Positions 1 to 46,540 of a stretch of 46,540 nucleotides of DNA are shown one piece after another. This DNA is from an uncultured Alphaproteobacteria bacterium. Its GTDB lineage: Bacteria; Pseudomonadota; Alphaproteobacteria; Geminicoccales; Geminicoccaceae. The notes beneath the pieces are model-generated. The model was not told the origin of the DNA. It ran no database searches and saw only the letters and a list, made by a program, of their open reading frames with translations. Position 1 is the first letter of the stretch. Each line of letters opens with the position of its first letter. Both the position numbers and the translations under genes were made by a program. The stretch lies in assembly GCA_937926445.1 (NCBI GenBank), contig CALBAK010000027.1:1-46540 (forward strand), in the 5' to 3' direction.

Positions 1-115
1 CGCGCGTCGAGCACAGGGCTCGATCGCAGCCTCCGATCGACTCCGGGCATGGTCTATCAGAATTCACTCGTGATCGTGTCCTGTCGACGCGGTCGAGGCG
101 CAAGAGGGAAACGCC

Positions 116-373
116 ATGAAGACTGTGCTGCTCGCATCCTCGATGCTAGTCCTCGCCGCGGCGGCGGCCCGAGCCGAGCCGGTCGAGCTCGCGGCGCCGG
201 ACCTCGATCGCGTCGTCGCCGACCAGTCGCACGACGGTGGCGGTGGCGGTGACGGTGGCGGCGGGGGAACGCTGCCGTCGCTCGGCTTCGGCAACAAGGG
301 CAGCGGCAATCTCGGCGTCGGCGTGACCGGCGAGGGCTGGATCGGCATCGGGCCGATCAAGTTCTCGCGCTAG
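116..373 (+). CDS. Small glycine-rich exported protein, function unknown
   Basis: This encodes 85 residues. Residues 1-20 look like a Sec signal peptide: a lysine at position 2, a hydrophobic Leu/Ala core and an ARA-type cleavage site. After that comes a short acidic segment, a glycine run with one aspartate (about residues 41-51), and a glycine-rich tail ending in IKFSR. An AGAGGGA ribosome-binding site lies 6 nt before the ATG. I do not recognise a family. The mature product would be about 65 residues, probably periplasmic or surface-exposed. It stands alone, convergent with dnaJ. The 115 bases before it hold no gene that I can see. Confidence 0.6.
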   Translation: MKTVLLASSMLVLAAAAARAEPVELAAPDLDRVVADQSHDGGGGGDGGGGGTLPSLGFGNKGSGNLGVGVTGEGWIGIGPIKFSR

Positions 374-476
374 CCGCAGAGCCGACGCACGCGAGGTGGT
401 CGCGGCCGAACGCGCGCGGAAACGGCGAAGCGCGAGGCCGTCGTCGGCGACGGAAGAGGGGGTGCGGGGGCCCCCC

Positions 477-1619
<1,143 letters not shown>

Positions 1620-1643
1620 TTATCGTCGGATCGCCGTCCGCTT

Positions 1644-1670
1644 CGGGCCGCCTCCAGGACCGGCGGCCCG
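1644..1670 (-). terminator. GC-rich hairpin between dnaK and dnaJ
   Basis: A perfect 9-bp inverted repeat (arms 1644-1652 and 1662-1670, 9-nt loop) lies in the 77-nt gap after the dnaK stop. No T-run follows it on the minus strand. It is more likely an attenuator or mRNA-stability element that gives more DnaK than DnaJ than a full terminator. Confidence 0.4.
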
Positions 1671-1684
1671 ATCGTCGCGCCGGC

Positions 1685-3592
1685 TCACGCCGAGCGCTTT
1701 TTGTCGTCGTCGACTTCCTCGAACTCGGCGTCGACCACGCCCGAGTCGCGGCCGGAGGAAGCACCGGCCCCGGCCGAGGCCTCGGCCTGCTGCGCGCGGT
1801 ACATCGCCTCGCCGAGTTTCATCGCGGCCTGGGCGAGCGCGTCGGTCCGGCTCTTGATCAGCGCCGCGTCCTCCTTGTCGAGGACCTCTTTGAGCTCGGC
1901 GATCGCCCGCTCGATCGCCTCCCGATCGGCACTCGACACCTTGGAGCCGTGCTCCTTGAGGCTCTTCTCGGTCGAGTAGAGGAGGCTGTCGGCGTGGTTG
2001 CGAGCGTCGATCAGCTCGCGGCGCCGCCTGTCCTCCGCCGCGTGCTCCTGGGCTTCCTTTATCATCCGCTCGATCTCGGCTTCGGTGAGGCCGCCGGAGG
2101 CCTGGATCCGGATCGCCTGCTCCTTGCCGGTGGCCTTGTCCTTGGCCGAGACGTTGACGATCCCGTTGGCGTCGATGTCGAAGGTCACCTCGATCTGCGG
2201 CACGCCGCGCGGAGCGGGCGGAATGCCCACCAGGTCGAACTGGCCCAACAGCTTGTTCTGGGCCGCGATCTCGCGTTCTCCCTGGAACACGCGGATGGTA
2301 ACGGCCGACTGATTGTCCTCGGCGGTCGAGAAGATCTGGCTCTTCTTGGTCGGGATCGTCGTGTTGCGCTCGATGATCCGCGTGAAGACCCCGCCGAGCG
2401 TCTCGATACCGAGCGAGAGAGGCGTCACGTCCAACAGAAGGACGTCCTTGACTTCGCCGGACAGAACCGCCCCCTGAATGGCCGCGCCGACCGCCACCAC
2501 CTCGTCGGGATTGACTCCCTGGTGCGGCTGCTTGCCGAAGAACTGTTTGACCGTCTCGATGACCTTGGGCATGCGGGTCATGCCGCCGACGAGGATCACC
2601 TCGTCGATGTCGGCCGCCCGCAGTCCCGCGTCCTTCAAGGCCTGGCGACAGGGCTCGATCGTCTTCTGGATCAGATCGTCGACCAGCGCCTCGAACTTGG
2701 CGCGGGTGATCTTCATCGTCAGATGCTTGGGACCGGTCGCGTCCGCCGTGATGAAGGGCAGGTTGACCTCGGTCTGCATGGTCGAGCTGAGCTCGATCTT
2801 GGCCTTCTCGGCGGCCTCCTTGAGGCGCTGCAGCGCGAGCCGGTCGTTGCGCAGGTCGATCCCGTGCTCCTTCTTGAACTCGTCCGCCATGTAGTCGATG
2901 AGGCGCTTGTCGAAGTCCTCACCGCCCAGGAAGGTGTCGCCGTTGGTCGACTTGACCTCGAAGACCCCGTCGCCGATCTCGAGGATCGAGATGTCGAAGG
3001 TGCCGCCGCCCAGGTCGTAGACGGCGATCGTGCCGCTCTTCTTCTTGTCGAAGCCGTAGGCGAGCGCGGCCGCGGTCGGCTCGTTGATGATGCGCAGCAC
3101 CTCTAGGCCGGCGATCCGGCCGGCGTCCTTGGTCGCCTGGCGCTGGCTGTCGTTGAAGTAGGCGGGGACGGTGATGACCGCCTTGGTCGCCGGCTGGCCG
3201 AGATAGCGCTCGGCCGTCTGCTTCATCTTCTTGAGGACCTCGGCGCTCACCTGCGAGGGCGCGAGCTTCTTGTCGCGGACCTGGACCCAGGCGTCGCCGT
3301 TGTCGGCGCGCACGATCTTGTAGGGGACCATGTCCATGTCTTTGCGGACGATCGGGTCGTCGAACCGCCGACCGATCAGCCGCTTGACCGCGAAGAGCGT
3401 ATTTTCGGGGTTGGTCACCGCCTGACGCTTGGCGGGCATCCCGACCAGGATCTCGCCGTCCTCGGTGTAGGCCACCATCGACGGCGTGGTGCGCATCCCC
3501 TCCTCGTTCTCGATGACGCGGACGTTCTTGCCCTCCATCACCGCGACGCAACTGTTGGTCGTGCCGAGGTCGATGCCGATAATCTTGCTCAT
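1685..3592 (-). CDS. dnaK: Molecular chaperone DnaK (Hsp70)
   Basis: This 635-residue Hsp70 has the usual length. It opens with [17 protein letters not shown], the phosphate-1 loop of the ATPase domain. It also carries the YDLGGGTFD phosphate-2 motif, an LVGGMTRMP adenosine-motif segment, the substrate-binding domain and a C-terminal lid ending in an acidic [10 protein letters not shown] tail. The reading frame stays open far upstream. The start at 3592 was chosen because family homology begins there and AGAGGA sits 6 nt before the ATG. DnaK works with DnaJ in cytosolic protein folding. A possible heat-shock promoter lies about 105-133 nt upstream. The adjoining genes upstream encode flagellar proteins. 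Confidence 0.98.
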
Positions 3593-3963
3593 GACGATCC
3601 TCTCGCGAGCGACGTGTCGCGACGTCCTCGTGCCTGGCGGGCGGCTCGCTCCGCCGCCGGCGACGCGTCGCGGGCGGAGCTTTCGAAGCCGCGCGTGATG
3701 TAGGGAGGCGGCCCGCGTGCTGCAACCTCGCGCGGCGGCGATCGAAGCCGTGCGCCGGGTCGCGCTTCGAGCCGGGGTACGATCGATCTGCCGCCGGGGC
3801 CGACCGCGCGCGGGTCGGGGCGCGCGACCGCCGCGACGTGGGCACAGCCACGATCGCCCGCTGCCTCGAGCCCGCGATCGCGCGATCTCGGGGCGGTGGG
3901 GGGACGTCCCGACCCTGGCGTCGGGCTCCCCGCCTTCCGCTGGGGGAACTGTCGGTCCCGACC
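3593..3963. other. Gene-free stretch between fliS and dnaK
   Basis: This 371-nt stretch shows no convincing gene; open frames here are Arg/Pro-rich and have no ribosome-binding site. It should hold the dnaK promoter and leader and the 3' end of the flagellar transcript. A small hairpin (CCCGAC 3908-3913, GTCGGG 3920-3925) lies 39 nt after the fliS stop without a T-run. Confidence 0.6.
3697..3725 (-). promoter_or_regulatory. Possible sigma-32 (RpoH) promoter of dnaK
   Basis: Read on the minus strand, GTTG (3722-3725) is followed after 18 nt by CCTACAT (3697-3703). This approximates the alphaproteobacterial RpoH pattern CTTG-N17/18-CYTATNT. It lies about 105 nt before the dnaK ATG, where a heat-shock promoter is expected. 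Both boxes have a mismatch, so this is only a candidate. I saw no CIRCE element. Confidence 0.4.
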
Positions 3964-4419
3964 TCAGGCCGAGAGCGCGAACCGCCTCGTCGGGGCTTCG
4001 GATCCACGATCCGGCGCGGTCGCGTTCGCGCCGTCGTTCCCCCTCCCGAGGCGGGCCCACGCCTCGCGCAGCGGGTCGAGCAGCGCGATCAGCTCGCGCG
4101 CGATCGCGGCATCGTTGCGGACGTTGAGTGCCGTCAGCCGCTGGTCGACGTAGCGGTAGAGCGCTCCGAGGCGGGCGGCGATCTCCCCGCCGCGCTCCCG
4201 GTCGAGCGCCGCCTCGAGCGTGCGGACGATCGTCCTGGCCCGTTCCGAAGCCCGCCAACGCGCCTCGATCTCGCCCCGGCCGATCGCCGCTTCGGCCTCC
4301 TTGAGGAAGCGGATCGCCGCTTCGTAGGCGAACGCTACGCGCGCGCTCGGCGGCAGCGTGTCGAAACCCCGCGCATAGGCGTCGAAGGCGCGCGCGCGCG
4401 CCCCGTTTCTCTCGCTCAT
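3964..4419 (-). CDS. fliS: Flagellar export chaperone FliS
   Basis: This 151-residue protein fits FliS, the cytosolic chaperone that holds flagellin unpolymerised until export. The helical core matches the family: an early [22 protein letters not shown] segment analogous to the Y...LI.LLYDGAI helix, then [20 protein letters not shown], a typical FliS signature, and a closing [12 protein letters not shown] helix. About 25 poorly conserved residues follow. It is the last gene of fliC-flaG-fliD-fliS, 16 nt after fliD. The assignment rests on family pattern and on position. Confidence 0.88.
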
Positions 4420-4435
4420 GGTCCCCCGCCGCTCC

Positions 4436-6166
4436 TCAGCGTTTCGCCTCGAAGGCGCGCGCCTGCGCTTCGACCTGCTGCAAAAGGGTCTTCGTCAGCG
4501 CGAGCGTCTGTTCCAGCCGCGAGAACTTCTCGTAGAGCTCTTTGCGGTACCGTTCCACGCGCTCGTTGATCCGCTCGATCTCGCGGGAGAGACGGCCGTT
4601 GTCCTCGCCGAGCGCTCGCACGCTGTTCGCGATCGTACCTTCGAACGCATCCGTAAGCCGATCGAGCGCGTTGAACAGCCGATCGGCCACCCCCTGGGTG
4701 AAACTCACCTCCACGGTCTGCGAGCCGCTGCCGACCCAGGCGAGCTCGAGACCCTCGTAGGCGGTGCCCGGCGCACCTTTTATCCGACCGCCTTCGACCA
4801 GCGCCGCGACACCGTCCAGCGTCGCCGATTCCGGCACGCCGTCGTTGTCCGCGTCGGTGATCGCCACCGAAAAGCTGCGGTCCGTAATAAGGTTGGACCG
4901 CGTTGCCACCCGCAGTTCGGGAGACGAGATCGTGGCTCGGAACTCGAAGAGATCGCGGACCTTCTCGAAGTCGCCCGCCAAGGCGCGCTCGAGCTTTGCC
5001 TCGTCGAGCACGAGATCGCCGCTGCCGTGGCGCCGGACCCCGATCGCCGCGAGCTGGTCGAACGAGCCGCTCGGCACACCCTCGACGCGCATCCCGAGGG
5101 CCGCGTCGACCTCGCCCAGTACCCGGCGCAACAGATTGTCGCCGAACAACACCGCATCCGACGCGACGCGGCCGCTCTCGCTCACCGTCTGGTGTTTGGC
5201 GGCGAAGGCGCGCAGCGCGTTGTAGGCTTCGACCAGCTCGCGCACGGCCCCGCGCACCCCCGCGGTCGCGGGCTCGATGCCGACGTCCACCACCTGTCCC
5301 GGCGCCGCACGGAACAGGTTGAGCGTCACGCCCGGCACCGCGTCGCCGACGAGGTTGCTCGATCGCTCCAGGACCTGACCGTCGATCGAGAAGCGGGCCG
5401 TCTGCGCCGCGACGAGCTCGTGCTTGATCGAAGCCGAGGCGGTGAGCCCGATGCGGTCGAGCACCTCTTCGCCGCCCGCCGGTGCGAGCGCGATCGCGCG
5501 CCCGGTCTCGCTCGCCGAAAGGACCAGTCGCACGTCACCCGGTGCGACCGTCAGGAGACTCGCGCGCACACCGGTCGTGCCGCGCTGCGCCTCGATCGCG
5601 TCGCGCAGTTGCGCGAGCGTCGTCGTTCCGTCGACCGCGATCGTCGCCGTCGGGCCGCCCGCCAGGCCGATCGTGAACGAGCCCGCGAAGGCGGCACCGC
5701 CGTTGAAGGCGTCGGCCAGCGTCTGGTGGGCCGAGGCCGCGGCGTCGGCCCGGATCTTGTGCGCGGTGGCGAGCCGCTCCACCTCGAGGCCGAACCGTTG
5801 CGCCTGCGCCCGGGGGCCGGCCTGCACGCCCACGATGTCCGCGGCCGGAACCGATCCCGAGGTCGAAAGAAAAGCGTCCTTCCTTTCGAAAAGGTTGCGC
5901 TCCGCTCCGAGCACGCCCGGCGGGTTGCGCAGGCCGTCGACCGCGTCGCGCAGCCGCGCCGCGAGGCCGCGCAACTCTTCGAGAGCCGCGGCACGAGCCT
6001 CGTTGCGTTCGATCCGCTGCTCGATGCGCAGTGCCGGCACCCGTTTCGCCTGCGCCAGGGCTTCGACGAGCTTCTCGGTGTCGAGGTCCGAAGCACCTCC
6101 CAACAGGCGGACCGTGTTGCCCTGGATGCCGAGCGTCCCGGCCGAAAGCGTGCTGCTCGTGACCAT
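4436..6166 (-). CDS. fliD: Flagellar hook-associated protein 2 (filament cap) FliD
   Basis: This 576-residue protein is the filament cap that guides flagellin subunits to the growing tip. The N-terminal D0-like region (IQGNTVRLLGGASDLDTEKLVEALAQAKRVPALRIEQRI) is typical of FliD_N. The C-terminal third contains a long coiled coil with LNALDRLTDAFEGTIANSV and a heptad segment, matching FliD_C. The ATG follows a TGAGGT ribosome-binding site that overlaps the flaG stop, suggesting translational coupling. It is exported by the flagellar type III apparatus, so the lack of a signal peptide is expected. Confidence 0.93.
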   Translation of the reverse strand: MVTSSTLSAGTLGIQGNTVRLLGGASDLDTEKLVEALAQAKRVPALRIEQRIERNEARAAALEELRGLAARLRDAVDGLRNPPGVLGAERNLFERKDAFLSTSGSVPAADIVGVQAGPRAQAQRFGLEVERLATAHKIRADAAASAHQTLADAFNGGAAFAGSFTIGLAGGPTATIAVDGTTTLAQLRDAIEAQRGTTGVRASLLTVAPGDVRLVLSASETGRAIALAPAGGEEVLDRIGLTASASIKHELVAAQTARFSIDGQVLERSSNLVGDAVPGVTLNLFRAAPGQVVDVGIEPATAGVRGAVRELVEAYNALRAFAAKHQTVSESGRVASDAVLFGDNLLRRVLGEVDAALGMRVEGVPSGSFDQLAAIGVRRHGSGDLVLDEAKLERALAGDFEKVRDLFEFRATISSPELRVATRSNLITDRSFSVAITDADNDGVPESATLDGVAALVEGGRIKGAPGTAYEGLELAWVGSGSQTVEVSFTQGVADRLFNALDRLTDAFEGTIANSVRALGEDNGRLSREIERINERVERYRKELYEKFSRLEQTLALTKTLLQQVEAQARAFEAKR

Positions 6167-6175
6167 CGCTTGACC

Positions 6176-6532
6176 TCAGGTGCGGATGTCGACCAGCCGG
6201 TGCTCGCCGCGCGCGGCCGCCCAGAACCGCAGGAGCTGTTCGGGCGGGTACTGGCCCACGACCTCCTGCGTCCCGCGTTCCCGGACGACCACGACGAACC
6301 GCCCGCTCGCCTCGTCGTGTCGGGTCTCGACCGTCACGGGCCGATCGGGGTGGACCAGCGCAGCGGCCCGTTCGATCCGCGGATCGACCCGGCTCGCCCG
6401 TTCGCTCGGGCCGATCGGCTCGACCGCGCCGGCGGTGAGCACGGGCGCGGCGGGGCGCGGGGCGGCGAGGGCGGCGGTCGGCGGAGGCGCCGCGGTCGTC
6501 GGGGAACTCGGAGCGGGTGCGAGCGGGTTCAC
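6176..6532 (-). CDS. flaG: FlaG family flagellar protein
   Basis: This encodes 118 residues. The first 55 are a Pro/Ala-rich disordered tail. The last 60 (VTVETRHDEASGRFVVVVRE, then QEVVGQYPPEQLLRFW) match the FlaG pattern of a short beta meander ending in an I/Y-P-x-E motif. FlaG proteins influence filament length. The start is GTG at 6532, with GGGAGG 7 nt upstream. Its position between fliC and fliD agrees with flaG in many bacteria. Similarity outside the C-terminal half is weak. Confidence 0.72.
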   Translation of the reverse strand: MNPLAPAPSSPTTAAPPPTAALAAPRPAAPVLTAGAVEPIGPSERASRVDPRIERAAALVHPDRPVTVETRHDEASGRFVVVVRERGTQEVVGQYPPEQLLRFWAAARGEHRLVDIRT

Positions 6533-6551
6533 GGCTCACCTCCCGGGAAAG

Positions 6552-6576
6552 GGGGCGGGGCCGCGGGCCCCGCCCC
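6552..6576 (-). terminator. Strong hairpin just after fliC
   Basis: A perfect 11-bp all-G/C stem (6552-6562 with 6566-6576, 3-nt loop) begins 12 nt after the fliC stop on the minus strand and is followed by only three Ts. It probably terminates most fliC transcripts while some read through into flaG-fliD-fliS. That would match the large excess of flagellin needed over cap and chaperone. Confidence 0.6.
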
Positions 6577-6588
6577 GTCCGCCGAACC

Positions 6589-7839
6589 TTATTGCAACAG
6601 CCGCAGGAGGTTCTGCGGCATCTGGTTGGCCTGGGCGAGCATCGCCACGTTGGCCTGCATCAGCACCTGGGCACTCGTGAACTTGGCCATCTCGGCCGCC
6701 ACGTCGACGTCCATGAGGGTCGAATGCGCCGCCTCGATGTTCTCGATGCCGGTAGCGATGTTGGCGCCGGCCGCATCGAACCGCGACATGAGCGCACCGA
6801 CGTTGGCGCGCGCCGCGCTCACGAGCCCGACCGCCGTATCGAGCGCGGTCGAGGCCGCTTTCGCGTTCGCTTGCGTGTCGATCGCCGAAGTTTCGATCCC
6901 GAGCCCCTTCGTGGAAACATTGTCGAGCGAGAAGGAGATTTCCTCGGTGCCGAGCACACCCACTTGGAAGGAGAGCGTACCGGACTGCGTAACGGTGAAC
7001 TGCGTGTTGGCACCGGCTGTCAGGTTTTGAGCAGTGTCGTTCGCAAGGGCCACGAAGTTGCTGAGGTCGAGGGCTATGCCAGCGTCATCGAACGTGATGG
7101 TTCGGTCGAGGACCACATTGTCCACAGCTGAGTCGTCGCCGAGGAAAAGCTGCGCTTGATACTTTCGAACATCAGCTGTAAAGTCTGGAGCAGTGCCTGC
7201 GTACTTTTCAGCAATTTCCAATGTAAACGTACCGATCCACCTATTGCTGGTGTCTGTTGCGGCTGTAAAGCTCAGTCGGAAATCCCGCTGCGGTGGAGTA
7301 GTCGCAGTCGAATCGTGGTCGATCGCGCCAACGTCGCCGATGACGCGCACCGTAATGCCACGGCTACCCGCACCCGTGGTCGCCCAATTGGTCCCCAAGG
7401 CGACCGACGTTCCCAGACTCCCGTCGATCAGGGTCTGGCCGTTGAACTTGGTCTGGACGGCGATCTCGCCGACCTGAGTTCTAAGCTGCGTGAACTCCTG
7501 GTTCAGATACGCCCGTTCGGTGTCGGTCACCGAACCCGAAGAGGCCTGCACCGCGAGCGCCTTCATCCGCTGCAGAATGTCGGCGATCCGCGCCATGCCG
7601 CCGTCCGCCACCTGCAACAGGCTCGTCGCCTGGCTCGTGTTGACCTGCGCCTGCTTGAGCGCCGCCACGTCGGCCTTGAGCTTGCTGCCGACCGCGAGCG
7701 AGGCGGCGTCGTCCGACGCCTTCACGATCCGCGAGCCCGAGGAGAGCTTGGCGACCGAACTCGAGGCCGAAGCACTGTTGTGCTGGAGATAGCGTAGCGC
7801 GGTGTTGGCTGCGGTGTTGGTGACGATGCTGTTGGGCAT
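6589..7839 (-). CDS. fliC: Flagellin (filament subunit)
   Basis: This 416-residue flagellin opens with MPNSIVTNTAANTALRYLQ and carries the D0/D1 segment KLSSGSRIVKASDDAASLAV. It ends with the conserved C-terminal helix, including VDVAAEMAKFTSAQVLMQAN and a final LLRLLQ. The conserved D0/D1 ends span roughly residues 1-145 and 330-416. Between them is a surface-exposed variable domain whose DNA is clearly AT-richer: 7081-7320 is about 52% G+C by my count. A -24/-12 promoter lies 73-88 nt before the ATG. AGAGGGA precedes the ATG. Chaperone, cap and methylase genes are adjacent. Confidence 0.97.
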   Translation of the reverse strand: MPNSIVTNTAANTALRYLQHNSASASSSVAKLSSGSRIVKASDDAASLAVGSKLKADVAALKQAQVNTSQATSLLQVADGGMARIADILQRMKALAVQASSGSVTDTERAYLNQEFTQLRTQVGEIAVQTKFNGQTLIDGSLGTSVALGTNWATTGAGSRGITVRVIGDVGAIDHDSTATTPPQRDFRLSFTAATDTSNRWIGTFTLEIAEKYAGTAPDFTADVRKYQAQLFLGDDSAVDNVVLDRTITFDDAGIALDLSNFVALANDTAQNLTAGANTQFTVTQSGTLSFQVGVLGTEEISFSLDNVSTKGLGIETSAIDTQANAKAASTALDTAVGLVSAARANVGALMSRFDAAGANIATGIENIEAAHSTLMDVDVAAEMAKFTSAQVLMQANVAMLAQANQMPQNLLRLLQ

Positions 7840-7911
7840 GAAAAGGTCCCTCTACCTGAAGGTGGCACCGGGCGTCTTGCCCTGCGGCCGGCGAGCCGGC
7901 GAACCACCCTT

Positions 7912-7927
7912 TGCAGAAGCCGTGCCA
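7912..7927 (-). promoter_or_regulatory. Sigma-54 (-24/-12) promoter of fliC
   Basis: The minus strand reads TGGCACGGCTTCTGCA. It matches the TGGCACG-N4-TTGCA consensus with one mismatch and has exact GG-N10-GC spacing. It lies 73 nt before the fliC ATG, giving a leader of about 60 nt. Late flagellar genes of several alphaproteobacteria use sigma-54 with an FlbD-type activator, so this is well placed. The activator gene is not in the window. Confidence 0.82.
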
Positions 7928-9600
7928 ACCTGGTCGCGATCCCCCCGCGCCACGCTCCGGTAGGCCCGGGGACCGTCGTTCATCGGCTCGGCCCGCAGCC
8001 CACGGGCAGAATTTGCCGGGCAGAGCCCTCCACCCGGCAGATCCTGCCTGCTTGAACGCGAGCCCTTCCCGGCGCGAGTCGATGGCCGAACCGGCACCCG
8101 CGGCGGTCGGATTTCCCCGGGCTCGCCGAAGGGGCCCTCTCCCCGCCCTCCCGGGGGGGCCGTCGCGGCCCGGGCGAGGTCGGGCAGGCCGAGGCCGGCG
8201 CGATGCCTCGGACCGATCTCCGGCGACGACGGATCGCGCCCGAGAGCGAGGGGATCGCGCCCGACGGAACCGGGCCTCGTAAGCCGCGCAGAGGCTGCTG
8301 CGCGCCTCCGAGCCCGTGTCCGCACCACCGCGAACGGAAAAGCCGCCTCCGGCGACTACCGTGGGCAACCGGCCGCCCCGCCGACGGACCGTTCGGCCCC
8401 GTACGCTCGCTCGAGCACGAGCCTCCGGGCGACGCCGGACGCCGCCTGCCGGCGAGCGCGAGCGACACCCGTGCCCGGGAGTGCTGCGAACGCCACCGAA
8501 ACGCGGGTGGGCGCCCTCGCCACCCCACAGATGCGGCGGATCGCTCGACCGGACGGCCCTCACCTTCCGCGACGTCCTCGCCGCCGCACGGCTGCAGCGG
8601 ATCGCTCGCTCGATGCACGCGGGCGCCGGCGAACCACCCGCATGTCCCGGGGCCCGCACCGGGCGCCGAGGCGGCGGCGGCCGCCGACGAGGGCCGACCG
8701 CGTTCGGCGAAGCCGGAGCACGCGGCCCGTCCCCTCGCCGGCCGGGGCATCGCGGGCCGTCCTCGGGGACCGTGGTGGACACGACCGATGGCTCCGGGTC
8801 GTGCCCGCTTTCCGGCCGATCCGCGCCCCGGGCGACGCTCGAGTGCGGGTCGCACCGTCGATCGCAACCGCTCGTCCACGACAACTCCTTCCGGCCGACG
8901 GGAGATCTCGACCGCACGATCGAGATCCCGGCGCGGATGCGTGCAGGGGAACAGCTCCTGCACCGCCGAGGTTTCGACCCCACCATCGGGATCCCGCTTC
9001 GGACTGGCACGCGCGACATGTTCTCCGTCCCGCGAGGTCTCGACCGCACGATGGGGATCCCGGCCCGGATCGGCGGGTGTCGCCCGCGACCGGCCTCCGC
9101 CGAATCGCGACCCGCGGTGGCTTCGGGCGGGCCCACCCGGCCGCTCGCACCTTCCGAACAACGACCGGGATCGGCTTCCGAAACCTGCTCCCGATCGCGC
9201 CCGCGCCGAACGGGTCCCTACCGATCCGGAAGGCCCGACGCCGTCCCGGAGCCGACGTGCGGTCCGTGCCGTCGCAGGCCGAAGACGGGCCCGCTGAACG
9301 GTCGCTCGGCACCGTCGCGGCGCGCCAGCGGCCGATCGTCCACCCCGCGGGTGGTGCGCCTCGGCCGCGACGCGGGAGAGGGTCTCGTTGGCCCGGTCCT
9401 CGGGTGCGGGCGCGCCCGCTCCCGGTCGTGCACTGAGCTCCGCGCGCACGTCGGGAAGCACGTGCGAGAGCCCGATCCGGGCCGCCGCGCGAGCGGGGTT
9501 CGGGCAAGCTCGGCGCCGGATCGCTCGCTCTCGCCGTCCCTCGTCTCGCGTTCGTATCGGCTCTTCGGCCGGGTCGGTGGCCGCGTCGGCAGACGCTGGT
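7928..9600. other. Long gene-free stretch upstream of the flagellin promoter
   Basis: This is about 1.7 kb without a gene I can support. Several long open frames exist on both strands, but their predicted proteins are Arg/Pro/Ser-rich low-complexity strings without a family, a credible start or consistent codon bias. That is what random 70% G+C sequence produces. The stretch contains a three-copy 66-bp-period repeat (8906-9103), a 13-bp direct repeat (GGATCGCGCCCGA, near 8231 and 8252) and several GC palindromes. It could be an upstream regulatory region of the sigma-54 promoter or decayed DNA. Confidence 0.55.
8906..9103. repeat. Three imperfect tandem repeats with exact 66-bp period
   Basis: Units start at 8906, 8972 and 9038. 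The first 34 or so bases of each are well conserved, of the form TYTCGACCSCACSATSGRG followed by ATCCCG and a CGGA segment. The remaining 28 or so vary, apart from a shared CGAGG just before the next unit. The first unit and its flank include a perfect 8-bp inverted repeat, GATCTCGA (8904-8911) and TCGAGATC (8920-8927). The units lie about 1.0-1.2 kb upstream of the flagellin promoter. A 66-bp period equals 22 codons, but I see no supported protein. Confidence 0.7.
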
Positions 9601-9626
9601 CCAAAAGAGGCATCGGCGCCGATGCC
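9601..9626 (-). terminator. Rho-independent terminator after fliB
   Basis: An 18-bp perfect palindrome (GGCATCGGC 9609-9617 and GCCGATGCC 9618-9626) can fold as a 7-bp stem with a GCGC loop. On the minus strand it is followed by TCTTTT. It lies about 75 nt beyond the fliB stop and would isolate fliB from the gene-free stretch. Confidence 0.6.
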
Positions 9627-9698
9627 AGGCTGCGATCGCACGCGCCGGTGGCCTCGCGTGCGACCCGGCGCGGGCACCGCCCGGCACGGTCCGCCGCC

Positions 9699-10919
9699 TC
9701 AAACCGCGAGCAGGGCGAGCCGCGCCGGGGCGAGCGCACCGCCGCGCCGCAGCCCTTCGATCGCCTGCTCGAGGAGTTTCGAGGAGTGCATGAGCTCGCG
9801 TCCCAGCTTCCAGGTGACCTGTGCGATCGCTTCGCGCGGGTCTTCGACCTTCGCAGCGAGCCGGGCCGTCACGAGCAGCCGCCAGATCGCGAAGGCGACG
9901 ACCGCTCGGGCGAGGCGATCGACCACCTCCTTCGGTCGTGCTCCGGGGAATCGGACCTGGTGGAGGAGCGTACCCAGGAGATTGGCTTGAGCGGCCGGAT
10001 GCTCGCGTTCGAGGATCGCTCGACACGCCCGGACACGCTCGACCACGTTTCGCGCGGCCGTTTCCGGATCCGTGTCCCGGACACCCAGGGCGTCGAGCGC
10101 ACCGGCGAGGAAGAGGAGCCACGCGATCTTGTGCGCGACCGACACGCGCGCGGCTGCGATCATCGAGCGCAGCACCGGTGCGAGCAGAAACGGTACCTCC
10201 TCGCGTCCTCGCTCGAGCGTCCGGGCGATCCCGGAAGGTTCGCCGCCGCCGACCGCGGCCTCGTAACGGGCGGGCAGCGCTCGCAGTTCGGCGCGCGCGT
10301 GGACCGGACTCGTAGCGGCCAGCTCCTGAGCGAAGAGCGCCAGCAGCACGAGCCTACCCTCCCAGCTCCAGGTCGGGCGTTGGAGGATGCGCACTGCGGT
10401 GCGGCGGATCGCCGTGGTCTCGGCCAGCGTGTAGATCGGCCGGGTCGAGGGCGGTTGCAGCTCCGCGAGCGTCGGGCCGAGCGGGCCTTCGACCGCTTCC
10501 TCGAGCGCCTTCGGCTCGCCGACGATTTCGCGGGCGACGGCGACGCAGGCGATCGAGCCCGAGCGGGCGAGGAGATCCCGCTCGCGCTGGTCGCCCCGGG
10601 GGAAGACCCGACAGATCCAGGGCATCGCGTGGGCGCCGATCTCCTTCTGGATCGAGCAGAGCCGATCCTCGTCGAAGAATACGCAGTGGCCGTCCTCCCG
10701 GAACGCCACCTTGTGACGCTCCTTGCCGTCGGGCGTGCGGACCTGCACAAGGCCCTCGGCGAGCCGCTTCCGCCAGGCCGGATCGGGATGATCGCGCCAG
10801 AGCCGACGCGTGGCGGGGTCGACGTCGACCACCCAGTCCTTGCAACAGGTGTCCGGACAGTCCGGGCCCAGGCAGGCGAACTTGCTCATGTGACGAGGTT
10901 GTACGATCGTGATCGACAC
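9699..10919 (-). CDS. fliB: FliB-like flagellin lysine-N-methylase
   Basis: This encodes 406 residues from a GTG start at 10919. GGAG lies 8 nt upstream, and similarity begins with ITIVQPRHMSKFACLG. The N-terminal cysteine cluster C16-X4-C21-X3-CC25-26 followed by W29, together with C79, C88 and C103, is the putative metal- or Fe-S-binding signature of the FliB/YkgJ superfamily. FliB proteins methylate lysine side chains of flagellin, which fits the flagellar neighbourhood. The frame is open further upstream, but that part would overlap the divergent peptidase start. The downstream half is helical and poorly conserved. Confidence 0.82.
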   Translation of the reverse strand: MSITIVQPRHMSKFACLGPDCPDTCCKDWVVDVDPATRRLWRDHPDPAWRKRLAEGLVQVRTPDGKERHKVAFREDGHCVFFDEDRLCSIQKEIGAHAMPWICRVFPRGDQRERDLLARSGSIACVAVAREIVGEPKALEEAVEGPLGPTLAELQPPSTRPIYTLAETTAIRRTAVRILQRPTWSWEGRLVLLALFAQELAATSPVHARAELRALPARYEAAVGGGEPSGIARTLERGREEVPFLLAPVLRSMIAAARVSVAHKIAWLLFLAGALDALGVRDTDPETAARNVVERVRACRAILEREHPAAQANLLGTLLHQVRFPGARPKEVVDRLARAVVAFAIWRLLVTARLAAKVEDPREAIAQVTWKLGRELMHSSKLLEQAIEGLRRGGALAPARLALLAV

Positions 10920-10956
10920 CTGTTGTTCTCCGAGTGGGCGGCGACCGGAGCCGAGC

Positions 10957-11973
10957 ATGCGGCGCAGCGGTAAAGATCCGATTAACGTTGCCTCGGTCGT
11001 GTGGTCGTTCGTATCGGCGCTCGCCTTCGCCCGCGCCGCCTTCGCCCTCGAACTCGAGCTACCGATGCGCTGCACACCCGGTCTCGACTGCTGGGTCGTC
11101 CACCACGTCGATCACGATCCCGGGCCCGGTGTTCGCGACTTCGCCTGCGGCACGCTCGCCTACGACGGCCACGACGGGGTCGACTTCGCGGTGGCCGACC
11201 TCGCGGCGATGGCCCGGGGTGTGGAGGTTCGTGCGGCAGCCGCCGGCGTCGTCCGCGCCGTCCGCGACGGCGAGCCCGACGAGCGGGTCGAGGAGCGGGG
11301 CCGTGCCGCGGTCGCCGGCCGCGAATGCGGCAACGGCGTCCTGCTCGACCACGGGGACGGCTGGCAGACCCAGTACTGCCATTTGCGCCGCGGCAGTGTC
11401 GTCGTGGCAGCGGGCGATCGGGTGGCCGCCGGTGCACCGCTCGGTCTGGTCGGTCTCTCCGGCCTCACGAGCTTCCCGCACCTGCACTTCGAGGTCCGGC
11501 AGGGGCGTCGCACGATCGACCCCTTCACCGCCAGACCCGTCGGCGACGGCGGTTGCGGAGCGGACGAAAGCGGCCTCTGGCGGCCCGAGGCGGCGGCCGG
11601 GCTCGGCTATGTCGCGGTCCCGCTCTCCGGCCTCGGCGTCGCCGAGCGCGAACCGGAACGGAGCGAACTCGACCGCGGCTTGCACCAATCGCCGGCGTTG
11701 CCGGCGGGCTCGCCCGCCCTCGTCGTCTGGGCCCGCGGCTTCGGCCTCCGGAAGGGCGATCGCTGGCGGCTGCGCCTCTTCGATCCGGACGGTCGGCCTG
11801 TGGTCGACCGCGTCCTCGAGCAGGACCGCGATCAGGCCTTCGCCATCCGCTGGGCGGGCCGTCGGCGGCCGGCCGAAGGCTGGCCCATTGGTACCTGGCG
11901 GGCGACCGTCGAGGTGCGTCGCGGCAGCGAGACCTTCGGCCTCGAGCGGTCGATCGAAATCGGAGCCCGCTGA
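10957..11973 (+). CDS. M23 family metallopeptidase (LytM-type), exported
   Basis: This 338-residue protein has a signal peptide (about residues 1-30, ending ARAAFA) and then a LytM fold. Zinc ligands are H72-xxx-D76 (HDGVD) and the second His of HLHF (175-178), with an additional catalytic-type H142. Such enzymes cut peptidoglycan cross-links in the periplasm. An extra Ig-like or beta-sandwich tail (about 230-338) follows. The ATG at 10957 has GGAG 6 nt upstream and the signal peptide directly behind it. It is divergent from fliB by 37 nt. It could be a cell-separation or flagellar-assembly hydrolase; context does not decide. Confidence 0.85.
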   Translation: MRRSGKDPINVASVVWSFVSALAFARAAFALELELPMRCTPGLDCWVVHHVDHDPGPGVRDFACGTLAYDGHDGVDFAVADLAAMARGVEVRAAAAGVVRAVRDGEPDERVEERGRAAVAGRECGNGVLLDHGDGWQTQYCHLRRGSVVVAAGDRVAAGAPLGLVGLSGLTSFPHLHFEVRQGRRTIDPFTARPVGDGGCGADESGLWRPEAAAGLGYVAVPLSGLGVAEREPERSELDRGLHQSPALPAGSPALVVWARGFGLRKGDRWRLRLFDPDGRPVVDRVLEQDRDQAFAIRWAGRRRPAEGWPIGTWRATVEVRRGSETFGLERSIEIGAR

Positions 11974-11980
11974 AAGTCGC

Positions 11981-12595
11981 TCAGCTCGCGGCTGCCGCTG
12001 CTCCGCCGGGCTCCGACCGGCCGCTGCCGAACAGCCGTGCCAAGGTCTCGAGCTCGCCGAGCCGGCGGTCGAGCTCGGCCATGGTACGGGCCAGGTCCGG
12101 GCTGTCGTCCTCGAGCCAGACCCGGAAAACGCGCAGATAGGCGAGTTGGAGCGCTCGTCGCGCGATGCGGGCGCGCCCACCGTCGAGCCCGGCCCCGCTC
12201 GCATCCAGAAGCCAGTCGGCCGCGCGCTCCAGATTGGAAGCGGCGGCGAGCAGGAGACAGGGATCGAAGACCGCCTCGCGGCCGGCAGCCCGCAGCCCGC
12301 TGCGGAACGGCCGCATCGCCTCGAAACGCCGCATCAGAAGTTCGAAGAGCCGTTCGCGCACGCTCATGCCGTCGAGCTCGCCCACCGGCAGATCGAGCAT
12401 CGCCGCATCCAGCCGGCGGCCGAGCGCGACGACCAGATGCCGCCGGCTCGGGAAGAGCGCATAGACGGCCGCCAAGGGCTCGCCCGTGGCGCGCGCGAGT
12501 GCCACCCCCGACCAGGCCCGCCAGCCGCGCTCGCCGACCAGCCGCCAGGCGGCTTCGAGCAGATCGGGCTGCCCCTCCCGCCGTGCTCCGGTCAC
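11981..12595 (-). CDS. COQ9 family protein (ubiquinone biosynthesis)
   Basis: This encodes 204 residues. The fold is TetR-like: an N-terminal helical bundle (LLEAAWRLVGERGWRAWSGVALARATG) resembling an HTH, then the COQ9 C-terminal domain ending in FRVWLEDDSPDLARTMAELDRRL, a strong family signature. COQ9 proteins bind lipids and support ubiquinone-pathway hydroxylation or deamination at the membrane. The GTG start at 12595 overlaps the proC stop (GTGA), with GGAGCGG just upstream, implying translational coupling. It forms an operon with proC, ybjN and ubiK; ubiK also serves quinone biosynthesis. Confidence 0.85.
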   Translation of the reverse strand: MTGARREGQPDLLEAAWRLVGERGWRAWSGVALARATGEPLAAVYALFPSRRHLVVALGRRLDAAMLDLPVGELDGMSVRERLFELLMRRFEAMRPFRSGLRAAGREAVFDPCLLLAAASNLERAADWLLDASGAGLDGGRARIARRALQLAYLRVFRVWLEDDSPDLARTMAELDRRLGELETLARLFGSGRSEPGGAAAAAS

Positions 12596-13458
12596 CTGGG
12601 TCCGCTCCCTTCCACCCCGTCGCCCGGGGCCTCGCCACCCAGCTCGCGCGAGCGGCGTGCCGCCGCGGCGAGCGCCTCGCGCAACAGCCGCGGCCAAGCC
12701 TCCGGCGCCATCAAGACCTTCAGGGCCTCGGCCGTCGTCCCGCCCGGGCTCGTCACCTCCGCCCGCAGCTGAGCCGCGGGTGCCGGGTTCGTCCGGGCGA
12801 GCTCGCCCGCTCCGGTCACCGTCGCCCGCGCGAGCCGCTCGGCGAGCGACGTCGGCAGCCCGAGCGCCGTGCCGGCCTCGGCCAGCGCCTCGATCAAGTA
12901 GAAGACGTAGGCCGGACCGCCACCGGACAAGGCCGTGACGAGGTGCATCAGCTCCTCGTCCTCGATCCAGTGAAGCTCGCCCACCGCGGCGAGCAGCACC
13001 TCGGCGAGCGCGCGCTGCTCCGCTCTCGCCGAGGGGTGAGCGACCAGCACCGTCGCACCCCGACCGATCGCCGCCGGCGTGTTGGGCATCGCCCGCACCA
13101 CGCCCGTTCCCAAGGGGAACGCTTGGACGAACGTGCCGAGGCGGATCCCGGCGGCGATCGACAGGACGAGCGTGTCGGGCCCGGTCCGCCGGGCCCAGAC
13201 CGGCAGGACCGCCGGCATGGTCTGTGGCTTGACGGCGAGGACCAGAGCTCGGGGCGGCTCGGCCTCGGCGAGTTCCTCGGGGCTGCCCGCGAGCCCGATC
13301 GGGCCGAGGGCCGCGAGCGCCGCCCGCCGCTCCGGATCCGGCTCGACGATCGAAAGCTCCTCGGCCGCGAGGCCCGCCGCGAGCCAGCCCTTGGCGAGGG
13401 CGGCGCCCATCTTGCCGCCGCCCACGAGCACGATCGGCCCGCGCAAGGGAGCGCTCAA
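12592..13458 (-). CDS. proC: Pyrroline-5-carboxylate reductase
   Basis: This 288-residue enzyme catalyses the last step of proline synthesis, NAD(P)H-dependent reduction of pyrroline-5-carboxylate. Residues 8-20 (PIVLVGGGKMGAA) form the Rossmann GxGxMG-type loop. MPNTPA and ALSGGGPAYVFYLIEAL, followed by TVTGAGEL and EVTSPGGTT, are the ProC signatures. The start used is TTG at 13458, overlapping the ybjN stop (TTGA); an alternative TTG four codons later is possible. It overlaps coq9 by 4 bases. The ybjN-proC pairing is common in alphaproteobacteria. Confidence 0.94.
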   Translation of the reverse strand: MSAPLRGPIVLVGGGKMGAALAKGWLAAGLAAEELSIVEPDPERRAALAALGPIGLAGSPEELAEAEPPRALVLAVKPQTMPAVLPVWARRTGPDTLVLSIAAGIRLGTFVQAFPLGTGVVRAMPNTPAAIGRGATVLVAHPSARAEQRALAEVLLAAVGELHWIEDEELMHLVTALSGGGPAYVFYLIEALAEAGTALGLPTSLAERLARATVTGAGELARTNPAPAAQLRAEVTSPGGTTAEALKVLMAPEAWPRLLREALAAAARRSRELGGEAPGDGVEGSGPR

Positions 13459-13958
13459 GCCTCCCCCTCGGTCTCGAGCATGGCCGCCTGCAGCGCCTCG
13501 CGCGGTGCTTTGAGGCCGCGACCGACGAAGCCGAAGGCCGGGTAGAACCGCTCGCACTCGCTCACGGCGATGTCGATCACCTCCTCGAGCAGCTCCGGCC
13601 CCGGGACGACACCGTCGCGGAAAAGGAGGGCGTAGCGGAACGCCGGCCGACGCTCCTCGCCGCCGAGCTCGAAATGCCCGAGCAGCAGCTTCTCATTGGC
13701 GAGCGCCAGGAGCGCCACGGCCTGCGTCACACGCCGTGCCGGGATCTCGAGGTCGAGCATGCAGGCGATCTGCAGCACGCCGAGGTCGGCGTGCCAGGAG
13801 AGCCAGACCTCGTATCGGCACCACTGGCCCTTGAGCTCCAGCGAGAGCTCGTCTTCCGAGTGGCGCTGGCAGGCCCATTCGTTGCCGGCCGCCAGCCGCT
13901 CGACCAGATCGAGCGGATTGAAGATGGCGCCGTGCAGTTCGGGATGAACGTCGTTCAC
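13455..13958 (-). CDS. YbjN domain-containing protein
   Basis: This 167-residue protein matches the YbjN family: N-terminal PLDLVERLAAGNEWACQRHSEDEL, central WCRYEVWLSWHADLGVLQIACMLDL and C-terminal LLEEVIDIAVSECERFYPAF. The family adopts a type III secretion chaperone-like fold, and its cellular role is unclear. It starts with GTG at 13958, with GGGAG 10 nt upstream. Its stop overlaps the proC start, so the two are probably translationally coupled. Confidence 0.85.
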   Translation of the reverse strand: MNDVHPELHGAIFNPLDLVERLAAGNEWACQRHSEDELSLELKGQWCRYEVWLSWHADLGVLQIACMLDLEIPARRVTQAVALLALANEKLLLGHFELGGEERRPAFRYALLFRDGVVPGPELLEEVIDIAVSECERFYPAFGFVGRGLKAPREALQAAMLETEGEA

Positions 13959-14028
13959 GGACTGCGCACTCCCGCTCGCGGGGGCTCCGTCGGGAAGGTA
14001 CCGGGCGACCGGCCCCGATGGTGGCGGT

Positions 14029-14340
14029 TCAGGCCTCGTCCCCTGCGGCTTTGCGCCGCGGCGAAGCGGGGCGGCGCGATGCGGCCTCTGCCAGCTCCTC
14101 GAGCCGGCGCTCGAGCTCGGCCACGCGCGCCTCGAGCCGCTCCTGCTCGGCCCGCGCTTTGGCCACCATCGCCCGCACGGCGTCGAACTCCTCGCGGGTC
14201 ACGAGGTCCATCTCGTTGGCCAAACGCTCGAGCCGCTCGCGGATGCGCGTCTCGATCTCGTCCTTGATCCCGCCCAACGTGTTGAGCGCGCCGCTCGCGA
14301 CCCGCGCCAGGTCGTCGAACAGCCGATTCTCCATCTGCAT
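14029..14340 (-). CDS. ubiK: Accessory factor UbiK family protein (BMFP domain)
   Basis: This encodes 103 residues. MENRLFDDLARVASGALNTL is an amphipathic N-terminal helix. A long coiled coil follows (TREEFDAVRAMVAKARAEQE and ELERRLEELAE), then a basic tail. This is the standard BMFP/UbiK arrangement; the family assists the aerobic ubiquinone biosynthesis complex at the membrane. The ATG at 14340 was chosen because GGAGG lies 5 nt upstream. It is first in a minus-strand series with ybjN, proC and coq9, which puts two quinone-biosynthesis helpers in one operon. Confidence 0.88.
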   Translation of the reverse strand: MQMENRLFDDLARVASGALNTLGGIKDEIETRIRERLERLANEMDLVTREEFDAVRAMVAKARAEQERLEARVAELERRLEELAEAASRRPASPRRKAAGDEA

Positions 14341-14444
14341 CCTGCCCTCCTGCCCGCCCGGGAGCGAGCCCGGCGCCCTGCCAGCGCCTTCGTCTCCGCT
14401 GCAAAGCACAGGAGCTGCGCCCCTGCAACACGCGCCGGCACAGC

Positions 14445-14473
14445 TTGTCGCTCCCGGGGCCGCTGCCTATGAG
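14445..14473 (+). promoter_or_regulatory. Possible sigma-70 promoter of lgt-midA-pgeF
   Basis: TTGTCG (14445-14450), a 17-nt spacer and TATGAG (14468-14473) lie 39 nt before the lgt ATG. Each hexamer matches consensus at 4 of 6 positions with optimal spacing. A similar TTGTCG-N17-TATGTC element precedes the minus-strand operon at 25.5 kb. Confidence 0.45.
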
Positions 14474-14512
14474 CGGGGCGCGCTTCGACCCGTCCGCGAG
14501 GTGGCCCGCCCC

Positions 14513-15328
14513 ATGGCCCTGGCCTTGCCCTTCCCGACGATCGATCCCGTCGCGATCGCCGTCGGCCCTATCGCGATCCGCTGGTACGCGCTCGCCTATC
14601 TCGCGGGCATCCTGATCGGGCTCGCGATCCTACGCCGGCTGCTCGCCCGGCCCGGTTGGCGAATGCCCCGCGAAAGCCTCGACGACCTACTCTTTTCCGT
14701 CGTTCTCGGCGTCGTCCTGGGCGGCCGGCTCGGCTACGTCCTCTTCTACAACCCGGCCCACTATCTCGAGCGGCCGCTCGAGGCCCTCGCGATTTGGCAG
14801 GGCGGCATGTCCTTCCACGGCGGGCTGGTCGGCGTCGTCATCGCCCTCCTCCTCTTCGCCCGCAAGCACCGGCTGAGCCCACTCGAGGTCGGCGACGCAC
14901 TCGCCGTCGCGGCTCCGCCCGGTCTCTTCCTCGGCAGGATCGCCAACTTCGTCAACGGCGAGCTCTGGGGGCGGCCGACCGACCTGCCCTGGGGCGTGGT
15001 CTTCCCCGACCCGCGGGCCGGGGGCGTGCCGCGCCATCCGAGCCAGCTCTACGAGGCCGCGCTCGAAGGGCTGCTCCTGGGCCTCCTGATGCTCTGGCTC
15101 GCTCGCCGGCCGCGCCGGCCGGAGGAGGCCGGGCGGCTCGCCGGCGTTTTCCTCTCGGGCTACGGCCTCGCACGTTTGCTGGTCGAGCTCGTCCGCGAGC
15201 CCGACCCGCAGCTCGGCTACCTCTCGGGCGGGCTCACCATGGGCCAGCTCCTCTCGCTGCCGATGATAGCCCTGGGCCTCCTGCTCTTGGCGCGCAGCTG
15301 CGGTGCGTTCGCCCGGACCGCGCCTTGA
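14513..15328 (+). CDS. lgt: Prolipoprotein diacylglyceryl transferase
   Basis: This 271-residue inner-membrane enzyme transfers diacylglycerol from phosphatidylglycerol to the lipobox cysteine of prolipoproteins. Family signatures are clear: MSFHGGLVGVV (about 99-109), the Lgt signature GRIANFVNGELWGRP (141-155) and RHPSQLYEA (about 174-182). Six to seven hydrophobic segments are visible. The ATG at 14513 begins just before the first conserved segment (FPTIDPVAIAVG), with GAGGT upstream. It leads an operon with midA and pgeF; all three overlap their neighbours by 4 bases. Confidence 0.97.
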   Translation: MALALPFPTIDPVAIAVGPIAIRWYALAYLAGILIGLAILRRLLARPGWRMPRESLDDLLFSVVLGVVLGGRLGYVLFYNPAHYLERPLEALAIWQGGMSFHGGLVGVVIALLLFARKHRLSPLEVGDALAVAAPPGLFLGRIANFVNGELWGRPTDLPWGVVFPDPRAGGVPRHPSQLYEAALEGLLLGLLMLWLARRPRRPEEAGRLAGVFLSGYGLARLLVELVREPDPQLGYLSGGLTMGQLLSLPMIALGLLLLARSCGAFARTAP

Positions 15329-16419
15329 GCGGACTCGGCGAACGGCTTCGGGCGAGCCTCGCGAGCGAGGGCCCGATCTCGATCGCCCGCTTCATGGCGC
15401 TCGCGCTTCTCGACCGCGCGGGCGGCTACTACGCCATGGGGGTGCCGATCGGCGCCGCCGGCGACTTCGTGACGGCACCCGAGATCTCCCAATGTTTCGG
15501 CGAGCTGTTGGGCGTGGCTCTCGCCCGCACCTGGCTCGACCTCGGCCGTCCACCGCGCGCGCTCCTGGTCGAACTCGGTCCCGGCCGCGGCACGCTCTCG
15601 GTCGATCTCTTGCGCGCGGTGCGCAGCGTGCCGGGCCTGATCCAGGCGCTCGAGCTGCATCTCGTCGAGCCGAGCCGGGTATTGCGCGCCGTCCAGGCCG
15701 CACGGCTCGAAGCCCATCGACCGCGTTTCCACGAGACCCTGGACACCGTGCCAACCGGAGCGCCGCTGCTCCTGATCGCCAACGAGGTCCTCGATGCGCT
15801 GCCGATCCGCCAGCTCGTGCGCGACGCGCGCGGCTGGCGCGAGCGGCTCGTGGCCCTCGATCCCGAGGGTCGGCTCGCCTTCGCCCTCGCTCCGACCGCG
15901 ATCGAAGCGGCCTTCCCCGAGGCCGGATCGGAGCCGCCGGTCGGCACGGTGGTGGAGCTGGGCCCCGCGCGCGAGGCGCTCGTGGCCGAGATCGCCCGGC
16001 GCCTCGCTGCCGATCGCGGCTTGGCGCTGCTGATCGACTACGGTCGGCTCGGCTGCGTGGGCGACAGCCTGCGCGCCGTGCGTGCGCACGCCCCGGCCGA
16101 CCCGCTCGCCGAGCCCGGCACGGTCGATCTCTCGGCCGACGTCGATTTCGCCGCGCTGAGGCGGGTCGCGCGTGCGGCCGGTGCGGCGGTCTTCGGCCCC
16201 GTGCCGCAAGGCGTCGTGCTCGACCGGCTCGGCATCGGCCTCAGGCTCGAGCGGCTCGCCCGCGGCCGCTCCGCTGTCGAGCGCGCCGCTCTCGAGGCGG
16301 GCGTGCGCCGGCTCGTCGATCCCGCGGCCATGGGCGCGCGCTTTCGGGTGCTGGCACTCGCCGGGCCGGGCGGGCCCGTGCCCGCGGGCTTCCTCGCCGA
16401 GGAGGAATGGTGCGGATGA
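15325..16419 (+). CDS. MidA/NDUFAF7 family SAM-dependent methyltransferase
   Basis: This encodes 364 residues from a TTG start that overlaps the lgt stop (TTGA). The N-terminal region ISIARFMALALLDRAGGYY and then GDFVTAPEISQCFGELLGVA is diagnostic. VELGPGRGTLSVDLLRA is the SAM-binding motif I, and LLIANEVLDALPIRQ is the conserved core. The mitochondrial relative NDUFAF7 methylates an arginine of a complex I subunit; a respiratory complex I role is possible but unproven for the bacterial proteins. The lgt-midA-pgeF order is frequent in alphaproteobacteria. Confidence 0.93.
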   Translation: MSGLGERLRASLASEGPISIARFMALALLDRAGGYYAMGVPIGAAGDFVTAPEISQCFGELLGVALARTWLDLGRPPRALLVELGPGRGTLSVDLLRAVRSVPGLIQALELHLVEPSRVLRAVQAARLEAHRPRFHETLDTVPTGAPLLLIANEVLDALPIRQLVRDARGWRERLVALDPEGRLAFALAPTAIEAAFPEAGSEPPVGTVVELGPAREALVAEIARRLAADRGLALLIDYGRLGCVGDSLRAVRAHAPADPLAEPGTVDLSADVDFAALRRVARAAGAAVFGPVPQGVVLDRLGIGLRLERLARGRSAVERAALEAGVRRLVDPAAMGARFRVLALAGPGGPVPAGFLAEEEWCG

Positions 16420-17192
16420 GGCTCGAGGCGGCACTGCTCGCTCTGCCCGGGATCCGGCACGGCTTCTTCGGCCGGCCGGGAGGCGTGAGCGAGGGTCCGT
16501 TCGCGTCCTTGAACGTCGGCTTGCGGTCGGGCGACGAGCGGGCGCGGGTCCTCGAGAATCGGGGCCGGGCCGCAGCCGCCCTCGGCGCCTCGCTCGAGCG
16601 GCTCTGCGTCGCCCGTCAGGTGCACGGGACGACCTGCCTGCGGGTCGAAGCGCCCTGGGATCCCCTGGCGCCACCCGAGGCGGATGCGCTCGTCACCACT
16701 CGGCCCGACATCCTCCTCGGCGTGACAAGCGCCGACTGCGCGCCCGTCCTGCTCGCCGATCCGGAGGCCGGTGTGGTGGGAGCGGCGCACGCCGGTTGGC
16801 GAGGCGCGCTCGCCGGTGTGCTCGAAGCGGTGGTCGAGGGCATGGTCGCGGCCGGGGCCGAGCCGGGTCGTGCGCGCGCCGTGGTCGGGCCCTGCATCGG
16901 CCGTCGCTCCTACGAGGTCGGCCCGGATCTCTTGGTCCGCTTCCTGGAGGAGGACCCGGAAAGCGAACCCTTTTTCTCGGAGGTCGCCGGCTCCGGCCGG
17001 CCACGCTTCGACCTCGAGGGCTATTGCGTCCATCGTCTCGGCCGTGCCGGGATAGGCCGCGTCCAGGCGGTGGGGCGCGACACCTGCGCCGAGGCCGATC
17101 TCTTCTTCAGCTTCCGCCGCACCACGCTCTCGGGCGGCGGACCGTTCGGCCTGCAGCTCTCCGCGATCCGGCTCGATCCCGAACGGGCCTAG
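16416..17192 (+). CDS. pgeF: Peptidoglycan editing factor PgeF (multicopper polyphenol oxidase family)
   Basis: This 258-residue protein belongs to the DUF152/YfiH family. Metal-ligand motifs are RQVHG (H70), TSADCAPVLLAD (C108) and AAHAGWRG (H125), the family's zinc-binding His/Cys/His set. GPCIGRRSYEVG and the C-terminal RDTCAEADLFFSFRR follow. Family members have purine nucleoside phosphorylase or peptidoglycan-editing activity. The ATG at 16416 overlaps the midA stop (ATGA), with GGAGGA 9 nt upstream. The stop codon lies inside the 14-bp palindrome CGGGCCTAGGCCCG (17184-17197), which could act as a bidirectional end against the convergent operon. Confidence 0.93.
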   Translation: MRLEAALLALPGIRHGFFGRPGGVSEGPFASLNVGLRSGDERARVLENRGRAAAALGASLERLCVARQVHGTTCLRVEAPWDPLAPPEADALVTTRPDILLGVTSADCAPVLLADPEAGVVGAAHAGWRGALAGVLEAVVEGMVAAGAEPGRARAVVGPCIGRRSYEVGPDLLVRFLEEDPESEPFFSEVAGSGRPRFDLEGYCVHRLGRAGIGRVQAVGRDTCAEADLFFSFRRTTLSGGGPFGLQLSAIRLDPERA

Positions 17193-17221
17193 GCCCGAGC
17201 CCCTGCTCGCCCACCTCGTGG

Positions 17222-18040
17222 CTACTCTCCAACCTGGAGAAGGAGGCCGCGACGTCGGGCGGCGCGGAACAGGGCGAGGAAGGCCGCGGCACCCGCGAGG
17301 ATCCACACCGCGAGTGCGCCCAGGGCCCAGAAGAAAAGCTCGGGGTCGAACCGGCCTTCGATCAGAACCGCCCGCATGCCCTCGAAAACCGCCGCGGACG
17401 GCAGGCACCAGGCGATCGGCTGGATCGGCTGCGGCAGCACCGCCACGGGATAGTAGACGCCGCTGATCGGCTGGATCAGGAAGATGGCACCCCAGGCGAG
17501 GCTCTCGGCGGCGAGCCCGAGCCGGAGCACCAGGCCCACGATGACGAGCCCGATCGCCCAGCCGAAGGCGAGCAGAACCGCGAAGAAAGGCAACAGCGCC
17601 CAGCCGAGCGCGTGCGGCAACGAAAAGCCGAAGATCGGCACCGCCAGAAGCGCCGCCCCTCCGACCCCGATCAGCACCCGCAAAAGGCTGATCGCGAAGA
17701 CCGCGGCCACGAGCTCCCAGGGCCGCAGCGGGCTCACGAAGAGGTGCCCGAGATGCCGCGCGTACATCTCCTCGAGAAAGCAGATCGCGACTCCGAGCTG
17801 GCCGCGGAAGAGCGTGTCCCAGAGCAGCACGGCCGAGAGGAAGAGACCGCCGGCGCGGGCCACGAGCCCGCTCTCGCGCTCGAGGAAGAGCGTGAGGAAG
17901 CCCCAGAGCAGCATCTGTACCGCGGGCCAATAGACGAGCTCGAGCACCCTCGGCCAGGAGGCGAGCAGGAGGTAGGCGTGGCGGCGGAAGATCGCGCGGA
18001 TCCGCCGGGCCGAGAGGAGGAGGGGGGAGGGTTCGCTCAC
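17222..18040 (-). CDS. ABC-2 type transport permease
   Basis: This 272-residue integral membrane protein has six hydrophobic segments and the ABC-2 hallmarks VYWPAVQMLLWGFLTLF and FLIQPISGVYYPVAVLP, the latter the conserved region before the last membrane helices. The GTG start at 18040 overlaps the stop of the RND pump gene (GTGA). Its natural partner is the ABC ATPase at 22672-23421, three genes upstream in the same operon. Substrate is unknown. The gene ends convergently, 29 nt from pgeF. Confidence 0.88.
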   Translation of the reverse strand: MSEPSPLLLSARRIRAIFRRHAYLLLASWPRVLELVYWPAVQMLLWGFLTLFLERESGLVARAGGLFLSAVLLWDTLFRGQLGVAICFLEEMYARHLGHLFVSPLRPWELVAAVFAISLLRVLIGVGGAALLAVPIFGFSLPHALGWALLPFFAVLLAFGWAIGLVIVGLVLRLGLAAESLAWGAIFLIQPISGVYYPVAVLPQPIQPIAWCLPSAAVFEGMRAVLIEGRFDPELFFWALGALAVWILAGAAAFLALFRAARRRGLLLQVGE

Positions 18041-21000
18041 TCGGCCGCGCGCGGCAGGCGCAGCACCGCCGGCTCGGCGGGCTGGACCGTCGGCCGCCGG
18101 CCCCGCCACCGATCCCCCACCCGGGCACCGACCAGCAGCAGGCACGGCGTCAAGACGAGGGTGACGAGCGTGGCGAAGGTGAGACCCCAGGCGATCGCGA
18201 GGGAGAGCTGCTGCCACCAGTCGGCCGAGGGTCCCCCGACCGTGATCCGACGACCGAGCACGTCGACGTTGAGCTTGAAGACCAGCGGCAAGAGGCCGAG
18301 CACACCGTTGAAGGTCGTGAGCAGCACGGGTCGCAGCCGCTGCGCGCCGGTCCGCAGGATCGCCTCCACCGGCTCCAGCCCGCGCGCTCTGAGCTCGTTG
18401 TAGGTGTCGATCAGAACGATGTTGTTCGAGACCACGATGCCGGCGAGCGCGATCACCCCGATGCCGCTCATGACGATGCCGAAGGGCTGGTCGACGATCA
18501 AAAGGCCCAACAGCACGCCCACCGTCGAGAACAGCACCGCTGAGAGGATCAAGAGCGTCTGGTAGACGCTGTCGAACTGGGTCAACAGGATCATGGCGAT
18601 CAGGAAGAGCGCCACGGCGAAGGCCTTGCCGAGGAAGGCCGACGCTTCCGTCTGCTCCTCGTCCTCGCCGCGGAAGGTGTACCGCGCCTCGGGGTCGCCC
18701 GCCCTCGCGAGCCAGGCGCGGAGCTCGGCCACCTTGGCGTCGGGCAACACACCCGGCGCCACCTCAGCCGAAACGGTGAAGGCGCGTGCCCCGTCGACCC
18801 GCTCGATCTCGGCGGTGCGCGGCGCCGCCTCGCGGCGCACCACGTGGTCGAGCGGCACCCCGCCCGACGGCGTCGCGACGACGAGCCGGTCGAGCTCGTC
18901 CAGGCCCCGTTCGCCGACCGGCAGCCGGGCGACGATGTCGACCTCCTCCTCGCTGTCCTCCGGCCGGTAGGCCGCGACCTTGAGCCCGTTGGTCAGAAGC
19001 CGCACCGTCGAGCCCACGGTGGCCACGTCGGTGCCGAGCCGGGCGGCCTGCTCGCGGTCGACCACGAGCCGCCATTCGAGGCTGGGTACGGGCCGGCTGT
19101 CGCCGACCTCGACCAGGCCCGGAAGGCGCTCGAAGGCGGCGCGCGCCGCGGCGGTCGCGGCCGAAAGGCGCGCCTTGTCCTCGTGCGCGATTTCGAGCTG
19201 CACGGGCTTGCCGACCGGCGGGCCCGCCCGCGGGACTCGGACCTCCACGCGTACGCCTGCGATACCGGCCGTGCGCTCCCGGAGCTCCGCCACGATCGCC
19301 CGCGCCGGTCGGCGCCGCTGCCAGTCGGCGAGTTCGAGGAGGATGACGCCGGTCACATCGTCATCGACCTGCTCGCCACCCCGCCATTCGAGGGCGGTGC
19401 GGGCATAGATCCGCTCGATCCCCTCTACCCCCGCGATCCTCGCCTCGACCTCGCGCACCAGTCGGTCGCGCTCGAGGATCGAGAGATCACCCCGGGCATG
19501 AACGAGGATCTGGGCCCGGTCCGGCTCGACGTCCGGGAACAGCTCGACCCCACGGCCGAACTTCGCATAGGCGGCCCAGCTCGCGACCAGGAGAAGGGCC
19601 GCGAGCCCGATCACGAGCCCGGGTCGCGAAAGGGCTACGCGCAAGAGTCGCACATAGCCGCCGATGATCCCCCCTACGGTCGAGAGATCGCCGCTCTCGG
19701 TCGCCGCCACGTTCCGCTTGGCGGCGATGTCGTCGGCCGGTGGCCGGCCGAGCATCGCACCCAAGACCGGTACGAAGACGAGTGCCACGAGAAGGGCAGC
19801 CGAGAGTGTCGCAACCAGCGTGATCGGCAGATAGCGCATGAACTCGCCGACGATCCCCGGCCAGAAGAGGAGGGGGAGGAAAGCCGCGAGCACCGTGCCG
19901 GTCGAGGCGATCACGGGCCAGGCCATGCGGATCGCCGAACGCCGATAGGCGGCCTCCGGGGCGAGACCTTCCGCCATCTTTCGGTCTGCGTACTCGACGA
20001 CGACGGTGGCCCCGTCGACGAGCATGCCCACCGCCAGGATCAACGAGAACAGGACGACGATGTTGACCGTGAGCCCCATCGCCTGGAGCACGACGAAGCT
20101 CGCGAGGAACGCCACCGGCACCGCGAGGCCCACGAGCATCGAAGAGCGCAGGCCCAGAGCCGCGACCGTGATGATCATGGTGAGCACGACCGCGGTGATC
20201 ACGTTGTTGCCGAGATCGTTCAGCATGTCGGCGATCTCGCGCGACTTGTCCTGCGAGTAACCGACCTCGATCCCTTCGGGCCAGCGCGCTCGCTCGGCCT
20301 CGACCACGGCGCGGACGGCCTCGGTCGTGTGGATGATGTTGCGGCCGATCCGCTTCTTGATCTCGAGGGCGAGGGCCGGTCGGCCGTCCACCCGGGCGAA
20401 GCCCACCGGGTCCTTGAAGGTCCGGCGGATCGTAGCGATGTCGCCGACGGTGAGGACCGTACCACCCTCGACCTTGATCGGCATCCGGGCGAGGTCCTCG
20501 ACCGCTTCGACGAGCCCCGGCACCTTGACCGCGAAGCGCCCGCGCCCGACGTCCCAGGCGCCCGCCGCGACGAGCTGGTGGTTGCGGCGGACGAGCGACA
20601 GCACCTTCTCGATCTCGAGGCCGTAGCCCTCGATCCGCTCCGGATCGATCAAGATCTCGACGAGCTCCTCGCGCTCGCCCGCGATCTCGACGTCGAGCAC
20701 GTCCGGCAGCTGCTCGAGCCGGTCCTCGAGCCGGCGGGCGAGGTGCAGGAGCGTGCGCTCCGGCACGTCACCCGCAAGCGTCACGACGAGCACCGGGAAC
20801 AGCGAGAGATTGACCTCGTCGACCAGAGGCTCGTCGCTGTCTGCCGGCAGCTCGGCCTTCGCCCGGTCGGTTCGCTCGCGCACCTCCGCGATCGCTCGGT
20901 CGATGTCGACCCCCGCTTCGAAGGTGAGGATCACCGAGGCCCGGCCCTCGCCGGCCACCGAACGCATCTCCTTGAGCCCTTCGAGGCTCTTGAGCTCGCG

Positions 21001-21207
21001 TTCGAGCGGCTTGACGAGGAGCCGCTCGGAATCCTCGGCCGAGATCCCCTCGTGGGTGACGGTGACGTAGACGATGGGCAACTGGACGTCGGGCTCGGCC
21101 TCTTTGGGGATCTCGACGGCGACCATCGCCCCCCAGACGACGAGCAGAAGGAGCGCCGCGAGCACGGTCCGCGGTCGCGCCATCGCGGCATCGATCAAGC
21201 TCCTCAC
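18037..21207 (-). CDS. RND efflux pump inner-membrane subunit (AcrB/HAE1-like)
   Basis: This 1056-residue protein has full RND architecture: TM1 near residues 10-32, porter loops, TM2-6 (about 330-480), a second porter half and TM7-12 ending near residue 1030. The TM4 proton-relay segment reads GMLVDGATVVVEYADRK, so the AcrB-type Asp pair is Asp-Gly. One aspartate is kept and the other lost, which other alphaproteobacterial RND proteins also show, as far as I recall. The GTG start overlaps the adaptor stop, and its own stop overlaps the ABC-2 permease start. It probably exports hydrophobic compounds with the adjacent adaptor. No outer-membrane channel gene is in the window. Confidence 0.94.
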   Translation of the reverse strand: MRSLIDAAMARPRTVLAALLLLVVWGAMVAVEIPKEAEPDVQLPIVYVTVTHEGISAEDSERLLVKPLERELKSLEGLKEMRSVAGEGRASVILTFEAGVDIDRAIAEVRERTDRAKAELPADSDEPLVDEVNLSLFPVLVVTLAGDVPERTLLHLARRLEDRLEQLPDVLDVEIAGEREELVEILIDPERIEGYGLEIEKVLSLVRRNHQLVAAGAWDVGRGRFAVKVPGLVEAVEDLARMPIKVEGGTVLTVGDIATIRRTFKDPVGFARVDGRPALALEIKKRIGRNIIHTTEAVRAVVEAERARWPEGIEVGYSQDKSREIADMLNDLGNNVITAVVLTMIITVAALGLRSSMLVGLAVPVAFLASFVVLQAMGLTVNIVVLFSLILAVGMLVDGATVVVEYADRKMAEGLAPEAAYRRSAIRMAWPVIASTGTVLAAFLPLLFWPGIVGEFMRYLPITLVATLSAALLVALVFVPVLGAMLGRPPADDIAAKRNVAATESGDLSTVGGIIGGYVRLLRVALSRPGLVIGLAALLLVASWAAYAKFGRGVELFPDVEPDRAQILVHARGDLSILERDRLVREVEARIAGVEGIERIYARTALEWRGGEQVDDDVTGVILLELADWQRRRPARAIVAELRERTAGIAGVRVEVRVPRAGPPVGKPVQLEIAHEDKARLSAATAAARAAFERLPGLVEVGDSRPVPSLEWRLVVDREQAARLGTDVATVGSTVRLLTNGLKVAAYRPEDSEEEVDIVARLPVGERGLDELDRLVVATPSGGVPLDHVVRREAAPRTAEIERVDGARAFTVSAEVAPGVLPDAKVAELRAWLARAGDPEARYTFRGEDEEQTEASAFLGKAFAVALFLIAMILLTQFDSVYQTLLILSAVLFSTVGVLLGLLIVDQPFGIVMSGIGVIALAGIVVSNNIVLIDTYNELRARGLEPVEAILRTGAQRLRPVLLTTFNGVLGLLPLVFKLNVDVLGRRITVGGPSADWWQQLSLAIAWGLTFATLVTLVLTPCLLLVGARVGDRWRGRRPTVQPAEPAVLRLPRAAE

Positions 21208-22316
21208 GCCGCGGGCCCGTCGCGCTCGGCCTCATCGGTCGCCACGACCGCGCGGACCTTCTCCCCCTCGGCCACGAAGCCCTGGCCCGTGACGATCACC
21301 CGGGCCCGCTCGGGCAGACCCGCGAGCCAGAGCCAACCGCCCTCGCTGCGCACGATGGAAACGGCCGCGAACCGCGCCCGCTCCTCGGCGTCGACGTACC
21401 GCACACCGACGCGGCCGCTGTCGTCGAGGACGAGGGCCCCGGCCGGCACCCGGTGGGCCGACACCTCCGGTAGCCGGACGGCGAGCCGGGCCGTCATCCC
21501 GGCTGGCAGCCCCTCGGGCGGATCGCCGATCTCTAGTTCGACTCGGAAGGTCCGTGTCGTCCCCTCCGATCGGGTCGCAACGAAGCGCAGCCGGCCCTCG
21601 AGCGTGCGGCCGTCGGCGAGCCGCGCGGTTCCCGGCAGACCGGGGGCGAGCCGGCCCACGACGGTCTCGGGCGCCTGGGCCACCACGAGGAAGGGCCGCT
21701 CCTCGATGAGGAGTCCCACCTCCTGACCGATCTCGAGGAAGTCGCCGAGTTCGACCCGGCGTCGCTCGAGGCGCCCGGCGAACGGTGCCCGCACGCTCGT
21801 CCGCTCGAGCTCGAGCCGCTCCGCGGCGAGCCGGGCGCGGATCTCCTCGAGCGCGGCCCGCGCCTCGGCGACCCGCGTCTCGGCCTGGAAGCCGCGGGCC
21901 CCGAGCCGGCTCGCAGCCTCGTATTCGAGCTCGCGCTGGGCGAGCCGCGCCTCGAGCTCGCGGATCCGCGCCGGCCGGTCGCGTGGGTCGAGCAGCACGA
22001 TCGGCTCGCCCGCCGCCACCCGAGCACCCTGGCGGACGGGGGTCGCCACCACCCGGCCGGCGACCTCGGTCCGCAGCTCCACCGCGCGGGCGGGCTCGGT
22101 CACCGCGTTGATCAGAATCTCCGGGGCGATCGGCAGTGCCACGCTGTCGAGCACGCGAACGGTGAAACGTGGCCGCTCCGTCCGGCCGTCGGCCGCGGCG
22201 GGCTCGACTGCGGGCGGCGGTCCGCCGAGCCCCAGGATCTCCTGCAACGGCCGCGAGCCGAGCCAGAGCGCGAGCCCGGCCGAGAGCAGGATCGCGGCGA
22301 CGATCGACGAGCGCAT
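21204..22316 (-). CDS. RND periplasmic adaptor (HlyD/MFP family)
   Basis: This 370-residue protein has an N-terminal membrane anchor (about residues 5-22). A lipoyl/barrel-sandwich half (VELRTEVAGRVVATPVRQGA, VAAGEPIVLLD) leads into a coiled-coil hairpin (about 115-165), the second lipoyl half (RTSVRAPFAGRLERRRVELG), a beta-barrel and a C-terminal membrane-proximal domain. It joins the RND pump in the next gene to an outer-membrane channel. AAGGA precedes the ATG. Its stop overlaps the pump start, showing coupled expression. Confidence 0.93.
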   Translation of the reverse strand: MRSSIVAAILLSAGLALWLGSRPLQEILGLGGPPPAVEPAAADGRTERPRFTVRVLDSVALPIAPEILINAVTEPARAVELRTEVAGRVVATPVRQGARVAAGEPIVLLDPRDRPARIRELEARLAQRELEYEAASRLGARGFQAETRVAEARAALEEIRARLAAERLELERTSVRAPFAGRLERRRVELGDFLEIGQEVGLLIEERPFLVVAQAPETVVGRLAPGLPGTARLADGRTLEGRLRFVATRSEGTTRTFRVELEIGDPPEGLPAGMTARLAVRLPEVSAHRVPAGALVLDDSGRVGVRYVDAEERARFAAVSIVRSEGGWLWLAGLPERARVIVTGQGFVAEGEKVRAVVATDEAERDGPAA

Positions 22317-22386
22317 TCCTTTCCCGATCGTTTGCGACGCCGCGCCATTGTACGCGCAGCCGGCGCCGGGCGACCACCCGGTGGGC

Positions 22387-22599
22387 TCAGCCGGGCCCGC
22401 GCGGTTCGTCCTCGCGCCGCCGTCGGGCGGGGATCAGCCGCACGAGTTCCGAGGCGGTCACAGCGAAGGGCGTGAACAGCCGCTCGCGTGGCGTCTCGAA
22501 CTGGAAACTCTCGGTGCCGCGAAAGGTCACCGTCCCCCATGTCGAACGCACCACCAGTACCGTATTCGGCTCCATGTCGACCACGATCCATTTGGCCAA
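22387..22599 (-). CDS. Conserved-looking 70-residue hypothetical protein
   Basis: From a TTG at 22599 with GGGAG 8 nt upstream, the product begins LAKWIVVDMEPNTVLVVRS and forms a short beta-rich domain ending in a basic/acidic tail. The codons are strongly G/C at third positions, as in neighbouring genes, which supports real coding. I do not recognise the family and there is no signal peptide or membrane segment. It lies between the ABC ATPase (72 nt upstream) and the RND adaptor (70 nt downstream) in the same direction. A GTG at 22626 is an alternative start. Confidence 0.55.
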   Translation of the reverse strand: MAKWIVVDMEPNTVLVVRSTWGTVTFRGTESFQFETPRERLFTPFAVTASELVRLIPARRRREDEPRGPG

Positions 22600-22671
22600 G
22601 ATACCGTCTCCCTCGGGGCTCCGCACGACTGGTCGCGATCCAGGCCCGCGAGGCCCGGCTACCGCACGGGC

Positions 22672-23421
22672 TCAGGCGACACGCGCCGCCCGACGGTCGC
22701 GGGCCACGTCGAGGAACACCTCCTCGAGCGTCGTCCGCCCGTACCGGGCGAGCAGCTCGCCGGGCGTGCCCTGGTCGACGAGCTTCCCCGCCTTCATGAG
22801 GAGGACGATATCGGCCAGCCGCTCCACCTCGCCCATGTTGTGCGAGGCGAGGAGCACGGTCGCCCCCTTCTGCTCGCGCCAGCACCGCAGATGGGCCCGG
22901 AGCCGGTCGGCGCTGTCCGGGTCGAGCGAGGCCGTCGGCTCGTCGAGGACCAGGAGCTCGGGATCGTTGATCAACGCTTTGGCGAGGTGCACCCGGGTCT
23001 TCTGGCCGGCCGAGAGTTGCCCGGTCGACCGGTCGAGCAGATCCTCGAGATCGAGCGTGCGGGCGAGGGTCGCGATGCGGCTCGCGGGGTCGGGAAGTCC
23101 GTAGAGATCGGCGTAGACGAGGAGGTTCTGGCGGACGGTGAGCCGCAGCGGCAGGTCCACGTAGGGGCTCGAGAAGTTCATCCTCGGCAGGACCGCGAAG
23201 CGCTCGCGCGGCATCGGCCGGCCGAGCAGCTCGATACGGCCCGCGGTCGGTTCGAGCAGGCCCAACAGCATGGCGATCGTGGTCGTCTTGCCGGCTCCGT
23301 TGGGGCCCAGAAGGGCCACAGTCCGGCCGACCGGCACCACGAGGTCGAGCCCGGCCACCGCCTCGACCCGGCCGAAGCGCTTGACCAGACCCTCGACCAG
23401 CACCGCGGGCTCAGCGGTCAC
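22672..23421 (-). CDS. ABC transporter ATP-binding protein
   Basis: This encodes 249 residues. Walker A is GPNGAGKTT (39-47), the signature is LSAGQ (136-140), Walker B is LLVLDEP (156-162), and the switch histidine lies in LLASHNMGEVE. The usual Q-loop glutamine is not obvious; the segment reads RMNFSSPYVDLP. The start used is GTG at 23421, overlapping the binding-protein gene by 11 bases, because family homology begins a few residues later. It most likely energises the ABC-2 permease at 17222-18040. Carrying that permease three genes away, beyond an RND pump, is unusual. Confidence 0.92.
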   Translation of the reverse strand: MTAEPAVLVEGLVKRFGRVEAVAGLDLVVPVGRTVALLGPNGAGKTTTIAMLLGLLEPTAGRIELLGRPMPRERFAVLPRMNFSSPYVDLPLRLTVRQNLLVYADLYGLPDPASRIATLARTLDLEDLLDRSTGQLSAGQKTRVHLAKALINDPELLVLDEPTASLDPDSADRLRAHLRCWREQKGATVLLASHNMGEVERLADIVLLMKAGKLVDQGTPGELLARYGRTTLEEVFLDVARDRRAARVA

Positions 23422-24442
23422 CCCAGTGCCCCTGCTCGCGGTACCAACGCTCCGCACCCGGGTGGAGCGCGAGCGGCAGGCCCTGGACCGCCTGTTCTGG
23501 CCCGAGTTCGAGGCCCTGGGGATGACCGGCGCGCAGCCGCGGCCGGTTCTCCGGCCGCCAGAGCGCCGCGACCAACGCGTAGGCGAGCTCCTCGGCGAGC
23601 TCCGCGAGGGTGAGCCAGACGAGCGGCAGCCCGACCGTCTCGACCGCCGGCTGGCCGGGATAGGCGCCGAAGGGCACGAGTTGGTAGCTCAGATAGGGCA
23701 CCGCGCGGATCAGCTCGTCGACCGCCGGTCCGGTGACCGGCAGCAGCCGCGCGCCCCAGTCGCGCACCAGCTCCTCGACCACCGGCAAGGGCCAGGCACC
23801 TACGAGCAGCAGGGCGTCGACCTGGCCCGTGGCCATCGCCGTGACCATCGGCGAGCGGGCTAGGAAGACCGGCTCGATCCGTCCTTCGTCCAACCCGAAG
23901 GCCTCGAGGAGCCGGCGGGCGAGCCGGCTGTTGCCGGAGACCGGCTCCTCGAAACCGACCCGCCGCCCGGCCAGATCGCCGGGTGCCGCGATCGCGACCT
24001 CCGGGCGCACGAGGAGATGTACGCTCGCGCTCACGAGAGCCGCGAGCGCGCGCAGCCGACCGGCGAGGGGACCGCGGGCGATCTCGGCCTCGCCCCGCTC
24101 GGCCGCCTCGGCGAGATCGGCGTGGACGATCGCGCTCTCGACCCGGCCCGCGGCCAACAGCTCGAGATTGGCGAGCGAGCCGGCCGAGGATTGGGCCAGC
24201 GCCACGAGACCCGGCACCCCGCAGCTGCCGCCCTCGCTGCAGGGTGGCGTGCCGGGCGGGCTCGAGATCGTCTCGGCCAGCACCCCGCCGAGCGCGTAGG
24301 TGCTGCCGCCGACCGGGCCCGTGGCGATCCGGAAGAAGCGCTGCTCCTGCGCCGCGGCACGGCCCGCGAGCGCGGCCGTGGCCATCGTCGCGAGGCCGCT
24401 GCGGAGGAAAGCGCGGCGCTTCGGGTGAACGATCCCCGGCAT
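23411..24442 (-). CDS. TAXI family periplasmic solute-binding protein
   Basis: This 343-residue exported protein has a Tat-like signal (KRRAFLRSGLATMATAALAG). The TAXI family signature ATGPVGGSTYALGGVLAE (about 40-57) follows, and further on GRRVGFEEPVSGNSRLARRLL. TAXI proteins normally deliver substrates to TRAP transporters with a fused permease. No TRAP permease is nearby; it sits directly upstream of an ABC ATPase. The ATG overlaps the preceding stop (TGATG). Either it serves a TRAP permease elsewhere or it has been recruited as a sensor or binding component here. Confidence 0.85.
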   Translation of the reverse strand: MPGIVHPKRRAFLRSGLATMATAALAGRAAAQEQRFFRIATGPVGGSTYALGGVLAETISSPPGTPPCSEGGSCGVPGLVALAQSSAGSLANLELLAAGRVESAIVHADLAEAAERGEAEIARGPLAGRLRALAALVSASVHLLVRPEVAIAAPGDLAGRRVGFEEPVSGNSRLARRLLEAFGLDEGRIEPVFLARSPMVTAMATGQVDALLLVGAWPLPVVEELVRDWGARLLPVTGPAVDELIRAVPYLSYQLVPFGAYPGQPAVETVGLPLVWLTLAELAEELAYALVAALWRPENRPRLRAGHPQGLELGPEQAVQGLPLALHPGAERWYREQGHWGDR

Positions 24443-24996
24443 CAACGAACCCGGACCGCGCGCCCGATCACCCGGCGCACGATCTCGCCGTCGACATTGC
24501 GCAGAAAGCGCAGCTCGAGACCGTCCGCCGTCGGCATCCGTCGCGTCTCCTGCAGCTCGAAGCGGCCGTCCTCCAGGAGCACGAAGGCAAAAGTGTGGAG
24601 ACCTTCGCCGTCGACCACCGCCCAGCGCACGGGATCGCCCGCCATCGGCTGGAACTCCTCGCGCGGGCGGAACAGGCCGGGATCGCGGAACTCGACGAAG
24701 TAGGGCCGCCTCGGCGCGGGCACGAACAGGCTCTCGCCCTCGCGCCGCACCACCCCGGGCAGGTCCCGGCGGCCGTCGACCAGGCTCACGGTGATGCTGC
24801 GCAGCCGGAAACCCGTGCGGCGGAACGGCTCGATCGACAGATCGAGGTCGCGCTGCTCGAGCGGTCGGCCCTCGCCGTCCTCGACCCGGGCGGTGCCGAC
24901 ATAGGTGCCGAACAGCCGCTCGAGGCCGCCCTGGGCCGCCGCTGGACAGACCAGAAGGAGGACGGGAGCGGCCAGCAGGAGGCGGCGGCGGTCCAT
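24442..24996 (-). CDS. Exported hypothetical protein
   Basis: This 184-residue protein has an N-terminal signal (RRRLLLAAPVLLLVCPAAAQ) and then a beta-rich domain with charged strands, including the segment LDLSIEPFRRTGFRLRSITV. I do not recognise a named family. It is likely periplasmic. It begins 1 nt after the stop of the 164-residue exported protein, and its own stop overlaps the TAXI gene, so the three are coupled. The ATG at 24996 directly precedes the signal peptide. Confidence 0.7.
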   Translation of the reverse strand: MDRRRLLLAAPVLLLVCPAAAQGGLERLFGTYVGTARVEDGEGRPLEQRDLDLSIEPFRRTGFRLRSITVSLVDGRRDLPGVVRREGESLFVPAPRRPYFVEFRDPGLFRPREEFQPMAGDPVRWAVVDGEGLHTFAFVLLEDGRFELQETRRMPTADGLELRFLRNVDGEIVRRVIGRAVRVR

Positions 24997-24997
24997 C

Positions 24998-25492
24998 TCA
25001 GCGCGTCCCACGAGCGAGTTTGGCCTCGAGCTCGACCCGCATCCGCTCGCCCTCGAGCCGCTCGAGGCGCAGCCCGACGCGCTCGCCGATCCGCTCGAGC
25101 CGCGCCCGCTCGATCAAGGGTTTGCCCGCGTCGATCGCGAGCCGGCTGACGGCCAGGCCGGTCGGCAAGTCGCGCGCCCAGACGAGCTCTTCGCCCTCGA
25201 GCGGATTGGCGGGTGTCCGCCGGCTGCCGAGCAGGGCGAAGAGCCCGGTCGCGCTGGCCTCGAAAACGCCCGGCCGCTCGGTCGGCGCGAAGCTCGCGTC
25301 GAAGAGGGTCCGACCGCCGAGCCGGAGGCGCAACGTCACCGTCCGGCCCGCGGGCTCGACCGAGAGCTCGACCCGCCCCCGGGCGGTCTCGGCCGACCAG
25401 CGGCCGGCGATCGCCGCGGCGTCGGCGCACGCGGACGCGGCGCCGAGGAGCCCGTGAGCGATCACGACGAGGGAGGCGAGAAGGCCGCGCAT
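24998..25492 (-). CDS. Exported hypothetical protein
   Basis: This 164-residue protein has a signal peptide (about residues 1-24, ending SACADA), then the repeated beta pattern AAAIAGRWSAETARGRVELS and VTLRLRLGGRTLFDASFAP, consistent with a lipocalin-like or small beta-barrel fold. I cannot name the family. The ATG at 25492 has GGAG 5 nt upstream. It appears to be the first gene of the long operon reaching to 17222, with a candidate promoter at 25530-25558. Confidence 0.65.
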   Translation of the reverse strand: MRGLLASLVVIAHGLLGAASACADAAAIAGRWSAETARGRVELSVEPAGRTVTLRLRLGGRTLFDASFAPTERPGVFEASATGLFALLGSRRTPANPLEGEELVWARDLPTGLAVSRLAIDAGKPLIERARLERIGERVGLRLERLEGERMRVELEAKLARGTR

Positions 25493-25529
25493 GGCCACTC
25501 CCCGGCGGTCCGAAAGCCCGCCGTTCTAG

Positions 25530-25558
25530 GACATAGCTCCCGGGCCGCCGCGCGACAA
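25530..25558 (-). promoter_or_regulatory. Possible sigma-70 promoter of the mixed exporter operon
   Basis: On the minus strand TTGTCG (25553-25558), a 17-nt spacer and TATGTC (25530-25535) precede the first gene of the operon by 37 nt. The -35 hexamer is identical to the one before lgt. Confidence 0.45.
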
Positions 25559-25638
25559 GCGGGCGTCCCGCTGGCTTCTGCCGACCCGAGCGGCTAGCTT
25601 CCCGCTCGGCCGCCGGGGGCCGGCGAGGGAGAACGACG

Positions 25639-26757
25639 ATGCTCGTGGGCGTTCCCAAAGAGATCAAGACTCACGAATACCGCGTGGGTCTCGTGCCGTC
25701 GAGCGTGCGCGAGCTCGTCCATCACGGCCACAGGGTGCTGGTCGAGACCGGCGCGGGCGCCGGGATCGGCTGCGACGACAACGCCTATCGGGCCGCCGGT
25801 GCGGAGATCGTCACCACCGCCGAGGAAGTCTTCGCCCGTGCCGAGATGATCGTGAAGGTCAAGGAGCCGCAGCCGCAGGAGTGGAAACGGCTGCGGCCCG
25901 GCCAAGTGCTCTTCACCTATCTCCATCTCGCTGCCGACAAGCCGCAGGCCGAGGGCCTCTTGGCTTCGGGCTGCGTCGCGATCGCCTACGAGACCGTCAC
26001 CGACCGGCGCGGCCGCCTGCCGCTTCTCGCCCCGATGTCCGAGGTCGCCGGCCGAATGAGCATCCAGGTGGGGGCCCATCATCTCGAGAAGATGCAGGGC
26101 GGCGCCGGCATCCTCCTGGGCGGGGTGCCGGGCGTGCACGCCGCCAAGGTCGTGGTGCTGGGCGGCGGGGTGGCCGGCACCAACGCCATCCGCATGGCGA
26201 TGGGCCTCGAGGCCCAGGTCTACGTGATCGACCGCTCGCTCGAGCGACTCTACGAGCTCGATCTGCAGTTCGGCCCGATGCTCAACACCGAATATTCCAC
26301 GGTCGACGCAATCGAACGCCACGTCGCCACTGCCGACCTCGTGATCGGGGCGGTGCTGATCCCCGGCGCCGCCGCCCCCAAGCTCGTGACCCGTTCGATG
26401 ATCAAGGCGATGCGGCGCGGCTCGGTGTTCGTCGACATCGCGATCGACCAGGGCGGCTGCGCCGAGACCTCCCGCCCCACCACGCACGCCGATCCCGTCT
26501 ATGTGGAAGAGGGCGTCATCCACTATTGCGTCACCAACATGCCGGGTGCTGTCCCGCGCACCTCGACCTTCGCCCTCAACAACGCCACCCTACCCTTCGT
26601 CCTGGCGCTCGCCGGCAAGGGCTGGAAGCGCGCCTGCCGCGACGATCCCCACCTCGCTCAGGGGCTGAACGTGGTCGAGGGTGCGTTGGTCTACGAGGCG
26701 GTGGCTCGCGATCTCGGCCTGCCCTTCACCCCGCCCGCCTCGGTCCTGGGCGGTTGA
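25639..26757 (+). CDS. ald: Alanine dehydrogenase
   Basis: This 372-residue cytosolic enzyme interconverts L-alanine with pyruvate and ammonia using NAD. The N-terminal [18 protein letters not shown] is diagnostic. VKVKEP (72-77) and H96 (TYLHLAAD) supply the pyruvate-binding Lys/His pair. [13 protein letters not shown] (171-183) is the Rossmann loop, and [14 protein letters not shown] with [12 protein letters not shown] completes the signature. GAGGGAGA precedes the ATG. It is followed by an Ldh2-family dehydrogenase and a decayed MFS transporter, probably an operon for a small organic or amino acid. Confidence 0.96.
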
Positions 26758-26795
26758 GGGCGAACCGGCGCGGCCCCGGGGAAAAGGACCCCGCG

Positions 26796-27866
26796 ATGAG
26801 CCCGACGAGCGCCCCACGCTTTCGCCCCGCCGACCTCGTGGCCCTGGCCGAGGCTCTGTTCCGCAGCGCCGGGCTCGATGCCGAGAAAGCGGCCGTCACG
26901 GCCGAGCTCCTGGTCGAGGCCGACCTCGTGGGCCACGACACGCACGGCCTGGCGCTCCTCGCTCCCTATCTCGAGGAGATCCGCAAGGGCCGGCTCGCCC
27001 GCACGGGCGAGCCCCGGGTCCTCGCCGACGCGCCGGCCGCACTGCTCTGGGACGGGCAGTACCTGCCGGGTCTCTGGCTCGCCGCCAGGGCCACCGATCT
27101 CGCCTGCGAGCGCGCCGCGCGGCTCGGCACGGCGACCGTCGTGATCCGCCGCTCGGGCCACATCGGTTGCCTCGCCGTGTTCCTGTGGCGTGCCACCGCC
27201 CGCGGGCAGGTGGTGCTCCTCGCGTCCTCCGACCCGTCGGTGGCGACGGTCGCGCCGCACGGCGGTCGCCGCGCCGTCTTCACCCCCGATCCGATCGCGG
27301 TCGGCCTGCCGACGCCGGCCGAGCCGATCCTGGTCGACATCTCGGCCTCCATCACCACCAACGCCATGAGCGCCCGGCTCGCCCGCGAGGGCCGCAAGGG
27401 CCCCGCTGCCTGGTGGATCGACGCCCAGGGCCGGCCGAGCGACGATCCCCGGGTGGTCGAGGCCGACCCGGCCGGCGCGCTCCTGCCGGTGGGCGGACTC
27501 GACCACGGCCACAAGGGCACGGGCCTCGCCCTCGTGATCGAGGGGCTCACGCAGGGCCTGGGCGGCTTCGGCCGGGTCGAGGCCCCCTCCACCTGGGGTG
27601 CTGCGGTCCTGGTCCAGGCCTGGGACCCGGCGCTCTTCGCCGGCCTCGAGGCCTTCACCCGGCAGACCGGCGAGCTCGCCGCGCGGGTCCGTGCGTGCCC
27701 GCCGCGGCCGGGCGTGGAAGCCGTGCGCGTCCCGGGCGACCAGGCCGCTGCCCGAAGGCGCGCCGCCCTCGAGCAGGGGCTCGTCCTGGCCCCCGCCATT
27801 CTGGCCGCCCTCGAGCGCGAGGCGCGCGCCGCCGGCCTTGCCTTGCCCGCGCCCCTTCCCGACTGA
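26796..27866 (+). CDS. Malate/L-lactate dehydrogenase family oxidoreductase (Ldh2)
   Basis: This 356-residue protein belongs to the NAD(P)-dependent malate/lactate/ureidoglycolate/sulfolactate dehydrogenase family, structurally distinct from classical MDH. Diagnostic segments are LLVEADLVGHDTHGLALL (catalytic His), VVIRRSGHIGCLAVF, PDPIAVGLPTP and LPVGGLDHGHKGTGLAL. Substrate cannot be read from sequence; a 2-hydroxy acid is expected. AGGA lies 8 nt before the ATG. It starts 38 nt after ald and 5 nt before the MFS remnant, whose original role may have been to import its substrate. Confidence 0.88.
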   Translation: MSPTSAPRFRPADLVALAEALFRSAGLDAEKAAVTAELLVEADLVGHDTHGLALLAPYLEEIRKGRLARTGEPRVLADAPAALLWDGQYLPGLWLAARATDLACERAARLGTATVVIRRSGHIGCLAVFLWRATARGQVVLLASSDPSVATVAPHGGRRAVFTPDPIAVGLPTPAEPILVDISASITTNAMSARLAREGRKGPAAWWIDAQGRPSDDPRVVEADPAGALLPVGGLDHGHKGTGLALVIEGLTQGLGGFGRVEAPSTWGAAVLVQAWDPALFAGLEAFTRQTGELAARVRACPPRPGVEAVRVPGDQAAARRRAALEQGLVLAPAILAALEREARAAGLALPAPLPD

Positions 27867-27871
27867 GCCGG

Positions 27872-28720
27872 ATGGCCGCCGCCTTAGCCCCGCTCGCCCG
27901 GCCGGCGGGCGATTCGACCATCATCGGCCTGATCGCCCTCGCCCACTTCTTCAGCCATCTCCACATCCTGGCGCTGCCGCCGCTCTTTCCGGGAGGAGCT
28001 CGAGATGGGGGCGGCGGCCCTCGGCCTGGCGCTCGCCGCTCTCCACCTCACGACGATTCTCTTGCAGCCGGCGCTCGGCTTCCTGGTCGACCGGATCGGC
28101 GCCGCGGCGATCCGGGCCGCGGGCCATTTCCCGATGGCGGGGACGGTCGCGGCGATCGGGCTCGCCACCGGCTTCCCGGCCCTGGTCGCCTGCACGGTCG
28201 CAGCGGGCCTCGGCAACGTTGTCTTCCATCCGGCCGACTATGCGATCCTCGGCGCCCGGGTCCGTCCCGAGCGGGTCGAACGCGCCTTCGCCGTTCACAC
28301 CTTCGGCGGCATCTCGGCTTCGCTGCGGCACCGGCCGCGATCGTGGCCCTCACCGGTGCCTTCGGCTGGCGGACGGCACTCCTCCTCGCGGGCGGCGCGG
28401 GTCTCCTGGTGGGTCTCGGCTTCCTCGCCGCACGCACCGCGGGGATCATCGCCCCCTCGCGCGACATGCTCGTCGAGGCCGTGGCCCCGCCCGGCGCGTC
28501 GGGCCGGGTGTTCGGCTTCGTCATGCTCGGCCCCGACCTGGGCGGCCGCGTCGCACCGCCCGCCTGCGGCTTCCAGGTCGATGCCGGCCGGAGCGAGCTC
28601 GTCTTCCTGCTCGTGGCGGGTGCGAGCCTGCTCACGATGGCGACCGTCGCCGGCACCACCGCTCGGCGGTCCGGACCGGCGCGAGGCCGAGCCGGCCGAG
28701 GGGCGGGCGACCCGCGCCAC
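27872..28720 (+). pseudogene. Broken MFS transporter (two frameshifts, probable internal deletion)
   Basis: The N-terminus MAAALAPLARPAGDSTIIGL and then IALAHFFSHLHILALPPLFP is a typical MFS start. The next segment, from about 27990, is in the +1 frame (EELEMGAAALGLALAALHLT, then GNVVFHPADYAILGARV). From about 28320 coding returns to the first frame (FAAAPAAIVALTGAFGWRT, then GRVFGFVMLGPDLGG and ELVFLLVAGASLLTMATVAG). The parts add up to about 280 residues against the usual 390-420, and the middle of the second half appears missing. The last frame runs without a stop into the convergent gene. Frameshifts could be sequencing errors; the missing segment argues for true decay. Confidence 0.82.
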
Positions 28721-28734
28721 CCGCCATCCGGTAT

Positions 28735-30759
28735 TCAGGCGTGCTCGCGGTGCTGCTCGACGATCGTCTGGGCGAGCCGGTCGGGCACCTCCTGGAGGTG
28801 GTCGAAGGTCCACTCGAAGAAGCCCGTGCCCTGCGAGAGCGAGCGCAGCGAGACGATCAGATCGTGCATCTCGCCCTGCGGGATCTGGGCGCGGATCGCG
28901 TCCCAGCCCGGCCAGCCCTCCTTGCCCTCGTAGCCCAGGATCTGGCCGCGCCGCTGGGTGACGAGCTGGAGGGCCCGCGAGGTGTAGTCGGCCGGCACCG
29001 AGATCGTGACCGCGAGGATCGGCTCGAGCAGCACCGGCTGGCACTTGGGCAGGCCCTCCTTGAGGGCGAGCGCCACCGCCATCTTGAAGCTGAGCTCGTT
29101 GCTGTCGACGGAGTGGTACTGGCCGTCGTTCAGCGTCACCTGGACGTCGACCACCGGGAAGCCGAGCGGACCCTTGGCGAGATATTCGCGGGCACCCTCC
29201 TCGACCGCGGGGATGAACTGCTTCGGCACCGCTCCGCCCACCACCCGGTTCTCGAAACGGAAGCCGGTGCCGCGCGGCAGGGGATCGATGTGGATCTTGA
29301 CGTCGCCGAACTGGCCGTGGCCGCCGGATTGCTTCTTGTGGCGGCCGTGCGCGTCGGTGCTCTTGCGGATCGTCTCGCGATAGGGCGTGCGCGGGGCATG
29401 GGTCTCCACCGGGATGTGATACTTCGTGCGCATCCGGTCGAGCGCCACCTTGAGGTGCATTTCGCCTTGGCCCCAGAGCAGCGTCTGATGCATCTCGGGA
29501 TCGGGCTCGACCTTGAGCGAAGGGTCCTCGTCGACGAGCTTGGCGAGTGCCGCCGAGAGTTTGACCTCGTCGTTGCGGTTCACCGCGGTCAGCCCGTAAG
29601 CGAAGAGCGGCGGCAGGGGGGCCGCAGTCGGCAACTGCACGTCGAGCGGCCCGGCACCGTTGCTCAGCACTTGGCCCGTGCGCGCCTCGTCCATGCGGGC
29701 GAGGGCCACGATGCTGCCCGCACCGGCCTCGCCGACCGGTTCCTGTTGCTGGCCGAGCAGCCGGTAGACGCCGCCCACCCGCATTCCGGCGAGCTGCATC
29801 CCGTCCTTGACCTGACCGCGCCAGATGCGCACGAGCGAGAGCTTGCCGGCGTGTGGCAGATGGTAGGTCTTGAGCACCTGGGCGAGCGTCGCGCCGTTCT
29901 CGGGAATGCCCAGCGCGGCGGCGCGGACCGCGGGCTCGGGCGTCTCGGCGACCAGCGCCTCGAGGAAGCGGCGCACCCCCATGTCCTGCTCGGCCACCCC
30001 CATGAAGACCGGCACGACCTGGTCGGCGCCGAGCGTTTTCCGGAGATCGGCCAGCACCTGCTCGGTCGGCGGCTCCTGGTCCTCGAGCAGCTTCTCGAGC
30101 AGATCGTCGTCGAAGTCGGCGAGGGTCTCGAGCAACGCCCGCCGGGCGGCCTGCTCGCGCTCCCGGTATTCCTCGGGCAACGGAATGCGGTCCGAGGGGC
30201 CACCCTTCTTGTAGGCGTAGGCCTGTTCGGTCGGCAGATCGATGTAGCCCACGAGCGAATCGCCGCGGCCGATCGCGTACTGGTGCGGGATCACCGGCCG
30301 CGCGCTCACCTTGCGCAGCGCGTCCAACAGATCGCGGTAGCGGACCTCGGAGCGGTCCATCTTGTTGATGAACACGAGATGCGGGATGGCGTGGCTGTCC
30401 AGGAAGTGGAACAGGGGCGCTACCGTGATCATCCGCTCGAGCACGGGCTCGACCACGACCACGGCCAGATCGACGCCCATCAACGCGGCCCGCGTCTCTT
30501 GTACGAACTCGACCGAGCCCGGACAGTCGAGCACCGTGAACTCGAGGCCGCCGGTGCGGAACCAGGCCGCCGTGACCTCGGTGCTCATCTGGCGCTCGCG
30601 TGCTTCGGGGCTCGCGTCGCCGACCGTGTTCTTGTCCATCACCCGGCCCTTTCTGGGGATGGTGCCGGTCACGAAGAGCATGCTCTCGAGCAGGGTCGTC
30701 TTGCCGGCCCCGTTGGGGCCGACCAGGGCTACATTCCGCTTGGGGCTCGCCGCGTCCAT
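28735..30759 (-). CDS. Elongation factor G-like GTPase
   Basis: This 674-residue protein has EF-G domain order. It is not canonical EF-G: G1 is GPNGAGKT (14-21) instead of AHIDAGKT, and G3 is DCPGS (78-82) instead of DTPGH, so the usual catalytic histidine is absent. G4 NKMD (132-135) is kept. Domain IV and V segments GGHGQFGDVKIHIDPLPRG and the C-terminal GTGFFEWTFDHLQEVPDRLA fit an FusA2-like paralogue common in alphaproteobacteria. It is likely a ribosome-associated GTPase of unknown role. GGAGG lies 4 nt before the ATG at 30759. It is convergent with the MFS remnant and divergent from the anti-sigma-like gene. Confidence 0.88.
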   Translation of the reverse strand: MDAASPKRNVALVGPNGAGKTTLLESMLFVTGTIPRKGRVMDKNTVGDASPEARERQMSTEVTAAWFRTGGLEFTVLDCPGSVEFVQETRAALMGVDLAVVVVEPVLERMITVAPLFHFLDSHAIPHLVFINKMDRSEVRYRDLLDALRKVSARPVIPHQYAIGRGDSLVGYIDLPTEQAYAYKKGGPSDRIPLPEEYREREQAARRALLETLADFDDDLLEKLLEDQEPPTEQVLADLRKTLGADQVVPVFMGVAEQDMGVRRFLEALVAETPEPAVRAAALGIPENGATLAQVLKTYHLPHAGKLSLVRIWRGQVKDGMQLAGMRVGGVYRLLGQQQEPVGEAGAGSIVALARMDEARTGQVLSNGAGPLDVQLPTAAPLPPLFAYGLTAVNRNDEVKLSAALAKLVDEDPSLKVEPDPEMHQTLLWGQGEMHLKVALDRMRTKYHIPVETHAPRTPYRETIRKSTDAHGRHKKQSGGHGQFGDVKIHIDPLPRGTGFRFENRVVGGAVPKQFIPAVEEGAREYLAKGPLGFPVVDVQVTLNDGQYHSVDSNELSFKMAVALALKEGLPKCQPVLLEPILAVTISVPADYTSRALQLVTQRRGQILGYEGKEGWPGWDAIRAQIPQGEMHDLIVSLRSLSQGTGFFEWTFDHLQEVPDRLAQTIVEQHREHA

Positions 30760-30877
30760 GTCGCCTCCCGCTTCCTCGCCCCCGCCGACCGCCGCCGCCG
30801 GGTGGCCGATCGGCAGCATGTTCGTGGCAAGATCGTGACTTGTCCATCGTCCCGCAGCGCTCCGCGCAGCGCCGCAC

Positions 30878-30891
30878 CCGGGCATGCCCGG
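30878..30891. promoter_or_regulatory. 14-bp perfect palindrome in a divergent intergenic region
   Basis: CCGGGCATGCCCGG lies between the EF-G-like gene and the anti-sigma-like gene, 119 nt and 65 nt from their starts. Its position suggests an operator, but short GC palindromes are common in this genome and no second copy was noticed. Confidence 0.25.
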
Positions 30892-30955
30892 CGACGCCGT
30901 TCGACGATTGCGCGCCGGCCCGGAATGAGAGAAAGTCGGATGGGGAGGGGCGGAC

Positions 30956-31825
30956 ATGCAGTGCGCGGACCTCGATCGTTATCTCGAGGCGTTCCTGGAT
31001 GGCCGGCTCGGCCGCTCGCGCGCGCTGATGCTGCGTCGGCACCTGGCGGGCTGTCTCGCCTGCCGGGCGCGTTTCGAGCGGTTGCGCCAGTTCGAGCGCG
31101 ACCTCGCGGGCCGGATCCGCAGCCTCGAGCGCTGCGAATCGCTCTGGGGCGGCCTCGAACTCGACCTCGTGCGAAGCGGGGAAAGCGCCTTGCCCGGCCT
31201 CGCCGCACCGATCCGCGCTCTGCCGCCGCCGCGCGCCTGCGCACCGCCCCCGGCCGCGGCACCCGCTGTCGCCCCGGGCCGTACGGCCGCACTCCAACCG
31301 GTCGCCCCGACCCGGCCTCGCCGGCTCTGCTCGCGCCTGTTGGGCCTCGCGGTCGCCGCGGTCGCGGCCGGTGCGACGTTCCAGCTCGGCCTGTGGCTCG
31401 TCCATCCGCGCGGCCCCGAGGGCGGGGCGCTCGCCCTGCTCGATCGGCTCAAGGGCGAACCGCCCCTCGAGTTCCGCAGCGCCGATCCGGTCGCCGTGCG
31501 GGGCTGGCTCGCGTCTCGCCTGACCACCGCCGTCCCGGCCCTGCCGGTGCTTCCCGGCTTCGAGCTCCTGGGCGGCCGGATCGACAATCTCGGCGGCCTC
31601 GAAAGTGGCGTGCTCGTCTACCGGCGTGGCGACGAGACGGCGCTCCTCTACCTCCAGCCCCGCCGCGAGACGGCCGGCGGCGAGGTCGGCACCGATCTGC
31701 TGGCCAAGCTCGACGGTGGTGCCCGGCTCGCCTGGCAGGACCGCGACTTCTCCTACGCCGTGGTCAGCACCTTGCCCGCGGCCGAACTCGTCGGCCTCGG
31801 CCGACCGGTGGCCCCCGCCCGCTGA
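30956..31825 (+). CDS. Membrane-anchored zinc-finger (anti-sigma-like) protein
   Basis: This encodes 289 residues. The N-terminal ZAS motif H29-X3-C33-X2-C36, within RRHLAGCLACRARFERLRQFE, is the zinc-binding anti-sigma domain that sequesters ECF sigma factors. A Pro/Ala-rich linker (about 75-120) leads to one membrane helix (about 127-148) and a periplasmic sensor-like domain (about 150-289). GGGGAGGGG precedes the ATG. No ECF sigma gene is adjacent, which is unusual, so its partner must be elsewhere or its role must have changed. Confidence 0.75.
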   Translation: MQCADLDRYLEAFLDGRLGRSRALMLRRHLAGCLACRARFERLRQFERDLAGRIRSLERCESLWGGLELDLVRSGESALPGLAAPIRALPPPRACAPPPAAAPAVAPGRTAALQPVAPTRPRRLCSRLLGLAVAAVAAGATFQLGLWLVHPRGPEGGALALLDRLKGEPPLEFRSADPVAVRGWLASRLTTAVPALPVLPGFELLGGRIDNLGGLESGVLVYRRGDETALLYLQPRRETAGGEVGTDLLAKLDGGARLAWQDRDFSYAVVSTLPAAELVGLGRPVAPAR

Positions 31826-31847
31826 ACCCTCGCCCGATCGGGTCGGC

Positions 31848-32960
31848 TCAGTCGAGGAACCGCTCGATCAGCGCGTTGACCTCGGCGGCTCGCTCCATGT
31901 GCGCGAGATGGCCCGTCGCAGCGAGCCGATGGACGGCGATGGTGGCCGGCAGGCCTTCCGCCTGGGCGACGGGCAGGATCCGATCGGCTTCCCCCCAGAT
32001 CACCTGCACCGGACAGGCGAGTGCCCCGAGCCGCTCGCGCGCGAGCCATCGCTGCCGGCCGCCCGCGAAGCAGGCCGCCGCGATTCGCTCGAGGGCCGCC
32101 TGTGCGCCGTCCATCCGCTTGGCCTTGAGCACGTTCTCGACCATCTCGGCGGTCACGAGCTTCGGGTCGTGGACCAGCATCTCGAGGACCGGCCTGAGCT
32201 TGCGGGCCCGGCTCTGGGCGAGGAAGCCCTCGATATAGTCCATCGCGATTTCCGGCCCGAGCCCGGCCGGTGCGACGAGCGTGGCCGAGGCCACCCGCTG
32301 CGGCCGCTCGAGGGCGAGCGCGAGTCCGATCGCACCACCGAGCGAATGACCCACGAGATGCGCCCGCTCGACGCCGAGCGCATCCAGGACCGCGACCACC
32401 GCGTCGGCGAGAGCCGGCACATCGCCCTCGCCCGGCTCTTTGGCCGAGCCGCCGTGACCCGGCAGATCGAGGGCGATCGTCCGACGGCGAGCCGCGAGCT
32501 CGGCCTGGTTGAACATCCAATTCTCGAGATCGCCGCCGAAACCGTGCACGAAGAGGAGGGGCACACCCCCTTCGCCGATCTCGAGGATGCGAATGCGGCG
32601 CCCGCCGGCCTCGAGCTGGCGGGGCTGCGGGGCGGAGGCGGCGGCCTCCGCCGCCTCGGAAGCGAAGCGGGCCTCGAACGCGGCGACATAGGCGTCGATC
32701 GCCGGATCGGGCACCTCCGGTTCGGCGAGCACGGCCAAGAGCTTGCCCACCGGCACCGTGGTCCCGGGCTCGACCAGGAGCCGGCGCACCAAGCCCGATG
32801 CGGGGCTCTCGAAGACGTTGGCGATCTTCGAGGTCTCGATCTCGCAGAGCTCGCGCCCCTTTTCGATCCGCTCGCCCGGTTGCACGTGCCAAGCGGCCAA
32901 CAGCCCCTCCTGCATGGCGAGGCCCCATTTCGGCATCACGACGGGCGTGATCTCGGCCAC
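31848..32960 (-). CDS. acoC: Acetoin dehydrogenase E2-like subunit (lipoyl domain plus alpha/beta hydrolase)
   Basis: This encodes 370 residues from a GTG at 32960 behind GGAGGAGGAGG. Residues 1-78 form a lipoyl domain with lipoyl-lysine K45 in EIETSKIANVFE. From about 120 there is an alpha/beta hydrolase fold with HGFGG (oxyanion), GHSLGG (nucleophile S206), a WGEADRILP acid loop and an ATGHLAHME histidine. This arrangement, without an ordinary E2 acyltransferase domain, is that of AcoC in acetoin dehydrogenase systems. It acts with AcoA and AcoB just upstream to transfer the acetyl unit to CoA. No E3 gene is in the window. Confidence 0.9.
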   Translation of the reverse strand: MAEITPVVMPKWGLAMQEGLLAAWHVQPGERIEKGRELCEIETSKIANVFESPASGLVRRLLVEPGTTVPVGKLLAVLAEPEVPDPAIDAYVAAFEARFASEAAEAAASAPQPRQLEAGGRRIRILEIGEGGVPLLFVHGFGGDLENWMFNQAELAARRRTIALDLPGHGGSAKEPGEGDVPALADAVVAVLDALGVERAHLVGHSLGGAIGLALALERPQRVASATLVAPAGLGPEIAMDYIEGFLAQSRARKLRPVLEMLVHDPKLVTAEMVENVLKAKRMDGAQAALERIAAACFAGGRQRWLARERLGALACPVQVIWGEADRILPVAQAEGLPATIAVHRLAATGHLAHMERAAEVNALIERFLD

Positions 32961-32989
32961 CGCGCCTCCTCCTCCTGCCGGACCGCCGC

Positions 32990-34003
32990 TCAGCCCTGGA
33001 ACGCCAGCACCTCCCGGACCGCTGCCTCGATCTTGGCGGGCGAGGGAATGTAGAGATCCTCGAGGGCGGGGGAGAACGGCACCGGCGCGTGCGGGGCGGT
33101 GACCATCTTCACGGGCGCCTTCAGATCGGCGAAGCGCTCTTGCGCCACGAGGGCGGCGATGTCGGTCGCCATGCTGCAGCGCGGGTGCGATTCGTCCACC
33201 ACCACCACCCGGCCTGTCTCGGCCGCGGTCTCGAGGATCGTCTCCCGGTCGAGCGGCGAGGTCGTCCGGATGTCGACCACCGTGACGCCGATCTTCTCTT
33301 TCGCGAGTTTGTCGGCGACCTGGTTGGCGAAGTTGACCATCCGACCCATCGCGATCACGGTGACGTCGTCGCCCTCGCGGGTGACGTTGGCCTCGCCGAA
33401 CGGGATGGCGTAAGGTTCGTCCGGCACCTCCGCCTCCTCGTCGTACATCGCTTTGTGCTCGAAGAAGATCACCGGATCGTCGTCGCGGATCGCCTGGATC
33501 AACAGACCTTTGGCTTCGTAGGCGTTGGAGGGCAGCGCGACCTTGAGCCCCGGGATGTGGGTGAAGATCGGGTAGAGGCACTGGCTGTGCTGGGAGGCGG
33601 CGCGGAAGCCCGCCCCGTACATGGTCCGGATCACGACGGGGGTGACGGCCTTGCCGCCGAACATGTAGCGGAACTTGGCGGCCTGATTGAAGATCTGGTC
33701 GAAGCAGACGCCGAAGAAGTCGACGAACATGAGTTCGGCCACCGGCCGCAGCCCGGTCGCCGCCGCTCCTACCGCCGCGCCGATGAACGCACTCTCGCTG
33801 ATGGGCGTATCGAGCACCCGCTCGCGGCCGAACCGTGGCATGAGGCCCTTGGTCACCCCGAGCGGCCCGCCCCAGGCATCGTCCTCGCCCGGGCTGCCCA
33901 TGCCACCCGCCACGTCCTCGCCCATGAGGATCACGCGCGGATCCCGCTCCATCTCCTGCCGGAGCGCCTCGTTGATGGCCTGGCGATAGGTCTTCTTGGG
34001 CAT
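32990..34003 (-). CDS. acoB: Acetoin/2-oxoacid dehydrogenase E1 beta subunit
   Basis: This 337-residue transketolase-like beta subunit carries MGEDVAGGMG near the N-terminus, RVLDTPISESAFIGAAVGAA (cofactor-site glutamate), SQCLYPIFTHIPGLKVALPS and VVVDESHPRCSMATDIAAL near the end. It pairs with AcoA as an alpha2-beta2 TPP enzyme. It lies 31 nt after acoA and 29 nt before acoC. The set resembles acetoin dehydrogenase more than pyruvate dehydrogenase because of the AcoC-type partner. GGAGG is upstream of the ATG. Confidence 0.92.
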   Translation of the reverse strand: MPKKTYRQAINEALRQEMERDPRVILMGEDVAGGMGSPGEDDAWGGPLGVTKGLMPRFGRERVLDTPISESAFIGAAVGAAATGLRPVAELMFVDFFGVCFDQIFNQAAKFRYMFGGKAVTPVVIRTMYGAGFRAASQHSQCLYPIFTHIPGLKVALPSNAYEAKGLLIQAIRDDDPVIFFEHKAMYDEEAEVPDEPYAIPFGEANVTREGDDVTVIAMGRMVNFANQVADKLAKEKIGVTVVDIRTTSPLDRETILETAAETGRVVVVDESHPRCSMATDIAALVAQERFADLKAPVKMVTAPHAPVPFSPALEDLYIPSPAKIEAAVREVLAFQG

Positions 34004-34034
34004 GTGCGCCTCCCCGAGTCTCGTGGCCCGCGGT

Positions 34035-35003
34035 TCAATGGTACGAGACGTACACGTCGGTCAGGAGATCGGCCTCGCTCGGCATCGGTGCCGCCTTGGC
34101 CTCGGCCGTGGCACGGTCGATCAGCTCGGCCACCTCGCGATCGATCGCGTCGAGCTCCGACGGCTCCAGAAGCGCCGCCTCGGTCACCCGCCGACGGAAG
34201 AGGTCGATGCAGTCGCGCTCGGCCATCAGGCGCGGCACCTCGTCCTTGCCGCGATAAGTCATCGCGTCGCCCTCGAAGTGCCCGTAGTAACGGGCGAATT
34301 TGACGTGGACGAGGGACGGTCCGCCACCGTTTCTCGCGCGCTCGATCACCTCCCTCGCGACCGCGTGCACGGCGAAGAAATCGTGCCCGTCGACCTCGTA
34401 GCCGGGCATGCCGAAACCGGCCGCGCGTCCCACTTGGCTTCCCGCCACCGACCAGGAAGAGGCGGTCGATTCGGCGTAGCCGTTGTCCTCGATCACGAAG
34501 ATCGCCGGCAGGTTCCACACTTTCGCGAGATTGTAGGACTCGAGCGTGGTGCCCTGGTTCGAGCCGCCGTCGCCGACGAAGGCGATCGCCACCCCGCCGG
34601 TGCCGAGGGTCTTGGCGGTGAGCGCGGCGCCGCAGATCAGGGGCGGCCCGCCGCCGACGATGCCGTTGGCGCCCATCATCCCCTTCTCGAGGTCGGCGAT
34701 GTGCATCGAGCCGCCCTTGCCGCCGCACAAGCCCTCCTTCTTGCCGAAGATCTCGGCCATCATGGCGCCCACGTCGCAGCCCTTGGCGATGCAGTGGCCG
34801 TGCCCTCGATGGGTCGAAGCGATGTGGTCGCGATCCTCGAGATGCATGCAGAAGCCGACGGCGGAAGCTTCCTCGCCGGCGTAGAGATGCACGAAACCCG
34901 GGATGTTGCCGGCCGAGAACTCTTCGTGGACCCGGTCTTCGAAGGCCCGGATCGTCCGCATCTGGCGATAGGCGTGCAACAGCTGGTCGCGGCTCAGCTG
35001 CAT
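34035..35003 (-). CDS. acoA: Acetoin/2-oxoacid dehydrogenase E1 alpha subunit (TPP-binding)
   Basis: This 322-residue subunit binds thiamine diphosphate through GDGGSNQG (144-151) and EDN (172-174), the GDG-Xn-N motif. STHRGHGHCIAKG and the phosphorylation-loop-like YYGHFEGDAMTYR are conserved. The ATG at 35003 was chosen for AGGGAGG upstream and because homology begins with LSRDQLLHAYRQMRTIRAFE. It is the first gene of acoABC. A 12-bp perfect palindrome (35091-35102) lies about 90 nt upstream. The likely reaction is oxidative cleavage of acetoin, or of a related 2-oxo acid, to an acetyl-lipoyl unit. Confidence 0.92.
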   Translation of the reverse strand: MQLSRDQLLHAYRQMRTIRAFEDRVHEEFSAGNIPGFVHLYAGEEASAVGFCMHLEDRDHIASTHRGHGHCIAKGCDVGAMMAEIFGKKEGLCGGKGGSMHIADLEKGMMGANGIVGGGPPLICGAALTAKTLGTGGVAIAFVGDGGSNQGTTLESYNLAKVWNLPAIFVIEDNGYAESTASSWSVAGSQVGRAAGFGMPGYEVDGHDFFAVHAVAREVIERARNGGGPSLVHVKFARYYGHFEGDAMTYRGKDEVPRLMAERDCIDLFRRRVTEAALLEPSELDAIDREVAELIDRATAEAKAAPMPSEADLLTDVYVSYH

Positions 35004-35090
35004 CGGCGGCCTCCCTCTTCCTCTTCGACGCTCGCCTTCGCACACCTAGCACGACGCCGCTGGACAGCAAGCGTCGCCCGCGACAATCGG

Positions 35091-35102
35091 CGGACCGGTC
35101 CG
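35091..35102. promoter_or_regulatory. 12-bp palindrome upstream of acoA
   Basis: CGGACCGGTCCG is a perfect palindrome in the acoA upstream region, next to the terminator-like hairpin of the cytochrome gene. It could be an operator. No adjacent regulator gene supports this. Confidence 0.25.
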
Positions 35103-35110
35103 AAGCGAAA

Positions 35111-35138
35111 CGGCCGGGCAGCTCCCGCCACCCGGCCG
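35111..35138 (-). terminator. Terminator of the cytochrome c gene
   Basis: A perfect 8-bp stem (CGGCCGGG 35111-35118 with CCCGGCCG 35131-35138, 12-nt loop) starts 28 nt after the cytochrome stop and is followed by TTT on the minus strand. It separates the gene from acoABC. Confidence 0.5.
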
Positions 35139-35166
35139 CTCCTCGTTCGATGTGCCTCCAGGCGCC

Positions 35167-35562
35167 TTACTTCAAGGTCTTGAGGTAGGCGATGACGTCG
35201 GCCCGCTTCTTGGGGTCGGAAAGCCGGAACGCCATCCGGGAGCCCTTGATCACGCTCTGCGGGTTCTCGAGGTACTTGTCGAGGACCTCCTCGTTGTCCC
35301 AGACGACCCCCGACTCTTTGATGCCCGGGCCGTATTTGCCGGCATAGTTCGGCTCCGTGCCGGCCGCCCGGCCCCAGACGCCGAGCAGCGACGGCCCGGT
35401 CGGCTTGCTCTCGGGCTTGTCGAGATTGTGGCAAGCCACGCACTGACGCGCCACCGTCTTGCCGGCCTCGGGGTCGCCCCCCTTGCCTCGGTCCTGGGCG
35501 GACGCGCCCACCGCCACGCCGGCCACGAGCGCACTCGCGGCGACCCATACCATCATCCTCAT
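35167..35562 (-). CDS. Small class I cytochrome c
   Basis: This 131-residue exported protein has a signal peptide (about 1-22, cleavage after SAQ). Haem c is attached at C41-V-A-C44-H45, and the sixth ligand is probably M110 in GSRMAF. The fold is that of mitochondrial-type cytochrome c2/c552, including PTGPSLLGVWGRAAG and a C-terminal DVIAYLKTL helix. It is a periplasmic electron carrier. GAAGGAGG gives a strong ribosome-binding site. It appears monocistronic. Confidence 0.95.
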   Translation of the reverse strand: MRMMVWVAASALVAGVAVGASAQDRGKGGDPEAGKTVARQCVACHNLDKPESKPTGPSLLGVWGRAAGTEPNYAGKYGPGIKESGVVWDNEEVLDKYLENPQSVIKGSRMAFRLSDPKKRADVIAYLKTLK

Positions 35563-35762
35563 CCGAGCGCCTCCTTCAGGGGTCTCTTTTCTCCCCCGCG
35601 AGCGCGCTCCCTAACGCGACCCTGCGTCGCGGCCAACGCCCTTCCCGCGACCTGCGGCAACCCGCGCACCCCGGAGCACCCTCGCGGCCCGCCGAGGGAT
35701 CGCGGGCCATCGGGAGCCCCCGCCGTGGCCTCCGGCCGACCCGGGCGCGCTCGCGCTCGCCC

Positions 35763-36419
35763 CTAAGCGCCGAGCGCCAGTCGCCGCTCCGGCGGCCATG
35801 CCCGTCCGCCGGCCGACCGCCACATGCCGGTCAGTACCTCCTCGAGCTCGGGTGGCAGCCGCGGGGCGGCCGCCACGATCCCCACCGCCCGATCGTCCGG
35901 CTCCGCTTCTGCGTGCGCTCCTTCGTGGGCCTCGGGCCCGTACCCGGCGTCCCCTTCGGTGGGCGAGGTAGCGGCATCGTACGGCGCTTCCGCGGGCTCG
36001 GGACCCGTTGCCGGGGAGGGGCGCGCGGTGTCGGCCTCGGTCGCGGCCGGCTCGGCCTCGCGCTGCGGCACGGAGAGGGATCGGAGCTCGACGGGCCGGG
36101 TCGCGCGCAGTGCTTCGAGCTCGGCCTCTGCCGCCCGGCGATCCTTCTCGAGGCGGTTGCGGGCGCGCAGCACCGTCGCGAGCGAGGGGAGCGAGGGCTC
36201 GGCCCGACCCTCGATCAGGGCGACGAGGACCCGCTCCTCGAGGGCGTCCAGCCGGCCCAGTCGCCAGCTCTGGGCGACGATCGCATCGGCCGTGGCGCAC
36301 TCGACGGCATCCACGGGACGTAGCCGCCGGTGCCAATCCGCGCGCAGGCGGCGCAGGGCCGGCAGCGACGCCTCGGGCACGGCGGTGGCGAGGGCAGGGA
36401 AGTCGGTATCGTTCGGCAT
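35763..36419 (-). CDS. Hypothetical protein with coiled-coil N-terminal half
   Basis: This encodes 218 residues. Residues 1-110 are helical and conserved-looking: ALRRLRADWHRRLRPVDAVE, the LEERVLVALIEG segment and RARNRLEKDRRAAEAELEAL. The rest is acidic Pro/Ala/Glu-rich disorder followed by PPELEEVLTGMWRSAGG. I cannot name the family; there is no signal peptide or membrane segment. Unlike its neighbours it has a near-consensus sigma-70 promoter in an AT-rich patch directly upstream, so it may be strongly or constitutively expressed. The Shine-Dalgarno sequence is weak. Confidence 0.6.
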   Translation of the reverse strand: MPNDTDFPALATAVPEASLPALRRLRADWHRRLRPVDAVECATADAIVAQSWRLGRLDALEERVLVALIEGRAEPSLPSLATVLRARNRLEKDRRAAEAELEALRATRPVELRSLSVPQREAEPAATEADTARPSPATGPEPAEAPYDAATSPTEGDAGYGPEAHEGAHAEAEPDDRAVGIVAAAPRLPPELEEVLTGMWRSAGGRAWPPERRLALGA

Positions 36420-36689
36420 GGTTCGCGCTCTCGAACGGTTGCGCAGATATTATACCGTGAATAGGATAAAAGACAACAACGCTTCGACCGAACCAGACTT
36501 CTGTCCATGTCTTCGCTGTCGGCCCCGGGCCGTGGCGCGTCAAACCCGAGGCGGCGCAACCGCGCACCATCCCCGCCGGCTCCGATGCGACGCCCGGCAC
36601 GCGACAGCCGAGCGCCGTGTTTGCGTCTCGGGCGATCCACGAGCGAAGCTCCGGCGCCGCTCGGCTCCTGCCGCACCGGCGGTCGAGCG
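36420..36689. other. Upstream region with AT-rich promoter island
   Basis: Together with the possible remnant that follows, this region lacks any firmly supported gene for 528 bases. 36445-36480 is strikingly AT-rich for this genome. The 10-mer CGCGTCAAAC at 36536-36545 is identical to the reverse complement of one arm of the ccr-ecm dyad (40371-40380). Confidence 0.5.
36449..36476 (-). promoter_or_regulatory. Near-consensus sigma-70 promoter
   Basis: The minus strand shows TTGTCT (36471-36476), 16 nt, then a perfect TATAAT (36449-36454). The -10 box ends 30 nt before the ATG of the 218-residue protein. This is the best sigma-70 promoter in the window. Confidence 0.72.
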
Positions 36690-36947
36690 GTGACGAACGC
36701 GACCGTGACGCTGGTTCTCCGCCTCGCGGCCCGGCCGGAGCTCTGCGAGGTGGGCGACCACGCGGGCGAAGCCCGGGCCTGGTTCTACGGTGGTGCCGAC
36801 CTCCTCCGCGAGCTCGCACCCGAAGGCTTCGAGCTCGAGAGTGCCCGCTGCCCGCCGGCCCGTCTCGGCGATCTGCAGGGCGCGGGGTCGGCCCCGATCG
36901 ACCGCCCGCCCGCCGGCATCACCCGCGACGACCGGGTCGTTCGCGCC
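36690..36947 (+). pseudogene. Possible gene remnant, unrecognised
   Basis: From a GTG at 36690 the frame reads VTNATVTLVLRLAARPELCE, with GEARAWFYGGADLLRELAPE further on. Third positions are strongly G/C and second positions lower in G/C, as in real genes here. The frame has no stop before it becomes antisense to the mcd 3' end at 36948. It could be the 5' part of a gene truncated by rearrangement, or a chance frame. No family recognised and the ribosome-binding site is poor. Confidence 0.28.
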
Positions 36948-38612
36948 TCAGCCCTCGAGCAGGCGGCGTGCCACCACCTGCGCCTGGATCTCGGCGGCAC
37001 CCTCGAAGATGTTGAGGATGCGCGCGTCGCACAGGATCCGCGAGATCGGATATTCGAGCGCGTAGCCGTTCCCGCCGTGCACCTGGAGCGCCTGATCGGC
37101 CGCCATCCAGGCGACCTGGGCGGCGAGGAGCTTGGCGAGCCCGGCCTCGAGATCGCAGCGCCGTCCCTCGTCCTTGGCCCGGGCCGCGAGGAAGGTGAGC
37201 TGGCGGGCGAGCTGGGTCTCGACCGTGGCCCAGGCGAGCTTCTGGTGGACCCGCGGGAAGGCGAGCAAGGGCTTGCCGAACTGCTTGCGCTCGCGCGCGT
37301 AGGCGAGGCCCTCCTCGATCGCCGCCACCGCGACCCCGACCGCCCGGGCGGCGGTCTGGATGCGGGCACTCTCGAAGGTCTTCATGAGCTGCTTGAAGCC
37401 CTGGCCCTCGACTCCGCCCAAGAGGTTCTCGGCCGGCACGGCGAAGCGGTCGAAGGAGAGCGTGTATTCCTTCATGCCGCGATAGCCTAGGACCGGGATC
37501 TCGCCACCCGTGAGACCCTCGACCGGGAACGGGTTCGCGTCCGTCCCGCGCGGCTTCTCCGCCAAGAGGATCGAGAGCCCCTTGTGGCCGCGCTCGGGCC
37601 GCGTGCGGCAGAGGATCGTCATGAAATCCGCGCGCGCGGCGTGTGTGATCCAGGTCTTCTGACCCGTCACTCGCCAGACGCCGTCCTCGAACACGGCACG
37701 GGTCTCGAGATTGGCGAGATCGGAGCCGATGTTGGGCTCGGTGAAGACGGCCGTGGGGATCAGCGCGCCCGAGGCGAGCCTCGGCAGGAAGCGGACCTTC
37801 TGCTCGGGCGTGCCGGCAGAGGCCACGAGCTCGCCCGCGATCTCGTTGCGGGTGGGCAGGGAGCCCACGCCGATATAGCCGCGCGAGAGCTCCTCGGTGA
37901 CGAGGCACATGGCGAGCTTGCTCATGCCGAGCCCGCCGTGCTCCTCGGGCACGGTGAGGCCGAAGACGCCGAGCTCGCCGAGCTCGCGCAAGACGGAATC
38001 GGGAATCAGCGCGTCCTCGAGGTGCCAGCGATGCGCTTCGGGCCGGATCCGCTCTTCGGCGAAGCGGCGGAACTGGTCACGGACGAGCTCGAGGCTGTCG
38101 TCGAGGATGCCGGGATCGCCGAGCGCGCCGGGCTCGAGGAGTTCGGCGAGCCGCCGCCGCGCCTCGGGCGGCGCGCCGTCGCGGACCAGGCCCTCGACTT
38201 CGGGGGCGCGCAAGGGTCGCAGATCGGCTTCGGAGAGGCCGAGTTCGTGCGGCCGGACGATCTCGCCCTGGGCCATCGGCCAGCCGCCCGAAAGCCGCGC
38301 CAGATATTCCGAGAAGCCCCAGGCGAGCTGCAGCCGCTCGAGCTCGCCGAAGCGGCCGGCTCCGCGCAGCCGCTCCGCCCAGTCGAGCAGGGCCTCGAGG
38401 GCACGGAGATGGACCTCGAGCCAAGCGAGCCCGTGGGCGGCGTGCTGCTCGCGCTCGAGCCGCTCGGGATCGAGCCGGCCGCCCGGGGCGAGTCGGGCGG
38501 CGAGCCGATCGCGAGCGCGCTCGCGCACACTCGTCGCGACCGCGAGCCCGGTTCGGCAGGCGGCGAGGAGGTCGGGTTCGGGCCGGCGCAGCTCGGCGAT
38601 CGCGGATGCCAT
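36948..38612 (-). CDS. mcd: (2S)-Methylsuccinyl-CoA dehydrogenase
   Basis: This 554-residue acyl-CoA dehydrogenase family flavoprotein has an N-terminal extension of about 170 residues, the length and layout of Mcd of the ethylmalonyl-CoA pathway rather than of ordinary 380-residue enzymes. Family segments include LGVFGLTVPEEHGGLGMSKL, TAVFTEPNIGSDLAN, VTGQKTWITHAARAD, QALQVHGGNGYALEYPISR and a C-terminal ILNIFEGAAEIQAQVVARRL. It oxidises methylsuccinyl-CoA to mesaconyl-CoA. The ATG at 38612 lies 89 nt downstream of ccr. Co-location with ccr and ecm makes the pathway assignment strong. Confidence 0.9.
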   Translation of the reverse strand: MASAIAELRRPEPDLLAACRTGLAVATSVRERARDRLAARLAPGGRLDPERLEREQHAAHGLAWLEVHLRALEALLDWAERLRGAGRFGELERLQLAWGFSEYLARLSGGWPMAQGEIVRPHELGLSEADLRPLRAPEVEGLVRDGAPPEARRRLAELLEPGALGDPGILDDSLELVRDQFRRFAEERIRPEAHRWHLEDALIPDSVLRELGELGVFGLTVPEEHGGLGMSKLAMCLVTEELSRGYIGVGSLPTRNEIAGELVASAGTPEQKVRFLPRLASGALIPTAVFTEPNIGSDLANLETRAVFEDGVWRVTGQKTWITHAARADFMTILCRTRPERGHKGLSILLAEKPRGTDANPFPVEGLTGGEIPVLGYRGMKEYTLSFDRFAVPAENLLGGVEGQGFKQLMKTFESARIQTAARAVGVAVAAIEEGLAYARERKQFGKPLLAFPRVHQKLAWATVETQLARQLTFLAARAKDEGRRCDLEAGLAKLLAAQVAWMAADQALQVHGGNGYALEYPISRILCDARILNIFEGAAEIQAQVVARRLLEG

Positions 38613-38624
38613 GTTCTCGTTCCC

Positions 38625-38694
38625 GTATCGAGATACGCTACCTCGAGGCGATCGTCGTCCCCCGGCCGCGCCCGGTTTTCGGCCGGGCCGCGGC
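38625..38694 (-). promoter_or_regulatory. ccr-mcd intergenic hairpin and short dyad
   Basis: After ccr, an 11-bp stem with one bulged base (38665-38675 with 38683-38694) has a loop reading CCGAAAA on the minus strand and no following T-run, so it is more likely an RNA processing or attenuation element than a terminator. Nearer mcd is GTATC-GA-GATAC (38625-38636), beginning 13 nt before the mcd start, where a bound protein would block initiation. Confidence 0.4.
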
Positions 38695-38701
38695 GCCGGG
38701 C

Positions 38702-40303
38702 TCACTCTTCGATCGCCTCTTCGAAGGTACGCATGCCGGGGCGCTTGGCCTGGACCAGCACCGCCATGTTGCCCGGCTTGTGCTGGTTCTTCCACATCTT
38801 CATGTGCGCCCGCGGGATGTCGGCCCAGGCGAAGACCTCGCTCATGCAGGGATCGACCTGTCGGTTGATGACGAAGCGGTTGGCGGCCATGGCCTGTTTC
38901 AGGTTGGCGAAGTGGCTGCCCTGCATCCGCTTCTGCCGCATCCACAAGTACCGCGCGTCGAGGGTGAGCTTGTAGCCCGTGGTGCCGGCGCAGATCACGA
39001 CCATGCCGCCGCGTTTGACGACGAAGGCCGAGACCGGGAAGGTGGCGGCCCCGGGATGCTCGAAGACGATGTCGACGTCGTTGCCCTTGCCGGTCACGTC
39101 CCAGATCGCCTTGCCGAATTTACGGACCTCGGCGAGCCAGCGCCCATAGGCCTCCTTGTCCATGGGATCGGGCATTTCGCCCCAGCAATGGAAGTCCTTG
39201 CGGTTGATCACCGCCTTGGCGCCGAGCGAAAGGACGAAGTCGCGCTTGTCCTCGTCCGAGATCACGCCGATCGCGTTCGCCCCCGAGGCGGCGATGATCT
39301 GGGTCGCCATGGAGCCGAGCCCGCCCGCGGCACCCCACACCAACACGTTGTCGCCGGGCTTCAAGGTGTGCGGCGGATGGCCGAACAGCATGCGGTAGGC
39401 GGTCGCCAGGGTGAGCACGTAGCAGCCCGATTCCTCCCAGGTGAGGTGCTTGGGCCGCGGCATGAGCTGGCGCGACTGCACCCGGCAGAACTGGGCGAAG
39501 CTGCCGTCCGGCGTCTCGTAGCCCCAGATCCGCTGGGAGGGCGAGAACATCGGGTCGCCGCCGTTGCACTCCTCGTCGTCGCCGTCGTCCTGGTTGCAGT
39601 GGACCACGACCTCGTCGCCGACCTTCCACCGCTTCACCTTCGAGCCGACCGCCCAGACGATGCCGGCGGCATCGGAGCCCGCGATGTGGAAGGGCTGCTT
39701 GTGGACGTCGAGCGGCGAGATCGGGATGCCGAGGGCGGCCCACACGCCGTTGTAGTTGACCCCGCCCGCCATCACCATGACGAGGCACTCGTCCTCGCCG
39801 ATCTCGTGGGTCGGCACCACCTCCTGCTGCATGGCGGTGATCGGCTCGCCGTGCCGCTCCTTGCGGATCACCCAGGCCCACATGTTGCGCGGCACGTGAC
39901 CCAAGGGCGGGATCTCGCCCACTTCGTAGAGATCCTTGGTGGCGATCCGGTTGATCATCGGTGCCGCCTCGCGGTGGATCGGGATCACTTGCGCACCGCC
40001 CACGGCCGCGCCGCCCGACGGAGAGGTGGCGGTGGCGGCGGCGGTCGAAGGCTGGGAGCCGGTCGCAGGCGTCGCGCCGCCGTTGGTGCCGGTCGCCGCG
40101 ACCGCCTCTTCGAAGAAATCGGAGGGCTCGAGCGGGATGCCCTCGCGGCGGGCGATCGCGAGCAGCTCCTCCTGCCGGCGGACGGGGATGGCACCGCGTC
40201 GCACCCAGCCCGAGATCGCCGTCTGCCAGATGCCGAGGAGTTCGGCCACCCGCTGCTGCGAGCCGAACTTGGCGATGATCCGCTCGACGTTCTGTCTGCT
40301 CAT
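38702..40303 (-). CDS. ccr: Crotonyl-CoA carboxylase/reductase with fused N-terminal helix-turn-helix domain
   Basis: This encodes 533 residues. Residues 116-533 are a complete Ccr: KDLYEVGEIPPLGHVP, VMAGGVNYNGVWAALG, EVVVHCNQDDGDDEECNGGD, NVLVWGAAGGLGSMATQ and SHFANLKQAMAANRFVI. The enzyme makes ethylmalonyl-CoA from crotonyl-CoA, CO2 and NADPH. Standalone Ccr is about 420-430 residues. Here residues 1-64 form a Cro/CI-type DNA-binding domain resembling the small carph-isopro HTH proteins, with helix 2 at about 16-23 and recognition helix QTAISGWVR at 27-35. A Gly/Ala/Thr/Ser/Pro-rich linker spans 68-104. An internal ATG at 39958, behind GAGGCGG, could start a 418-residue standalone enzyme. 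It is divergent from ecm across a 27-bp dyad. Confidence 0.95.
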   Translation of the reverse strand: MSRQNVERIIAKFGSQQRVAELLGIWQTAISGWVRRGAIPVRRQEELLAIARREGIPLEPSDFFEEAVAATGTNGGATPATGSQPSTAAATATSPSGGAAVGGAQVIPIHREAAPMINRIATKDLYEVGEIPPLGHVPRNMWAWVIRKERHGEPITAMQQEVVPTHEIGEDECLVMVMAGGVNYNGVWAALGIPISPLDVHKQPFHIAGSDAAGIVWAVGSKVKRWKVGDEVVVHCNQDDGDDEECNGGDPMFSPSQRIWGYETPDGSFAQFCRVQSRQLMPRPKHLTWEESGCYVLTLATAYRMLFGHPPHTLKPGDNVLVWGAAGGLGSMATQIIAASGANAIGVISDEDKRDFVLSLGAKAVINRKDFHCWGEMPDPMDKEAYGRWLAEVRKFGKAIWDVTGKGNDVDIVFEHPGAATFPVSAFVVKRGGMVVICAGTTGYKLTLDARYLWMRQKRMQGSHFANLKQAMAANRFVINRQVDPCMSEVFAWADIPRAHMKMWKNQHKPGNMAVLVQAKRPGMRTFEEAIEE

Positions 40304-40352
40304 GGCGATCCCCCGCTGGTCGACGCCGAAAGCGTGACACGGGAGATGATGG

Positions 40353-40379
40353 GCGTCAACGACGATTCGTGTTTGACGC
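40353..40379. promoter_or_regulatory. 27-bp near-perfect dyad between ccr and ecm (candidate operator)
   Basis: Outer arms GCGTCAA (40353-40359) and TTGACGC (40373-40379) and inner arms ACGA (40362-40365) and TCGT (40367-40370) are centred on 40366; 11 of 13 base pairs match. Each outer arm contains TTGACG on one strand, a perfect TTGAC -35 core. On the plus strand it is followed after 17 nt by TAGGGC (40396-40401) toward ecm; on the minus strand the -10 is weak. A protein bound here would cover the -35 region of both divergent genes. Confidence 0.65.
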
Positions 40380-40481
40380 GACGCAGCAGGAGTGTTAGGG
40401 CTCTAGAAACCACCGCCGAGAGCGGCCGCCACCGCACCGGGTCGAACCGATCGCGGAGCCGGCGGGAGCGAGGGAAGCGCC

Positions 40482-42482
40482 ATGACGAACCGGCCGGAGC
40501 GAGCGGGAGAACGCCGCAAGGAGCGGCCCTGGCTCTTTCGCACCTATGCCGGTCACAGCTCGGCCGCCGCCTCCAACGCCTTGTTCCGCCAGAATCTCGC
40601 CAAGGGCCAGACGGGGCTTTCGGTGGCCTTCGATCTGCCGACCCAGACGGGCTACGATGCCGATCACCCCTTGGCCAAGGGCGAGGTCGGCAAGGTCGGC
40701 GTGCCGATCGGGTCGATCGCCGACATGGAGGTGTTGTTCGAGGGCATTCCGCTCGAACAGATGAACACCTCGATGACCATCAACGCGACCGCAGCATGGC
40801 TTCTCGCGCTCTACGTCGCAGTCGCCGAACGCCAGGGGGCCGAACGCCGCAAGCTCGCCGGCACGACCCAGAACGACATCGTCAAGGAATATCTCGCCCG
40901 TGGCACCTACATCTTCCCGCCTGGCCCCTCGCTCAAGCTGACGACGGACGTCATCACCTTCACCGCGCGCGAGATGCCGCGCTGGAACCCGATCAACGTC
41001 TGCTCCTATCACCTGCAGGAGGCCGGGGCGACACCGGTCCAGGAGATCGCCTACGCGCTCGCGACCGCGATCTGCGTGTTGGACGCGGTGCGGGCCTCGG
41101 GCGACATCGCGCCGCAGGAACTGCCCGAAGTCGTCGGCCGGATCTCCTTCTTCGTCAACGCGGGGATCCGGTTCGTGACCGAGCTCTGCAAGATGCGGGC
41201 CTTCACCCGCCTCTGGGACCGCATCTGCCGCGAGCGCTACGGTGTGGAGGATCCCAAGCACCGGCTGTTCCGCTACGGCGTGCAGGTCAACTCGCTCGGC
41301 CTCACCGAGCAGCAGCCGGAGAACAACGTCTATCGCATCCTGCTCGAGGCACTCGGGGTCACCCTTTCCAAGCGGGCGCGCTGTCGGGCGCTGCAATTGC
41401 CGGCCTGGAACGAGGCGCTCGGGCTCCCGCGGCCCTGGGACCAGCAATGGTCGTTGCGACTGCAACAGATCCTGGCCTTCGAGACCGATCTTTTGGAATT
41501 CGAGGACATCTTCGACGGCTCGCCGGTCATCGAAGCCAAGGTCGGCGAGCTCGAGGAGGCGGCACTCGAGGAACTCGGCCGAGTGGAAGCGATGGGGGGT
41601 GCCATGGCCGCCGTCGAGAGCGGCTACATGAAAGCGCGACTGGTCGAGAGCAACACGAAACGTGTTGCGGCGATCGCCTCCGGCGAGTTGCCGGTGGTGG
41701 GTGTGAACTGCTTCACCGAGAGCGAGCCCTCGCCCCTGACCGCCGGCGAGGGCGGGTTCCTGGCGGTCGATCCGCGTGCCGAGGCGGAGCAGATCGCCCG
41801 CCTCGAGGCGCATCGCGCGCGCCGCGATCGGAAGGCGGTGACGGCCGCTCTCGACGCGCTGCGCGCGGCGGCGCGAGAGGGCCGCAACATCGTGCCGCCC
41901 TCGATCGACTGTGCCCGGGCCGGTGTCACGACCGGCGAATGGGCCCAGGTCTTGCGCGAGGTGTTCGGCGAATATCGCGCTCCCACCGGCGTCGGCGCGG
42001 TCGCCGGGGTGGGCAGCGATCTCCTCGCACCGGTCCGCGCCCGGGTCGAGGAGGCCAGCCGCCGGCTCGGCCGGCGGCTCAAGATCCTGGTCGGCAAGCC
42101 CGGCCTCGACGGCCATTCCAACGGCGCCGAGCAGATCGCGGTGGCGGCCCGCGATTCCGGCATGGAAGTCGTCTACGACGGTATCCGCCTCACACCGGCC
42201 CGGATCGCCGGCACCGCTCTCGAGGAGGGCGTGCATCTCGTGGGCCTCTCGATCCTCTCGGGCTCGCACGAACCGCTCGTGCGCGAGGTGCTCGAGCGGA
42301 TGCGCAAGCTCGGGATCGGCGAGGTGCCGGTCGTGGTGGGCGGGATCGTCCCGCCCGAGGACGCGAAGCGACTGCTCGCGGCCGGCGTGGCGCGGGTCTA
42401 CACGCCCAAGGACTACCGGGTCGACCAGATCATGGCCGACATCGTCGAGCTGGCACTCGCCGCCCACCGGAAGGCGGCCTGA
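40482..42482 (+). CDS. ecm: Ethylmalonyl-CoA mutase (B12-dependent)
   Basis: This 666-residue enzyme rearranges (2R)-ethylmalonyl-CoA to (2S)-methylsuccinyl-CoA using adenosylcobalamin. The N-terminal TIM-barrel part has FRTYAGHSSAAASNALFRQN, FDLPTQTGYDADHP, NTSMTINATAAWLLALYV and QNDIVKEYLARGTYIFPP. The C-terminal B12 domain carries DGHSNG (543-548, base-off/His-on H545), LSILSGSH near 590 and VVVGGIVPPED. DGHSNGAEQIAVAARDSGME closely resembles Ecm rather than methylmalonyl-CoA mutase. GAGGGAA precedes the ATG. Its substrate, after epimerisation, comes from Ccr and its product goes to Mcd; both genes are adjacent. Confidence 0.95.
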   Translation: MTNRPERAGERRKERPWLFRTYAGHSSAAASNALFRQNLAKGQTGLSVAFDLPTQTGYDADHPLAKGEVGKVGVPIGSIADMEVLFEGIPLEQMNTSMTINATAAWLLALYVAVAERQGAERRKLAGTTQNDIVKEYLARGTYIFPPGPSLKLTTDVITFTAREMPRWNPINVCSYHLQEAGATPVQEIAYALATAICVLDAVRASGDIAPQELPEVVGRISFFVNAGIRFVTELCKMRAFTRLWDRICRERYGVEDPKHRLFRYGVQVNSLGLTEQQPENNVYRILLEALGVTLSKRARCRALQLPAWNEALGLPRPWDQQWSLRLQQILAFETDLLEFEDIFDGSPVIEAKVGELEEAALEELGRVEAMGGAMAAVESGYMKARLVESNTKRVAAIASGELPVVGVNCFTESEPSPLTAGEGGFLAVDPRAEAEQIARLEAHRARRDRKAVTAALDALRAAAREGRNIVPPSIDCARAGVTTGEWAQVLREVFGEYRAPTGVGAVAGVGSDLLAPVRARVEEASRRLGRRLKILVGKPGLDGHSNGAEQIAVAARDSGMEVVYDGIRLTPARIAGTALEEGVHLVGLSILSGSHEPLVREVLERMRKLGIGEVPVVVGGIVPPEDAKRLLAAGVARVYTPKDYRVDQIMADIVELALAAHRKAA

Positions 42483-42627
42483 GGGGGCGGCCCCACCGTC
42501 CCGCACCGGCGTTTTTCGGGCGCCGCCGCTCCTCCCCGGGCCCGCGCCGGCGGGGCATCCGACGGCGCCGATTGCCGATCGCGGCCGAGCGCTCCAGGAT
42601 CGGCGCGCGCTGGCAGCGAGGCTGGAG

Positions 42628-43782
42628 ATGAGCGAGATCCGGGTGGCGACGTTCGACGGGCCGGGGGCGAAGCCGGTCATCCGCACCGTTCCGAAGCCGG
42701 CCGTGCCGAAAAAGGCGGCGCTGATCCGGATCGGCTGTTGCGGGGTCTGCGGCACCGACCTGCACATCTTGAAGGGCCACTGGCCCAAGCCCCTGCCCTG
42801 GCCCTTCACGCTCGGCCACGAGCTCGCGGGTGTGATCGTCGAGAAGGGGCCGGAGCTCGAGACGGACTGGACCGGCCAGACGCTCGAGGTCGGCTCCAAG
42901 GTCATGCTGCCGCCCCTGATGCCCTGTGGCCAGTGCGACTGGTGCCGGCGCTATCCCGAGCAGGCCAACAAGTGCCTCACCCCGGTCTATTACGGCCGCT
43001 ATCTCGGCTTCGAGAAGCCGCCGCACTTGTGGGGCGGCTGGGCCGAGATGGTCTATGTCGATCTCGACATGCTGCCCGGCACCAAGATCTACAAGCTGCC
43101 CGACGACATGCCGCTGCTGTTGGGCTCGCTCTCCGAGCCCTTGACTTCCTGCATCCGCGGCTTCGAGCGGGCCAAGAAGGCGGGCGGCTTCCCCTGGGGT
43201 GCTTCGGTCGTGATCCAGGGCACGGGGCCGATCGGCATCCTCGCCATTGCCGCGGCTTACGAGATGGGGGCGGGCAAGGTGATCGCGGTCGGTGCCCCCG
43301 AGAAGCCGCGCCTCGAGCTCGCCCGCGCCTTCGGTGCGGTCGCCACCGTGAACATCGAGGAGTGCAAGACGGCGGAGGAGCGCATCCGCCGGGTGCGCGA
43401 GCTCGTGGGCGGATACGGGGCGGATCTGGTGATGGACTGTTCGGGCCACCCCACGGCCGGGCCCGAGGGGGTCGAGTTCCTGCGCGACGGCGGCACTTAC
43501 GTCGAGATGGGCCAGTTCACCGATGCCGGGCCCGTTCTCACCAACTGGCACCGGATCTGCACGAAGGACGTGACGATCCTGGGCTCCTGGGCGTTCACCG
43601 CCAACGACATCCCGCTCGGTATCCGGATGCTCGATCGGGCCCGCGAGCGCTATCCCTGGCGGGCGATGCAGACGCTCTTCCCGTTCGACGCGGCGGGCGT
43701 GCAGGCGGCGATCGACGCGGCCAACGCGATGCGGGTGGTCAAGGCCACGATCGTGCCCGACGAAAAGCTGCTCGCCGCCTGA
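42628..43782 (+). CDS. Zinc-dependent dehydrogenase (MDR family)
   Basis: This 384-residue medium-chain dehydrogenase has catalytic zinc ligands C41 (CCGVCGTDLH) and H64-E65 (TLGHELAG). The structural zinc cysteines are C100, C103, C106 and C116, with a slightly long last spacing. The Rossmann loop is VVIQGTGPIGILAIAAA. The segment GGWAEMVYVDLDMLPGTKIY and the length place it near threonine/sorbitol-type dehydrogenases. Substrate is unknown. It follows ecm by 145 nt on the same strand; GAGG lies 6 nt before the ATG. An alcohol or diol feeding the acetyl-CoA pathway is a plausible but unproven role. Confidence 0.88.
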   Translation: MSEIRVATFDGPGAKPVIRTVPKPAVPKKAALIRIGCCGVCGTDLHILKGHWPKPLPWPFTLGHELAGVIVEKGPELETDWTGQTLEVGSKVMLPPLMPCGQCDWCRRYPEQANKCLTPVYYGRYLGFEKPPHLWGGWAEMVYVDLDMLPGTKIYKLPDDMPLLLGSLSEPLTSCIRGFERAKKAGGFPWGASVVIQGTGPIGILAIAAAYEMGAGKVIAVGAPEKPRLELARAFGAVATVNIEECKTAEERIRRVRELVGGYGADLVMDCSGHPTAGPEGVEFLRDGGTYVEMGQFTDAGPVLTNWHRICTKDVTILGSWAFTANDIPLGIRMLDRARERYPWRAMQTLFPFDAAGVQAAIDAANAMRVVKATIVPDEKLLAA

Positions 43783-43803
43783 GCCGCGTCCGGGCCGGCC
43801 GGC

Positions 43804-44022
43804 TCACGGACGCGGGCCGCGGCCCGGCAGGGCGTGGCCGGTCGTGAGCGTGAGGAGGTGCGCGAGCGCCACGACCACGAGGATGAGCCCCACGCCGAGA
43901 AGGAAGGTCGAGGGGAAGAGCGAAACCTCGCCGAGCTCGCGCGGCCGCCGCTGATGCCACAGGCAGAAGCCCGACAGGCCGAGGCCGGCGAGGAGGAGTG
44001 CCAAGGTCCAGGGCAGGGTCAA
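43804..44022 (-). CDS. Small two-helix membrane protein
   Basis: This encodes 72 residues from a TTG at 44022 with GGGAGA 7 nt upstream. Two membrane helices are obvious (about 4-22, and about 40-60 with the core TFLLGVGLILVVVALAHLL), joined by a charged loop (HQRRPRELGE). The tail is Gly/Pro/Arg-rich. It resembles short hypothetical inner-membrane proteins of alphaproteobacteria; no function known. It is convergent with the zinc dehydrogenase and divergent from the alcohol dehydrogenase. Confidence 0.65.
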   Translation of the reverse strand: MTLPWTLALLLAGLGLSGFCLWHQRRPRELGEVSLFPSTFLLGVGLILVVVALAHLLTLTTGHALPGRGPRP

Positions 44023-44113
44023 CGGACGGTCTCCCGACCGATGCGGCGCGCGCGCCTACAAGTGCGGCGCGCTCGCATATAAGACTGCGCCGAACGCGGA
44101 GGGAGAGTCGCCG

Positions 44114-45103
44114 ATGCCGAGCATGCGGGCGATGGTGCTGGGTGCGCCGGGCCGGCCGTTGCGCCCGGCCGAGCTGCCGGTGCCGCCCCCCGGCCCGGGC
44201 GAGTTGCTCTTGAAGGTGCTCGCCTGCGGGGTCTGCCGGACCGATCTCCATTTGGTCGACGGGGAGCTGCCCGATCCGAAGCTCCCCGTCGTACCGGGTC
44301 ACGAGATCGTGGGCGAGGTCGCGGGCCTCGGGCCGGGGGTGGAGGGGCTCGCGATCGGCCAGCGGGTGGGCGTGCCCTGGCTCGCGTGGACCTGCGGGGT
44401 GTGCCGGTTCTGCCGCAGCGATCGCGAGAACTTGTGCGACCAGCCACTGTTCACGGGCTACACGCGCGACGGCGGCTACGCCGAGTTCACGCTGGCCGAT
44501 GCGCGCTACTGTTTCCCGCTGCCGGCGGGCGACCCGGTGGCGCAAGCGCCCCTGCTCTGCGCCGGACTGATCGGCTATCGCGCCTATCGGATGGCGGGCG
44601 AAGCGAAGCGCCTCGGCCTCTACGGCTTCGGCGCGGCCGCGCACATTCTGGCGCAGATCGCGACCGCCGAAGGTCGCGAGGTCTATGCCTTCACCCGCCC
44701 GGGCGACATGGCGGCACAGGCCTTCGCGCGCCGGCTCGGTGCGGTCTGGGCCGGGGGATCGGACGCGGTGCCGCCCCTGCCGCTCGACGCCGCGATCGTG
44801 TTCGCCCCGGTCGGCGCGCTGGTGCCGGCGGCCCTGCGGGCGGTCGACAAGGGCGGGGTCGTGGTGCTGGGCGGCATCCACATGAGCGACATCCCCTCCT
44901 TTCCCTATCGGATCTTGTGGGAGGAGCGGGTGGTCCGCTCGGTCGCCAACCTGACCCGCGCCGACGGGCTCGGCCTCTTCGCAAAGCTCGCGCGAACGCC
45001 CGTGGCGACCGAGACCGTGCGCTTTCCGCTCGAGGCCGCGAACGAGGCGCTCGCGGCCCTGCGCGAGGGGCGCTTACAAGGGGCGGCGGTCCTGGTACCC
45101 TGA
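44114..45103 (+). CDS. Zinc-dependent alcohol dehydrogenase
   Basis: This 329-residue AdhA/AdhP-like protein has catalytic zinc ligands C41 (ACGVCRTDLH) and H63-E64 (VPGHEIVG). The structural zinc cysteines are C94, C97, C100 and C108 with canonical spacing. The Rossmann loop is atypical: GLYGFGAAAHILAQ, as in the zinc-dependent alcohol dehydrogenase subfamily often beside stress or metal genes. It probably oxidises or reduces short alcohols and aldehydes with NAD(P). GGAGGGAGA precedes the ATG at 44114; a second Met three codons on is an alternative. TATAAG at 44079-44084 may be a -10 box. Confidence 0.9.
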   Translation: MPSMRAMVLGAPGRPLRPAELPVPPPGPGELLLKVLACGVCRTDLHLVDGELPDPKLPVVPGHEIVGEVAGLGPGVEGLAIGQRVGVPWLAWTCGVCRFCRSDRENLCDQPLFTGYTRDGGYAEFTLADARYCFPLPAGDPVAQAPLLCAGLIGYRAYRMAGEAKRLGLYGFGAAAHILAQIATAEGREVYAFTRPGDMAAQAFARRLGAVWAGGSDAVPPLPLDAAIVFAPVGALVPAALRAVDKGGVVVLGGIHMSDIPSFPYRILWEERVVRSVANLTRADGLGLFAKLARTPVATETVRFPLEAANEALAALREGRLQGAAVLVP

Positions 45104-45161
45104 CACCACGCGTCAGAGGCATACCGGGTCGAACGGGAACGCAAGCACGAGGGGGGCCGCG

Positions 45162-45863
45162 GTGGAGAAGCTCCAGCGGGTCCGGGAGGCCCTCGCGGAC
45201 AGCGACTTCTTCGGCTCCCTGACCGACGAGGAAATCAGCCGGCTCGTCGTCTTCGGCACGATGGTGACGGTGCCGGCAGGGCGGACGATCTTCCAGAAAG
45301 GCGATCCGGGCGACAGTCTGGCGGTAGTCGTGAGCGGTCGGGTTCGGATCGGCACCGTGACGCCGGAGGGCCGCGAGGCGGTGCTCAACTTCGTCGATCC
45401 GGGCCAAACCTTCGGCGAGATGGCGATCTTCGACGGCAAGCCGCGGAGCGCCGACGCGGTCGCGCTCGAGCCGACCGAGCTCTTCTGCCTCGAGCGCCGC
45501 AACGTCTTGGCCTTCCTCGAGCAGCATCCGGAGGTGGCGCTCAGGGTCATCGGCGTGCTCTGCCAGCGGCTGCGGCGGACCACGGAGATGGTGGAGGACG
45601 CGGGCCTTCGGGCGATGGCCCCGCGGGTGGCACGGGCGCTTCTGCGCCTCGCGGCCGACCACGGTCGACCCGTGCCGGAGGGGCTGCGGATCGAGCTCGA
45701 GCTGTCGCAGCGCGAGCTCGGTGCCTATTGCGGCCTCGCCCGCGAGAACGTCAATCGCCAGCTCTCGCTGTGGCGCGAGGCGGGGCTGGTCCGCCAGGAG
45801 GGTCGCCGGATCGTGCTTCTCGATCGGGCGGCCCTGCAACGGATCGCCGCCGACGGTCGCTGA
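45162..45863 (+). CDS. Crp/Fnr family transcriptional regulator
   Basis: This encodes 233 residues from a GTG at 45162 behind GGGGGG. The cyclic-nucleotide-binding domain (about 15-130) contains FGEMAIFDGKPRSADAV. E86, R95 and S96 correspond to the cAMP-contacting residues of Crp, so a nucleotide ligand is plausible. No Fnr-type cysteine cluster is present. The C-terminal winged helix has LSQRELGAYCGLARENVNRQL as its HTH. It lies 58 nt after the alcohol dehydrogenase and may be cotranscribed with it. Targets are unknown. Confidence 0.93.
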   Translation: MEKLQRVREALADSDFFGSLTDEEISRLVVFGTMVTVPAGRTIFQKGDPGDSLAVVVSGRVRIGTVTPEGREAVLNFVDPGQTFGEMAIFDGKPRSADAVALEPTELFCLERRNVLAFLEQHPEVALRVIGVLCQRLRRTTEMVEDAGLRAMAPRVARALLRLAADHGRPVPEGLRIELELSQRELGAYCGLARENVNRQLSLWREAGLVRQEGRRIVLLDRAALQRIAADGR

Positions 45864-45934
45864 CCGCCGCCGCGGCCATCCGGGCGCGATGTTAACCATT
45901 CGGTAGAGTTTTGCATTTAGCCTCTTGCGCGAGA

Positions 45935-45957
45935 CGCACGGTTGAGTAACCTGTGCG
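45935..45957. promoter_or_regulatory. Inverted repeat between the Crp-like gene and the exported-protein gene
   Basis: CGCAC-GGTT and AACC-T-GTGCG (45935-45943 and 45948-45957) form a 9-bp stem with one bulged base and a GAGT loop in a comparatively AT-rich patch. It lies 71 nt after the regulator stop and 41 nt before the next start. It could be an operator or a leader hairpin; there is no T-run. Confidence 0.35.
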
Positions 45958-45998
45958 CGATTGCGTGGCGCTGGTAGGCGCGTAGTGGGAGAATGGCG

Positions 45999-46540
45999 AT
46001 GCGGATCCGAATGACGCTCCTCGCGGCCTCGGCGGTGGTGAGTCTGCTCGCGACGCCAGACGTCGCGCTCGCCCAGAAGAAGGGCGGCGCCTTCGTGGCC
46101 GACAACGTGCTCTGGCTGCCCGAAGTCTTCAACGCGCTGAGCGCAACCAACAAGACATCCGTGCAGAGCGAACGGCTGTTCGAGGACGCCGTCTTCAAGA
46201 AGGTCCAACGCGCCCTCTCCCGGAACGATTTCAGCGCGCTCACCCGGTCCGAGCTCGGGCGCATACTCAGTTTCTCGAACCTGAACGTCGCCGACCGCGA
46301 TCTCACACCGTCCGACCTCGAGGGGACCGGGCCGTTCGCCTTCGCCGGCCTCGATCGGATGGTCGGTGTCGGGGTGAGCAGCGGGAGCAGCTTCCGCGTC
46401 GATCTGAGCGAGAACCTGTTGCCGACCTTCCTCGTTCCCACCGTCAGTGGCGGTAACATCACGGCATACACACCGCTCGACGACATCTATTCGATTTCGC
46501 GTGTGCTCAAGGGTAAGGGCGGCGCCAAGATCGCGAAAAA
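45999..46540 (+). CDS. Exported hypothetical protein, cut by the window end
   Basis: The frame is open from the ATG at 45999 to the end, giving 180 residues so far. GGGAG lies 7 nt upstream; another ATG at 45993 is too close to it. Residues 1-26 (ending ATPDVALAQ) are a signal peptide. The mature part begins KKGGAFVADNVLWLPEVFNA and includes TSVQSERLFEDAVFKKVQRA and later SGGNITAYTPLDDIYSISRV. I recognise no family. It is probably periplasmic or surface-located. Confidence 0.6.
   Translation, partial: MRIRMTLLAASAVVSLLATPDVALAQKKGGAFVADNVLWLPEVFNALSATNKTSVQSERLFEDAVFKKVQRALSRNDFSALTRSELGRILSFSNLNVADRDLTPSDLEGTGPFAFAGLDRMVGVGVSSGSSFRVDLSENLLPTFLVPTVSGGNITAYTPLDDIYSISRVLKGKGGAKIAK

Follow-up and report, generated by a model that had tools for sequence, protein, structure and literature searches.

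An HTH domain on the crotonyl-CoA carboxylase/reductase of Geminicoccaceae and a GTGTT(A/G) repeat beside its gene point to a putatively self-regulating enzyme

Introduction

Crotonyl-CoA carboxylase/reductase (Ccr) carries out the carboxylation in the ethylmalonyl-CoA pathway. PMC12632816 describes enoyl-CoA carboxylases/reductases as the enzymes that fix CO2 fastest. In an uncultured alphaproteobacterium of the family Geminicoccaceae, Ccr begins with an HTH domain, and its gene lies back to back with ecm, which encodes an ethylmalonyl-CoA mutase-type protein. This locus raises the question of whether the enzyme controls both genes and, if so, through which sequence in the gap between them. 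A preliminary description, made from the DNA letters alone, proposed a 27-bp dyad in that gap as the site at which, on the simplest model, the fusion enzyme represses its own gene and ecm, with a separate TetR-type regulator as the main alternative. Herein, we follow up that proposal in the window, i.e., the whole 46,540-nucleotide stretch of contig CALBAK010000027.1, and in related genomes.

The HTH-Ccr protein

The ccr gene (38,702–40,303, minus strand) encodes 533 residues in a single reading frame, in which an intact enzyme domain (TIGR01751 crotonyl-CoA carboxylase/reductase, residues 136–527, 619 bits) follows a domain of DNA-binding type, i.e., a Cro-like HTH at residues 1–64 (40,112–40,303, minus strand) that matches NCBIfam NF046037 (carph-isopro) over residues 6–58 with 59 bits against a cut-off of 38. 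The Pfam P22_Cro model scored 30.0 bits, just under its cut-off of 30.2. In fold and sequence, the domain is like the Cro repressors Xfaso 1 (PDB 3bd1), N15 (2hin, 6on0), and P22 (1rzs), with sequence matches to 3bd1, 5w8y, 2hin, and 1rzs at E-values from 0.00056 (3bd1) to 0.087 and an AF2 model of residues 1–66 at pLDDT 94.6; unlike those repressors, it is fused to an enzyme, and its fold likeness reaches a Foldseek E-value of 0.035 at best (3bd1, the top match), with none below 0.001. The HTH that the preliminary description placed on Ccr is real, Cro-like, and strongly conserved, and gives the one NF046037 match found in the window's genome.

The model of full-length Ccr was poor outside the HTH (mean pLDDT 58), and the two domains are joined by a variable linker of about 55 residues (about residues 66–121; 39,941–40,108, minus strand) that is predicted to be disordered (pLDDT under 50). 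Over 231 pairs of 22 fusion genes, the HTH and the catalytic part had nearly equal pN/pS values (0.254 and 0.255) at mean identities of 83% and 84%, whereas the linker had a pN/pS of 0.964 and a mean identity of 23%. Since the HTH is as constrained as the catalytic part, it is, by this measure, kept for a function, the kind of which constraint does not tell.

An in-frame ATG lies 17–30 codons before the catalytic start in 13/22 fusion genes (L088, L089, L090, L092, and L094–L101, plus L006, at codon 90) and was not seen in the window's genus. Its Shine-Dalgarno sequence is strong in L094 (−9.8 kcal/mol), L097 (−9.5), and L006 (−9.5), with little or none in L099 (+0.5) and L095 (−2.9). This codon may be the former Ccr start or an active second one that yields a headless Ccr.

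Distribution of the fusion

Every genome of the family with a readable ccr N-terminus has the HTH on Ccr (23/31); in G012, G013, and G028, ccr is cut before the HTH at a contig end, and any ccr-like matches in G002, G015, G021, G022, and G027 were no better than E 1e-16. As the fusion recurs in 23 genomes, we rejected the idea that it arose by misassembly. A profile search of 83 other ccr loci, all outside Geminicoccaceae (two duplicates included), found none with the HTH in a survey that kept the best 80 of 595 relatives, and the N-terminal extensions of Ccr in L017 and L053 are not HTHs.

Outside Ccr, the family showed two weak HTH matches (E about 1e-5), in G020 and G012. Among 385 genomes of the class, 49 had an HTH match, 45 of these outside the family; seven loci were identified among the matches listed, of which five are Mitofilin-like, one is without clear family, one is an NAD(P)HX-repair protein, and none is Ccr. 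The NF046037 HTH precedes Mitofilin-like proteins in other alphaproteobacterial families (L196, L199, L202, L204, and L209) and is found on an NAD(P)HX epimerase/dehydratase (L197), with 38–49% identity in the better matches. The HTH on either kind of protein is not known to bind DNA; given these relatives, the domain family need not always bind DNA. Judging by titles and the starts of abstracts among the matches listed, there is no literature report of an HTH-Ccr fusion or of "carph-isopro."

The ccr-ecm neighbourhood

The ecm gene (40,482–42,482, plus strand; PF01642 and a B12-binding domain) starts at the ATG at 40,482, divergent from the ccr ATG at 40,303 on the minus strand, leaving an intergenic gap of 178 bp (40,304–40,481). 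HTH-ccr has a divergent ecm as its neighbour in 21/22 distinct fusion loci, as seen by tblastn in 20 and, in L090, from the start of an ecm frame. The sole other case, G018 (L176), encodes HTH-Ccr with no ecm in the 20 kb read, and holds just a single GTGTT upstream of its HTH-ccr. At HTH-less ccr loci, ecm lies upstream on the opposite strand, 125–2806 bp away, in 58/83, with none in reach in the other 25; this points to a divergent layout that predates the HTH.

Downstream of ccr and on the same strand is an acyl-CoA dehydrogenase-type frame (36,948–38,945), probably a methylsuccinyl-CoA dehydrogenase going by its context; as listed, the frame overlaps the end of ccr, and the gene therefore probably begins at a more internal codon. 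A Crp/Fnr-family regulator is encoded at 45,162–45,863, about 2.7 kb past the end of ecm, and G005, of the same genus, also has one.

The dyad and the promoter-like boxes

The dyad around 40,366 is present as first described, with 11/13 base pairs matched over 40,353–40,379 (GCGTCAACGACGA-T-TCGTGTTTGACGC), as are its two outward TTGACG boxes, at 40,354–40,359 on the minus strand (written CGTCAA) and at 40,373–40,378 on the plus strand. Dinucleotide shuffles of the 178-bp gap produced a dyad of at least 11/13 in 0.95% of cases with a 0- or 1-bp centre and in 3.8% with any centre of 0–10 bp; the 46.5-kb window holds six dyads of such quality with a 1-bp centre, this one counted in. The dyad is thus locally unusual, yet not rare of its kind.

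Pairing was followed through 14 aligned gaps, picked for having the GTCAA and TTGAC boxes. The inner arm is paired at 4/6 positions in three gaps, those of the window and of two same-genus genomes, compared with 0–2/6 in the other 11/14 gaps; from the centre outward, the six inner positions are paired in 4, 7, 4, 9, 0, and 0 of the 14 gaps, and two positions outside the boxes in 8 and 4. By these counts, the dyad is two back-to-back boxes, the inner part of which pairs well only in the window and its two same-genus relatives. As a single operator unit, it was thus rejected: the inner arm decays, the outer arm coincides with −35-like boxes, and the box pair, found at its exact 13-bp spacing (GTCAA-N13-TTGAC) in 14/22 gaps, is absent from 8/22 fusion-bearing ones. 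Conservation among relatives that share the fusion, on which the preliminary description had staked the dyad, extends in part to the outer boxes and not to the full dyad.

The pattern CGTCAA-N12-TTTGACG has 8 matches in the 31 family genomes, all 8 at the ccr-ecm gap, and the same pattern with one extra spacer base has 3, none at that gap. As GTGTT repeats are few in the window's genus and one of them sits inside the dyad, this site may take part in regulation there.

The left box would be the −35-like box of ccr, and the right box that of ecm, the latter recurring as TTGAC-N12..16-TGTTA in 17/22 gaps. In the window, the GTGTTA at 40,392 lies 13 bp from the right box and is mirrored by TGACAC (40,335–40,340; GTGTCA on the minus strand), which lies equally far from the left box and is a candidate −10 region for ccr. 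A sigma-70 scan of 40,250–40,550 found no promoter, and the −10 candidates TGTTAG (plus strand) and TCACGC (minus strand) are poor; the −35 and −10 labels are therefore read from spacing and conservation, whereas the TTGACG boxes that the preliminary description called −35 motifs are themselves real.

The GTGTT(A/G) repeat

We compared 22 upstream gaps from 12 genera, 21 of which are ccr-ecm gaps, leaving out duplicates (L003, L004, L005, and L007, of L085, L088, L089, and L101, respectively), L104 (without the N-terminus), and G024 (whose ccr is split between two contigs, with the HTH part apart from the remainder). GTGTT was the top enriched 5-mer and was present in all 22 ccr upstream gaps of HTH-Ccr genes, with 68 copies against 9.9 expected (at most 20 in 200 shuffles); GTGTTR had 52 copies against 4.5 expected (shuffle maximum 9) and was present in 21/22. 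The 320 bp upstream of the 83 HTH-less ccr loci gave 31 GTGTT against 35.4 expected and 14 GTGTTR against 14.9 or, minus two duplicates, 31 against 34.5 and 14 against 14.4. These upstream stretches begin at the match rather than at a proven start codon and may include coding sequence; a recount confined to complete divergent ccr-ecm gaps from HTH-less loci (41 gaps, each no longer than 600 bp) gave 20 GTGTT against 17.5 expected and 8 GTGTTR against 7.5. The comparison of this gap between relatives with and without the HTH, as proposed at the outset, hence bears fruit for the repeat: GTGTT is enriched only with the HTH. TTGAC displays the same contrast (46 against 8.9 expected in the fusion gaps; 37 against 44.2 in the HTH-less upstreams), so the fusion clade is also marked by its promoter boxes, and belonging to one clade can by itself create such a contrast.

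The repeat is concentrated beside ccr. Over 19 stretches, GTGTTR occurred at 12.8 per kb in the 160 bp beside ccr. Elsewhere in these stretches it occurred at 0.40 per kb within ORFs (335,066 bases) and at 0.25 per kb in the small non-ORF portion (7,879 bases), which makes it 32–50 times denser beside ccr than in the surroundings. Some of the GTGTT signal falls on promoter sequence (TGTTA, TTGAC) or on Shine-Dalgarno sequence (AGGTG). Masking of the −35 cores on both sides, of the ecm −10 zone, and of the region around the ecm start left 15 GTGTTR against 1.7 expected, with a maximum of 6 in 300 shuffles; the masked count alone was used, because some ecm starts, misplaced at upstream GTG codons, hide sites.

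The window's own genus supports the motif less strongly. Its five loci have 0–1 GTGTTR per 160-bp gap, a count reached by 6–10% of other segments in 4/5 stretches and, in the fifth, where it is 0, by all of them; GTGTT itself numbers 9 in the five gaps against 1.3 expected. Motif discovery over all 22 gaps ended in a motif of low information with 295 expected sites; a clean GTGTT matrix came only from the run without this genus (17 gaps).

Read by eye, the gaps contain four repeat places that recur in several genera: (i) place A, a GTGTTG within the ccr promoter spacer; (ii) place B, a minus-strand copy that covers the ccr −35-like box and forms a palindrome with A (GTGTTGACCGTCAACAC in L092; GTGTTGAAGTCAACAC in L006); (iii) place C, a GTGTTA over the candidate ecm −10 region (40,392–40,397, plus strand, in the window); and (iv) place D, near the ecm start, overlapping a Shine-Dalgarno-like sequence. 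By an alignment of 13 gaps, TGATGG (40,347–40,352, plus strand) in the window may be a degenerate remnant of the repeat A seen in other genera. Three g15 genomes and the window's genus have lost B and carry a further repeat, E (GTGTTTGAC; GTGTT at 40,369–40,373, plus strand, in the window), which overlaps the ecm −35-like box and, in the window's genus, lies within the dyad's right arm. Repeat E occurs in 8/14 gaps with the N13 pair and site B (GTCAACA) in the other 6; the two are mutually exclusive in 14/14, which looks like site turnover across the dyad axis. Repeat spacing and orientation differ between genera.

Longer patterns built on the repeat were searched in the 31 family genomes with reversed controls. 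TTGACN{12,15}GTGTTA, the arrangement of repeat C, had 20 matches, 12 of them at the ccr-ecm gap (control 25), and the palindrome GTGTTRN{3,7}YAACAC occurred at 13 places (control 17), with the sole genome copy at the ccr-ecm gap in G006, G010, and G020 and the other 10 places elsewhere. Neither exceeds its control, and the unusual feature is therefore the concentration at one locus. A triplet search gave 6 matches (control 4), 3 at the ccr-ecm gap and 3 elsewhere that resemble coding sequence; a wider GTGTTR regulon was not found in these genomes. As a check for a Cro-type palindromic operator, GTGTT-N5..8-AACAC was found in 3/22 gaps, the window being without it, and TGTT-N6..9-AACA in 6/22, none in the window's genus. 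The gap of L100 (G009) has a palindrome upstream of ccr, AAGTGTTAA-N11-TTAACACTT, with arms longer than in the other versions.

Discussion

On balance, we favour, with somewhat better than even confidence, a model in which HTH-Ccr autoregulates ccr and ecm via GTGTT(A/G) repeats over both promoters, with binding deduced from sequence patterns. The gap would be the control region of the divergent pair, most likely regulated by the ccr product. The HTH most likely recognises GTGTT(A/G), often after A(A/G), rather than the 27-bp dyad as a unit, and several repeat copies lie on the −35-like box, spacer, and −10 region of both candidate promoters as well as near the ecm start. Since the repeats lie over both promoters, HTH-Ccr bound there when the enzyme is abundant would shut both genes, and repression would reach ccr (with the downstream acyl-CoA dehydrogenase gene) and ecm. 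Ccr forms dimers or tetramers, and the variable repeat spacing would suit heads on the long tethers of such an oligomer. A repressor made in enzyme amounts would need some release route; speculatively, the substrate or cofactor state of the enzyme tunes DNA binding. Autoregulation by the fusion enzyme, as put forward in the preliminary description, thus draws support from the conserved HTH and the HTH-linked repeat, with the repeat in place of the dyad as the candidate operator.

An unlikely alternative with a known parallel is that the GTGTTR repeats are bound by a separate regulator of the family rather than by Ccr, that this regulator controls ccr and ecm, and that the Ccr HTH does something else. 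CcrR of Methylobacterium extorquens is reportedly a TetR activator of ccr, going by the title of a 2012 paper by Hu and Lidstrom; elsewhere, ccr is thus reported to have a separate regulator. In addition, the fusion loci form a single clade and are not independent replicates; the motif and the HTH could have been inherited together without being partners, and such clade-wide co-inheritance cannot tell this alternative from the HTH-Ccr model. Against it, the exact palindrome, and likewise the in-line triplet, occurs once per genome in G006, G010, and G020, at the gap, as expected for a local regulator. The 20 neighbouring frames scanned (one of the window and 19 of five loci, each in a different genus; 8/20 without a match, some maybe false genes) held no regulator common to several genera; the Crp-family gene of the window's genus was the only regulator-type match among them, and no TetR protein appeared. 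The ScfR regulator domain PF09856 had no match in the window's genome (98.6% complete), with 2/14 control genomes positive.

A DNA role for the HTH would be dispensable if the domain were a protein-protein or structural module and the dyad simply two back-to-back −35 boxes, which we consider rather improbable. The same HTH family on Mitofilin-like proteins and the poor conservation of the inner dyad would fit such a module, but the enrichment of the repeat tracks the HTH and survives masking of the promoter boxes; the HTH is also as constrained as the catalytic part, though a protein-binding module would be too. Very improbable is binding of HTH-Ccr to the 27-bp dyad as one operator over both −35 boxes: notwithstanding the exact 13-bp pairing in 14/22 gaps and the CGTCAA-N12-TTTGACG pattern, all of whose matches lie at the ccr-ecm gap, promoter function alone would keep the outer boxes, 8/22 fusion-bearing gaps lack the pair, and the 18-bp half-site spacing does not fit one Cro-type dimer, as Cro-type operators are usually palindromes of about 14–18 bp with half-sites one turn apart.

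Autoregulation by HTH-Ccr would place it beside PutA, BirA, and NadR, enzymes with a DNA-binding domain that repress their own pathway genes. Like these, HTH-Ccr combines a metabolic enzyme and a DNA-binding-type domain with repeated sites in a nearby control region; unlike them, it is a crotonyl-CoA carboxylase/reductase with an NF046037-type Cro-like HTH on a long linker, and its DNA binding is putative. As for the sites, PMC8012715 gives the operator of NanR, of the GntR family, as a (GGTATA)3-repeat. Both there and here, several copies of a short repeat lie in one control region of a metabolic gene set; NanR differs in not being an enzyme, and repeat spacing in the ccr-ecm gap varies between genera.

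As for regulators of the pathway, PMC10370305 states that RamB, PccR, and MccR of Paracoccus regulate acetyl- and propionyl-CoA assimilation linked to the ethylmalonyl-CoA pathway and that RamB responds to CoA esters. These are separate ScfR-family PF09856 proteins, unlike HTH-Ccr. A CcrR mutant of M. extorquens is treated in PMC4207312; CcrR reportedly regulates ccr, as HTH-Ccr would, but as a separate TetR protein and, by the title of the earlier paper, an activator.

A bolder form of the autoregulation model, which we offer tentatively and hold to be doubtful, makes this CO2-fixing enzyme its own transcription factor: several Cro-like heads per Ccr oligomer, on long and flexible tethers, would bind scattered GTGTTR half-sites over both promoters, reporting enzyme load or substrate state, and in some genera an internal start with a ribosome-binding site of its own would give a headless enzyme, so that the bulk catalytic form is set apart from the regulatory one. 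If autoregulation by HTH-Ccr holds, the family-wide HTH fusion, together with the matching repeat in its own control region, would constitute a compact autoregulated carboxylase, and would show how an enzyme captures a DNA-binding head.
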